NCBI RefSeq assembly: GCF_945957465.1
Contig: NZ_CAMFLC010000033.1
Location: 1 to 42,442, forward strand
Direction: 5' to 3'
Source: an uncultured Leifsonia sp.
GTDB lineage: Bacteria; Actinomycetota; Actinomycetes; Actinomycetales; Microbacteriaceae
Length of the DNA: 42,442 nt
Shown piece after piece: positions 1 to 42,442 of the stretch (its first letter is position 1; each line of letters opens with the position of its first letter). A model generated the notes under the pieces. The model was not told the DNA's origin, ran no database searches, and saw nothing but the letters and a program-made list of their open reading frames with translations. A program made the translations under genes and the position numbers.

Positions 1-162
1 AAGCAGCAGGACATCCGTCCGATCATCAAGCTCCGTTCGACGGCGGGCACCGGTTACACCTACGTGACCAAGAAGAACCGCCGCAACGACCCCGACCGTC
101 TCGTGCTCAAGAAGTACGACCCCATCGTGCGCAAGCACGTCGACTTCCGAGAGGAGCGCTAA
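1..162 (+). CDS. rpmG: 50S ribosomal protein L33 (5' truncated by window edge)
   Basis: The window opens inside this gene. The visible 53 residues read [20 protein letters not shown] and continue to a C-terminal FREER, a clear L33 of the large ribosomal subunit. Only about two N-terminal residues should be missing, since the family normally begins MAK. No cysteine is present, so this is the zinc-independent (C-minus) form. The TAA stop is 2 nt before the rpsN start, so the two genes are surely co-transcribed. Any Zur-type control would lie upstream of the window. Confidence 0.95.
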
Positions 163-164
163 TC

Positions 165-470
165 ATGGCCAAGAAGTCCAAGATCGCCAAGAACGAGCAG
201 CGCAAGGTCGTCGTCGAGCGCTACGCCGCCAAGCGCGCCGAGCTCAAGAAGGCCCTCGTCGACCCGAACGGCACCGACGAGTCCCGCGAGGCCGCCCGCG
301 TCGGCCTGCAGAAGCTTCCCCGTGACGCTTCGCCGATCCGCGTGCGCAACCGCGACGCCGTCGACGGCCGTCCCCGCGGAAACCTCAGCAAGTTCGGCAT
401 CTCGCGTGTCCGCTTCCGCGACATGGCGCACCGTGGCGAGCTGCCCGGCATCACCAAGTCGAGCTGGTAG
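165..470 (+). CDS. rpsN: 30S ribosomal protein S14
   Basis: A 101-residue S14 of the small-subunit head. It starts [14 protein letters not shown] and ends GITKSSW, with the conserved [12 protein letters not shown] stretch near residues 69-80. It is the long form and contains no cysteine, so it lacks the CxxC zinc ribbon of short S14 proteins. The ATG follows the rpmG stop by 2 nt, with GAGAGGAGCG upstream serving as ribosome binding site. A strong hairpin at 503-530 probably ends this operon. Confidence 0.97.
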
Positions 471-502
471 TCTCCTCGAGAGCACACGCGACACCCTTTG
501 GA

Positions 503-530
503 GGGGCGTCCGGCATCCGCCGGGCGCCCC
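503..530 (+). terminator. Rho-independent-type hairpin after rpsN
   Basis: GGGGCG (503-508) pairs with CGCCCC (525-530), and CCGGC pairs with GCCGG inside, around an ATCC loop. The stem starts 33 nt after the rpsN stop and is followed by TTCGT rather than a long U-tract, as is common in high-GC actinobacteria. Confidence 0.75.
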
Positions 531-722
531 TTCGTCGCGTCTGGATCGCCCCGGGCCTGGATACGGCGTGGGAACCCGTCGAAAATCCGCGAGAATCCGC
601 GTGTTTCCGGGCGATTCTGATACATTCGAGGCGGTCGACCGACCAAACGTTACGGCCCCCGTGGCCTCAACCGTTCCACAAGATAGCTGAATAACCAGCA
701 CAAGGTCCGAGGAGGACACTCA

Positions 723-1007
723 ATGGCTGACAACCTGAACAAGACCGAGCTCGTCGCTGCCGTCGCTGCGGCGTCGGGCCAGAGCCAGGCCACCGTCTCG
801 AGCGTCGTCGACGCGTTCTTCGCCACGATCAGCGACACCGTCAAGGGTGGCGGCAAGGTCACCATCCCGGGCTGGCTCGCCGCCGAGCGCACCGAGACCG
901 CTGCTCGCACCGGCCGCAACCCGCAGACCGGCGAGGAGATCTCGATCCCGGCCGGCCACCGCGTCAAGCTGACCGCGGGCTCGAAGCTCAAGGCTGCCGT
1001 CAAGTAA
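723..1007 (+). CDS. hup: HU family DNA-binding protein
   Basis: A 94-residue histone-like protein (MADNLNKTELVAAVAAASGQ...). HU dimers bend and compact DNA. The N-terminal helices are followed by the beta-arm region (KVTIPGWLAAERTETAARTG, around residues 45-65) and the RNPQTGEEISIPA segment that packs into the DNA minor groove. It is the short bacterial form and lacks the lysine/alanine-rich tail found on many actinobacterial HupB proteins. The ATG follows GAGGAGGACACTCA, a strong Shine-Dalgarno. About 250 bp of leader and promoter region separates it from rpsN, and a strong hairpin follows. Confidence 0.95.
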   Translation: MADNLNKTELVAAVAAASGQSQATVSSVVDAFFATISDTVKGGGKVTIPGWLAAERTETAARTGRNPQTGEEISIPAGHRVKLTAGSKLKAAVK

Positions 1008-1026
1008 TCAGCCTGCACAGGCTCCA

Positions 1027-1060
1027 CGGGGGCGGCGTCGCGACAGCGGCGCCGCCCCCG
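1027..1060 (+). terminator. Terminator hairpin after HU gene
   Basis: An 11-bp perfect inverted repeat: CGGGGGCGGCG (1027-1037) pairs with CGCCGCCCCCG (1050-1060) around a 12-nt loop, then TTCCGC. It begins 20 nt after the HU stop codon. Confidence 0.85.
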
Positions 1061-1123
1061 TTCCGCATCGTGCGCGGGATACCGGCCGCTGCGCCTGTGG
1101 GCAGGCGTCCAGCGGCGGCGACG

Positions 1124-1129
1124 TAGGCT
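1124..1129 (+). promoter_or_regulatory. -10 element for a leaderless ctaG/copD mRNA
   Basis: TAGGCT lies 6 nt upstream of the GTG start at 1136, and no Shine-Dalgarno is visible between them. This spacing places the transcription start at the GTG itself. The same TANNNT-N6-GTG layout occurs at 26791 and, on the minus strand, at 31270. Confidence 0.55.
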
Positions 1130-1135
1130 TGACGG

Positions 1136-3109
1136 GTGCCCCGACTTCTCCGAGTGATCGGTCCAGCCGTTCTGCTGGCAGCCGCTCTCGCCGCCGTCGC
1201 GGCGGCCCTCGCGTACGGCGGCGGCGCCGCTGCGCCACTGCTGCTCGACCCCGGCGCGCTGGTGCGCTGGGGCCTCCCGATCTCGACGTTGATCGTCAAT
1301 CTCAGCCTCTCCGGAACGGTGGGCGCGCTCGTCCTCGCCTGTTTCGCCTTCAGCTCCGACAAGCGGGAGTACGGGCTCGCGCTCGACTTCGCCGCCGCAT
1401 CCGCCGCCGTCATGACCGTCGGCGCCGCCGTCACCGGGCTGTTCACCTTCGTGAGCGTGTCGAACGTGCCCTGGTCGCTCGACCAGACCTTCACCAACGG
1501 GCTCAGCTCATTCGTCACGAGCGTGTCGCTCGGTCAGGCGTGGCTCGGTGTCACGCTCATCGCCGCCGCGGTCACGGTGCTCTGCTTCGCCGTGCGCAAC
1601 CAGACCGCGATCGTCTTCGTCGCGGTCCTGGCCATGGCCGCCGTCGTCCCGATGGCGCAGCAGGGCCACAGCTCCGAGGCCGCCGGCCACGACGCCGCCG
1701 TCACGTCGTTCGGGCTGCACGTGCTGTTCGCCGCGATCTGGCTGGGCGGCCTGGTGACGCTCATCGTCGTCAAGAACACGCTCGGCGGCGGCCGCCTCGT
1801 GACGGTGCTGGAGCGGTACTCCAGCATCGCGCTGATCAGCTTCATCGTGGTCGCGGCCTCCGGTTATGTGAACGCGGAGCTCCGGGTGGGGACGCTGGCC
1901 GAGCTGGCGACGCCGTACGGCATCCTCGTGCTCGTCAAGGTGGCGGTGCTGGTGGTGCTGGGGCTCTTCGGGCTCATGCAGCGCCGCGTTCTCATCGACC
2001 GCCTGAAGCGACGGGGCGAGGGCCGCACATTCTGGTGGATCGTGACCGCCGAGCTCGCGTTCATGGGGATCGCCTCGGGCGTCGCCGCCGCGCTCGCCCG
2101 CACGGTCACGCCGGTGCCGCAGACGCGCGCCGCGACACCGACCCCCGCGGAGATCCTCACCGGCGACAAGCTGCCTCCCGAGCTCACCTGGGGGCGGCTG
2201 TTCACGAGCTGGAACTTCGACCTGCTCTGGGTGCTCGGCTGCGCCTTCGCACTCTTCTTCTACCTCGCCGGGGTGTGGCGGCTGCGCCGCCGCGGCGACG
2301 CGTGGCCGGTCTACCGCACGATCCTGTGGACGCTCGGCATCGTCCTGCTCTTCTACATCACCAACGGCGGCGTGAACGTCTACGAGAAGTACCTCTTCTC
2401 GGCGCACATGTCGGCGCACATGGTGCTGACGATGGCCGTGCCGCTGCTGCTCGTGCCGGGAGCGCCGGTGACCCTTGCGGCACGCGCGATCCGCAAGCGT
2501 CAGGACGGGTCGCGCGGTGGCCGCGAGTGGATCCTCCTCGCGGTGCACTCCCGTTTCGCGGGGATCATCTCGCACCCGCTGGTCGCGGCCGGCCTGTTCG
2601 CCGGGTCGCTGTGGGCGTTCTACTACACGCCCTTGATCCGCTGGGCCACCACCGACCACATCGGCCACGAGTGGATGGTGGTCCACTTCCTCATCACCGG
2701 GTACCTGTTCGTCCAGTCGCTGATCGGCATCGACCCGGTGAAGTACCGGCTCCCCTATCCGTTCCGGCTCCTCCTGCTGCTGGGCACGATGGCGTTCCAC
2801 GCGTTCTTCGGGCTGTCGATCATGCAGATGCACGGCCTCCTGCTCGCGGATTGGTTCGGGGCGATGGGGCGCACCTGGGGCGCGACACCGCTGGTCGACC
2901 AGCAGACCGGCGGCGGGATCGCCTGGAGCGTCGGCGAGATCCCCACGGTCATCCTGGCGATCGTCGTCGCGATCCAGTGGAGCCGCAGCGACGAGCGCGA
3001 GACGAAGCGCCGCGACCGCAACGCGGACAGGACCGGGGAGGCGGAGCTGAAGGCCTACAACGAGCAGCTCGCGCGACTCGCCGCGCGCGACGGCACGGCG
3101 CAGAGGTAG
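1136..3109 (+). CDS. CopD-CtaG fusion membrane protein
   Basis: A 657-residue polytopic membrane protein. Residues 1-330 form several hydrophobic helices resembling CopD (copper resistance): GQAWLG, then the GHSSEAAGHDAAVTSFGLHVLFAAIWLGG stretch. Residues about 350-620 match the Caa3-type CtaG domain (cytochrome oxidase assembly), with FSAHMSAHMVLTMAVPLLL near residue 420 and many histidines (DHIGHEWMVVHF) that could bind copper. Such fusions are common in actinobacteria and are thought to help copper delivery to cytochrome c oxidase. The GTG start lacks a ribosome binding site but has a -10 box 6 nt upstream, consistent with leaderless translation. It converges on the next, minus-strand gene with a 4-nt gap. 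Fold assignment is confident; the exact substrate is inferred. Confidence 0.88.
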   Translation: MPRLLRVIGPAVLLAAALAAVAAALAYGGGAAAPLLLDPGALVRWGLPISTLIVNLSLSGTVGALVLACFAFSSDKREYGLALDFAAASAAVMTVGAAVTGLFTFVSVSNVPWSLDQTFTNGLSSFVTSVSLGQAWLGVTLIAAAVTVLCFAVRNQTAIVFVAVLAMAAVVPMAQQGHSSEAAGHDAAVTSFGLHVLFAAIWLGGLVTLIVVKNTLGGGRLVTVLERYSSIALISFIVVAASGYVNAELRVGTLAELATPYGILVLVKVAVLVVLGLFGLMQRRVLIDRLKRRGEGRTFWWIVTAELAFMGIASGVAAALARTVTPVPQTRAATPTPAEILTGDKLPPELTWGRLFTSWNFDLLWVLGCAFALFFYLAGVWRLRRRGDAWPVYRTILWTLGIVLLFYITNGGVNVYEKYLFSAHMSAHMVLTMAVPLLLVPGAPVTLAARAIRKRQDGSRGGREWILLAVHSRFAGIISHPLVAAGLFAGSLWAFYYTPLIRWATTDHIGHEWMVVHFLITGYLFVQSLIGIDPVKYRLPYPFRLLLLLGTMAFHAFFGLSIMQMHGLLLADWFGAMGRTWGATPLVDQQTGGGIAWSVGEIPTVILAIVVAIQWSRSDERETKRRDRNADRTGEAELKAYNEQLARLAARDGTAQR

Positions 3110-3113
3110 GCCC

Positions 3114-4154
3114 CTACTCCCCCACGACGATGTCGAGCGACCCGTCGGGCCGGATGACGACGCTGGTCAGCGAGACGTCGAACTTCTCATCAGACTCGCG
3201 GTGCTCGACGGTGCCGTCGAAGATCGACTGCACGGTGACGGAGAGGTGGACGGTGCCGGGCGTCTGCGGCATGGTCCAGGCCGTGGTGCCGGCGACCAGC
3301 CGGACGACCGGGTACCGGAGCATCGTCCAGGTGGGCGCCCCCTGCACGCGGTCGTCGATGACGACCCCGAACGGGCAGCCCGCCGGCTGCAGAACCTGCT
3401 GCCGGGCGCATCCGTCGAGGAACCCGTTCAGTTCCTTCTGCACCGCGGCGGTGAAGGCGCTGTCGGGCTGGGCGTCCACGGTGACCTCGGCCACCCGGCC
3501 GGGAGCGGCCTGAACCGCCACGGTCGCGGCCTTCAGGTACGTCGACGTGTGGCCCAGCTCATAGACCGCCGGCGCCGGAACCAGATAGTCGGCCGCGACC
3601 GTGAACGCGGATGCGGGCTGACTCCGATCGGCGGCGCGCGGGTACACGGTGTGGCCGCCGACGGTGAACGTCTGTGCGTGGGCGACGGTGATGCGCGCGA
3701 CGCCGACCGGTGTCGTCGCGAACTCCCAGGTCGGGAGGAGGCCGAGGATCGCACCGGTCTGCCGCACCTCGAACGTCGTCGAGATCGGCGTGCCGTCGGC
3801 GCGGAGGTGCACGGTGACGCTGCGACGGTCGCCGGCGGCGTCCACAGCGGACGCGACGCGGATGTCCGCCATCGCGGGCAGGAGGTCGGAGCGCAGCAGC
3901 TCGGTGGAGGCGCCGGTGGGCAGTCCTGCCCGCTTCAGCGCGGCCGGGGTCGGGGCGGCTCCGGGCATCGAGAGGGCGCCGGGGAGGTCGTGGGACGCGA
4001 GAGAGGACAGGTAGGCCGAGACGAACCCTTCAGGGCTGTAGAACGTGCGCTGCACGGCTCCGAGCGCCGACAGGAACGCGGCGACCAGCAGCACACCGAG
4101 GCCGGACCACAGCAGCACGGGGCCGATGCCCCGACGCTCTCCGACCCCTCCCAT
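3114..4154 (-). CDS. Membrane-anchored protein of unknown function
   Basis: About 346 residues and not recognised. One N-terminal transmembrane segment (VLLWSGLGVLLVAAFLSALG) is followed by a long, probably extracytoplasmic domain rich in beta-type sequence, ending DGSLDIVVGE. No catalytic motif is seen; a cysteine pair (DGCARQQVLQPAGCPF) could form a disulfide. An in-frame ATG exists at 4163, but TAGGAT at 4167-4162 overlaps it and lies 7 nt before the ATG at 4154. That is a leaderless layout, so 4154 is preferred. The gene converges with ctaG/copD and diverges from the helicase gene, 93 nt away. Confidence 0.7.
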   Translation of the reverse strand: MGGVGERRGIGPVLLWSGLGVLLVAAFLSALGAVQRTFYSPEGFVSAYLSSLASHDLPGALSMPGAAPTPAALKRAGLPTGASTELLRSDLLPAMADIRVASAVDAAGDRRSVTVHLRADGTPISTTFEVRQTGAILGLLPTWEFATTPVGVARITVAHAQTFTVGGHTVYPRAADRSQPASAFTVAADYLVPAPAVYELGHTSTYLKAATVAVQAAPGRVAEVTVDAQPDSAFTAAVQKELNGFLDGCARQQVLQPAGCPFGVVIDDRVQGAPTWTMLRYPVVRLVAGTTAWTMPQTPGTVHLSVTVQSIFDGTVEHRESDEKFDVSLTSVVIRPDGSLDIVVGE

Positions 4155-4207
4155 AGACGCCATCCTAGGGGCGTGTGGATAACCGTCCCGGCCGTCATCG
4201 CCCGCGT

Positions 4208-4213
4208 TAGAGT
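4208..4213 (+). promoter_or_regulatory. Possible -10 element for the Pif1-like helicase gene
   Basis: TAGAGT lies in the short divergent intergenic region, about 35 nt before the ATG at 4248. A GGAAGGGG ribosome binding site lies between. The -35 is not obvious. Confidence 0.35.
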
Positions 4214-4247
4214 AGTGCGGCAGGTCGCGTGAGGGAAGGGGACGCCG

Positions 4248-5552
4248 ATGGCCGGACTCTCGCTCTCACCCGAACAGCGCGCGGTGTTCGAGCTGATCGA
4301 GCACACCCGCGACCACGTCTTCGTCACCGGGCGGGCCGGCACCGGGAAGTCGACGCTCCTCAACCATCTGTCGTGGAACACCGAGAAGTCGATCGTGATC
4401 GCCGCCCCGACCGGCGTGGCCGCGCTCAACGTCGGCGGGCAGACCATCCACTCGCTGTTCAAACTCCCGATCGGCGTGATCGCCGACCACGACATCGACC
4501 AGACCAGTGAGCTGCGCAAGCTGCTGAACAGCATCGACACCCTCGTCATCGACGAGGTCTCGATGGTGAACGCAGACCTGATGGATGCCGTCGACCGCAG
4601 CCTGCGGCAGGCCAGGCAGAAGCCCACGGAGCCGTTCGGCGGCGTGCAGGTCGTGCTGTTCGGAGACCCGTACCAGCTCGCTCCCGTTCCGGGGGACCAC
4701 GAGGAGCGCGCCTACTTCAGCGACACCTACCGTTCGATGTGGTTCTTCGACGCGAAGGTCTGGCGCGACGCCGACCTCCACATCGTCGAGCTGCTGCAGG
4801 TGCACCGGCAGCACGAATCCGACTTCCGCTACATGCTCAACGCCGTGCGCCACGGCCAGGTCACCAAGGAGATCGCCGATCGGCTCAACGCGGTCGGCGC
4901 CCGGCCCGCGCCCGACGACGGCACGATCACGCTCGCGACGCGCAACGACACCGTGAACCGGATCAACGCGCAGGCCCTGGAGCGGCTGCCCGGTCGGCCT
5001 TTGACGGCGAAGGCCGAGGTGAGCGGCGACTTCGGCGGGAGGAACTATCCGGCCGACGAGGTGCTCGAGCTCAAGGTCGGCGCTCAGGTGATGTTCTTGC
5101 GCAACGATGTCGGGCAGGGCGACGGGCCGCGTTGGGTCAACGGCACGATCGGCACGGTGACGCGCATCGACTCCAACGTCTACGTGGAGGTCGACGGCGA
5201 GGTGTACGAAGTCGAGCCGGCGATCTGGGAGAAGTACCGCTACAACTACTCCCCCGAGACGAAGAAGCTCACCAAGGACGTCGTGGCCGAGTTCACGCAG
5301 TTCCCGCTGCGGCTCGCCTGGGCGGTGACCATCCACAAGTCGCAGGGCAAGACGTACGACGCGGCGATCGTGGACCTCGGCTCGCGCGCGTTCACCTCCG
5401 GTCAGACGTACGTGGCCCTCAGCCGCATCACGAGTCTCGACGGCCTCTATCTGACGAGACCCCTGCGGCCGAGCGACATCACCGTCGATCCGGATGTGGA
5501 GCGGTTCATGCGGGACGCCCGGCCGGTTCGCGTGCCGGTGGCGTCGGACTGA
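4248..5552 (+). CDS. Pif1-like SF1B DNA helicase
   Basis: A 434-residue superfamily 1 helicase related to Pif1/RecD2. The ATP-binding Walker A is GRAGTGKST at residues 28-36, motif Ia is APTGVAALNVGGQTIHSLF, Walker B is VIDEVSMV near 100-107, and motif III is FGDPYQLAPV. The C-terminal half carries WVNGTIGTV (SH3-like insert region), VTIHKSQGKTYDAAIVDLG and GQTYVALSRITSLDGLYL, the last RecA2 motifs. Such enzymes unwind DNA 5'-3' at forks or structured DNA. Nothing nearby points to a special pathway. The last codons lie inside a 21-bp tandem repeat that also contains the stop codon. Confidence 0.9.
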   Translation: MAGLSLSPEQRAVFELIEHTRDHVFVTGRAGTGKSTLLNHLSWNTEKSIVIAAPTGVAALNVGGQTIHSLFKLPIGVIADHDIDQTSELRKLLNSIDTLVIDEVSMVNADLMDAVDRSLRQARQKPTEPFGGVQVVLFGDPYQLAPVPGDHEERAYFSDTYRSMWFFDAKVWRDADLHIVELLQVHRQHESDFRYMLNAVRHGQVTKEIADRLNAVGARPAPDDGTITLATRNDTVNRINAQALERLPGRPLTAKAEVSGDFGGRNYPADEVLELKVGAQVMFLRNDVGQGDGPRWVNGTIGTVTRIDSNVYVEVDGEVYEVEPAIWEKYRYNYSPETKKLTKDVVAEFTQFPLRLAWAVTIHKSQGKTYDAAIVDLGSRAFTSGQTYVALSRITSLDGLYLTRPLRPSDITVDPDVERFMRDARPVRVPVASD

Positions 5553-5599
5553 CGGGCGGTGGCGTCGGACTGACGGGCGGTGGCGTCGGACCGACGGGT
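5537..5599 (+). repeat. 21-bp direct tandem repeat spanning the helicase stop codon
   Basis: Three head-to-tail 21-bp units (5537-5557, 5558-5578, 5579-5599) of the form GGTGGCGTCGGACTGACGGG plus one base. The third unit has two changes (T to C, and final C to T). The TGA ending the helicase gene lies in unit 1 and an in-frame TGA recurs in unit 2. Because 21 is divisible by three, the reading frame is preserved through all units. Confidence 0.9.
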
Positions 5600-5693
5600 G
5601 GCGGGACCGGCGGTCCGCGCATCCCCGCTAGGGATCACAGGCGTGTCGTGGCATGCTGGGCGAGGCGCATCGGGCGGCGGAAGGAGAAGGCGG

Positions 5694-6047
5694 ATGGCGG
5701 TCACGTTCGCGCTCGACCTGAGCGACGGGCAGCACGTCGAGACGTCGGGGAACGGTGTGATCGGACGCAATCCGGCTTCGCACACGCCGGGGACCGAGTT
5801 CGACGATCCCGCGCACATCGAGCTGGTGACGGTGTCGGACGACGCCAAGTCGGTCTCACGGGCGCATCTGGCTTTCGGCCAGTACGACGGGGTGTTCTGG
5901 GTGATGGATCTCGGTTCGGCCAACGGGACCACGATCAGCTACCCGGGCGAGGGCACGTTCGCGTGCGACCCGAACACCCGGCACGAGGTCGACCCGGGAT
6001 CGATCGTGCGTTTCGGCAACGCGTCGTTCGCGCTGAGCCGGCGCTGA
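5694..6047 (+). CDS. FHA domain protein
   Basis: A 117-residue protein made almost entirely of one forkhead-associated domain, a phosphothreonine-peptide binding module. The diagnostic residues are GRNPASH (residues 24-30), SVSRAHLAFG and DLGSANGTTI, followed by EVDPGSIVRFGNASFALSRR. No second domain is present, so it probably acts as a phospho-dependent adaptor. The ATG at 5694 is chosen because AAGGAGAAGG is just upstream; an in-frame ATG at 5580 lies in the tandem repeat and lacks a binding site. The stop region is itself duplicated (GCGCTGAGCCG twice). Confidence 0.85.
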   Translation: MAVTFALDLSDGQHVETSGNGVIGRNPASHTPGTEFDDPAHIELVTVSDDAKSVSRAHLAFGQYDGVFWVMDLGSANGTTISYPGEGTFACDPNTRHEVDPGSIVRFGNASFALSRR

Positions 6048-6105
6048 GCCGGCGCTGAGCAGTTCCGCCGATCCGCCCGGTCGACGCGTCGTCCTCCCGG
6101 GAGGA

Positions 6106-6651
6106 TCAGTGGTGGTGGTGGACTGTCACCGCTGCGACGCCGGCATCCGTCGCGCCGAGGGCGGGGATGGTCACCGCAGAGACCGCGCACGCGCTGAGCA
6201 TCAGCGCGAGGACGAAGCGCAGGGCGCCGCTCGTCGGCTGCACCGGTCTTCTTCGCCGCAGCACGACCGCCGATACGGCCGCGATGCCGAGGTCGAGGAG
6301 CGAGGCCGTGCCTATCGGCGCGAACGGCAGGGTCAGCACCGTTCCGGACGAGGCTGTGGCTCCGACGACCGCGAGCCCCGCCCAGAGCCCCAACGGCACC
6401 AGCGCCAGGGCGGGCACGATGCCGAACAGCGGCGGCCGGTCCCTGGCGAGCGTGGCGACGGCCCAGGCCAGCTCGGCCAGAGCAAGGCCCAGCAGCACCG
6501 ACAGCAAAGGAAGGGGTGCGCCGGGGGCCAGGGCTGCGTGCAGCAGTCCCGCCCCCAGCGCGGCCACGGCCAGGAACGCCCGGGTCGCGGGCGCGACGGC
6601 GGCCGTCCTCGACATCCTGCTCATGGGAAGAGCCGTGGCCCAGCCGGTCAT
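6106..6651 (-). CDS. Small integral membrane protein, unknown function
   Basis: A 181-residue, very hydrophobic protein with about four to five predicted helices (for example FLAVAALGAGLLHAALAPG and LVPLGLWAGLAVVGATA). No family is recognised with confidence. The C-terminus ends in VTVHHHH, a natural four-histidine tail that could bind metal. Its ATG overlaps the stop of the upstream DUF4383 gene (ATGA), so the two are translationally coupled and probably work at the same membrane site. Confidence 0.72.
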   Translation of the reverse strand: MTGWATALPMSRMSRTAAVAPATRAFLAVAALGAGLLHAALAPGAPLPLLSVLLGLALAELAWAVATLARDRPPLFGIVPALALVPLGLWAGLAVVGATASSGTVLTLPFAPIGTASLLDLGIAAVSAVVLRRRRPVQPTSGALRFVLALMLSACAVSAVTIPALGATDAGVAAVTVHHHH

Positions 6652-7061
6652 GCGGTCGCCGACGTGGTGCGCACGGTCCGCTCGGCGCCCAGACCGACGC
6701 CGAGGAGCACGATCGCGCTCACCAGGTGCAGGAAGTGGTCGGGGGTGTTCAGGGCCAGGATGTTCGCGCCCGTGCCGACGAGGAAGAAGCCGACGATGCC
6801 GAGCAGCAGGTAGACCGCGCCGACGGTGGTGTTGACCGCCTTCGCCGCAGCGACGCGTGTGAGCCCGGCGATGAGCAGTGCCGCGCCGATCAGCAGGTGG
6901 GCGACGTTGTGCAGCGGGTTGACCTCGAAGATGCCGAGGATCAGACCGCCCTTGGCGGCGACGAAGCCGACGCCGCCGGTGAAGGCGAAGCCGAGCAGGC
7001 CGACCAGCAGATAGACCGCGCCGAAGATGGTCGCGACGAGACGATTCGGTGATGTGCGCAT
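6648..7061 (-). CDS. DUF4383 family membrane protein
   Basis: A 137-residue four-helix membrane protein with the family signature NPLHNVAHLLIGAALL near residues 49-64 and a second copy-like element, NTPDHFLHLVSAIVLLG, near 105-121. The two repeated helix pairs, each with histidines, are typical of DUF4383; its function is unknown. AAGGAGGAACGACAC precedes the ATG. It diverges from the lipoprotein gene at 7230 across about 170 bp. Confidence 0.85.
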   Translation of the reverse strand: MRTSPNRLVATIFGAVYLLVGLLGFAFTGGVGFVAAKGGLILGIFEVNPLHNVAHLLIGAALLIAGLTRVAAAKAVNTTVGAVYLLLGIVGFFLVGTGANILALNTPDHFLHLVSAIVLLGVGLGAERTVRTTSATA

Positions 7062-7177
7062 GTGTCGTTCCTCCTTGGAAGACGGCGCGCGGCCTGCGCG
7101 CCTCGGGAAGGATTCGGCATGGTCGCCGGAACGGATTGGACACGGGTCGGGGTCACCGCGCTCTGCTGCCGGCGGGC

Positions 7178-7183
7178 TACAAT
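7178..7183 (+). promoter_or_regulatory. -10 element for the serine hydrolase-fold lipoprotein gene
   Basis: TACAAT, one base off the TATAAT consensus, lies about 46 nt upstream of the ATG at 7230 in the divergent intergenic region. No clear -35 is visible at 17 nt. Confidence 0.5.
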
Positions 7184-7229
7184 CGCTGAACAGGGCCCGC
7201 GGGCCCCGTCACGATCATCGGGGGATGTG

Positions 7230-8501
7230 ATGCAGAGAGCTTCGCGGCTGCGCCGGCTGGTTCTCGCGGCCTCGGCCGCGCTGCTCACGGTCGCGCTGGC
7301 CGGCTGCGCCTCCTCCTCCGCAGACACCGGCTTCCCTCCGCAGCGGGACGGCGGATTGCCGTCCGACGTCACGAAGCGGCTCAAGGCGGCGGTGACGGAC
7401 GCGATCGACCAGTCGGGCGGATCGGCCGGGATCGTCGGAGTCTGGGCGCCGTGGGCCGGAAGCTGGACGGCCGCGATCGGCACGACGAAGCGCGGCGGCT
7501 CGACGCCGGTCACGCCGTCGATGACCTTCCGGATCGGCCAGCTCACCACGCCGATGACCTGTACCGTCCTGCTCGAACTGGTCGACGACGGCACTGTGCG
7601 GCTCGACGATCCGGTGACGAAATGGCTGCCAGGCCTGGTCGGCGTCACTGGAGTGACGCTGCGCGAGCTCTGCCAGAACACCTCCGGAATCGGCGACTAC
7701 GCTGCCGCGCTCCGCACCGAGTTCCTCGCGAACCCGACGAGGTACTGGCCGCCGCTGGAGCTCGCGAGCGACGGGATCGCGACCGCGCGCACGGGCAGCC
7801 CGGGTGAGCGGTACGCTCCGTCGCAGACCAACGCCGTTCTGGTCGGTATGGCGCTCCAGAACGCCAGCGAGAGCAGCTGGCAGCAGCTCTACGACGACCA
7901 CGTGTTCTCGCGGCTCGGGATGACGGCGTCGACTCTTCCGGACAACGCCGTCCTCACGGTGCCGAGAGCGCACCCCGCGGGATACGCCGCCGCGCTCGAC
8001 GCCACGGGCGCTCCGGTCTGCGACCAGGTGCACGAGGTGACCGCGCTGTCGCCGTCGATGGGGTGGACGGCCGCCGGCGTCGTGTCGAACGTGCCCGACC
8101 TCAAGGTCTTCGCGCAGGCGCTGGCGAGCGGAGCGCTGCTCAGCAGCCGCTCGGCGGACGCCCAGAACAAGACCGTCGGCGCCGGCGCCTCCTGGCTGGG
8201 CTACGGCCTGGGCGTCCAGTCCGTCGGACCGCTGCGCGGTGGCGCCGCAGCCGTTCCCGGCTACCTGTCGGCGATGTACGCGGACCCGTCGTCCGGACTG
8301 ACCATCGTCGCGGCCGTCAACAATTCCACGCCGGGCGCGGGGTTCGCGCAGGCCCTCGCGCAGCGGCTCGCCTCGATCGTGTCCAAGGTGCCGGCAGCTC
8401 AGAAGGGCGCGAAAGCCGTCGCCGCCCTGCCGTGGTCGGAGGATCAGGCCGTCGCGGCCATGAAGGCTGCCGCGCCGTGTCCCGCCACCCCGGCCAAGTA
8501 G
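7230..8501 (+). CDS. Lipoprotein with serine beta-lactamase/DD-peptidase-like fold, motifs degenerate
   Basis: A 423-residue lipoprotein. The signal peptide ends in lipobox LAGC with the lipidated cysteine at residue 26. The body aligns by eye with class C beta-lactamase/DD-carboxypeptidase proteins: MTFRIGQLTTPMTCTVLLELVDDGTVRLDDPVTKWLPG, then LRELCQNTSGIGDY, then a C-terminal GYGLGVQ...VPGYLSAMYADPSSGLTIV. The nucleophile motif SxxK reads QLTT (104-107). The YxN position reads PSQ (197-199). The HxG/KTG position reads RGG (336-338). It is therefore probably an inactive, binding or sensory relative on the outer face of the membrane. The ATG at 7230 follows GGGGGA and gives a proper signal peptide. 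Confidence 0.82.
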   Translation: MQRASRLRRLVLAASAALLTVALAGCASSSADTGFPPQRDGGLPSDVTKRLKAAVTDAIDQSGGSAGIVGVWAPWAGSWTAAIGTTKRGGSTPVTPSMTFRIGQLTTPMTCTVLLELVDDGTVRLDDPVTKWLPGLVGVTGVTLRELCQNTSGIGDYAAALRTEFLANPTRYWPPLELASDGIATARTGSPGERYAPSQTNAVLVGMALQNASESSWQQLYDDHVFSRLGMTASTLPDNAVLTVPRAHPAGYAAALDATGAPVCDQVHEVTALSPSMGWTAAGVVSNVPDLKVFAQALASGALLSSRSADAQNKTVGAGASWLGYGLGVQSVGPLRGGAAAVPGYLSAMYADPSSGLTIVAAVNNSTPGAGFAQALAQRLASIVSKVPAAQKGAKAVAALPWSEDQAVAAMKAAAPCPATPAK

Positions 8502-8526
8502 GGTCGCCTCACGTCAGGCCGTACGG

Positions 8527-8910
8527 TCACCCGCCCGCGAGGGCGGCCAGCTCGGCGCGAACCGGCAGGGCGTCGTCGTCCAGCACCAGCTGGAGGGCCG
8601 CGCCGTCGGCCCGGTTGACGACGACGGGCGCAAGCAGGTTCACGGTGCTGCCCTCCCTCGACGGCGTCACCACGACCAGCAGCATGGCCTCCTCCGGAGC
8701 GCTGATGCCGAGCTGCGCTGCGCGGTCGTCGGGAAGCTCAGGCGAATAGCCGGGAAGGTGCACTTCGGCGTCGATCGTGAAGAGACGCACCTCCGGACGC
8801 TCCACCGACGACAGGGAGTACAGGCCGTCGGCGCCGGGCACGACCGTGAGCTCGAACTCGGCGAGCGGCTCGAGTCCGGGCGGAGGGACGATGAACCGCA
8901 CGGCGCTCAT
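8527..8910 (-). CDS. fliW: Flagellar assembly factor FliW
   Basis: A 127-residue FliW. The family binds CsrA, relieving CsrA repression of flagellin translation, and is itself titrated by flagellin. Recognisable parts are VRFIVPPPGLEPLAEFELTVV (N-terminal), ADGLYSLSSVERPEVRLFTIDA and the central LLVVVTPSREGSTVNLLAPVVVNR core. It is last in the flgN-flgK-flgL-fliW operon, its ATG overlapping the flgL stop (ATGA). No csrA is in this window, so the partner must be elsewhere. Confidence 0.92.
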   Translation of the reverse strand: MSAVRFIVPPPGLEPLAEFELTVVPGADGLYSLSSVERPEVRLFTIDAEVHLPGYSPELPDDRAAQLGISAPEEAMLLVVVTPSREGSTVNLLAPVVVNRADGAALQLVLDDDALPVRAELAALAGG

Positions 8911-9791
8911 CGGAGGAAGTCCATCAGGGTCGGCTGCAGGACGCGGGCGGTCACGGCGATGGCGGTCTGGTAGTTCACGTCCTGCGTCTTCAAGTCGAGG
9001 AGGACCTTGCTCAGGTCGACGTCCTCCAGGCCCGCACGCTGCGACTCGAGTGAGACGGCTCCGGAGGCGAGCGCGTCCTTGGCCTTGTCGAGGCGGGTCT
9101 GGCGTCCGCCGATCTCCGCGTGCTCTCCCACGATGGCCTTCATCCTGTCGTCGATCTCCGCCAGTCTCGGCCCCACGTTCACCCCCGACCGGAGGTCGCT
9201 CACCGTGTTGTCGATGAGTGCGAACACCGACGACGCGCCGGTACCGAACGCAGCTGCGCCGTCGGCGTCGACCCGCACGGTCGCGTCGGGGCCGATCCTG
9301 CGCTCCACTGTACTGGCCGCCGAGCCGGTGAACGAGTAGTCGGGCTGGAAGGCCACGCCGGCGTCCGAGTTGCCGGCGAAGACGGTCCTGCCCTGGTAGG
9401 TGGTGTTCGCCAGCGACAGCAGGCTCTTCTTGATGCCCTCGAGCTCCGTGGCGATCGACTCCTTCGCCTCGGGCGAGAGCGAGCCGTCGTTGGCGCCCTG
9501 CACGGTGAGGTCGCGGAAGCGGCGCATCAGCGTCTCCGCGCTGGTGAGCGTCGAGTCGGCGGTCGTCAGCCAGCCATCGCCGTTGTCGGCGTTGCGCTGG
9601 TACTGGGTGGTGGCGGCCTGGCTCGATCGGACCGTCAGGGCGCTCGCCGTGGCCGTCGGGTCGTCGGACGGCCGGGTCAGCTGCTTCTGGCTCGTCGCCT
9701 GATCGTAGAGCTTGGCCTGACGCTGCAGGCTGAGCTGCAGGTTGTGTTGGGCGTTCGCCGTCTGTGTAGCGTTCGTGACGCGGGTGAACAC
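8907..9791 (-). CDS. flgL: Flagellar hook-filament junction protein FlgL
   Basis: A 294-residue FlgL (HAP3), the second adaptor between hook and filament. The N-terminal flagellin-like helix begins FTRVTNATQTANAQHNLQLSLQRQ, followed by QLTRPSDDPTATASALTVRS; the C-terminus LKTQDVNYQTAIAVTARVLQ is the paired D0 helix. The GTG at 9791 is chosen because GGGAGGT lies 5 nt before it (9803-9797) and the protein then begins where family members do. It starts 2 nt after the flgK stop and overlaps fliW by 4 nt. Confidence 0.95.
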   Translation of the reverse strand: MFTRVTNATQTANAQHNLQLSLQRQAKLYDQATSQKQLTRPSDDPTATASALTVRSSQAATTQYQRNADNGDGWLTTADSTLTSAETLMRRFRDLTVQGANDGSLSPEAKESIATELEGIKKSLLSLANTTYQGRTVFAGNSDAGVAFQPDYSFTGSAASTVERRIGPDATVRVDADGAAAFGTGASSVFALIDNTVSDLRSGVNVGPRLAEIDDRMKAIVGEHAEIGGRQTRLDKAKDALASGAVSLESQRAGLEDVDLSKVLLDLKTQDVNYQTAIAVTARVLQPTLMDFLR

Positions 9792-9793
9792 GA

Positions 9794-11218
9794 TTACCTC
9801 CCGACCAGTCCGGTGTGGTTGATGAGCACGTCGAGCGTCTCGTCCACAGCCGTCATCACCCGGGCGGCGCCCTGGTACGCGTGCTGGAACGTGAGCATGC
9901 TCATGTTCTCCTCGTCGAGGTCGACGGAGGAGTTGGCGAGTTGCGCGCTGCTCGCCGAGCTCGCTGCGAGATCGGCGAGATCGGACTGCTGCTGCTCCGT
10001 CTTGCTCGCGACGCCGACGCGCACCACGAACGCCGACCACTGCTTGTCGACGGCGTTCGCTCCCGTGCCGAGCTGCGCGATCGCGTCGGCGACGCTGCCG
10101 TTCGCTCCGCCCGCGCCCGGAGTGCCGGTGGCGATCTGCGAGACGGACGTCGGAACCACCGAGAGGCCGAGCGCCGCCGGCCGGGAGGCATCGATGGCGA
10201 AGAAGTCGAGGCCGGTCGCGCCGGTGGGGGTGGAGCCGGTGCTGTGCACGGCGTTGACCCGCTGCGCGAGCGTCACGGCGAAGGCGTTGTAGCTCGCGGC
10301 GGCCTCGGCGAGCACACCGCCGGTGCCGGTGGCGTCGGCCGGTGCGAGAGTGGAGACCGCACCCGCGATCTGACCACCCTCCAGGGCGACGGCGGAGCCG
10401 GGGCGGTGCGTCCATTCGAGCTGCACCGGGGCGCCTGCCGCGTCGGCCAGGCGCTGCGCACCGGAGAGCTGGACGGCGTTGGCTGTGGTGCCGCTGACCA
10501 GGGCGTTGCCGCCGACCAGCACATCCACCGTGCCGTCCGCGTTCGGCCGCACCACTCCCCCGGCGAGGTTCGCGATCTGGGCGGTCAGCGTGTCGCGTCG
10601 GTCCAGGAGTTCGTTCGGGGACGCGCCGGAGGCGACCGCCTGCCGGATGCGGCCGTTGAGGTCGGCGACCTCGGAGGCTGCTCGGTTGAGGTCGTCGACC
10701 ATGCCGGCGGCGTTCTGGCGTACCGCGGTCCACTGGTCGTCGACCGACCGGTAACCGGCCGCGATCTGGTTCACGAGAGTGCCGGCCTGGCCGAGCAGCA
10801 CACCGGCGGGGGCCTGCTCCCCCGCCTGGTTGGCGACATCGCTCCAGGCCGACCAGAACTTCTGCAGCTGGGCCGAGAGCCCGTTCGTGCCCGGCTCGTT
10901 CAGCGAGTCCTCGAGAGAGGTCAGCGCGTTCGCGCGCACGGACGAGTAGCCGGCGAGCGCGGTCGTGCTGCGCACCCGGGCGTCGAGGGCGGCGTCGTCG
11001 AGGCGCTGCACGCCGTCCACGCTCACCCCCTGACCCGGCCGCACTCCGCCGGTGAACAGACCGGCGGAGGTGAGAGCCGGCACTCCGGAGGTGGTGACCC
11101 GCTGGCGCGTGTAGCCGGCGGTGTTCGCGTTGACCAGGTTCTGGCCCACGACGTCGAGCCCGGCCTTCGCGGCGACCAGACCGGTGTAGGCCGTGTTGAG
11201 TCCGCTGAAGGTGCTCAC
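9794..11218 (-). CDS. flgK: Flagellar hook-associated protein FlgK
   Basis: A 474-residue FlgK (HAP1), the first hook-filament junction protein. The N-terminus STFSGLNTAYTGLVAAKAGLDVVGQNLVNANTAGYTRQRV is the classic rod/hook-family signature, and the C-terminal VDLDEENMSMLTFQHAYQGAARVMTAVDETLDVLINHTG is diagnostic. The GTG at 11218 is chosen over the longer ORF because GGAGG lies 6 nt upstream (11229-11225) and homologues start here. It follows the FlgN-like gene with almost no gap. Confidence 0.95.
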   Translation of the reverse strand: MSTFSGLNTAYTGLVAAKAGLDVVGQNLVNANTAGYTRQRVTTSGVPALTSAGLFTGGVRPGQGVSVDGVQRLDDAALDARVRSTTALAGYSSVRANALTSLEDSLNEPGTNGLSAQLQKFWSAWSDVANQAGEQAPAGVLLGQAGTLVNQIAAGYRSVDDQWTAVRQNAAGMVDDLNRAASEVADLNGRIRQAVASGASPNELLDRRDTLTAQIANLAGGVVRPNADGTVDVLVGGNALVSGTTANAVQLSGAQRLADAAGAPVQLEWTHRPGSAVALEGGQIAGAVSTLAPADATGTGGVLAEAAASYNAFAVTLAQRVNAVHSTGSTPTGATGLDFFAIDASRPAALGLSVVPTSVSQIATGTPGAGGANGSVADAIAQLGTGANAVDKQWSAFVVRVGVASKTEQQQSDLADLAASSASSAQLANSSVDLDEENMSMLTFQHAYQGAARVMTAVDETLDVLINHTGLVGR

Positions 11219-11219
11219 G

Positions 11220-11714
11220 TTACGCCTCCGTGTCGAAGAGGCGGCCGCCGGCGTCGCCGGCACGGCTCTCCCCCGCCGATCCGTACACGCCGGCGTCGGG
11301 GCCGGACCCGGACAAGCCGCTCAGCGTCTCCTGCGTCGAGCGGGCGGCCTCCCGCAGCAGGCGCTCGTTGGTGTCGCGCACGTCGGCGATCTGGCCGGTG
11401 AGCTCGGTCATGGCCGTCAGGTGCGAAGCGAAGATGTCGGACCAGATGCCGTCGGGGGCGCCGGCGGCCAGCTCGCGGAGGGTGGCTTCGGGGCTGAGCC
11501 CCCACTCCTCGGCGACCACGGACACCTCGATCGTGCGGGCGAGACCGGCGTCGCGCATGCGCTCCATCACCTGCTCCACCTCCCGCGTAGCGTGCGAGAT
11601 CCAGCGCGACTTGCCGGCGATGAGCAGCAGCTGCTCCTCCTCCAGCTTGAACAGCAGCAGCTCCAGCAGCTCGCGCTCCTTCCAGAGCTGAGCGGAGAGT
11701 TCGCTCGCGGCCAT
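11220..11714 (-). CDS. flgN: FlgN-type export chaperone for FlgK/FlgL
   Basis: A 164-residue, mainly helical protein. LSAQLWKERELLELLLFKLEEEQLLLIAGKSRWISHATREVEQVMERM matches the FlgN chaperone pattern, which guards hook-associated proteins before export. Its place directly before flgK and flgL supports this. The ATG at 11714 follows AGGAG with a 4-nt gap; a GTG 36 nt upstream is in frame but has no binding site. The tail (SGSGPDAGVYGSAGESRAG) is low-complexity and probably disordered. Confidence rests on both helix pattern and context. Confidence 0.8.
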   Translation of the reverse strand: MAASELSAQLWKERELLELLLFKLEEEQLLLIAGKSRWISHATREVEQVMERMRDAGLARTIEVSVVAEEWGLSPEATLRELAAGAPDGIWSDIFASHLTAMTELTGQIADVRDTNERLLREAARSTQETLSGLSGSGPDAGVYGSAGESRAGDAGGRLFDTEA

Positions 11715-11796
11715 GTCGCTCCTGACGTCCTCGTGAGTCGTTGTGCGCACAGAATCCCTCGGTCCGTGGCGGAACGGGTGTCCGCCTCATGGGGGA

Positions 11797-11823
11797 CCAT
11801 CGGCACCTGTCGCCCCGATGTTA
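11797..11823 (-). promoter_or_regulatory. FliA-type promoter for flgN-flgK-flgL-fliW
   Basis: On the minus strand TAAC (11823-11820), 15 nt, then GCCGATGG (11804-11797). This matches the other five FliA-type sites in spacing; the last bases differ by one (GG instead of AG). The expected transcript start is near 11789, about 75 nt before the flgN ATG. Confidence 0.8.
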
Positions 11824-11840
11824 GGCGGCCGGGCCTATGA

Positions 11841-11872
11841 AATCCCTCAGGCCCTACCGCGTCTGAGGGACT
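11841..11872. promoter_or_regulatory. Inverted repeat in the flgN/sigma divergent control region
   Basis: AATCCCTCAG (11841-11850) and CTGAGGGACT (11863-11872) form 10-bp arms with one mismatch around 12 nt. The site lies about 20 bp upstream of the flgN promoter -35 and could bind a dimeric regulator. Confidence 0.5.
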
Positions 11873-11882
11873 GCTCAGTATT

Positions 11883-11919
11883 CCCCGTACTGGGGGTAGG
11901 GGCTGCCCCGTAGTGGGGG
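11883..11919. promoter_or_regulatory. Two dyads 23 bp apart upstream of the flagellar sigma gene
   Basis: CCCCGTACTGGGGG (11883-11896) and CCCCGTAGTGGGGG (11906-11919) are direct repeats at a 23-bp period, roughly two helical turns, and each is itself a CCCC-N5-GGGG dyad. The same-face spacing suggests tandem operator sites for a motility regulator. No TAAC-N15-GCCGATAG element precedes the sigma gene, so another control is expected. The rest of 11715-12096 holds no gene. Confidence 0.5.
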
Positions 11920-12096
11920 CATCGCGCTCGAGATCTGAGAGGACTCCCATTGTTACCGTGAACACGAAAGACCCCTAGCACCCAGGTTCGGCACCCGAGT
12001 AAGCCCGAACTTCCGAGCACCGCCCGAGTACCCGCACCATCCCACCCCGACCGGGAGGTGCCGCGGTACCCGTCCGATGAAGAGGGGTCGCCCAGC

Positions 12097-12906
12097 GTGA
12101 ACCGCACAGAACGTAACACGCTCGTCGTCGAGAACCTGCCGCTGGTGGGGTACCTGGTCTCCGACCTGTGCTCCCGCGCCACCCACCTGTCGCGAGACGA
12201 CCTGGCCTCGGCCGGCGCCGTCGCGCTGGTGACCGCGGCGGAGGCGTACGACGCGTCGACCGGCGTGCCCTTCGGCGCCTACGCACGGACCCGGATCGTC
12301 GGGGCTCTGGCCGACGAGTTGCGCGCCGGCGACTGGGCGACGCGTTCGGCCCGCAAGCGCATCAAGGCGACGCTGGCGGTTCAGGAGAGCCTCACCGCCG
12401 CGCTCGGTCGCACGCCGAACGTCGACGAGATCGCCGCCGCGCTCGGCGTCGACCGCGAGACGGCGGCGGCCGGGCTGGCCGACGCCGCACGCTCGGTGAC
12501 CGCGATCGACGAGACCGTCGAATCGATGCTCGTGTCCGAGTCGGCCGGTCCGGAGGAGACGCTGCTCGCCGGCGAGCGGACGGCGTACGTGCGCGCCGCC
12601 GTGGCCGCGCTGCCGGACCGGATGCGCTCGATCGTGGAGGCGATCTACTTCGACGACCGCACGGTGACCGAGATCGCCGACGAGCTCGGCATCACCCATT
12701 CGGCGGTGTCCCAGCAGCGCTCGGAGGCCATCCGGCTCATGCGCGAAGGCATGGCGACCCACTACGCGGACGACGGCGATCCGGCCGTGATCGAGGCGAA
12801 GACCTCCCAGGCGCGCCGCAGCGCCTACCTGGCGCGACTCGCTCAGCACGCCGTCGCGCACCTCCACCCGCACGCGCCCTCCCCCACCACGGCGCGCGCA
12901 TCCTGA
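12097..12906 (+). CDS. fliA: FliA/WhiG-type flagellar RNA polymerase sigma factor
   Basis: A 269-residue sigma-70 family group 3 factor. Region 2 is ENLPLVGYLVSDLCSRATHLSRDDLASAGAVAL...GAYARTRIVGALADELRAGDWATRSARKR, where the DWATRSARKR stretch resembles the end of region 2 in FliA/WhiG. Region 3 is LGRTPNVDEIAAALGVD. Region 4 carries the DNA-binding helix-turn-helix VTEIADELGITHSAVSQQRSEAIRLM. It very likely reads the six TAAC-N15-GCCGATAG promoters here. The GTG at 12097 starts just before the first conserved helix; GAAGAGGGG is upstream with a longish gap. An in-frame GTG at 12058 is possible. No FlgM is seen. Confidence 0.88.
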   Translation: MNRTERNTLVVENLPLVGYLVSDLCSRATHLSRDDLASAGAVALVTAAEAYDASTGVPFGAYARTRIVGALADELRAGDWATRSARKRIKATLAVQESLTAALGRTPNVDEIAAALGVDRETAAAGLADAARSVTAIDETVESMLVSESAGPEETLLAGERTAYVRAAVAALPDRMRSIVEAIYFDDRTVTEIADELGITHSAVSQQRSEAIRLMREGMATHYADDGDPAVIEAKTSQARRSAYLARLAQHAVAHLHPHAPSPTTARAS

Positions 12907-12918
12907 CGAAGTCGTCCC

Positions 12919-12945
12919 TAACGAGCCGCCACCGACGGCCGATAG
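12919..12945 (+). promoter_or_regulatory. FliA-type promoter for fliC
   Basis: TAAC (12919-12922), 15-nt spacer, GCCGATAG (12938-12945). The predicted transcript begins near 12953, giving a leader of about 50 nt with TGGAGGAAAC before the flagellin ATG. Confidence 0.88.
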
Positions 12946-13003
12946 GACTCACTGCGGGACATGGACGGACCGCGAACCGAAGCCCAATCATGGAGGAAAC
13001 ATC

Positions 13004-13837
13004 ATGGGTATGCAGATCAACACCAACATCTCGGCGCTCAACGCCTACCGCAACCTGAACAACACGCAGAGCGACCTCTCGAAGTCGCTCGAGAAGCTGT
13101 CCAGCGGCCTCCGCATCAACCGTGCGGCGGACGACGCGGCAGGCCTCGCGATCTCCGAGGGCCTGAAGTCGCAGGTCGGCGGTCTGACCGTCGCCGCCCG
13201 CAACGCTCAGGACGGCATCAGCGTCGTGCAGACCGCTGAAGGTCAGCTGACCGAGGTCCACTCGATCCTGCAGCGTGTCCGCGACCTCGCGGTCCAGGCC
13301 GGCAACGACTCGAACAACGCCGACTCGCGCACTGCGATCCAGACCGAGGTCACGCAGCTCACCAGCGAGCTCACCCGCATCTCGGGAAGCGCGAACTTCA
13401 ACGGGATCAAGCTGCTCGACGGCTCCAACGCGTCGCTGACCTTCCAGGTCGGTGCCGGCTCGGTGGCCGCGAACGACCAGATCTCCGTCGACCTGTCGGG
13501 TGCGAACGTCGCAACGGTCGCCACCGCGGTCGGTGCGCTGCAGTTCGACTCGTCGGCGAACGCCCTCACCTCGATCGCGGCTCTCGACACGCAGATCAAG
13601 AACGTGTCGACCGCGCGCGCCAACCTCGGTGCGGTCCAGAACCGCTTCGAGAGCACCATCCGCAGCCTCAACGTCTCCCAGGAGAACCTGTCGGCGGCGG
13701 AATCGCGCATCACCGACACCGACATGGCGTCCGAGATGGTGAAGTACACCCGCTCGAACATCCTGTCGCAGGCGGGCACCGCGATGCTGGCCCAGGCCAA
13801 CCAGTCCGGCCAGGGCGTCCTTCAGCTCCTCCGCTAA
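13004..13837 (+). CDS. fliC: Flagellin
   Basis: A 277-residue flagellin, the filament subunit. The N-terminus MGMQINTNISALNAYRNLNNTQSDLSKSLEKLSSGLRINRAADDAAGLAISE and the C-terminus NIRS-like SNILSQAGTAMLAQANQSGQGVLQLLR are the paired D0/D1 helices. Between them is only about 100 residues, so the outer D2/D3 domains are essentially absent and the filament should be thin and smooth. The typical TLR5-contact region (LQRVRDLAVQAGNDSN) is present. It has a dedicated FliA-type promoter, and a 13-bp perfect hairpin ends the transcript. Confidence 0.97.
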   Translation: MGMQINTNISALNAYRNLNNTQSDLSKSLEKLSSGLRINRAADDAAGLAISEGLKSQVGGLTVAARNAQDGISVVQTAEGQLTEVHSILQRVRDLAVQAGNDSNNADSRTAIQTEVTQLTSELTRISGSANFNGIKLLDGSNASLTFQVGAGSVAANDQISVDLSGANVATVATAVGALQFDSSANALTSIAALDTQIKNVSTARANLGAVQNRFESTIRSLNVSQENLSAAESRITDTDMASEMVKYTRSNILSQAGTAMLAQANQSGQGVLQLLR

Positions 13838-13860
13838 CCGCAGAGGCCCGCTTCAGATCC

Positions 13861-13900
13861 GGCGGCCGGGATGTCATCCCCAAAGGGCATCCCGGCCGCC
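13861..13900 (+). terminator. Strong terminator hairpin after fliC
   Basis: GGCGGCCGGGATG (13861-13873) pairs perfectly with CATCCCGGCCGCC (13888-13900) around a 14-nt loop. It starts 24 nt after the flagellin stop and should insulate the highly expressed fliC from fliD. Confidence 0.9.
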
Positions 13901-13948
13901 GCTCCACACGTACTACCAGCACCACCGCCGTAGGAGGGAGAGCACCAC

Positions 13949-15337
13949 ATGAGCATGGCCGTCGATGGTCTGATCAGCGGACTCAACACCACGCAGCTGA
14001 TCGACCAGCTGATGCAGGCGGAGGCCGTTCCGCAGACGCTGCTGAAGAACAAGGTCACCGACTCCACGACCTTCATCACGGCGATGCAGACGCTGAACAC
14101 CAAGATCGCGTCGCTCGCCACCGCCGCGGCCGCGCTGGCCAAGCCGGCGGGCACCGACCTCCACACCGCCTCGGTCAGTTCGACCTCCGTCACGGCGACC
14201 GCGGGCACAGGAGCGGTGGACGGCACCATCGACTTCACCGTGGACCGCCTGGCGCAATCCCAGGTCACGGTCACCGGGCCTCTCACACAGTGGACCGACC
14301 AGCCCCCGACCCTCACCTTCGTCGCCGCCGACGGAACGACCACCCAGGTCACCGCGTCGAGCTCGTCGCTCGCCGACGTGGCCGCGGCGATCAACAAGGC
14401 CGGGGTGGGCGTCAGCGCCACCCAGGTCGCCGCCGGGCTCGACCCCGCGACCGGCCAGCAGCTCTACCGGCTGCAGCTCAGCTCCGCCAAGACGGGTGCG
14501 GCCGCCGCTTTCACCGTGTACCGCGGGACTCCCGCGGATGTGACTGCCGGAACGGCGACGAACCTCCTGAACGACCCGGGAGCCGCGCAGGTGCGGCAGG
14601 CCCAGGACGCGCAAGTCACCCTGTGGGCGGGATCGGCCGCGGCGCAGGCCGTGACGAGCTCGACGAACACGTTCAGCAGTGTGCTCCCCGGTGTGACGGT
14701 GACGGTGTCCGCCGCCTCCACGACCCCGGTGACGCTCACGGTCTCCCGCGACGACACGGGTATCTCGAACGCCGCGAATTCGCTGGTGACCAGCCTGAAC
14801 GACATCTTCACCTTCATCTCGCAGAAGCAGGCGGTCGCGACCGGGACGGACACCGCGGGAGGTACGACCGTCACCGCGGGCGCCTTCACCGGCGACTCGA
14901 CCGTCCGCGACGCGAATCAGAAGCTGATCGACGCGGTCATCGCCCCGATCAACGGGATCTCCCCCAGTACCTACGGCATCAGCATCACCAGCGACGGGCA
15001 GGTGACGTTCGACAAGACAGCCTTCGCCACCGCCATCGCGAACGACCCGGACGCCGTCAAGTCAGCAGTGACGACCATCTCCCAGCGCGTCGCGGACGCC
15101 GCGAGCGTCGCCAGTGACACGTACACCGGCACGATCACCACGAAGATCCAGGGCGAGCAGTCGACGGTCAAGAGCCTCAACGACCAGATCGCCGACTGGG
15201 ACACGCGCCTGGCCGACAGGAAATCGACCCTCCAGAAGACCTATGCGAATCTCGAAGTCCAGCTGCAGCAACTCCAATCCCAATCGTCGTGGCTGACCGG
15301 CCAGCTCGCCTCCCTCTCCTCTTCTTCGGGCGCCTGA
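13949..15337 (+). CDS. fliD: Flagellar filament cap protein FliD
   Basis: A 462-residue FliD (HAP2), the cap under which flagellin is added. The N-terminus MSMAVDGLISGLNTTQLIDQLMQAEAVPQTLLKNKVTD is the FliD_N signature. The C-terminal domain contains GITSDGQVTFDKTAFATAIANDPDAVKSAV and then a coiled coil ending NLEVQLQQLQSQSSWLTGQLASLS. The ATG follows TAGGAGGGAG. The stop overlaps the fliS start by one base, so both are coupled. No FliA-type box lies between fliC and fliD. Confidence 0.95.
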   Translation: MSMAVDGLISGLNTTQLIDQLMQAEAVPQTLLKNKVTDSTTFITAMQTLNTKIASLATAAAALAKPAGTDLHTASVSSTSVTATAGTGAVDGTIDFTVDRLAQSQVTVTGPLTQWTDQPPTLTFVAADGTTTQVTASSSSLADVAAAINKAGVGVSATQVAAGLDPATGQQLYRLQLSSAKTGAAAAFTVYRGTPADVTAGTATNLLNDPGAAQVRQAQDAQVTLWAGSAAAQAVTSSTNTFSSVLPGVTVTVSAASTTPVTLTVSRDDTGISNAANSLVTSLNDIFTFISQKQAVATGTDTAGGTTVTAGAFTGDSTVRDANQKLIDAVIAPINGISPSTYGISITSDGQVTFDKTAFATAIANDPDAVKSAVTTISQRVADAASVASDTYTGTITTKIQGEQSTVKSLNDQIADWDTRLADRKSTLQKTYANLEVQLQQLQSQSSWLTGQLASLSSSSGA

Positions 15338-15807
15338 TGAACCTGCTCAACTCCGCCGCCGCGAAGCTGTCCGCCTACAACCGCGACAGCGTCCTCTCCG
15401 CCAGCCCCGCGCGGCTGGTGACGATGCTGTACGACCGGCTCGTGCTCGACCTCACCCGCGCCGAGGAGGCGCTCCGTGCGCAGAACTGGCCGACGGCGTG
15501 GGAGAACCTGCGTCACGCCGACCAGATCGTCGCCGAGCTCGCCTCGAGCCTGAAGGTCGACGTCTGGGACGGCGCCGACGGTCTGCTCCAGTTGTACGGC
15601 TACCTCGCCGATCTGATCGTCGCCGGGACCGTCGACCACGATGCCTCGAAGGTCCGCGAAGCGATCGAGCTGGTCGAGCCGCTGCGCCTCGCCTGGCACG
15701 AGGCGGCCGCGAGCCTGCCGGCGGCGTCCGCCCCCGCGCACTCCCCGTTCGGCGACGCGGTCGCCGGCGCCGACCAGGACACCGGACGTGACCTCGGTGT
15801 CGCCTGA
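15337..15807 (+). CDS. fliS: Flagellin chaperone FliS
   Basis: A 156-residue helical chaperone that holds flagellin C-termini before export. Family motifs include LSAYNRDSVLSASPARLVTMLYDRLVLDLTRAEEAL (N-terminal) and the DLIVAGTVDHDASKVREAIELVEPLRLAWHEA segment. The ATG at 15337 shares its A with the fliD stop (TGATG). An ATG further upstream in the same frame is inside fliD and is not used. The C-terminal 25 residues are low-complexity. Confidence 0.93.
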   Translation: MNLLNSAAAKLSAYNRDSVLSASPARLVTMLYDRLVLDLTRAEEALRAQNWPTAWENLRHADQIVAELASSLKVDVWDGADGLLQLYGYLADLIVAGTVDHDASKVREAIELVEPLRLAWHEAAASLPAASAPAHSPFGDAVAGADQDTGRDLGVA

Positions 15808-16081
15808 GCGCACCTGGGCCGAGGCCCTGGAACGCATGGAACGTGAGCTGCACGGCGCGCTCGCCAAGGTCGATCCGATCCCGTGGCGTCCGCCGGCCGG
15901 TCTCGGGCCGATCCCCGAGGAGCTCCAGGAGCGGGCCGCCCGCCTCCTGGAGGCCCAGCTGCACACCATCCGGTACCTCGAAGACGTGCGTCAGACGACC
16001 GCGCGGCACCTCGCCGCGGTGAACTCCGTGCCGCGCGCCGAGGTCGGCCCGCACCCGGTGTACTTCGACCTCATCGGCTGA
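15788..16081 (+). CDS. Small helical protein in FliT position (putative FliD chaperone)
   Basis: About 97 residues, helical and acidic: RTWAEALERMERELHGALAKV and PEELQERAARLLEAQLHTIRYLEDVRQTTARHLAAV. It follows fliS with a 20-nt overlap, the usual place of the FliD chaperone FliT, but sequence identity to FliT is not evident by eye. The GTG at 15788 has AGGA 8 nt upstream; a GTG at 15797 is also possible. A hairpin at 16083-16108 follows immediately. Confidence 0.65.
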   Translation: MTSVSPERTWAEALERMERELHGALAKVDPIPWRPPAGLGPIPEELQERAARLLEAQLHTIRYLEDVRQTTARHLAAVNSVPRAEVGPHPVYFDLIG

Positions 16082-16082
16082 T

Positions 16083-16108
16083 CCGACACGTCGCGTCGGG
16101 CGTGTCGG
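16083..16108 (+). terminator. Hairpin after the fliD-fliS operon
   Basis: CCGACACG (16083-16090) and CGTGTCGG (16101-16108) pair perfectly around a 10-nt loop, directly after the stop codon at 16081. It is followed by CGTGTTC, not a strong U-tract. Confidence 0.6.
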
Positions 16109-16147
16109 CGTGTTCACCGCGCGTTCAACTGCCGGGGGTGGACCGAC

Positions 16148-16419
16148 ATGTCCACTCGCGGCCGTCGTCCCCAGCTTCTCCACCTGTGGATAACTCTGGG
16201 GAAAAGCCGTGGATGAGTGCGCATAACGTGTGGAGGACACGCGCGGCTTGTGTGGAATCTCAGAATTCACAGCGAGATGTAAAGCGCCCTGACCAGGGAT
16301 TTTATTCGGAACTAGGCAAAATCGAAGCTTTGTTCTAAACCACAACGGTGTAATTCACACCGGGAAATCGGCTGTGGATAGATCTGTGATTTCAGCGCAG
16401 CACCGCGCATTCATCCACA
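16148..16419. other. Gene-free, AT-richer region with DnaA-box-like sequences
   Basis: The stretch 16082-16603 has no plausible gene. On the minus strand, 16193-16185 reads TTATCCACA, a perfect DnaA box. One-mismatch copies are CTATCCACA (16381-16373, minus) and TCATCCACA (16411-16419, plus). Weaker ones are TTCTCCACC (16176-16184, plus), ATGTCCACT (16148-16156, plus) and TCATCCACG (16216-16208, minus). Between the two groups, about 16260-16360 is strikingly AT-rich for this genome. GGTGT-N5-ACACC (16347-16361) is a further small dyad. Confidence 0.5.
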
Positions 16420-16504
16420 ACCCGCACCGAGCATCCTCCGCCCGGTGCGAACCCTGCTGTTCACCTGGCGGGATGGCCCGCGAACTGGGCACGAGCGTCG
16501 TCGC

Positions 16505-16531
16505 TAACGCTTCCCTCCGCGCGGCCGATAG
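16505..16531 (+). promoter_or_regulatory. FliA-type promoter for the flgB-flgC-fliE-fliF... operon
   Basis: TAAC (16505-16508), 15-nt spacer, GCCGATAG (16524-16531). The expected start near 16539 gives a leader of about 65 nt before flgB. Confidence 0.88.
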
Positions 16532-16603
16532 AGGCCTACGAGCACGGATCGCTCGCCGACCGGCCACGGACAGGCCACCCCTCGACCACCGATGGAGTGC
16601 AGC

Positions 16604-16945
16604 GTGCTCGAATCCGTGACCAGTGCCGCCCTGTCGAGCGCTCTCGACGGCCTCTCGGCGCGCCAGCGCGCGATCGCCAACAACATCGCCAACGTCAACA
16701 CGCCCGGCTACACCGCGGAGCGGGTGTCGTTCGAGGACGCCCTGGCCGCCTCGGTCGCGCGCGGAGACGGCCACGCCTCCTCGACCACCGGCCGCTCCCT
16801 CGAGCCCACCCGGACCGACGGCAACAACGTCAATCTCGACACTGAGACGCTCTCCAACGTCGACACGGTGCTCCGCTTCCAGTTCGCCTCCCAGGCGGCG
16901 GGCAACGAGTTCTCGCTCGTCCGCGCCGCCCTGAAGACCAGCTGA
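16604..16945 (+). CDS. flgB: Flagellar basal-body rod protein FlgB
   Basis: A 113-residue proximal rod subunit. ALSSALDGLSARQRAIANNIANVNTPGYTAERVSFEDAL is the rod-family N-terminal signature, and LRFQFASQAAGNEFSLVRAALK is the matching C-terminal helix. GTG at 16604 is preferred because GGAG (16594-16597) lies 6 nt upstream; an in-frame ATG at 16592 has no binding site. First gene of a long operon running to flgE. Confidence 0.93.
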   Translation: MLESVTSAALSSALDGLSARQRAIANNIANVNTPGYTAERVSFEDALAASVARGDGHASSTTGRSLEPTRTDGNNVNLDTETLSNVDTVLRFQFASQAAGNEFSLVRAALKTS

Positions 16946-16982
16946 CCGGCGCCCGCCGCCTCGACGACCGAAAGGACACACG

Positions 16983-17375
16983 ATGACATTCGACGCCATC
17001 GGCATCGCGGGCACGGGCCTGACCCTGCACCGCAAGTGGCTCGACGCGATCTCGGACAACCTCGCGAACATCAACACGGCCAAGCCCACCAACGGCGCGG
17101 CTTTCCAGGCGCGCTACGTCGTCGCCCAGGAGGGGCAAGGAGTCTCGGGCGCCTATGTCGCGGGAGCGGCCTACGGCAGCGTCGAGGGGCGCATGGTCTA
17201 CGAGCCCGACAACCCGGTCGCCGACGCGAAGGGCTACGTGCGCTATCCCGACATCGACCTGTCGTCGCAGATGGGGTCGCTCATCATGGCCGAGCGCGGA
17301 TACCAGGCGAACGCCGCGGTCGTCGACCGCGCCAAGGAGACCTATCAGGCCGCCCTCCAGATCGGGAGGAACTGA
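16983..17375 (+). CDS. flgC: Flagellar basal-body rod protein FlgC
   Basis: A 130-residue proximal rod subunit: MTFDAIGIAGTGLTLHRKWLDAISDNLANINTAKPTNGAAFQARYV at the N-terminus and MGSLIMAERGYQANAAVVDRAKETYQAALQIGR at the C-terminus. GAAAGGA lies before the ATG. Its stop shares a base with the fliE start. Confidence 0.95.
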   Translation: MTFDAIGIAGTGLTLHRKWLDAISDNLANINTAKPTNGAAFQARYVVAQEGQGVSGAYVAGAAYGSVEGRMVYEPDNPVADAKGYVRYPDIDLSSQMGSLIMAERGYQANAAVVDRAKETYQAALQIGRN

Positions 17376-17689
17376 TGCCCATCGACGCGATCGGCGCGAT
17401 CGGCTCGATCGGCGCTGCGACCGGGACAGCGGGCGCGTCCGCCGCGAGCGCCGCCACCGGCACCCGGGGGAGCTCGTTCAGCGACGCCCTGAGCGGTGCC
17501 GTCGACAACCTCCAGCAGCTGCAGGGCACGAGCGACTCGCTCGCCGTTCAAGCGGTCACCGGCAACCTCGACGACATCCACAAGGCGACTCTCGCCTCCA
17601 CGCGCGCCCAGGTCACGCTCGAACTGGTCGCCGGCGTGCGCAACAAGGCGGTCGACGCCTTCAACGAGATCATGAGGATGCAGGCCTGA
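17375..17689 (+). CDS. fliE: Flagellar hook-basal body complex protein FliE
   Basis: A 104-residue FliE, which links the MS ring to the rod. The glycine/alanine/serine-rich first third is variable. The conserved part is SFSDALSGAVDNLQQLQGTSDSLAVQAVTGNLDDIHKATLASTRAQVTLELVAGVRNKAVDAFNEIMRMQ. The ATG overlaps the flgC stop (TGATG) and its own stop overlaps fliF the same way. Confidence 0.93.
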   Translation: MPIDAIGAIGSIGAATGTAGASAASAATGTRGSSFSDALSGAVDNLQQLQGTSDSLAVQAVTGNLDDIHKATLASTRAQVTLELVAGVRNKAVDAFNEIMRMQA

Positions 17690-19290
17690 TGCCCCAGCAG
17701 GTGACGAGCTTCTTCCGCCGGCTCGGCGACACGATCCGCGGGTTCAGCGTGGCCCAGCGGGTCATCGCCGTGATCGGCGTGGCCGTGATCGGCCTCGGAG
17801 CGGCGGGGCTGGCGATGTGGGCGTCGCAGCCGTCGTACACGCCGCTGTTCTCGGGCCTGCAGGCGGCGGACGCGTCGTCGATCGTCGACCAGCTGCGCAC
17901 CGACGGCGTTCCGTACCAGCTCACCGACGGTGGGGGCACCATCATGGTGCCCCAGCAGAAGGTGTACGACGAGCGGCTGAAGGCGGCGTCCGCCGGGCTG
18001 CCGACCTCGACCTCCAACGGGTACTCCCTGCTCGACAAGATGGGCGTGACGTCGTCCGAGTTCCAGCAGTCGGTCACCTACAAGCGGGCGATGGAGGGCG
18101 AGCTCGCCAACACGATCGCCGCCATGAAGGGCGTGAAGACCGCCTCGGTGCGACTGGCCATCCCCGAGGACACCGTGTTCGTCTCCGAGAAGAAGGATCC
18201 GACGGCGTCGGTGTTCGTCGAGACGCAGGCCGGCGTGACGCTCACCGCCGACCAGGTGCAGGCGATCGTGCACCTGACCAGCGCCGCCGTCACCGGGATG
18301 CAGCCGACCGACGTCGCCGTGGTCGACGCGAACGGCAACGTGCTGAGCACGGTCGGCGCCGGCGCGACCGGGGGAGCGGACAAGCAGGCCACCGACTACG
18401 AAGCCCGCGTGAAGTCGGCCGTGCAGGACATGCTCGACAAGGTCGTCGGCGTGGGCAACGCCACCGTCGCGGTCGCGGCCGACGTCAGCACGGAGTCGGC
18501 CCAGCGCACCGAGGAGTCGTTCACCTCGCCCACCAACGCTCCTTCGCTCAGCGAGACCACGCAGAAGGAGACCTACTCGGGGACCGGCGGCAACTCCGCC
18601 GCGGGGGTGCTCGGACCGGACAACATCGCCGTGCCGAACGGCGCCACCGGCAACGGGACCTTCAACTCGGAGTCCAGCACGAAGGACAACGCGGTCGACA
18701 AGGTCACCGAGCAGCGCACCATCCCGGCGGGCGCGATCAACCGGCAGACCGTGTCGGTCGCGGTGAACTCGGACGCCGTCTCCAACGTGAGCGCCGCCGA
18801 GCTGCGGAGCATGGTGAACGCGGCCGCCGGCATCGACACCAAGCGCGGGGACTCGGTCAGCGTGCAGCTCGTCCCGTTCAGCAAAGCGGGCGCGACCGAA
18901 GCCGCCAAGGCGATCCAGGAGGCGAAGGACGCGGCCGCGGCCGACCAGCTCACGGGCATCATCCGCACCTCCATCATCGGCGCCGCGATCGTGGCCGCCG
19001 CGATCATCGCGTTCGCGCTGTTCCGCCGCGGCCGCAAGCGTGCCGCCGAGGACGCCGAGCTGGAGGCCGAGCGGGCCGGCACCGCGGCCCTCGACGCCTC
19101 CGCGTTCCCCATCGCGCTGGAGCCCGCCGCGCCGACGATCCCGATGCAGCTCGACCCGGTGCCCGACCCGACGGGCCCCGAGCTCGAGGCCGAGCGCCGC
19201 CGCCAGGAGATCGAATCGCTCGCCGAGCGCGACCCGCAGAAGACCGCGGAGTTCCTGCGCAGCCTGATGGAGGAGCGGGCCGGCGCATGA
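17689..19290 (+). CDS. fliF: Flagellar MS-ring protein FliF
   Basis: A 533-residue MS-ring subunit in the cytoplasmic membrane. Transmembrane helix 1 (VIAVIGVAVIGLGAAGLAMWA) precedes SYTPLFSGLQAADASSIVDQLRTDGVPYQL, and NGYSLLDKMGVTSSEFQQSVTYKRAMEGELANTI is a strong family signature. A second helix (IIGAAIVAAAIIAFALF, near residues 428-444) leads to a cytoplasmic tail ending DPQKTAEFLRSLMEERAGA, the FliG-binding segment. It overlaps fliG by 4 nt. Confidence 0.97.
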   Translation: MPQQVTSFFRRLGDTIRGFSVAQRVIAVIGVAVIGLGAAGLAMWASQPSYTPLFSGLQAADASSIVDQLRTDGVPYQLTDGGGTIMVPQQKVYDERLKAASAGLPTSTSNGYSLLDKMGVTSSEFQQSVTYKRAMEGELANTIAAMKGVKTASVRLAIPEDTVFVSEKKDPTASVFVETQAGVTLTADQVQAIVHLTSAAVTGMQPTDVAVVDANGNVLSTVGAGATGGADKQATDYEARVKSAVQDMLDKVVGVGNATVAVAADVSTESAQRTEESFTSPTNAPSLSETTQKETYSGTGGNSAAGVLGPDNIAVPNGATGNGTFNSESSTKDNAVDKVTEQRTIPAGAINRQTVSVAVNSDAVSNVSAAELRSMVNAAAGIDTKRGDSVSVQLVPFSKAGATEAAKAIQEAKDAAAADQLTGIIRTSIIGAAIVAAAIIAFALFRRGRKRAAEDAELEAERAGTAALDASAFPIALEPAAPTIPMQLDPVPDPTGPELEAERRRQEIESLAERDPQKTAEFLRSLMEERAGA

Positions 19291-20306
19291 ACGACACCAA
19301 GACCCCGCTGACCGGCCCCCAGAAGGTCGCGGTCGTGCTGATGAACATGGATCAGCAGCGCGCCGCGCAGGTGATGAAGCAGTTCTCGGACGAGGAGGCC
19401 GACGAGATCACCGCGGAGATCCTGCGCCTGCGCCGCGTGGACCCGGCGGTCGCCCAGAAGGCGCTGAGCGAGTTCCACGACCTCACGGCCCGCGGCGGCG
19501 TCAGCACCCGCGGCGGACGCGACATCGCCGTCGGCCTCCTGGAGGCCTCGTTCGGCGCCGAGCGCGCGACGGGGGTGCTCAACCGGGTGGCGTCGTCGCT
19601 GGCGGGCAAGCAGTTCGAGTTCCTCGACGCTGTGGAGCCCGGCCAGGTGCAGATGCTGCTGGCGGGCGAACTGCCCCAGACGAGTGCGCTGGTGCTCGCC
19701 CACCTGCGGGCCGACCACGCCTCGCGGGTGCTGGCCGGACTGGACGACGACGCCCGTACCGAGGTCGCCCACGCGATCGCGACCATGGGCTCGCCGAGCC
19801 CCGACGCCGTCCGCGTCGTCGCCGACACGCTCAAGCAGCGCGCCAGCGCGGTGGTCTCCGCACGCACCGCCTCCGACTCGGTCGGGGGAGTGCAGCCGCT
19901 CGTCGACATCATCAACCGCGCCGACGCCGCGACGGAGAAGGCGCTGCTCGAATCGCTCGAGCAGCGCGACCCGGCTCTGGCAGAGGAGGTCCGTTCCCGG
20001 ATGCTCACGTTCGACGACATCGTGCGGCTCGACCCGCGCGACGTGCAGCAGGTGCTGCGCGGGGTCGACGCAGCCGTGCTCGCCGTCGCGACGAAGGGCG
20101 CGACCGAGGCGGTCACCGAGGTGATCACGCAGAACCTGTCGGAGCGCAATCGCGAGATCCTCGAAGACGAGATCCGCATCCTCGGCCCCGTGCGCCTCTC
20201 GCAGGTGGAGGATGCGCGAGCGTCGATCGTCCGCGCCATCCGCGACTTGGAGGCCGCGGGGACGATCACCGTGCAGCGCGGAGACGAGGACGCGTATGTC
20301 GAATGA
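19287..20306 (+). CDS. fliG: Flagellar motor switch protein FliG
   Basis: A 339-residue rotor protein that binds FliF, FliM/FliN and the MotA stator. LTGPQKVAVVLMNMDQQRAAQVMKQFSDEEADEITAEI is FliG_N. The middle domain includes EFLDAVEPGQVQMLLAGELPQTSALVLAHLRADHASRVLAGL. FliG_C includes FDDIVRLDPRDVQQVLRGVDAAVLAVATKGA and an acidic/basic torque helix (LSERNREILEDEIRILGPVRLSQVEDAR). ATG at 19287 overlaps the fliF stop (ATGA). Confidence 0.97.
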   Translation: MNDTKTPLTGPQKVAVVLMNMDQQRAAQVMKQFSDEEADEITAEILRLRRVDPAVAQKALSEFHDLTARGGVSTRGGRDIAVGLLEASFGAERATGVLNRVASSLAGKQFEFLDAVEPGQVQMLLAGELPQTSALVLAHLRADHASRVLAGLDDDARTEVAHAIATMGSPSPDAVRVVADTLKQRASAVVSARTASDSVGGVQPLVDIINRADAATEKALLESLEQRDPALAEEVRSRMLTFDDIVRLDPRDVQQVLRGVDAAVLAVATKGATEAVTEVITQNLSERNREILEDEIRILGPVRLSQVEDARASIVRAIRDLEAAGTITVQRGDEDAYVE

Positions 20307-20916
20307 CGTCGCCTTCGCACCGCTGAGCGTCCCCGTCCTCGCCGAGACGGAGGACCAGCACGCCGCTGCGGACGCCGCGCGCGCGCGCGGGTTCGCAGCG
20401 GGGTACGCCGACGGGCGGCGCACGGCAGCGGCCGAGCAGGAGGCCTGGTCGGCCGACGCCCGGCGGCAGCGAGCGGCGGAGGCGGAGGAGGCGGCCGAGC
20501 GGCGCGCGGTACTGGAGCGTGCCCTGCGAACGGCGGCCGACGAGCTCCGTGAAGCGACCGTGCCCGTGCTCGCGGACGTCGAAGCCACACTGGTCGCGGC
20601 GGCGTTCGAACTGGCCGAGGCGGTGGTCGGCGCGGTGCTGGCCGACCGGCTGGCCGCAGCCCGGGCGGCCGTCGCGAGGCTGTTCGCCGAGGCGCCCGCA
20701 GGGGAGCTCACGGTGATCCGCCTCAACCCGGCGGACCTGGCGCTGCTCGCCGAGGCGGGCCCGGGCGGCGGCGCGGGCGTCGTCCCACTGGACGGGATCA
20801 CGACCGTGCCCGATCCGTCCCTCGCTCCGGGGGACGCGATCGGCGGCCTCCCGACCGGCTGGCTGGACGCGCGCATCCGCACCGCGCTCGACCGGGCCAG
20901 GGAGGCGCTGTCGTGA
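20296..20916 (+). CDS. fliH: Flagellar export ATPase regulator FliH
   Basis: A 206-residue FliH-like protein that binds the FliI ATPase at the export gate. A long alanine/arginine/glutamate coiled coil (residues about 25-90, beginning ARARGFAAGYADGRRTAAAEQEAW) is followed by a globular domain, VLADVEATLVAAAFELAEAVVGAVLADRL, and PSLAPGDAIGGLPTGWLDARIRTALDR. GFAAGYADG matches the GxxxG-type FliH helix. It overlaps fliG by 11 nt and fliI by 4 nt (GTGA). Confidence 0.88.
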   Translation: MSNDVAFAPLSVPVLAETEDQHAAADAARARGFAAGYADGRRTAAAEQEAWSADARRQRAAEAEEAAERRAVLERALRTAADELREATVPVLADVEATLVAAAFELAEAVVGAVLADRLAAARAAVARLFAEAPAGELTVIRLNPADLALLAEAGPGGGAGVVPLDGITTVPDPSLAPGDAIGGLPTGWLDARIRTALDRAREALS

Positions 20917-22241
20917 CGGCCGCGCTCGCGAACTGGGCCGCGGCCGTGGACGCCGCGGCGGTGGAACGCGTCGGCCGGGTGACCGCGGTCGTCGGCCTCG
21001 GCGCCGAGGTCGAGGGCGTGCACGCGGCCATCGGCGACCTCGTGGTGATCGGCGACCGGGACGGGGTGCACGCCGAGGTCGTGGCCACCACCTCCACCGG
21101 GGCGAAAGTCATGCCGTACGGGCGGCTCACCGGAATCGCCGCGGGTGCACCGGTGCGTGCCGTGCGCAGCCCGCTGCTCGTCCCGACCGGCGACGGGATG
21201 CTCGGCCGCGTGATCGACGCTCTCGGGCGTCCGGTCGACGGCCGCGGACCGATCGCACCCGACGGGTTCGTCGCCCTCGACAACCGCGCGCCGGACGCGA
21301 TGCGGCGCGCGCGGATCCACTCGCCGCTCGGACTCGGGGTGCGCGTGCTGGACACGCTCGTCACCGCGGGCCGCGGCCAGCGCCTCGGGCTGTTCGCCGG
21401 GTCGGGCGTCGGCAAGTCGTCGCTGCTCTCGATGATCGCGCGTGGGACCGACGCGTCGGTGTCGGTGATCGCACTGGTGGGGGAGCGGGGCCGCGAGGTC
21501 CGCGAATTCCTCGAGGACGACCTCGGCCCGGCCGGCCTGGCGCGATCGGTCGTGGTCGTCGCCACCTCCGACGAGCCGGCGGTCATGCGCCTCCGTGCCG
21601 CCTTCGCCGCCACCCGAATCGCCGAGTCGTTCCGCGACCAGGGCCGGGACGTCGTGCTGATGATGGACTCGCTGACCCGGGTCGCCATGGCGCAGCGCGA
21701 GATCGGCCTCTCGGCGGGCGAACCGCCCGCCACCCGCGGCTACCCGCCCTCGACGTTCTCGCTCCTCGCCCAGCTGCTCGAACGTGCGGGCACCGGCGAG
21801 ACCGGGTCGATCACGGGCCTCTACACCGTGCTCGTCGACGGCGACGACCACAACGAGCCCATCGCCGACGCCGCGCGCAGCATCCTCGACGGTCACGTCG
21901 TGCTCGACCGGAGGCTGTCCGTCGTCGGGCACTTCCCGTCGGTCGACGTGCTCGGCTCGATCTCGCGGCTGGCCTCCCGGGTCACCACTCCCGAGCAACG
22001 CGCGGCCGCGACGGCGTTGCGCAGCATCCTCGCCGCCAAGGTCGCGGCGCAGGACCTGCTCGACGTCGGCGCATACAAGCCGGGCACGAACCCGCGCGTG
22101 GATGCCGCGGTGGCCAACGAAGACGAGATCAACCGGTTCCTCCGTCAGGGGATCGGCGAACCCTCCGCGTTCGCGGACGGCTGGGTGCGGCTGAACGAGC
22201 TCGTGGCGGCGATGCCCGCCGCCAGGACAGGGGTGGTGTGA
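20913..22241 (+). CDS. fliI: Flagellum-specific ATPase FliI
   Basis: A 442-residue F1-beta-like ATPase of the flagellar type III export apparatus. Walker A is GSGVGKSS (residues 163-170). VVLMMDSLTRVAMAQREIGLSAGEPPATRGYPPSTFSLLAQLLERAG carries Walker B and the export-ATPase signature, and LYTVLVDGDDHNEPIADAARSILDGHVVLDRRL is also typical. The GTG start overlaps the fliH stop, and the gene's TGA overlaps the fliJ ATG. Confidence 0.97.
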   Translation: MTAALANWAAAVDAAAVERVGRVTAVVGLGAEVEGVHAAIGDLVVIGDRDGVHAEVVATTSTGAKVMPYGRLTGIAAGAPVRAVRSPLLVPTGDGMLGRVIDALGRPVDGRGPIAPDGFVALDNRAPDAMRRARIHSPLGLGVRVLDTLVTAGRGQRLGLFAGSGVGKSSLLSMIARGTDASVSVIALVGERGREVREFLEDDLGPAGLARSVVVVATSDEPAVMRLRAAFAATRIAESFRDQGRDVVLMMDSLTRVAMAQREIGLSAGEPPATRGYPPSTFSLLAQLLERAGTGETGSITGLYTVLVDGDDHNEPIADAARSILDGHVVLDRRLSVVGHFPSVDVLGSISRLASRVTTPEQRAAATALRSILAAKVAAQDLLDVGAYKPGTNPRVDAAVANEDEINRFLRQGIGEPSAFADGWVRLNELVAAMPAARTGVV

Positions 22242-22690
22242 TGGCACGGACGTTCCCACTGGCCGGACTGCTGCGGCTGCGGCAGATCGAGAAGGACCAC
22301 GCCGCGAGCGACCTCGCCGCGGCGAACGCGCTGCGCCGCGACGTGCAGGACCGCCAGGTGCGCGCCATCGCCGCCCTGCACGCAGTGCCGGCCGAGGCGA
22401 CCGATGCGAGCACGATGTTCGCGCTCGCCGCCGCGCGGGCCTCCAGCCGGAGCATGCTCGCCGACCTCGCCGCGTACGCCGAACAGGCCGAGGCGGGGGC
22501 CGCCGAGGCACAGCAGGCGTTCACCGAGGCCAAGAAGCGCGCCGTCGGGCTGGAGAAGCTCGAGGCGAGGCACCACGCGGAGGTCGTCGCCGGCGACCTC
22601 GGCGCCGAGCAGGCGGCCATCGACGAGATCGCGACGGGCGCATGGCAGCGCGGGAGGTCCGGTCAGGACGAAGGAAGGCACGAGGCATGA
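22241..22690 (+). CDS. fliJ: Flagellar export chaperone-escort protein FliJ
   Basis: A 149-residue coiled-coil protein immediately after fliI. FPLAGLLRLRQIEKDHAASDLAAANALRRDVQDR at the N-terminus resembles FliJ (the stalk-like partner of FliI), and a second helix follows (QQAFTEAKKRAVGLEKLEARHHAEVVAGDLGAEQAAIDEIA). Assignment rests on pattern and position. ATG at 22241 shares a base with the fliI TGA; its own stop overlaps the next start. Confidence 0.82.
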   Translation: MARTFPLAGLLRLRQIEKDHAASDLAAANALRRDVQDRQVRAIAALHAVPAEATDASTMFALAAARASSRSMLADLAAYAEQAEAGAAEAQQAFTEAKKRAVGLEKLEARHHAEVVAGDLGAEQAAIDEIATGAWQRGRSGQDEGRHEA

Positions 22691-23502
22691 CGGTCACCGA
22701 CGCGATCGGTCGGATCTCGCAGATCCAGGCGACGATCGCCCAGCTCGACTCCATCACGACAGGATCCGGCGGCTCAGCCGCCTCGTCGGCCGGCGCCGTC
22801 TCGTCGACGCACTTCGCCGACGCGCTCGCCGGCGCGCTCGGCACCTCCGGCGTCACCGGCGCGGCGGGCACGACCGGCGGGGTGACCGGCGCCGACGTCG
22901 TCGCCGATGCCAAGAAGTACCTCGGAGTGCCCTACGTCTTCGGCGGGACGAGCTCGTCGGGCATCGACTGCTCCGGCCTGGTGCAGCGCGTCTACAAGGA
23001 CCTCGGCATCGACCTGCCCCGGCTGGTCTCCGGCCAGGCGAAGATGGGCACGGAGGTGCCGTCGCTCGCCCAAGCGCAGCCCGGCGACCTCATCGTCACC
23101 AACGGCGGCGAGCACATCGTGATCTACGCCGGAGACGGCAAGGTCATCCACGCGCCCAGCGAAGGCCGGAACGTCAGCCTCGTGAACAACTGGATGGACG
23201 ACTCCGACGTCGTGACCATCCGGCGGATCGTGCCGCAGGCGAGCGCGGCATCGAGCGCAGTGAACGGAACGTCGTCGGCGGCGCTGGCGTCGGCACTCGC
23301 GAGTCTGTCGGGCTCGTCGGGTGCTGCGGGTCTGTCGGGTGCTGCGGGCCTGTCGGGTCTGTCGGGTCTGTCCGGCCTGTCGGGTCTGTCCGGCCTGTCG
23401 GGTCTGGCCGGGCTGGCCGGGACGGGCTCGTCGAGCTCGACGACCCAGGCCGATCTGCTGCGGTCGCTCCTCGCCTCCGTGATGCAGGGAGGGTCGCTGT
23501 GA
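22687..23502 (+). CDS. NlpC/P60-type (C40) peptidoglycan hydrolase in flagellar operon
   Basis: A 271-residue protein. The N-terminal 70 residues are export-like and low-complexity, without a Sec signal. Residues 70-185 are an NlpC/P60 cysteine peptidase domain: catalytic Cys95 in GIDCSGLVQRVY, His143 in GGEHIVIYAG and His155 in KVIHAPS. C40 enzymes cut the D-Glu/diaminoacid bond of cell-wall peptides. Placed between fliJ and fliK, it is probably the wall-opening factor for the growing rod, replacing FlgJ and exported by the flagellar apparatus; that role is inferred. The C-terminus is a run of Leu-Ser-Gly repeats. The ATG overlaps the fliJ stop (ATGA). Confidence 0.88.
   Translation: MTVTDAIGRISQIQATIAQLDSITTGSGGSAASSAGAVSSTHFADALAGALGTSGVTGAAGTTGGVTGADVVADAKKYLGVPYVFGGTSSSGIDCSGLVQRVYKDLGIDLPRLVSGQAKMGTEVPSLAQAQPGDLIVTNGGEHIVIYAGDGKVIHAPSEGRNVSLVNNWMDDSDVVTIRRIVPQASAASSAVNGTSSAALASALASLSGSSGAAGLSGAAGLSGLSGLSGLSGLSGLSGLAGLAGTGSSSSTTQADLLRSLLASVMQGGSL
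23305..23421 (+). repeat. In-frame Leu-Ser-Gly repeat in the NlpC/P60 gene
   Basis: Encodes residues 207-245. LSG-type units near the start are interrupted, then six consecutive LSG and two LAG triplets follow (222-245). The DNA is a 9-bp tandem array of CTGTCGGGT-like units, so slippage would change length in whole codons. Confidence 0.85.
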
Positions 23503-25046
23503 CGCCCGGAGCGGTGACGGCACCCGCCGCTGCGCCGCAGAGCACGGGAGCGACCGGGGGAGGAGCGCGCTCCGGCCGCTCCGGAGCGGATGCGTTCGGA
23601 GCGTTCCTCGCCGGCGCGGCGGACGCGCACACGGACACGGCGGGTCGACGCGAGCCGGCACCCTCCTCGCGCACGGCGCCGACGCATCCCGAACACACCC
23701 CGGGGCGGCGGCACGCAGCGGCGAGCACCCGTTCGGAGGACAAGGCCGCCGATGCAGGAGCCGAGGCACCCGCCGCGGCTCCCGGTGAGAAGGCATCGTC
23801 GGCGGCGGACTCGGCGGCGGCTCCGCTCGCCGCGACCGCGGCCGCGGTGGTCCCGACGACCACGAGCGCTGTCGATGCATCCTCGGTCGCGGCATCGGCG
23901 ACACCGCTCGTCGGGGCGGCCGCAGAGCCCGCTGTGCAGGCTGCTCCGGTGGCGGCTGTGACAGGGATCGCCGGGCCGGCTCGGGCGGCGACCGCCCTGT
24001 CCGCCGCCGGTGGCGAACACGGTGTCGCGACTCCCGGCACCGCACCCGCCACGCCGGAGATCGCCACTGCAGCCCTGGCAGCCCCGGGGACGAAGGACGG
24101 ACTCGCGGCGTCGGTCGCGGACGGCGCGCCCACGGCGCCGTCGAACCCCGGGGCGTCCAGCCCCGCGCCATCCGAACCCGCCGCGGCATCGCGCGCGCCG
24201 CAGCAGGCTCCGCTCGCGACCGGAACGGCGGACCGGTCGGGGTCGCCTGCGGGATCGGCGGATCCTGACACAGCTTCCGCGACGGCCGCGCCGACGACAG
24301 TGGACCCACTCCCGCTCTCCCCGGCTCCGCGTGGAACCAGCGCTGCTCGGCACGAGGCGGCAGCCGCTCAAGCGGCCGTGGCGCCGAACGCGGCGGCCGG
24401 AGAGCCGGTGACCTCCCGGCCCGTGCCCGCCACCGGCCCGGCGGTCGGACCGCAGAACCGGCCGGCCAGCGTCGGCGACGCGCTCCCGGCAGTCTCCGCG
24501 GCGGCCCCGGCCGCGCCCGCGCAGATCACCGTCCCGGCGGTGGCCACGGCCGGGACCGCATCCTCCGCACCCGCGCAGCAGCCGCCGACCCTCGACGCGC
24601 AGCTCGCGCGACCGGTGTTCACCCTCGCCGCAGCAGGTCGTGGCGAGCACATGATGACCGTGCACGTCACTCCCGACAACCTCGGCCCGGTCACCGTCCG
24701 TGCCCACGTCGGCGCCGACGGCGTGCGCGTCGAGCTGTTCGCCCCGACCGACGCGGGCCGCGACGCGCTGCGCGCCATCCTGCCCGACCTCCGCCGCGAC
24801 CTCGGCAGCACCGGCCTCTCCGGCACCCTCGACCTGTCATCCCAGAGCCAGCCGTCGCCCCAGCACCAGGCTGCGGCCGACGGCCGTGCCGGGGGACAGC
24901 ACGGGGACGGGCGTCCCGCCGCCGACGGCCGTCCCGCGGGCGACGACCGCGCCACTCCGGGCCGAACCGCGGCCGACCGTGGTTCCGACCGCCTCCCTCG
25001 CCCCGCCGCAGAGGGGGCCACCCACTCGATCGACCTCATCGTCTGA
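23499..25046 (+). CDS. fliK: Flagellar hook-length control protein FliK
   Basis: A 515-residue secreted ruler protein. Residues about 1-365 are alanine/proline/threonine-rich and probably extended. The C-terminal Flg_hook domain (about 385-450) reads RGEHMMTVHVTPDNLGPVTVRAHVGADGVRVELFAPTDAGRDALRAILPDLRRDLGSTGLSGTLDL, the switch part that acts on FlhB to change export from hook to filament proteins. The GTG at 23499 overlaps the previous stop (GTGA) and has GGGAGG upstream. Confidence 0.9.
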   Translation: MTPGAVTAPAAAPQSTGATGGGARSGRSGADAFGAFLAGAADAHTDTAGRREPAPSSRTAPTHPEHTPGRRHAAASTRSEDKAADAGAEAPAAAPGEKASSAADSAAAPLAATAAAVVPTTTSAVDASSVAASATPLVGAAAEPAVQAAPVAAVTGIAGPARAATALSAAGGEHGVATPGTAPATPEIATAALAAPGTKDGLAASVADGAPTAPSNPGASSPAPSEPAAASRAPQQAPLATGTADRSGSPAGSADPDTASATAAPTTVDPLPLSPAPRGTSAARHEAAAAQAAVAPNAAAGEPVTSRPVPATGPAVGPQNRPASVGDALPAVSAAAPAAPAQITVPAVATAGTASSAPAQQPPTLDAQLARPVFTLAAAGRGEHMMTVHVTPDNLGPVTVRAHVGADGVRVELFAPTDAGRDALRAILPDLRRDLGSTGLSGTLDLSSQSQPSPQHQAAADGRAGGQHGDGRPAADGRPAGDDRATPGRTAADRGSDRLPRPAAEGATHSIDLIV

Positions 25047-25064
25047 GACACGAAAGGAGCCCCC

Positions 25065-25502
25065 GTGGCCGTCGACCCCATCACCGGAACCGACACCGCC
25101 TCCACCGGCGGCATCTACACCACCGCGCCGACGCGCACCCCGAAACAGTCGCTCGACAGTGAGGCGTTCATGCAGTTGCTCGTCACGCAGCTGCGCAACC
25201 AGGACCCCAGCTCGCCGATGGACACCAACCAGATGATCTCGCAGACGACGCAGCTGGCGATGATGGAGAAGCTCACGAGCATGGACTCCACGAACCAGGA
25301 GAGCTTCGCGCTGCAGATGCGCACCTCGGCCGCGGCGCTGATCGGGCACACCGTCAGCTACCTCGACAAGAGCGGCGACACGAAGACCGGGACGGCGTCG
25401 TCGGTCTCGTACGCCGGCCCCGTGCCGATCGTCACAGTCGGCGACCAGCAGATCAACCTCGACTCCATCCTCGGCGTGGTCACCCCGACCCCGACCGCCT
25501 GA
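25065..25502 (+). CDS. flgD: Flagellar hook assembly protein FlgD
   Basis: A 145-residue hook cap. The conserved N-terminal part is present: LDSEAFMQLLVTQLRNQDPSSPMDTNQMISQTTQLAMMEKL. Only a short remnant follows (LIGHTVSYLDKSGDTKTGTASSVSY), so the Tudor/FnIII outer domains of enterobacterial FlgD (over 220 residues) are missing, as in other Gram-positive FlgD. GTG at 25065 follows AAAGGAGCCCCC. Confidence 0.93.
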   Translation: MAVDPITGTDTASTGGIYTTAPTRTPKQSLDSEAFMQLLVTQLRNQDPSSPMDTNQMISQTTQLAMMEKLTSMDSTNQESFALQMRTSAAALIGHTVSYLDKSGDTKTGTASSVSYAGPVPIVTVGDQQINLDSILGVVTPTPTA

Positions 25503-25524
25503 CTTCTCGCAGAAAGGCAGCATC

Positions 25525-26700
25525 ATGCTCCGTTCCCTCTACTCCGGAATCTCCGGACTCCGCTCGCACCAGACCATGCTCGACGTCACCGGCAACAACA
25601 TCGCCAACGTCAACACGACCGCCTTCAAAGGCTCGGCCGTCCAGTTCCAGGACACGCTCTCGCAGCTGGTGCAGGGCGCGACCGGTCCCGGCGCCCAGAC
25701 CGGTGGCACCAACCCGGCCCAGATCGGCCTCGGCGTGCTCGTCGCCGGGATCTCGACCAACTTCACCCAGGGCGCCGCGCAGGCCACCGGTCGCCCGACC
25801 GACATGATGATCAACGGGGACGGCTTCTTCGTCACCAAGGTCGGCGGCGAGACCGTCTACACGCGCGCCGGCTCGTTCGACCCGGACGCCCAGGGTCGCC
25901 TGGTCGGCCCCGGCGGGGCGATCCTGCAGGGCTGGAACGCGGTCAACGGCGTCATCCAGCAGGGCGGCGCCCTCGGCGACGTGACGATCCCGCTCAATGC
26001 GGTGACGCCGGCGACCGCCACGACGGCGGGAGCGATCACCGGCAACCTGCCGTCGGATGCCGTGCTGGGCGACCAGCTGGTGCGCGACGTCGACGTCTAC
26101 GACGGCACGGGCGCCTCCCGCAAGCTCACGCTGACGTTCACCAAGACGGCGGCCGGCTGGAACGTCGCCGGCGCCGATGCGAACGGCGCGACCGCCAACG
26201 GTGCGCTCACGTTCGACAACACGGGCACGCTCACGGCCGGCGGCACCCTCGCCGTCGGCGGAATCACCGTCGATCTCTCCACGGTCACCGGCTACGCGGG
26301 CATCACGACGGTGGCGTTCAAGAACCAGAACGGCAGCGCCTCCGGAACCCTGCAGTCGTTCTCGCTCTCGAAGGACGGCACGATCATCGGGCTCTTCTCG
26401 AACGGGGACAAGCAGGCGGTCGGCCGCATCGCGCTCGCCACGTTCGTCAACCCGGGCGGTCTCGAGAAGGCGGGCGGCTCGACCTACCGCGCCACGGTCA
26501 ACTCGGGCGCAGCGGAGCTCGGCGGCCCGGGCGAGGCGGGACTCGGCACCCTCCAGAGCGGCTCCCTCGAGATGTCGAACGTGGACCTCTCGCAGGAGTT
26601 CACCAACCTGATCGTCGCGCAGCGCGGCTTCCAGGCCAACGCCCGCATCATCACCACCTCCGACGAGGTGTTGCAGGAGCTGACCAACCTCAAGCGGTGA
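25525..26700 (+). CDS. flgE: Flagellar hook protein FlgE
   Basis: A 391-residue hook subunit. The N-terminus MLRSLYSGISGLRSHQTMLDVTGNNIANVNTTAFKGSAVQFQDTL and the C-terminus GSLEMSNVDLSQEFTNLIVAQRGFQANARIITTSDEVLQELTNLKR are canonical. MMINGDGFFVTKVGGETVYTRAGSFDPDAQGRLV marks the core. It ends the operon and is followed by the 61-bp palindromic repeat. No flgF or flgG lies nearby; this is the only long hook/rod protein in the window. Confidence 0.96.
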   Translation: MLRSLYSGISGLRSHQTMLDVTGNNIANVNTTAFKGSAVQFQDTLSQLVQGATGPGAQTGGTNPAQIGLGVLVAGISTNFTQGAAQATGRPTDMMINGDGFFVTKVGGETVYTRAGSFDPDAQGRLVGPGGAILQGWNAVNGVIQQGGALGDVTIPLNAVTPATATTAGAITGNLPSDAVLGDQLVRDVDVYDGTGASRKLTLTFTKTAAGWNVAGADANGATANGALTFDNTGTLTAGGTLAVGGITVDLSTVTGYAGITTVAFKNQNGSASGTLQSFSLSKDGTIIGLFSNGDKQAVGRIALATFVNPGGLEKAGGSTYRATVNSGAAELGGPGEAGLGTLQSGSLEMSNVDLSQEFTNLIVAQRGFQANARIITTSDEVLQELTNLKR

Positions 26701-26709
26701 TGAGGGGGC

Positions 26710-26770
26710 GCCGAGGGGCGCGTAAACGCCCCTGAAACGCCCGAATGAGGGCGTTCGGGCGCCCTTCGGC
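26710..26770. repeat. 61-bp palindromic repeat, copy 1 (after flgE)
   Basis: It begins GCCGAGGGGCGC and ends GCGCCCTTCGGC, which pair with one G-U wobble. An inner arm pair (CGCCCCTGAAACG near 26728, GAGGGCG near 26747) extends the hairpin. By eye it matches copy 2 at about 52 of 61 positions. It lies 9 nt after the flgE stop, so it may also terminate transcription. Confidence 0.8.
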
Positions 26771-26790
26771 GCCCGAGCGGCGGGGCCGCG

Positions 26791-26796
26791 TAGGCT
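26791..26796 (+). promoter_or_regulatory. -10 element for a leaderless permease mRNA
   Basis: TAGGCT ends 6 nt before the GTG at 26803 and no Shine-Dalgarno intervenes. It is the same hexamer and spacing as upstream of the CopD-CtaG gene. Confidence 0.55.
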
Positions 26797-26802
26797 CGGT
26801 GG

Positions 26803-27552
26803 GTGCCCATCGTCCGCGAGCTCGCGCCCACCCTGCTCGGGGTCGCCCTCCTCGCCCTGCTGGCGACGGCCGTGCTGGGGGCCTACCGGGTGCCGCACCG
26901 GTGGGCGCCGCTGCTCGCCATCCTGCGCGGAGCCGCGCAGCTCGCCGTCATCAGTGTGGTGCTGTCCGGGGTCATCACCAGCCCGGTGTGGGTCGCGCTC
27001 GCCCTCCTCGTGATGTTCAGCGTCGCCGCGGCGACCGCGACCCACCGGATCGGCTGGTCGCTCGACCACGGCGCGATGATGGCCGCCGGGATGGCGACGG
27101 GAGTCGTCATCACGTTCACCATCGTCTTCGCGACCGGCGCGATCGACTTCACCGCGCGATACGCGCTCGCGATCGGCGGCATCGTGATCGGCAACTCGAT
27201 GAGCATCGCGACGCTCGCCGGCCGCCGGTTCACCGAAGCGGTCGACGACCACTGGGACGAAGTGGAGGGCTGGCTCGCGCTCGGCGCGACTCCCCGGCAG
27301 TCCACGCTGGAGCAAGCGCGCGGCGCCGTCTACGCGGCGCTCATCCCCTCGGTCGATCAGACCAAGACGACCGGCCTCGTGACGTTGCCCGGCGCGTTCG
27401 TCGGCGCCATCTTCGGCGGCGTCTCGCCGCTGGAGGCCGGCCGGTTCCAGGTCGTGGTGCTCGCCGCGATCATGTGCGCCGGCTCGATCACGGCCGTCAT
27501 CGTCGCGACCTGGCTGGCCCCGGTGCGGGTGCGGCCGGCGCGGTTGAAGTGA
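26803..27552 (+). CDS. FetB/YbbM (UPF0014) family ABC permease
   Basis: A 249-residue membrane protein with about seven helices. Family signatures include LRGAAQLAVISVVLSGV, GGIVIGNSMSIATLAG, WLALGATPRQSTLEQARGAVYAALIPSVDQTKTTGLVTLPGAFVGAIFGGVSPLEAGRFQVVVL. In E. coli FetB works with the ATPase FetA in iron export under oxidative stress. No FetA-like ATPase is adjacent, so the partner must be elsewhere. It interrupts the flagellar cluster after flgE and converges with the toxin gene, only 6 nt away. Family call confident, substrate inferred. Confidence 0.85.
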   Translation: MPIVRELAPTLLGVALLALLATAVLGAYRVPHRWAPLLAILRGAAQLAVISVVLSGVITSPVWVALALLVMFSVAAATATHRIGWSLDHGAMMAAGMATGVVITFTIVFATGAIDFTARYALAIGGIVIGNSMSIATLAGRRFTEAVDDHWDEVEGWLALGATPRQSTLEQARGAVYAALIPSVDQTKTTGLVTLPGAFVGAIFGGVSPLEAGRFQVVVLAAIMCAGSITAVIVATWLAPVRVRPARLK

Positions 27553-27558
27553 GCGCCG

Positions 27559-27819
27559 TCACGCTTCGTAGCGGTATCGGCACTGGGCGATGAGGACGGC
27601 TCCCTCGTCGAGGCGGTAGACGAGTCGGTGCTCGTCGGTGATCCGCCGCGACCAGAATCCCTGGAACCCGTGTTTGAGCGCCTCGGGCTTGCCGATTCCT
27701 TCGTTGCCGTTGCGCTCGATGTCTTTCAGCAGGAGGTTGATCCGCTTCAGCACGCGCCTGTCCTGGCTCTGCCAGTACAGGTAGTCCTCCCAGGCGTTCT
27801 CATCCCAGACGAGCCTCAT
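27559..27819 (-). CDS. yoeB: YoeB-type toxin (ribosome-dependent mRNA interferase)
   Basis: An 86-residue RelE/YoeB-fold toxin: MRLVWDENAWEDYLYWQSQDRRVLKRINLLLKDIERNGNEGIGKPEALKHGFQGFWSRRITDEHRLVYRLDEG...CRYRYEA. Family landmarks are the W-DYLYWQ start, GIGKPE-L, GFWSRRI-EHRLVY, and the C-terminal H/Y residues, here YRYEA in place of the usual YHY. It cuts mRNA in the ribosomal A site. It overlaps the upstream antitoxin gene by 4 nt. Confidence 0.93.
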   Translation of the reverse strand: MRLVWDENAWEDYLYWQSQDRRVLKRINLLLKDIERNGNEGIGKPEALKHGFQGFWSRRITDEHRLVYRLDEGAVLIAQCRYRYEA

Positions 27820-28067
27820 TCGGTGAGGTCGTGCTCGGATCCGCCGCCGGCGTGGAGGCGCTCGATCGATTCGATCAGCCGGCGCGCGTTCGCCGGACTC
27901 CGCAACAGGTAGGCCGTTTCGCGCAGCGCCTCGTAGTCCTCGAGCGCAACGATGACCACAGGTTCGCGACCCGCCCGGGTGATGACGACCTCCTCGCGGT
28001 CATCGAGGACGGCGTCGAGCGTCGCGGCGTAGTGAGCTCGCGACTCCGAATAGCTCATCGTCTTCAT
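27816..28067 (-). CDS. yefM: YefM-type antitoxin
   Basis: An 83-residue Phd/YefM antitoxin. MKTMSYSESRAHYAATLDAVLDDREEVVITRAGREPVVIVALEDYEALRETAYLLRSPANARRLIESIERL is the DNA-binding and dimer part; the C-terminal segment (LHAGGGSEHDLTE) neutralises YoeB. It represses its own promoter with toxin as co-repressor; a TTGTAC/GTACAA palindrome just upstream is the likely operator. AGAGGAGGG precedes the ATG. Confidence 0.93.
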   Translation of the reverse strand: MKTMSYSESRAHYAATLDAVLDDREEVVITRAGREPVVIVALEDYEALRETAYLLRSPANARRLIESIERLHAGGGSEHDLTE

Positions 28068-28082
28068 GTCGCCCTCCTCTGA

Positions 28083-28100
28083 CGTACAAGAAATTGTACG
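28083..28100 (-). promoter_or_regulatory. YefM operator overlapping the -10 of the yefM-yoeB promoter
   Basis: CGTACAA (28083-28089) and TTGTACG (28094-28100) are perfect 7-bp arms around GAAA. This matches the TGTACA-type cores bound by YefM. On the minus strand TACAAT (28098-28093) inside the palindrome is a good -10 box, so bound YefM would block RNA polymerase. Confidence 0.8.
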
Positions 28101-28112
28101 CCATGGCTGCCC

Positions 28113-28946
28113 CTACTTCGAGGCCGTGTCCGCGGCCGCCGGAGCCGCCGGCGTCGTGCCCTGCAGCGCCTGGGGGATGAGGGCGCGGATGCGCTCGGGC
28201 TGGTTGGACAGCACCACCACGTCCACGCGCCGGTTGAGGGCGAGGTCCTGGTCGGTGTTGGCGGTGGTGTTCGCCAGCGGACGTGCCGAGCCGTAGGAGA
28301 CCGCCGCGATGCGCTCGGCGGGGAAGCCGTCGGCCTCCACGAGCCGCCGCAGCACGCTGGTCGCGCGGCCCGCCGAGAGCTCCCAGTTCGTCGGGTAGGG
28401 CGCGCCCGGCTGGCGGAAGTCGGCGTGACCCTCGATCGAGACCTGGTACTGCTCCGGCGCGAGAACCGGGCCGATGTCGTCGAGCACCTTCACGGCGGTG
28501 GCGCTCAGGTCGGCCTTGTTCGACTCGAAGAACGTCGAGCTGCCGACGAGCCCGATCGTCAGGCCGCGGGCGTCGATCTTCATCTGCACGGCGTCCTGGA
28601 GCCCGTCGCGGGTCAGGCTCGCCTGGATGCGGTCCTTGAGCTTCTCGAGGTTCTGCGCCTCCTGCTGCGCGAGCGCGAAGTCGGTGGTCTTGCCGTCGTC
28701 CTTCACGTGCGCGGGAGGAACGACCACACCGGTCGCCGTGTCGACCTTCTGCGTCTTCACCTGGCCGAAACCGGTCGCGAGCGAGTTCTTGAGCTCCTCG
28801 AACTTCTTGGCGTCCACCGTCGACATGGCGAACAGCACGATGAACATGCACATGAGCACGGTGACCATGTCCATGTAGGAGGCCATCCAGCGCTCTTCGT
28901 TCTCGTGCTCCTCCTCCGGCTCGTGCTTGCGTCGACGGGCGGCCAC
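28113..28946 (-). CDS. motB: Flagellar stator protein MotB
   Basis: A 277-residue stator subunit. A short charged N-terminus is followed by one transmembrane helix, ASYMDMVTVLMCMFIVLFAMS, whose Asp26 is the expected ion-binding residue. The C-terminal OmpA-like peptidoglycan-binding domain covers about 115-255: FFESNKADLSATAVKVLDDIGPVL, VSIEGHADFRQPGAPYPTNWELSAGRATSVLRRLVEADGFPAERIAAVSYGSARPLANT, LNRRVDVVVL. GTG at 28946 is 1 nt after the motA stop. Confidence 0.95.
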   Translation of the reverse strand: MAARRRKHEPEEEHENEERWMASYMDMVTVLMCMFIVLFAMSTVDAKKFEELKNSLATGFGQVKTQKVDTATGVVVPPAHVKDDGKTTDFALAQQEAQNLEKLKDRIQASLTRDGLQDAVQMKIDARGLTIGLVGSSTFFESNKADLSATAVKVLDDIGPVLAPEQYQVSIEGHADFRQPGAPYPTNWELSAGRATSVLRRLVEADGFPAERIAAVSYGSARPLANTTANTDQDLALNRRVDVVVLSNQPERIRALIPQALQGTTPAAPAAADTASK

Positions 28947-28947
28947 G

Positions 28948-29754
28948 TCAGGCGGCTTCCTTCTCCGGGGCGGGGACGGCCTTCGGGCCCTTGGCCGGCT
29001 TGGCGGAGCCGCCGCCGGGGACCATGGCGCGCAGGCGCTCGCCGAGGAGGCGCGGCTGGCTGCCGGCCTGCACGGCCAGGACGCCCTCCATCAGCAGTGT
29101 CATGCGGTCGACATCGAGGTCGGACAGCCGGCGCAGGCGGTTGCCGATCGGCAGCCAGAGGAAGTTCGCGGAGAGGAGACCCCACAGGGTCGCGACGAAG
29201 GCGCTCGCGATCATCGGGCCGAGCTCGGCCGGCTTGGAGAGGTTCTCGAGCACGTGGGTGAGCGACACGACCGTGCCGATGATGCCGATCGTGGGGGCGT
29301 AGCCGCCCAGCGTGGAGAAGAACTTGGCGGCGACGCGGTCGGACTTCGAGCGCGTCGCGATCTCGTCCTCGAGCAGGATCCGCAGTTCGTCGCCGTCGGT
29401 GCCGTCGGCGATGTTCTGCAGGGCGCGCTTGAGGAACGGGTCGTCGACGCTGTCGGCCTCCTGCTCCATGGCGAGGAGGCCGTTGGCTCGAGCCTTCTCG
29501 GCGAGCCCGACGACCTGGTCGATGACCTTCGACGGGGGCTCGACCTTGCCGCGGAACGCCCGGGGCAGCGCCTTCATCGCGGTGAAGAAGTCCTTCAGCG
29601 TCCCGGAAGCGATGCCGACGGAGATGGTCGCGCCGAACACCAGGATCATCGGCGCGGGCAGCACCAACGAGGTCAGGTGGGCACCTTCGATCGTGACCAT
29701 CGCCACGACGGAGGCGAAGGCGATGACGATCCCGATGATCGTTGCCGGATCCAT
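28948..29754 (-). CDS. motA: Flagellar stator protein MotA
   Basis: A 268-residue, four-helix proton-channel subunit. Helices 1-2 lie near IIGIVIAFASVVAMVTIEGAHL and SLVLPAPMILVFGATISVGIASG. Helices 3-4 are GYAPTIGIIGTVVSLTHVLENLSKPAELGPMIASAFVATLWGLLSANFLWLPIGNRL, including the conserved PTIGIIGTV and GLLSANF. The cytoplasmic loop has the charged residues that touch FliG. GAGGAGTCACACC precedes the ATG. Middle gene of flbD-motA-motB. Confidence 0.96.
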   Translation of the reverse strand: MDPATIIGIVIAFASVVAMVTIEGAHLTSLVLPAPMILVFGATISVGIASGTLKDFFTAMKALPRAFRGKVEPPSKVIDQVVGLAEKARANGLLAMEQEADSVDDPFLKRALQNIADGTDGDELRILLEDEIATRSKSDRVAAKFFSTLGGYAPTIGIIGTVVSLTHVLENLSKPAELGPMIASAFVATLWGLLSANFLWLPIGNRLRRLSDLDVDRMTLLMEGVLAVQAGSQPRLLGERLRAMVPGGGSAKPAKGPKAVPAPEKEAA

Positions 29755-29768
29755 GGTGTGACTCCTCG

Positions 29769-30047
29769 TTACTTCTTCCTGGCCCGCAACGGAACGGGGG
29801 CGATCGCCTGGTCGGGAACAGGCGCGGGGACGGGTCGGGGGCCGGAGGCCGGGAGGTCGTGCGCGAGCGCGATCACCCTGGCCCGGTAGGCCGCGATCTT
29901 CTCGATGACCTCGGCCATCGACTCGGTGACGATGAACTTGGCTCCGTCCACCATCACGAGGGTCGTGTCGGGACTCGCGTGGATGCGCTCGATGAGGTCG
30001 GGGTTGACCGCAAACTGGCTGTCGTTCAATCGGGTGACGACGATCAT
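29769..30047 (-). CDS. flbD: FlbD family flagellar protein
   Basis: About 92 residues. MIVVTRLNDSQFAVNPDLIERIHASPDTTLVMVDGAKFIVTESMAEVIEKIAAYRARVIAL is the compact FlbD/SwrD fold that sits before motA in Gram-positive bacteria; in Bacillus SwrD raises motor power. The ATG at 30047 is where the family begins. A GTG at 30086, 7 nt after the -10 of the FliA-type promoter, is in frame and could be a leaderless start that adds 13 residues. The tail (ASGPRPVPAPVPDQ) is extended. Confidence 0.85.
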   Translation of the reverse strand: MIVVTRLNDSQFAVNPDLIERIHASPDTTLVMVDGAKFIVTESMAEVIEKIAAYRARVIALAHDLPASGPRPVPAPVPDQAIAPVPLRARKK

Positions 30048-30093
30048 GGGCGCGAATCCTGGTCTCGGCTCCGGGTGAGCCGTCACAGGGGCA

Positions 30094-30120
30094 CTATCGG
30101 CGCCTGCCGGTCGGCCGTTA
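30094..30120 (-). promoter_or_regulatory. FliA-type promoter for flbD-motA-motB
   Basis: On the minus strand TAAC (30120-30117), 15 nt, GCCGATAG (30101-30094). A GTG begins 7 nt after the -10, at 30086. Confidence 0.88.
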
Positions 30121-30214
30121 GGGGGACCGGGCGCGTCGGAGGCTGGAGGCGGATCTCCGGAACGACGCGGGTGGCGGCCGTTGCCGACCGGCCGCCACCC
30201 GGCCGCCCCCGACG

Positions 30215-31258
30215 CTAGTCCGTGATTCGGATGATGACCTCGTCGCCGGCGATCGTCGTGTCGAGGTGATAGCGGAACGTGCCGGTGACGTTCTCGGTGA
30301 CGGGCTCGCCGCGGCCGTTCAAGCCGCCGGCCGTGACGAGGGCCCGGCCCTCCGAGACGGCGAAGGGGCGGCGTTCCCGCGGCCTCACTGAGACGGTGGG
30401 CACGTCCAGCACCGTCATCGATACGACGACCGCTTCCGACGGCAGGAGGGTTGAGCGGCCGATGCCGCTGCGCATCCCGGCCTCCCGGAGCGCTTCAAGG
30501 GTTCCACAACTCGTGGCCTCCGAGAACGCCTGGTCGACGGCGTGCTGAACCTGGCTGACGTAGCTCGAGTTCGGGACCATCGTGAACGCGCCATCGGCTA
30601 TGACCGGGCTGTTGTGGTTGAGGACGACGGTGACGTCGCCGTCGATGTCGTAGAACGCGTTCGGCGGCGCGAGTGTGTATACGCCGGCGTAGGCCGAATA
30701 CGCGCCGAAGCGATCGACGGGATTCCTGGCGCCCCCGAGCGAGAACCGATCCTCGGCGGCGAACGAGGCGTATGGGTCGCTTCGCGGCAGCCGATAGGTG
30801 AGTCCGTCGGAGACCCACCAGTCGTCGTGGCTGCGGACCAGGGTGATGGTGTCGCGGGCCGTCTCGCCCGCGAGATCGTAGGTCACGTGGAATCGCACCT
30901 CGGTGTCGGATCTGTCGCGTGGAACGATCTCACCCCAGAGGATGCACGGATCGGTGAGGTGATCTGCCCTCGTGTACACCTCGTGGCGGAGGAACTCGTT
31001 GGCCGGGAGATCAGGGTTGATCCGGCCGAGCCTGTTCGCGTCCATCGTGTCGCCGTCGCCGAGCGCGTGCAGGTACTCCGTCGCGACGGAACGAGCGCTT
31101 TCGATCGCGTGGTCGGCCCGAGCCCGCGCTTCTGCCGACCGGGCGCCGCGCCCGCCCGACCTGGCCTTACGGCTCTCCAGGAGCTCGACGAGTCGGGCGG
31201 TGTTCGCGGCCAGCGCCATCAGGCTGTCGCATTCGCTGGGGCTGTTCGAGGTCTCCAC
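30215..31258 (-). CDS. Protein of unknown function, divergent from the EspC-like gene
   Basis: A 347-residue soluble-looking protein, not recognised. There is no signal peptide or membrane helix. The first 60 residues are helical and basic (ARLVELLESRKARSGGRGARSAEARARADHAIESARSVATEYL). The rest looks beta-rich, with HVTYDLAGETARDTITLVRSHDDWWVSDGLTYRLP and a C-terminal beta stretch, GTFRYHLDTTIAGDEVIIRITD. GTG at 31258 has TACACT 6 nt upstream, a leaderless layout. It shares a divergent promoter region with the next cassette and could be its partner, but nothing in the sequence proves that. Confidence 0.7.
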   Translation of the reverse strand: METSNSPSECDSLMALAANTARLVELLESRKARSGGRGARSAEARARADHAIESARSVATEYLHALGDGDTMDANRLGRINPDLPANEFLRHEVYTRADHLTDPCILWGEIVPRDRSDTEVRFHVTYDLAGETARDTITLVRSHDDWWVSDGLTYRLPRSDPYASFAAEDRFSLGGARNPVDRFGAYSAYAGVYTLAPPNAFYDIDGDVTVVLNHNSPVIADGAFTMVPNSSYVSQVQHAVDQAFSEATSCGTLEALREAGMRSGIGRSTLLPSEAVVVSMTVLDVPTVSVRPRERRPFAVSEGRALVTAGGLNGRGEPVTENVTGTFRYHLDTTIAGDEVIIRITD

Positions 31259-31264
31259 GCCTGC

Positions 31265-31270
31265 AGTGTA
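31265..31270 (-). promoter_or_regulatory. -10 element for a leaderless mRNA of the 31258 gene
   Basis: TACACT on the minus strand (31270-31265) ends 6 nt before the GTG at 31258. The neighbouring 31280-31310 is AT-rich and carries TATGCT (31303-31308, plus), a possible -10 for the divergent EspC-like gene. Confidence 0.5.
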
Positions 31271-31343
31271 ACGCGCGGAATATACATGCGATATTTCTAT
31301 TCTATGCTGTTTGCACGCTCCGTTACACGAGAGAGGCGGCGCA

Positions 31344-31634
31344 GTGAGTCAGAAGGTCCACGTCGACACCGATCAGCTCCGACGGAGCGCTCAGCACTTG
31401 GGTGAGGTGAACGCCGAACGGTCGGGATCCCCGGTGGCTCCGGGCCGTCTCGGCGCCGCCCGTGCGATCGGTGCGTTCGACGAGTTCGACGGCTACTGGA
31501 GTCCTGCGCTGCGCGCTGTGTCCGAGAGCGTCATCTCGTTGAGGGAGGCGCTCGTGTCGGCAGCCGACGTCTATGAGCGACGTGACGCGGAGAGCGCTCA
31601 GGGTTTCTCGTTCGGTGCCCCTCGTGCGTTCTGA
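31344..31634 (+). CDS. Small EspC/WXG100-like protein
   Basis: A 96-residue helical protein without signal peptide. SQKVHVDTDQLRRSAQHLGEVNAER at the N-terminus resembles the EspC-type (ESX-linked) small secreted proteins, and LREALVSAADVYERRDAESAQGF forms the second helix. Such proteins form helical hairpins and often travel with type VII secretion substrates. GTG at 31344 follows GAGAGGCGGC. The reading frame overlaps the start of the hydrolase gene. Family call is by pattern only. Confidence 0.65.
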   Translation: MSQKVHVDTDQLRRSAQHLGEVNAERSGSPVAPGRLGAARAIGAFDEFDGYWSPALRAVSESVISLREALVSAADVYERRDAESAQGFSFGAPRAF

Positions 31635-33636
31635 CACCACGGATTGGTCTCCTGTCGGTCTCGAGAGCGACCCGACGCCAGGAGACCCGGAGACGGTGAA
31701 CCGGCAGGCCAAGGAGCTCGACACGACCGCGGAGAGGATGTGGTGGCGAGCCGAACGGCTGGATGACGTGCTCGAGCAGGTCGGCGAGCCGCACTGGTCG
31801 GGGTACGCGGCCGCGGCGTTCGGGGAGCGCCTGCGGACGGTGAGCCGGTCGTGCCGCGACGCCACGGCGCGCTTCTTGGAGGCGCGCGAGGCGGCGCTGA
31901 AGTGGGCGGTGGCGCTGTGGGTCCAGCAGAATGCGGCCGATGCGGCCCTGGACGACGCCAGGCACGCATTGGAGGACATCGAGAGGGCCGAGGCCACCCT
32001 CGGGCTGTTGAACGCCGAACACGCCGCTCTGCTCGCGACACTGGCCGGGCTCCAGAATGCCCAGCGACAGTACGCGACCACACCACCCCCAGCGGGGACG
32101 GCGGCGCCCCCGACGGCCCAAGTGGTAGCAGCCCGCAGAAGGGCCGAGGCCGCCGACGATGAGCTTCGCACCGCACGATCGCAACTCCAGGACGCGCAGG
32201 AGCGGCTGGAGCAGGCCAAGCGGCAGGCGCGCACGGCCAAGGAGCGATACGAGACCGAACAAGATGTTCTCGTCACCTCCCTGCAAGCGACGCTCTACGG
32301 TGCGATGACTGCGCTCGCGCCTTCCCAGCTGGAGGATTTCGTCGCCACGGTCAGCGAGTTCGCCCAGCTGCCGCCGTCCACCGACACGGCCTCCGCCCTG
32401 CTAGACATGCTGACTCTGCTCAAACCGGAGACCCTGGCAGGCCTTCTCGCCGCCGACGCGACGCTGGCACAACGATTCTGGGACAACCCGCCCCCACCGG
32501 AAAAGGTGGCGGCCTGGTGGAAGAAGCTGGCGCCAGAAGCCCGCGAACGCTGCTGCGACTTCGCGCCGGGCGTCATCGGCAACCTGCCCGGGCTCGACAC
32601 CGACACCCGCATCCACGCGAACGCGCTGCAACTCGCGCGCGACCTGAACGACCCGACGATCAGCCAGGGCTCCGCGCGGGGCAAGACGCTGAAAGACATC
32701 CTCGCGGCGCTCGGGGTGGAGAAGCTACGGGATGGTTCCGCGGCTGACTTCGAGAGGCTGGCGAAGTCGAAGAAGCCGCCGCGCGGGCTGCTCTCGTACA
32801 ACCTGCGCCACGAACCCCCGCTGGCCGCTGTCGCGATCGGGGATACGAGTGCGGAGAAGTCGGGGAAGGTCACCTGGATGGTCCCCGGAATGGACAGCGG
32901 ACTCGGCGAAGACGGGCACCTCAAGGACTGGACCTTTGCTGCCATCAATCTCTTCAAGGAACAGAAGCGCCTCGACGAACTACCGCACATGGTGGTGGCG
33001 TGGATCGGCTACGAGCCGCCGGGAATGGACTCCGTGCTCCACGGCGACAAAGCGAAAGCCGGTGGCCGCAGGCTGGCCGCGGAGCTGGACGGACAGTGGG
33101 CGGCCGACAGCATCCTCGGCGGCAATCCGCGCCCGTTCACCGCCGTCGTGGGCCACTCGTACGGCACGACCGTGGTCGGCAATGCCGTCAGTGGACTCAC
33201 TTACGCGGTTCAGTCGGTCGTCCTCGTTGCGTCGGCAGGTGTGGAGGGCGGCTTCGCCAGAGGGAGGCAGCTGAAGGTCGATGGCGGCATGGAGCACGTC
33301 TACGCGAGCCAGTCGTCGCGAGACGTGGTCGCTGATCGGGGCCGATTCGGGTCGGGACGGGTCGACCCTCGCGACTATCGGTACGGTGCTCAGGTGTACT
33401 CGTCGGAAGGCGACATCGCGGCGGGGCTTCAGGCCACCGATGGGCATGAAACCCTGGGCTACGGCTCTGACACGGGCAATCCGGTTTTCCCGCATGCCAC
33501 CAAGGGCCACGGCTACTTCAGCGAAGGCACCGAAGCTCTCCACAACACAGCCGCCGCCGCTCTCGACGAGAGTGGGCTCATCAACGAGGGCGCCACGGCC
33601 AACGTTCCGCCCGTCCGATATCGGCCGATGCGCTAG
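31615..33636 (+). CDS. DUF1023-type alpha/beta hydrolase with WXG-like N-terminal domain
   Basis: About 673 residues. Residues 30-110 are a helical hairpin with HWSGYAAAAFGERL (W-x-G-like). A coiled coil follows (about 130-225, many Gln/Glu/Arg), then an unknown linker. The C-terminal half is an alpha/beta hydrolase: VTWMVPGMDSGL, MVVAWIGYEPPGMDS, nucleophile Ser515 in VVGHSYGTTVVG, and probable catalytic His632 in ATKGHGYF. This arrangement is typical of actinobacterial DUF1023 proteins and suggests a secreted lipase/esterase-like effector. The start is unclear: ATG at 31573, GTG at 31615 or 31624. 31615 gives a 20-nt overlap with the upstream gene and has AGGG upstream. Confidence 0.8.
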   Translation: MPLVRSDTTDWSPVGLESDPTPGDPETVNRQAKELDTTAERMWWRAERLDDVLEQVGEPHWSGYAAAAFGERLRTVSRSCRDATARFLEAREAALKWAVALWVQQNAADAALDDARHALEDIERAEATLGLLNAEHAALLATLAGLQNAQRQYATTPPPAGTAAPPTAQVVAARRRAEAADDELRTARSQLQDAQERLEQAKRQARTAKERYETEQDVLVTSLQATLYGAMTALAPSQLEDFVATVSEFAQLPPSTDTASALLDMLTLLKPETLAGLLAADATLAQRFWDNPPPPEKVAAWWKKLAPEARERCCDFAPGVIGNLPGLDTDTRIHANALQLARDLNDPTISQGSARGKTLKDILAALGVEKLRDGSAADFERLAKSKKPPRGLLSYNLRHEPPLAAVAIGDTSAEKSGKVTWMVPGMDSGLGEDGHLKDWTFAAINLFKEQKRLDELPHMVVAWIGYEPPGMDSVLHGDKAKAGGRRLAAELDGQWAADSILGGNPRPFTAVVGHSYGTTVVGNAVSGLTYAVQSVVLVASAGVEGGFARGRQLKVDGGMEHVYASQSSRDVVADRGRFGSGRVDPRDYRYGAQVYSSEGDIAAGLQATDGHETLGYGSDTGNPVFPHATKGHGYFSEGTEALHNTAAAALDESGLINEGATANVPPVRYRPMR

Positions 33637-33652
33637 GTAGACAGGGCCGACG

Positions 33653-34213
33653 ATGAAACGTACCCGCAGCGTTCGGGCCGCCATTGCCCTCGCTCTGGCT
33701 CTCGCCTTCACCCTTACCGGGTGCGTTTATCTAGGAGGACCCTTGCCTCAACCTGGAGTCAACACCCCGTACGACGGCCTGTCGACCAAATCGAAGACCC
33801 GGCTTCTCGACGAGGCCGTTCACCGTGTCGATGAGGTCGCCCAACTCGTCGGCGGTGAATGGTTGGATGCGGGAATCCCGCCCAGCGTCTTCGATCCGGC
33901 CGACGCTGAACAACGGGCCGCATGGGATTGGGGTCCGTGCGACAACAAGGCCACCACGGGCCAGTACTCCGTCGACGTCTGGAAAAATGCGGCCCCGTCG
34001 TCCGAGTTCGATCCTGACGTCTTGAGTGCGAAGGTGCGTGCCTATTGGGAGGGCCAGGGTCATCGGGTTCGTCAGATCGGGCCAACCGGGCACGACGCTA
34101 CGGGCTTTCGCTCCATCATCGTCGACCTTCCTCACAGCGCCGGCATACACTTCAGTGCGAGCACGAAGATCCTGGGCATTTCGGCCTCCGGCGAGTGCGT
34201 CACGTGGGAATGA
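33653..34213 (+). CDS. Lipoprotein of unknown function downstream of the hydrolase
   Basis: 186 residues. The signal peptide KRTRSVRAAIALALALAFTLTGC has lipobox LTGC, with the lipidated cysteine at residue 24. The mature part (about 160 residues) has one cysteine pair candidate (WGPCDNK and SGECVTW) and reads YSVDVWKNAAPS, VRAYWEGQGHRVRQIGP, SIIVDLPHSAGIHFSAS, which looks like a two-layer alpha/beta fold. It starts 17 nt after the hydrolase and is surely co-transcribed. A role as immunity or accessory protein to the hydrolase is possible but not shown. Confidence 0.8.
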   Translation: MKRTRSVRAAIALALALAFTLTGCVYLGGPLPQPGVNTPYDGLSTKSKTRLLDEAVHRVDEVAQLVGGEWLDAGIPPSVFDPADAEQRAAWDWGPCDNKATTGQYSVDVWKNAAPSSEFDPDVLSAKVRAYWEGQGHRVRQIGPTGHDATGFRSIIVDLPHSAGIHFSASTKILGISASGECVTWE

Positions 34214-34242
34214 CTCCCGTCGGAGCGATCCCCCTCGATCCC

Positions 34243-34269
34243 TAACACCCGACGATCACCTGCCGATAG
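34243..34269 (+). promoter_or_regulatory. FliA-type promoter for leaderless fliM-fliN
   Basis: TAAC (34243-34246), 15-nt spacer, GCCGATAG (34262-34269). The -10 ends 8 nt before the fliM GTG at 34278, so the transcript should begin at or next to the start codon. Confidence 0.88.
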
Positions 34270-34277
34270 TCGACATC

Positions 34278-35159
34278 GTGACCACCCTGCAGGCTCCCGC
34301 ACCCGAGCTGCCGGTGTACGACTTCCGGCGCCCGACCACGCTCGCGCGCGAACACTCGCGCGTGCTGGAACTGGCGTTCGAGACGTTCGCCCGGCAGTGG
34401 GCGACCCAGCTCACCGCCAAGGTGCGCGTGCTCAGCCAGGTGACCTGCGACAGCGTCGCCATGCAGACCTACGACGAGTACGCGGCCTCGCTGCCGGCGA
34501 CGACGGCGATGGTGCTGTGCGAGCTGGAGGGGCTCGCCCCGAAGGGTGTCATCCAGTTCCCGACCGTGGCTGCGCTCTCGTGGGTGAACGCGATGCTCGG
34601 CGGTTCGGGCGTACCGGTCGCCGAGGAGCGCACCTTCACGCAGATCGAGCACGCCCTGGTGCGCAAGCTCATGGACGATGCGCTCGAAGACCTGCGCTAT
34701 TCGCTCGGGAGCATCCTGGCGACCGCGATCTCGGTGGACGCCATCCAGTACAACTCGCAGTTCGCGCAGGCCGCGGCGACCTCCGAGCTGATGATCGTGG
34801 CCGGGTTCCGGCTGCGGGTCGGCGACTCGAGCGCGCCGGCGACGCTCGCGCTGCCGGCGTCGGTGCTCCTCCCGCAGCTGGGGGAGACCAACCCCACGTC
34901 GAGCACCGAGAACGCCCGCGAGCTCGTGGACGCCCAGCTCGCCCGCGTTCCCGTCGACGTCTCGCTGCGGCTCACACCCGCCGTCGTGAAGCCGAGCGTG
35001 GTGCTCGGCCTGGCCGTCGGCGACGTCCTGCCCCTCCCGCACCCGCAACACCGACCGTTCGACCTCGCTGTGGGGGGACACCCCGTGGCCGGCGCGGCAC
35101 TGGGATCCAGCGGATCCCGGCTCGCGTGCGTCATCGTCAAGACAGAGGACTCGCAATGA
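34278..35159 (+). CDS. fliM: Flagellar motor switch protein FliM (short N-terminus)
   Basis: A 293-residue C-ring protein between FliG and FliN. YDFRRPTTLAREHSRVLELAFETFARQWATQLTAKVRV is the conserved start of the middle domain, MLGGSGVPVAEERTFTQIEHALVRKLMDDALEDLRYSL follows, and a SpoA-like domain lies near 220-285. The usual N-terminal CheY-binding peptide (LSQDEIDALL-type, about 30 residues) is missing. In-frame sequence upstream of 34278 has no such motif and runs antisense-like through the lipoprotein gene. GTG at 34278 lacks a Shine-Dalgarno and sits at the predicted transcript start. ATGA overlap with fliN. Confidence 0.93.
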   Translation: MTTLQAPAPELPVYDFRRPTTLAREHSRVLELAFETFARQWATQLTAKVRVLSQVTCDSVAMQTYDEYAASLPATTAMVLCELEGLAPKGVIQFPTVAALSWVNAMLGGSGVPVAEERTFTQIEHALVRKLMDDALEDLRYSLGSILATAISVDAIQYNSQFAQAAATSELMIVAGFRLRVGDSSAPATLALPASVLLPQLGETNPTSSTENARELVDAQLARVPVDVSLRLTPAVVKPSVVLGLAVGDVLPLPHPQHRPFDLAVGGHPVAGAALGSSGSRLACVIVKTEDSQ

Positions 35160-35872
35160 GCATGACCATCGCCTCCGGCATCCCCCTCTCACTCGCCCAG
35201 GCGCAGGCCGCCGCGCAGGCGCTGGCCGGCGTGCTGCCGACCGGCGCGCCGCTCACCGCGGTGCTGCACACCGCCGGCGGCTTCTCCGGCCAGACGGCGA
35301 ACGCGGTGGTCGCCACCTTCGTCGGCGCGGCGTCCATCGACCTCGGCGTCGTGCTGCTGGAGGCTCCAGCGCTCGTCGACGAGGGCGCAGACGGGGCGCC
35401 GGTCGTCGCCCTGCAGGACGTGCTGCAGCCGGCTCTGGAGGCGGCGAGCGACACCTTCGGCCCCGGCGTGCTCGACGACGCGCGGGTGGAGGACGCAGCG
35501 GAGCTGTTCGCGGACGGCGCGACGACGGTCTTCGAGCTGAGCGGGCCGGGCGGCCTAGCGGGCTGGTTCGCCGTCCGCGGGCGGGCGGGCGTTCCCGAGC
35601 GTGCGGCCTCCGGAGCGATCGCGGGCAAGCTCGCGCGCATCAGCAACGTGGAGATGGCGCTCACGGTCGAGATCGGCCGCACCAGGATGGCCGTGCGCGA
35701 CGTTCTCGCCATGGAGCCGGGCGCGGTGATCGAACTCGACCGCTCGGCCGGGTCGCCCGCCGACGTACTGCTCAACGGGCGCCTGATCGCGCACGGCGAG
35801 ATCGTGGTCGTCGACCAGGACTACGCCGTGCGGATCACCAAGATCCTCGACGCCGCCGAAGACCTCGACTGA
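35156..35872 (+). CDS. fliN: Flagellar motor switch protein FliN (long form)
   Basis: A 238-residue switch protein. The C-terminal 75 residues are the FliN SpoA domain: ISNVEMALTVEIGRTRMAVRDVLAMEPGAVIELDRSAGSPADVLLNGRLIAHGEIVVVDQDYAVRITKI. The N-terminal 155 residues are additional relative to the 137-residue E. coli FliN and could be a divergent CheC/FliY-like domain (QDVLQPALEAASDTFGPGVL). An ATG two codons later is also possible. The ATG overlaps the fliM stop by 4 nt. The 61-bp repeat follows 4 nt after the stop. Confidence 0.93.
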   Translation: MSMTIASGIPLSLAQAQAAAQALAGVLPTGAPLTAVLHTAGGFSGQTANAVVATFVGAASIDLGVVLLEAPALVDEGADGAPVVALQDVLQPALEAASDTFGPGVLDDARVEDAAELFADGATTVFELSGPGGLAGWFAVRGRAGVPERAASGAIAGKLARISNVEMALTVEIGRTRMAVRDVLAMEPGAVIELDRSAGSPADVLLNGRLIAHGEIVVVDQDYAVRITKILDAAEDLD

Positions 35873-35876
35873 CCGT

Positions 35877-35937
35877 GCCGAGGGGCGCGTAAGGGCCCCT
35901 AAAACCGCGGAATAGGGGCGTTTGGGCGCCCTTCGGC
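35877..35937. repeat. 61-bp palindromic repeat, copy 2 (after fliN)
   Basis: Same ends as copy 1 (GCCGAGGGGCGC ... GCGCCCTTCGGC) in the same orientation. The inner pair CCCCTA (35897-35902) with TAGGGG (35913-35918) makes the hairpin very stable. It lies between convergent fliN and the SUMF1-like gene, where a bidirectional terminator would fit. Confidence 0.82.
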
Positions 35938-35981
35938 GGCCCCTCGGGCACCGAGGGCGGATGGGGACGAGGCCGCGCCGG

Positions 35982-36731
35982 TCAGCGGCGCGGGGTCCAG
36001 CCGGGCGGGAGGGGCGCGACGAGAGCCGCGCGCTCGGCGTCGGCCTCCGCCGACCACCCCTGCGCTGCGCCCTCGGCGTCGAAACCGCCGCGGGCGACGC
36101 GGAACCCGAGATCCTCGTGCTGCGTACGCGGCGAGCCGCCCCGGCGCACGGAGGCCCGCACGCTCCACGCGTCGTCGGCGTAGCCTCCGCCGCGGAACAC
36201 CCGGTAGTCGTCGTAGCGCGCCGGGTCGAGGTGGTCCCAGCACCACTCCCACACGTTGCCGAGCGTGTCGAACAGCCCGTGCAGGTTCGGCAGCTTGCCG
36301 CCGATGTCATGCGGGGCCGAGAGCCCGTCGGCGCTGGTCCAGGCGACCTCGGCCAGCGGGCCGTAGTGCGGACCGGTCGAGCCGGCCCGGCAGGCGTACT
36401 CCCACTCGGCCTCGGTCGGCAGACGGTAGCCGTCGGCGTCCACGTGCCAGGTCACGTCTTCGCCGTCGAACGAGTAGGCCGGGTCGAGGCCCTCCCATTC
36501 CGACGCGGCGTTGCAGAACCGGACGGCGCGCAGCCAGCTGATGCCGGTCGCCGGTCTCCGTGGATGCGAGGCCGGCTCGCCGATCAGCTCGGCGACCTGC
36601 TCCTCGGTGACCGCGAAGACACCGATCTCGAACGACTCCAGCTCCACCGTCCACCGGTGCTTGAGCCGCGCGTCGTGCAGCTGCACCGCTCCGGGCGGGA
36701 TGTACGCCAACTCGATCTCCGCGCCCTCCAC
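35982..36731 (-). CDS. Formylglycine-generating-enzyme-fold (SUMF1) protein
   Basis: A 249-residue protein with the FGE-sulfatase/SUMF1 fold. VEGAEIELAYIPPGAVQLHDARLKHRW opens the fold, then ISWLRAVRFCNAASEWEGL, YRLPTEAEWEYACRAGSTG, GNVWEWCWDHLDPA and RVFRGGGYADDAWSVRASVRRGGSPRTQHEDLGFRVAR, all recognisable. The active-site cysteine pair of true sulfatase-modifying enzymes is not seen in the RGGGYADDAWSVRASVRRGG stretch, so it is probably not a sulfatase activator. It lies on the opposite strand between fliN and fliO and may be a passenger gene. GTG at 36731 is supported by GGAG just upstream. Confidence 0.8.
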   Translation of the reverse strand: MEGAEIELAYIPPGAVQLHDARLKHRWTVELESFEIGVFAVTEEQVAELIGEPASHPRRPATGISWLRAVRFCNAASEWEGLDPAYSFDGEDVTWHVDADGYRLPTEAEWEYACRAGSTGPHYGPLAEVAWTSADGLSAPHDIGGKLPNLHGLFDTLGNVWEWCWDHLDPARYDDYRVFRGGGYADDAWSVRASVRRGGSPRTQHEDLGFRVARGGFDAEGAAQGWSAEADAERAALVAPLPPGWTPRR

Positions 36732-36754
36732 GGCTCCACCCTGCCACACCCGCC

Positions 36755-36781
36755 TAACGGGCCGCTCCGCCCGGCCGATAG
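36755..36781 (+). promoter_or_regulatory. FliA-type promoter for leaderless fliO-flhA operon
   Basis: TAAC (36755-36758), 15-nt spacer, GCCGATAG (36774-36781). The fliO GTG at 36790 starts 8 nt after the -10, the same geometry as fliM. Confidence 0.88.
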
Positions 36782-36789
36782 TGCGATCC

Positions 36790-37278
36790 GTGGATACCCT
36801 GTTCGTCGCCCTCCGGGTGCTCGTCGTCCTCGGCGTGATCGTCGGGCTGCTGTGGTTCGTGCAGCGCCGCATCACGCGGGGGCGCGGAGCGCGCGGCGGA
36901 CGAGCCCGTCGCGGCAACGCCGTGTCGGTGGTCGGACGCCAGGGGGTCGGGCCGAAGGCGTCGGTCGTCGTCGTGGATGTGGACGGCAACCGGTTCGTGC
37001 TCGGCGTGACCGAACGACAGGTGAGCGTGCTGCACTCCGGCGAACGTCCGCAGGAGGCGGACGCGGAGATCACTCCGCTCGTGCCGGTGCGCAAGACGTT
37101 CGCCAAAGACCTCCCCGCCACGGCCGCAGCCGCCGCGGGTTCCACGGACACCAGGCAGGATGCCGACTTCCTCACGGCGCAGGGACGCGCCTCGCTCTTC
37201 GACGAGGCACTCAAAGGCTCGATCCTGTCACCCGCGACCTGGCGGCAGGCGAGTTCGGCGGTGCGGCAGAAGAGGTGA
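36790..37278 (+). CDS. fliO: Flagellar biosynthetic protein FliO
   Basis: A 162-residue protein with one N-terminal membrane helix (TLFVALRVLVVLGVIVGLLWFVQRRI), then NAVSVVGRQGVGPKASVVVVDVDGNRFVLGVTERQVSVLHSG, the FliO core. FliO helps assemble FliP in the export gate. The start is GTG at 36790 without a ribosome binding site, at the predicted transcript start. GTGA overlap with fliP. Confidence 0.88.
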   Translation: MDTLFVALRVLVVLGVIVGLLWFVQRRITRGRGARGGRARRGNAVSVVGRQGVGPKASVVVVDVDGNRFVLGVTERQVSVLHSGERPQEADAEITPLVPVRKTFAKDLPATAAAAAGSTDTRQDADFLTAQGRASLFDEALKGSILSPATWRQASSAVRQKR

Positions 37279-38150
37279 CGGAGACGCGCGCCCTGCTGCG
37301 CGCACCCCTCCGGGCCGGGGCGGCCTCCCGGCTCTGGCCGCGCCTCGCGGTCGCCCTCGTGCTGGTCGCCCTCACCGTCGCCGCGTTCGTGCTGCTCTCC
37401 GCGACGGCCGCGCACGCTGTCCCGACACCCGTCCCGACGCCGTCCGGTCCTGCCGGGCCGGGAGGCGCCGGAGGCACCGGCGGCATCACCCTCGACATCA
37501 ACGGGCCCAACGGCACCCCGAGCACCGCCATCCTCACCCTCGTCGGCATCACGGTGCTCTCGGTCGCGCCGGCACTGCTGCTGATGATGTCGTCGTTCAC
37601 GAAGATCTTCGTCGTGCTGGCGATCACCCGGAACGCGCTCGCGCTGCCGTCGATCCCGCCCAACCAGGTGCTCGCGGGCCTCGCCCTCTTCCTGAGCCTG
37701 TTCATCATGAGCCCGGTGCTGGTCGACATCAACACCACTTCGGTGCAGCCCTACCTCGCCGGGCACATCGACTTCACGGCGGCCGTGCACGCAGCCGAAG
37801 CCCCGCTGCGGCACTTCATGTCGTCGCACACGCGCGAGGAGGACATCGCCCTGATGACGCGGGCGGCCGGCCGGCCGAACCCCGACTCGGCGGCCTCCGT
37901 CCCGATGCTCACCCTCATCCCCGCGTTCATGATCTCAGAGCTGCGGGCGGCCTTCATCATCGGCTTCGTGATCTTCGTGCCGTTCCTGGTGATCGACATG
38001 GTCGTCTCCGCTGCGCTGATGTCGATGGGCATGATGATGCTCCCGCCGGTGATGATCTCGCTGCCGTTCAAGATCCTGCTGTTCGTGCTCGTCGACGGCT
38101 GGGGACTCATCATCACGAGCCTGATCACGAGCTATCGGGGTGGCGGATGA
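37275..38150 (+). CDS. fliP: Flagellar export gate protein FliP
   Basis: A 291-residue export-gate subunit. An N-terminal segment with a signal/anchor (VALVLVALTVAAFVLLSATAAHA) and a PTP/G-rich linker precedes the FliP domain: LLMMSSFTKIFVVLAITRNALALPSIPPNQVLAGLALFLSLFIMSP, then PMLTLIPAFMISELRAAFIIGFVIFVPFLVIDMVVSAALMSMGMMMLPPVMISLPFKILLFVLVDGWGLI. The GTG overlaps the fliO stop and the stop overlaps fliQ. Confidence 0.97.
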   Translation: MTETRALLRAPLRAGAASRLWPRLAVALVLVALTVAAFVLLSATAAHAVPTPVPTPSGPAGPGGAGGTGGITLDINGPNGTPSTAILTLVGITVLSVAPALLLMMSSFTKIFVVLAITRNALALPSIPPNQVLAGLALFLSLFIMSPVLVDINTTSVQPYLAGHIDFTAAVHAAEAPLRHFMSSHTREEDIALMTRAAGRPNPDSAASVPMLTLIPAFMISELRAAFIIGFVIFVPFLVIDMVVSAALMSMGMMMLPPVMISLPFKILLFVLVDGWGLIITSLITSYRGGG

Positions 38151-38422
38151 ACGCGAACGCGGTCCTGGACGTCGCGATGCAGGGCCTCCTCATCACGGCG
38201 AAGCTGGCCGCGCCGATCGTGGTCACGGCGCTGGTGGTCGGTTTCGCGATCTCGCTCATCCAGTCGATCACCCAGATCCAGGAGGTCACGCTCTCGTTCG
38301 TGCCGAAGGCGGCGGCCGTCGCGATCGCACTGATCATCTGCGGGCAGTGGATGATCTCGGAGCTGATCACGTTCACTCACGTGCTGTTCGAGAAGATCCC
38401 GACCCTCCTCGGGGGCGGCTGA
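38147..38422 (+). CDS. fliQ: Flagellar export gate protein FliQ
   Basis: A 91-residue two-helix export-gate subunit: VLDVAMQGLLITAKLAAPIVVTALVVGFAISLIQSITQIQEVTLSFVPKAAAVAIALIICGQWMISEL. The TQIQEVTLSFVPK loop is invariant in the family. ATG overlaps fliP (ATGA); its TGA overlaps the fliR ATG by one base. Confidence 0.97.
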   Translation: MNANAVLDVAMQGLLITAKLAAPIVVTALVVGFAISLIQSITQIQEVTLSFVPKAAAVAIALIICGQWMISELITFTHVLFEKIPTLLGGG

Positions 38423-39183
38423 TGTCCATCCCGATCGATCTCTCGGCGATCGAGGCGGTCGCGCTGGCGTCGCTGCGGATGGTCGCCTTCCTGGTGATCG
38501 CGCCGCCCTTCTCGTACAACGGGTTCCCCGCCCAGGTGAAGGGGATGCTCGCGATCGGGCTCGCGATCGCGGTCGCGCCGCGGGCCGGCGCGGGGTACCA
38601 CTCCGGCGACCTCGGCGCGTTCCTGCTCGACATGGTGCGTGAGCTCGCCGTCGGCGCCACCCTGGGGTTCCTCGTGTTCGTGGTGTTCGCCGCGATCCAG
38701 TCGGCGGGCAGCCTGGTCGACCTGTTCGGCGGCTTCCAGCTCGCCCAGGCCTTCGATCCGCAGTCGATGATCAACGGCGCGCAGTTCACGCGGATGTTCC
38801 AGCTGACCGCGCTGGCGCTGCTGTTCGCCTCCGGCGGCTACCAGCTGATCATCGGCGGGCTGGTGCGCACGTTCGACGCGGTGCCGCTCGCGGCCGGGAT
38901 GTCGATGGCCGACCCGGCGAAGGCCATGGTCACCGGGGTCACCCAGATGTTCCTCTCCGCGCTCCAGATCGCCGGGCCGCTCATCGTCGTGCTGTTCATG
39001 GCCGACATGGCGCTCGGCCTCCTCACCCGCGTCGCACCGGCACTCAACGCGTTCGCCCTGGGCTTCCCGCTCAAGATCATGCTCACCGTCGTGCTGTCGG
39101 CGATCGTGTTCGTCGCCCTCCCCGGCGTGGTGGGGTCGCTGACCGACACCGCGGTGAAGACCATGCTGGGGGTGGCCAGGTGA
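38422..39183 (+). CDS. fliR: Flagellar export gate protein FliR
   Basis: A 253-residue export-gate subunit with about six helices. LASLRMVAFLVIAPPFSYNGFPAQVKGMLAIGLAIAVAPRA, FLLDMVRELAVGATLGFLVFVVFAAIQSAGSLVDLFGGFQLAQAFDPQS and APALNAFALGFPLKIMLTVVL are family hallmarks. Starts on the fliQ stop; GTGA overlap with flhB. Confidence 0.97.
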   Translation: MSIPIDLSAIEAVALASLRMVAFLVIAPPFSYNGFPAQVKGMLAIGLAIAVAPRAGAGYHSGDLGAFLLDMVRELAVGATLGFLVFVVFAAIQSAGSLVDLFGGFQLAQAFDPQSMINGAQFTRMFQLTALALLFASGGYQLIIGGLVRTFDAVPLAAGMSMADPAKAMVTGVTQMFLSALQIAGPLIVVLFMADMALGLLTRVAPALNAFALGFPLKIMLTVVLSAIVFVALPGVVGSLTDTAVKTMLGVAR

Positions 39184-40388
39184 GCGACGCGCAGGAACGC
39201 ACCGAGCAGGCGACCGAGAAGCGGATGAAGGAGGCCCGCTCGAAGGGTCGCCTCGCCAAGTCCACCGACCTCACCGCCTGGGTCGGCGTCGGCGCCGCCG
39301 CCGTCATGCTGCCGCTGACGCTCCAGAAGGGCAGCGACGCCGCGGTCGACCAGCTCTTCAGCGTGCGCTCGGTGATCGAGAGCCCCGACCCGGCGAAGGC
39401 GCTCGCCGCGCTCGGTGACGGGCTCGGCAGCATCATGGCGACCATCGGGCCGCTGCTCGCCGTCGGCGCGATCGCGATCATCGGCGCCGCAGCCGCGCAG
39501 GGCGGCATCCACTTCAAGCGGCCGGCGCCGAAGTTCGAGCAGTTCAACATCGTCAGCGGCGTCGCGCGCGTGTTCGGGATGCGCGCGCTCTGGGAGGGTG
39601 CCAAGACCCTGCTCAAGTCGGCGGTGGTGGGCATCGGCCTGTTCCTGGTCGTCCAGGGGCTGATGCCGGTACTGCTGACCTCCGGCATGATGCCCGTCTC
39701 CGCCCTGCTCTCGGCGGCCGGAGGGGGTGCGGCCGGGCTGCTGCAGGCGGCCGTCGGCGCCGGGCTGGTGCTCGCCGGCCTCGACGTGCTCGTCGTCATG
39801 CGCCGCAACCGCAAGCACACCCGCATGACCAAGCGCGAGGTGCGCGATGAGCACAAGAACTCCGACGGCGATCCGCTGATCCGGTCGCAGCGGCGCTCCC
39901 GCCAGCTGGCGATGAGCCGCAACCGCATGATCGCGGCGATCGGGCAGTCGGACGTGGTGCTGGTGAACCCGACGCACATCGCGGTCGCCATCGTCTACGA
40001 GCCGGGCAAGTCGGCGCCGCGCGTGGTCGCGAAGGGTGCGGGCGCGATCGCGTTGCGCATCCGCGAGAAGGCCGAGGAGGCGCGGGTGCCGGTGGTCAAG
40101 GACATCCCGCTCGCCCGTGCCCTGCACGCGAGCTGCCGGCTCGGCGACGAGATCCCCGTGGGGCTCTACAACGCCGTCGCACAGGTGCTGGCGTTCGTCA
40201 TGGCGCTCAAGGCGCGCGGGGCCGCTGCCGGCGTCCACACCATGCGGACCCCGACAGCCGTACCCGCCCAGTTCCTCTCGGCGAAGGGCGCCCAAGCGCC
40301 CGGAAAAGCCCGCGATGAGGGCCACGACGTGCCCCTCGGCGCCGCGGCCCCCGCACCCTCACCCGCACCGGCAGGAGGTCTCCGATGA
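39180..40388 (+). CDS. flhB: Flagellar export switch protein FlhB
   Basis: A 402-residue export protein. SDAQERTEQATEKRMKEARSKGRLAKSTDLTAW is the canonical N-terminus, four membrane helices follow, and the autocleavage motif NPTH lies at residues 263-266 (VLVNPTHIAVAIVYE); cleavage there switches substrate specificity with FliK. The last 50 residues are unusual: part of this tail is encoded by the 61-bp palindromic repeat (40280-40340, reverse orientation), giving SAKGAQAPGKARDEGHDVPLG. GTG overlaps fliR; TGA overlaps flhA. Confidence 0.96.
   Translation: MSDAQERTEQATEKRMKEARSKGRLAKSTDLTAWVGVGAAAVMLPLTLQKGSDAAVDQLFSVRSVIESPDPAKALAALGDGLGSIMATIGPLLAVGAIAIIGAAAAQGGIHFKRPAPKFEQFNIVSGVARVFGMRALWEGAKTLLKSAVVGIGLFLVVQGLMPVLLTSGMMPVSALLSAAGGGAAGLLQAAVGAGLVLAGLDVLVVMRRNRKHTRMTKREVRDEHKNSDGDPLIRSQRRSRQLAMSRNRMIAAIGQSDVVLVNPTHIAVAIVYEPGKSAPRVVAKGAGAIALRIREKAEEARVPVVKDIPLARALHASCRLGDEIPVGLYNAVAQVLAFVMALKARGAAAGVHTMRTPTAVPAQFLSAKGAQAPGKARDEGHDVPLGAAAPAPSPAPAGGLR
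40280..40340 (-). repeat. 61-bp palindromic repeat, copy 3 (inside flhB coding sequence)
   Basis: Read on the minus strand it begins GCCGAGGGGC and ends GGGCGCCCTTCGCC, the same outer arms and the same 61-bp length as copies 1 and 2, with a diverged middle. It is translated in frame as part of the FlhB C-terminal tail. Confidence 0.65.
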
Positions 40389-42433
40389 AGTCCACAGCGA
40401 GCAAGGTCGCGGTGCCGATCGGTGTCGTCGGCATCATCATGCTGCTCGTGGTGCCGGTGCCGGCCTGGCTCCTCGACACCCTGATCATCGTCAACATCAT
40501 GCTGGCGCTGGTGATCCTGCTCACCACCATGTTCGTGAGGAAGCCGCTCGACTTCTCGGTGTTCCCGTCGCTGCTGTTGGTGGCCACGCTCTTCCGGCTC
40601 GGCCTGAACGTGGCCTCGACCCGGCTCGTGCTCGGCGACGGCTACGCCGGCCAGGTCATCCAGGCGTTCGGGCACGTCGCCGTCGGCGGGTCGATCATCA
40701 TCGGTGCCGTCGTCTTCCTGATCCTCATCGTCATCCAGTTCATCGTGGTGACCAAGGGTGCCGAGCGTGTCGCCGAGGTCGGCGCCCGCTTCACACTCGA
40801 CGCCATGCCGGGCAAGCAGATGGCCATCGACGCCGACCTCAACGCGGGCCTCATCACCGAGGAGCAGGCGCGGGCCCGGCGCGCTGAAGTGTCGGCGGAG
40901 GCCGACTTCTACGGCGCGATGGACGGCGCCAGCAAGTTCGTGAAGGGCGACGCGATCGCCGGCATCCTGATCATCGTCATCAACGTGGTCGGCGGCATCG
41001 CGATCGGCATGATCCAGCGCGGCATGCAGCTCGGCGACGCCGTCAACTCCTACACGCTGTTGACGATCGGCGACGGGCTGGTCACGCAGATCCCCGCTCT
41101 GCTCATGGCGGTGTCCACCGGCATGATCGTGACCCGCTCCAACGCCGAGACGGAGATCGGCACCACCGCGAGCAATCAGCTCGGCCAGTCGCGCAACGCC
41201 CTCACCATCGCCGGCTGCGCGGCCATCGTCATGGCGCTCATCCCCGGGATGCCGCCCATCCCGTTCGTGCTCGTCGGCGGTGTACTCGTGCTCGCCGCGC
41301 AGCGGATCAAGACCACGCAGGCCGCCGAGAAGAAGGCGAAGGCGGCGCAGGCGGCGGTGCAGAACGCGGGCAAGTCGGAGACGACGGAGGACCTCATCGA
41401 CCAGATGCGGGTGCACGCGCTGGAGATCACCCTCGCCCCCGACCTGGTCGACATCGTGAGCGGCGCCTCCGACGACCTGCTCGCCCGCGTGCGCGCGCTG
41501 CGCCGCAAGATCGCGCTCGAGCTGGGCCTGATCGTGCCACCGGTGCGCACCCGCGACAGCGCGGAGCTGCCGCCCTCCACGTACGTGATCAAGATCGCCG
41601 GGGTGGAGGCCGGCCGCGGACAGGCGCCGGGCGGCCGCGTGCTCGCGCTCGGCGATGCGCTCGACACGCTCCCCGGCACGCCGACCGTGGAACCGGTGTT
41701 CGGCCTGCCCGCCAAGTGGATCCCGTCGGAGATGCGGCACAGCGCCGAGCTGGGCGGCGCGACGGTGATCGACCGGGTGTCCGTGCTCATCACCCACCTG
41801 TCGTCGATCATCACCTCGAACGCCGCACGTCTGCTGACCCGCGAGGACGTGCGACAGCTCACGGAGGCCGTCAAGCAGGTCAACGCCCCGGCGGTCGAGG
41901 AACTCGTGCCGAACCTGCTGTCGCTGGCCGAGGTGCAGCGCGTTCTGCAGGGACTCCTCGCCGAGCAGGTGCCGATCAACGACCTCCCGCGCATCCTGGA
42001 GGCGCTGGCGCTGCGGGCGAAGCTGTCGAACGACCCCGAGGGGCTGATCGAGGCCGCGCGGGCGGCGCTGGGCCCGGCGGTCGTGGCACCGCACGTCGAC
42101 GGCGGCACGCTGCGTGTGATCATGATCGATCCGGGGCTGGAGCAGTCGATGCTGGAGGGCCTGCGGCCGGCCGAGGGCGGCATGCAGATCGTGATGGACC
42201 CGCTGCGGCTGGAGGCCGTGCTGACATCGATCCGGCAGACCGCGGCCCAGCTCGACGAAGCCAACGTGTCGGCCGTGCTGGTGTGCGCACCGGCGCTGCG
42301 ACCGGCGATCCGGCGGCTGGTCGCGGGCCAGCTCTCCGGGCTCGCGGTTCTCAGCTACCAGGAGGTCGGCGCCGTGCAGGCGGCGATCGAGACCGTCGGG
42401 GTGGTGAGAGGTGCGGAGTCGATCGCGGCCTGA
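40385..42433 (+). CDS. flhA: Flagellar export gate protein FlhA
   Basis: A complete 682-residue FlhA, the nonameric ring of the export gate. Eight N-terminal helices surround the FHIPEP region: RLGLNVASTRLVLGDGYAGQVIQAFGHVAVGGSIIIGAVVFLILIVIQFIVVTKGAERVAEVGARFTLDAMPGKQMAIDADLNAGLITEEQARARR. The cytoplasmic domain (from about 330) includes ITLAPDLVDIV and ITHLSSIITSNAARLLTREDVRQLTEAVKQ. The ATG overlaps flhB by 4 nt. Only 9 nt remain after the stop. Confidence 0.97.
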   Translation: MKSTASKVAVPIGVVGIIMLLVVPVPAWLLDTLIIVNIMLALVILLTTMFVRKPLDFSVFPSLLLVATLFRLGLNVASTRLVLGDGYAGQVIQAFGHVAVGGSIIIGAVVFLILIVIQFIVVTKGAERVAEVGARFTLDAMPGKQMAIDADLNAGLITEEQARARRAEVSAEADFYGAMDGASKFVKGDAIAGILIIVINVVGGIAIGMIQRGMQLGDAVNSYTLLTIGDGLVTQIPALLMAVSTGMIVTRSNAETEIGTTASNQLGQSRNALTIAGCAAIVMALIPGMPPIPFVLVGGVLVLAAQRIKTTQAAEKKAKAAQAAVQNAGKSETTEDLIDQMRVHALEITLAPDLVDIVSGASDDLLARVRALRRKIALELGLIVPPVRTRDSAELPPSTYVIKIAGVEAGRGQAPGGRVLALGDALDTLPGTPTVEPVFGLPAKWIPSEMRHSAELGGATVIDRVSVLITHLSSIITSNAARLLTREDVRQLTEAVKQVNAPAVEELVPNLLSLAEVQRVLQGLLAEQVPINDLPRILEALALRAKLSNDPEGLIEAARAALGPAVVAPHVDGGTLRVIMIDPGLEQSMLEGLRPAEGGMQIVMDPLRLEAVLTSIRQTAAQLDEANVSAVLVCAPALRPAIRRLVAGQLSGLAVLSYQEVGAVQAAIETVGVVRGAESIAA

Positions 42434-42442
42434 GTGGCTCGG

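Follow-up and report, generated by a model that had tools for sequence, protein, structure and literature searches.

A rigidly spaced DnaA-box element beside the flagellar genes of Leifsonia: a candidate datA-like site related to an element upstream of dnaB

Results

A DnaA-box cluster in the gap before flgB

The window, that is, the whole stretch of 42,442 bp that was analysed, carries a gap (16082-16603) flanked by a short ORF after fliS, which ends at 16081, and by flgB, which starts at 16604. Six matches to the DnaA-box consensus TTWTCCACA with at most one mismatch were found in the window, and four of them lie inside this gap, one being a perfect box and three having one mismatch. Shuffling of the whole window gave a mean of 1.8 matches, and six were reached in 1 of 100 shuffles. 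For the gap itself, a first-order Markov model gave a mean of 0.20 boxes against the four observed, a number reached in 1 of 2000 simulations, and the nine GTGGA/TCCAC cores of the gap (mean 1.3) were reached in none of the 2000. Moreover, stretches of 522 bp taken in 50-bp steps across the window held four boxes only where they overlapped the gap, and at most two elsewhere.

The initial annotation had listed three boxes, TTATCCACA at 16185-16193 (minus strand), CTATCCACA at 16373-16381 (minus strand) and TCATCCACA at 16411-16419 (plus strand), and all three are present there. The AT-rich patch that it described was borne out as well, with a GC content of 49.8% at 16173-16389 and 44.8% at 16266-16352 versus 70.3% in the window. 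The cluster as such is real, but the box at 16411-16419 falls outside the conserved element described below. Among the 22 Leifsonia loci at which this element adjoins flgB, that box is restricted to this genome and the four genomes closest to it, and it was therefore not counted as part of the element. The features of the gap are collected in Table 1.

The second perfect DnaA box of the window (4174-4182, minus strand) immediately precedes a gene for a PIF1-like helicase (4248-5552; Pfam PIF1), and the same box is found before the same gene in the relative G015 (L075:3830).

Table 1. Features of the gap before flgB and its downstream neighbour, with positions in the window
Feature	Position	Strand	Basis
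E1, whole conserved element, 217 bp	16173-16389	+	alignment of 27 copies; profile match in 28/28 genus genomes
Box-like TTCTCCACC, head to head with abutting box 1; TTGTCCACC in several relatives	16176-16184	+	sequence, alignment
DnaA box 1, TTATCCACA; TGTGGATAAC columns invariant in 27/27	16185-16193	-	box scan, alignment
Weaker DnaA-like box TTTTCCCCA, 12 bp from box 1	16197-16205	-	register kept in relatives, sequence varies
Box-like TCATCCACG (GTGGATGA)	16208-16216	-	G.GGA invariant, GTGGA nearly so
Inverted repeat CGTGT-GGAGG-ACACG, near-invariant block	16227-16241	.	sequence, alignment; as RNA without compensatory changes
Box-like TGTGGAGGA, overlapped by the CGTGT-GGAGG-ACACG repeat	16229-16237		sequence, alignment
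Box-like TGTGGAATC	16251-16259	-	sequence, alignment
Central motif TGACCAG (TGAYCNG), then T-tract; 105 bp from box 1 start	16290-16296	+	same offset in E2
TCGAA...TTCTAAA block; TCGAAC...TTCGAAA in most relatives	16322-16339	+	alignment
Inverted repeat GTGT-AATTC-ACAC	16348-16360	.	sequence, alignment
DnaA box 2, CTATCCACA, with TCATCCACA in most relatives; 188 bp from box 1	16373-16381	-	box scan, alignment
Extra one-mismatch box TCATCCACA, outside E1	16411-16419	+	this genome and four nearest relatives only
FliA (sigma-28)-type promoter of flgB, TAAC-N15-GCCGATAG, separate from E1	16505-16531	+	pattern match
flgB (rod protein), downstream neighbour, not in E1	16604-16945	+	Pfam Flg_bb_rod; name from position and size

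Conservation and borders of the element

With the gap as blastn query, all 27 other genomes of the genus were matched, together with 6 of 32 more distant genomes, in which only the promoter end (query 423-509) was covered. The conserved part, which we call E1, was aligned for this genome and 26 of its 27 relatives; the alignment left out G012, which has E1 at a locus that was not aligned, and L036-L038, which lie outside the genus and contain the promoter block only. It has 218 columns, 64 of them invariant, and indels of 1 bp only, and boxes 1 and 2 are 188 bp apart in 18 and 187 bp apart in 9 of the 27 copies. When this genome was compared with the 21 other loci adjacent to flgB, the E1 interior showed a mean identity of 70% and 0.38 gap columns, the left spacer 44% and 38, and the right spacer, up to the promoter, 26% and 61. 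E1 is a sharply bounded and rigidly spaced element, and the DNA on both sides of it drifts.

A sequence-only profile of E1 (R1) gave E1 as its strongest match, once per genome, in all 28 Leifsonia genomes. The initial annotation had named a lack of box conservation in close relatives among the results that would refute it; instead, the element is present in all 28 genomes of the genus. When 84,980 species genomes were searched with an exact degenerate pattern of the left module, which misses any Leifsonia that differs at a fixed base, 11 contigs matched, all of them titled Leifsonia.

A second, diverged copy (E1b) was observed in two small genomes. In G018 (L069:5520-5708) it has seven box-like sites, scores 37.7 bits and lies about 0.3 kb from E1, and in G023 (L070:5570-5759) it has six such sites, scores 44.2 bits and lies about 1.4 kb from E1.

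The short inverted repeats in E1 would also fit a structured RNA or leader. However, a consensus fold of the E1 copies predicted nine pairs, none of them with a compensatory change, and no Rfam match was found at E values up to 1. A structured RNA was rejected on these grounds, and we find the idea scarcely credible.

Independence of E1 from the flagellar genes

The initial annotation had suggested that DnaA acts on flgB transcription, and the position of E1 gives some reason for regulation of the flgB operon by DnaA or another factor bound there. The flgB gene lies directly downstream of E1 in 22 of the 27 aligned genomes, and its start codon is 146-232 bp away from box 2. This distance varies, however, while the E1 interior does not, and the two can be found apart in both directions. 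Of the 28 genomes, 25 have a full-length flhA gene, G018 has fragments of it only, and G015 and G023 lack it; all three of these last genomes keep E1, and in G015, a gene for a UPF0014 membrane protein follows E1 in place of flgB. Conversely, in G020 and G027, flhA is present and E1 lies 0.8 kb beyond it, about 20 kb from flgB, and the gap before flgB holds no box (none in 14 kb in L224, and one stray match 3 kb off in L225). The flgB promoter is in addition a block of its own. The pattern TAA[CA]-N14-16-G[CG]CGAT[AT], which we take to represent the FliA consensus at 16505-16531, occurs 95-107 bp before flgB in 18 of the 22 Leifsonia loci adjacent to flgB. Regulation of flgB from E1 was rejected, since the position of E1 is independent of flgB, and we consider it improbable.

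FliC, FliD, FliS, FlgB and FlgC of G020 and G027 (L224/L225), two genomes of the same genus, share only about 45-57% identity with their counterparts in the window, and FlhA 71-72%. A portion of the flagellar locus may have been exchanged in these two genomes.

A related element, E2, upstream of dnaB

Besides E1 and E1b, profile R1 gave a weaker second match, with E values of 1.8e-4 or better, in all 28 genomes of the genus. We call this element E2; in the present genome it lies between rplI and dnaB (C70:12316-12523). The dnaB gene stands beside E2 in all 25 genus genomes checked (all except G009, G013 and G018) and rplI in 24 of these 25, the contig of the remaining one ending before rplI. 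E2 is found at -18 to -25 kb from dnaA and in the same orientation as dnaA (25 of 28 genomes, those with a shared contig), and E1 and E2 are mutually inverted in all 24 of the 28 genomes in which they share a contig.

An alignment of 22 of the 28 E2 copies (A2; L153 was dropped for its runs of N, and G009, G013, G015, G018 and G019 were not aligned) has 209 columns and no gap. E2 shares with E1 the same box 1, the TGAYCNG motif at 105 bp and, at 190 bp, a final box or a site resembling one; this final site is TGTGGATG in some E2 copies and TGTGTACA or TGTGCACA in others. Counted from the start of box 1, the TGAYCNG offset is 104 or 105 bp in 25 of 27 E1 copies and 105 bp in 19 of 22 E2 copies. 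E2 differs from E1 in lying next to dnaB, in its opposite orientation and in a GAAACGCCG block where E1 has CGTGTGGAGGACACG. A profile made from E2 copies only, with no E1 among them (R2), gave a match of 35.2 bits (E=2.6e-8) to the E1 of this genome, covering the left part only (129 bp, model positions 3-131 of 209). As the E1 profile finds E2 and the E2 profile finds E1, the match is reciprocal, and we read it as shared descent or at least shared design. E1 thus carries the profile match and the 105-bp offset of an E2-type element, but not the adjacency to dnaB. In our reading, E1 is probably a Leifsonia-specific inverted extra copy of E2 that arose by duplication.

Spread of E2 beyond Leifsonia

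At E<=0.01, profile R1 matched 239 of 398 genomes of the family, in 68 of 85 genera. In this family scan, scores above 110 bits were confined to Leifsonia itself, and the best other match reached 38.3 bits. Profile R2 matched 145 of 396 genomes of the order at E<=0.001 and 140 of 296 genomes of the class at E<=1e-4. Among the best 49 loci from other genera of the family (the 20 top-scoring from the R1 scan and 29 from the R2 scan, with three genomes represented twice), dnaB was present in the same stretch of about 3 kb in all 49.

A further 28 longer loci of the order and class, two of them inside the family, were picked by hand among the matches, mostly for their long contigs and not at random. 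In 21 of these 28, and in 19 of the 26 outside the family, a dnaB match lies within about 430 bp of the element; in one of the 21 (L220), dnaB is on the other side of it. The remaining loci are one dnaA-dnaN gap and six with no dnaB in view. Six loci (L212, L215, L217, L232, L233 and L240) showed dnaB matches in pieces about 0.4-2 kb apart, as would be expected if dnaB contained inteins.

The TGAYCNG offset is 105 or 106 bp in 25 of 29 family loci from other genera. Among ten loci from outside the family it is 92-116 bp in six, and in the other four the motif was not found at that distance. Copies without the central motif amount to 2 of 27 for E1, 3 of 22 for E2 and 4 of 29 for the family loci from other genera.

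One genome from another genus of the family holds a second E2-like element (L244, G772:C1:349641-349817; 59.9 bits) at 63 kb from the one at dnaB, between an ORF for a DEAD helicase and an ORF with DACNG/DACNH sensor domains. Judging by this genome, extra E2-like copies may have arisen more than once.

Position of E1 relative to dnaA and oriC

Contig C45 of this genome carries dnaA, which has boxes on both sides and is followed by dnaN. As E1, E2 and dnaA fall on three contigs of this draft of 112 contigs, the position of E1 was taken from the relatives. In the 23 of 28 genomes in which E1 and dnaA share a contig, they are 50-128 kb apart, and E1 is always 5' of dnaA and in the opposite orientation; these 23 genomes are not independent because they share ancestry. 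Clusters of at least three boxes within 350 bp are few in the 400 kb around dnaA in the two genomes G023 and G011. Apart from oriC and the stretch that precedes dnaA, they are E1 (with E1b in G023), E2 at -17 to -20 kb and a cluster at +16 to +19 kb. This last cluster, on the 3' side of dnaA at +15.7 kb from dnaA in G011 and +18.3 kb in G023, has TTAACA motifs like those of oriC (CGTGGATAAGTTATCCACAG...TTAACAGTGGGGATAATTACAC).

The initial annotation had mentioned a main origin, which it thought unlikely, and a plasmid or phage remnant. E1 is not next to dnaA or dnaN, and a main origin was rejected on this ground. TTAA motifs number six in the 428-bp oriC gap and none in the E1 of this genome, and one is present in 3 of the 26 aligned relatives. 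The minimum of the cumulative GC skew (400 kb) lies 10 kb from dnaA in G023, where E1 is at -128 kb; the signal of G011 was noisy and its minimum was found at -130 kb, 27 kb beyond E1 and not at dnaA, so that the GC skew agrees in G023 only. In the cumulative AT skew, the peak lies at -101 kb in G023 and at -115 kb in G011, nearer to E1 than to dnaA, a signal that we do not interpret. The TTAA motifs and the GC skew also bear on a second or cryptic origin at E1. The boxes of E1 flank AT-rich DNA in the manner of an origin, but the dnaA-dnaN gap carries boxes of its own, E1 is without the TTAA motifs of oriC, and the GC skew of G023 turns near dnaA, so we hold this reading to be very improbable.

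A plasmid or phage remnant was likewise rejected, as blastn of the element gave no match in 72,556 plasmid records or 50,697 phage records. The element also keeps one position relative to oriC throughout the genus (23 of 28 genomes testable).

The fixed orientation of E1 relative to dnaA (23 of 23 testable genomes) would also suit an architectural or segregation site near oriC, at which a different protein is the main ligand, through TGAYCNG, GTGT-N5-ACAC or TTCGAA, and the DnaA boxes are partners. Blocks other than boxes, namely CGTGTGGAGGACACG, TCGAA and GTAATTC, show much the same degree of conservation as the boxes. On the other hand, boxes 1 and 2 are among the most conserved parts of E1, and the related E2 is rich in boxes across the class. 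We therefore regard this as rather unlikely. The GACAC of the E1 core may be a WhiA site, and the central motif may be an IHF-like site.

Discussion

In this study, we found that a short non-coding element with DnaA boxes, next to the flagellar genes in most Leifsonia genomes, is tied in its position to dnaA and not to flgB. Among the readings offered by the initial annotation, a site like datA or DARS is the best supported, as E1 is a conserved, rigid and oriC-linked DnaA-box element outside oriC; main origin, plasmid or phage remnant and flgB regulation were not supported. Natural experiments, namely lost flagella, a displaced flgB and additional copies, point to the E1 element itself as the target of selection. 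E1 looks like an additional, inverted copy of the DnaA-box element that stands beside dnaB, so its role is probably in replication control and not in swimming. We propose, with a probability of about 0.6, that E1 is a double-stranded DNA site for the control of DnaA that works like datA and is an inverted extra copy of the widespread actinobacterial element E2.

In the proposed mechanism, DnaA would be expected on the left box array (16176-16259) and on box 2 (16373-16381), and a protein at the fixed central site, the TGAYCNG motif with its T-tract, would hold the DNA in place or bend it, bringing the two arrays together in a defined geometry. TGAYCNG is a putative protein site. From its rigid length and variable interior, we suppose that E1 forms a folded complex with protein in which helical phase matters. 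The distance of E1 from dnaA-oriC in the relatives means that it would be duplicated soon after initiation. After this duplication, E1 would take up or inactivate DnaA in the manner of datA or the Bacillus subtilis clusters, which would help to prevent early re-initiation. The negative sign is the least certain of these steps, because the sign of control is not readable from sequence. Most internal sites of E1 are imperfect boxes, which speaks against the datA-like reading.

E1 would have arisen in the Leifsonia lineage from E2, whose place in many Actinomycetes is upstream of dnaB. Because of this location, the first role of E2 could be in the transcription of dnaB, with E1 as a copy, and E2 may control dnaB in addition to its part in DnaA control. 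E1 lies far from dnaB, which suggests that the design is used without dnaB as well.

The same type of architecture, box arrays with an accessory site at a fixed distance, would also allow E1 to work in the opposite direction, as a DARS-like site that speeds the exchange of ADP for ATP on DnaA and promotes initiation. Sections of PMC10380432 report that DARS2 also needs bending proteins. The sequence is silent on the sign, but the position near oriC is more like that of datA, and we see the DARS-like alternative as unlikely.

More tentatively than for E1 itself, and at somewhat less than even odds, E1 and E2 may represent an undescribed actinobacterial family of DnaA-control elements, an independent counterpart of datA and DARS. 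Its members would consist of a box array, a TGAYCNG site for a bending protein and a second array, in a geometry that is fixed in Microbacteriaceae and looser across the class. The original would lie upstream of dnaB, with extra copies in particular genera, of which E1 is the clearest.

We judge that the mechanism by which actinobacteria keep to a single round of replication per cycle is less understood than that of E. coli. E1 is 217 bp long, has a fixed geometry, lies apart from dnaB and is dispensable to the flagellar genes, so that it can be cleanly deleted, moved or multiplied. E2 precedes dnaB in many genomes across the class and offers a general target, namely a DNA site that would link DnaA with the helicase gene.

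Clusters of DnaA boxes outside oriC are already known from E. coli, B. subtilis and Streptomyces. No description of a fixed-geometry family, of its link to dnaB or of the extra copy in Leifsonia was found in the titles and abstract beginnings of the open-licence literature, an absence that is weak evidence. The same literature gave no paper that joins DnaA box, flagellar and Microbacterium, or that joins all of DARS, datA, DnaA and Actinobacteria.

In Streptomyces, the DnaA-box clusters D78, H24 and H69 lie around oriC, and deletion of D78 reportedly raises the replication frequency. These clusters resemble E1 in being actinobacterial box clusters around oriC, and E2 could coincide with one of the three; they differ in that strong matches to E1 are found in Leifsonia only. 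Parts of PMC13270200 propose that contacts of DnaA domain I link distally located box clusters within the oriC of Streptomyces.

The clusters of B. subtilis are likewise located outside oriC, and E1, a box cluster outside oriC above chance, is of this kind. As stated in parts of PMC5295017, deletion of six DnaA-box clusters leads to early initiation there, and the effect is strong only with all six gone, no single one being a major regulator. The same parts of PMC5295017 describe no fixed-geometry family with a central motif, which sets E1 apart.

E1 also resembles DARS1 and DARS2, which, according to sections of PMC5295017 and PMC10380432, have box cores, bending-protein sites (DARS2) and a chromosomal position that matters; the likeness is one of architecture and not of homology, and the activity of E1 is putative. 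The comparison with datA of E. coli goes further, although here too it concerns architecture and not homology, as E1 has different neighbours and its central site is putative. At the motif level, and with its position taken from relatives, E1 is a non-coding DnaA-box cluster outside oriC and on the oriC side. According to the sections of PMC10380432 on datA, its minimal region is 187 bp, the spacing between the IHF site and the boxes matters, DNA looping has been postulated and the function is weaker when datA is moved away from oriC. Like datA as described there, E1 is a short DnaA-box element on the oriC side that joins boxes to an accessory-protein site, putative in E1, at a set spacing, and its stretch from box 1 through box 2, 197 bp long, comes close to the datA minimal length.
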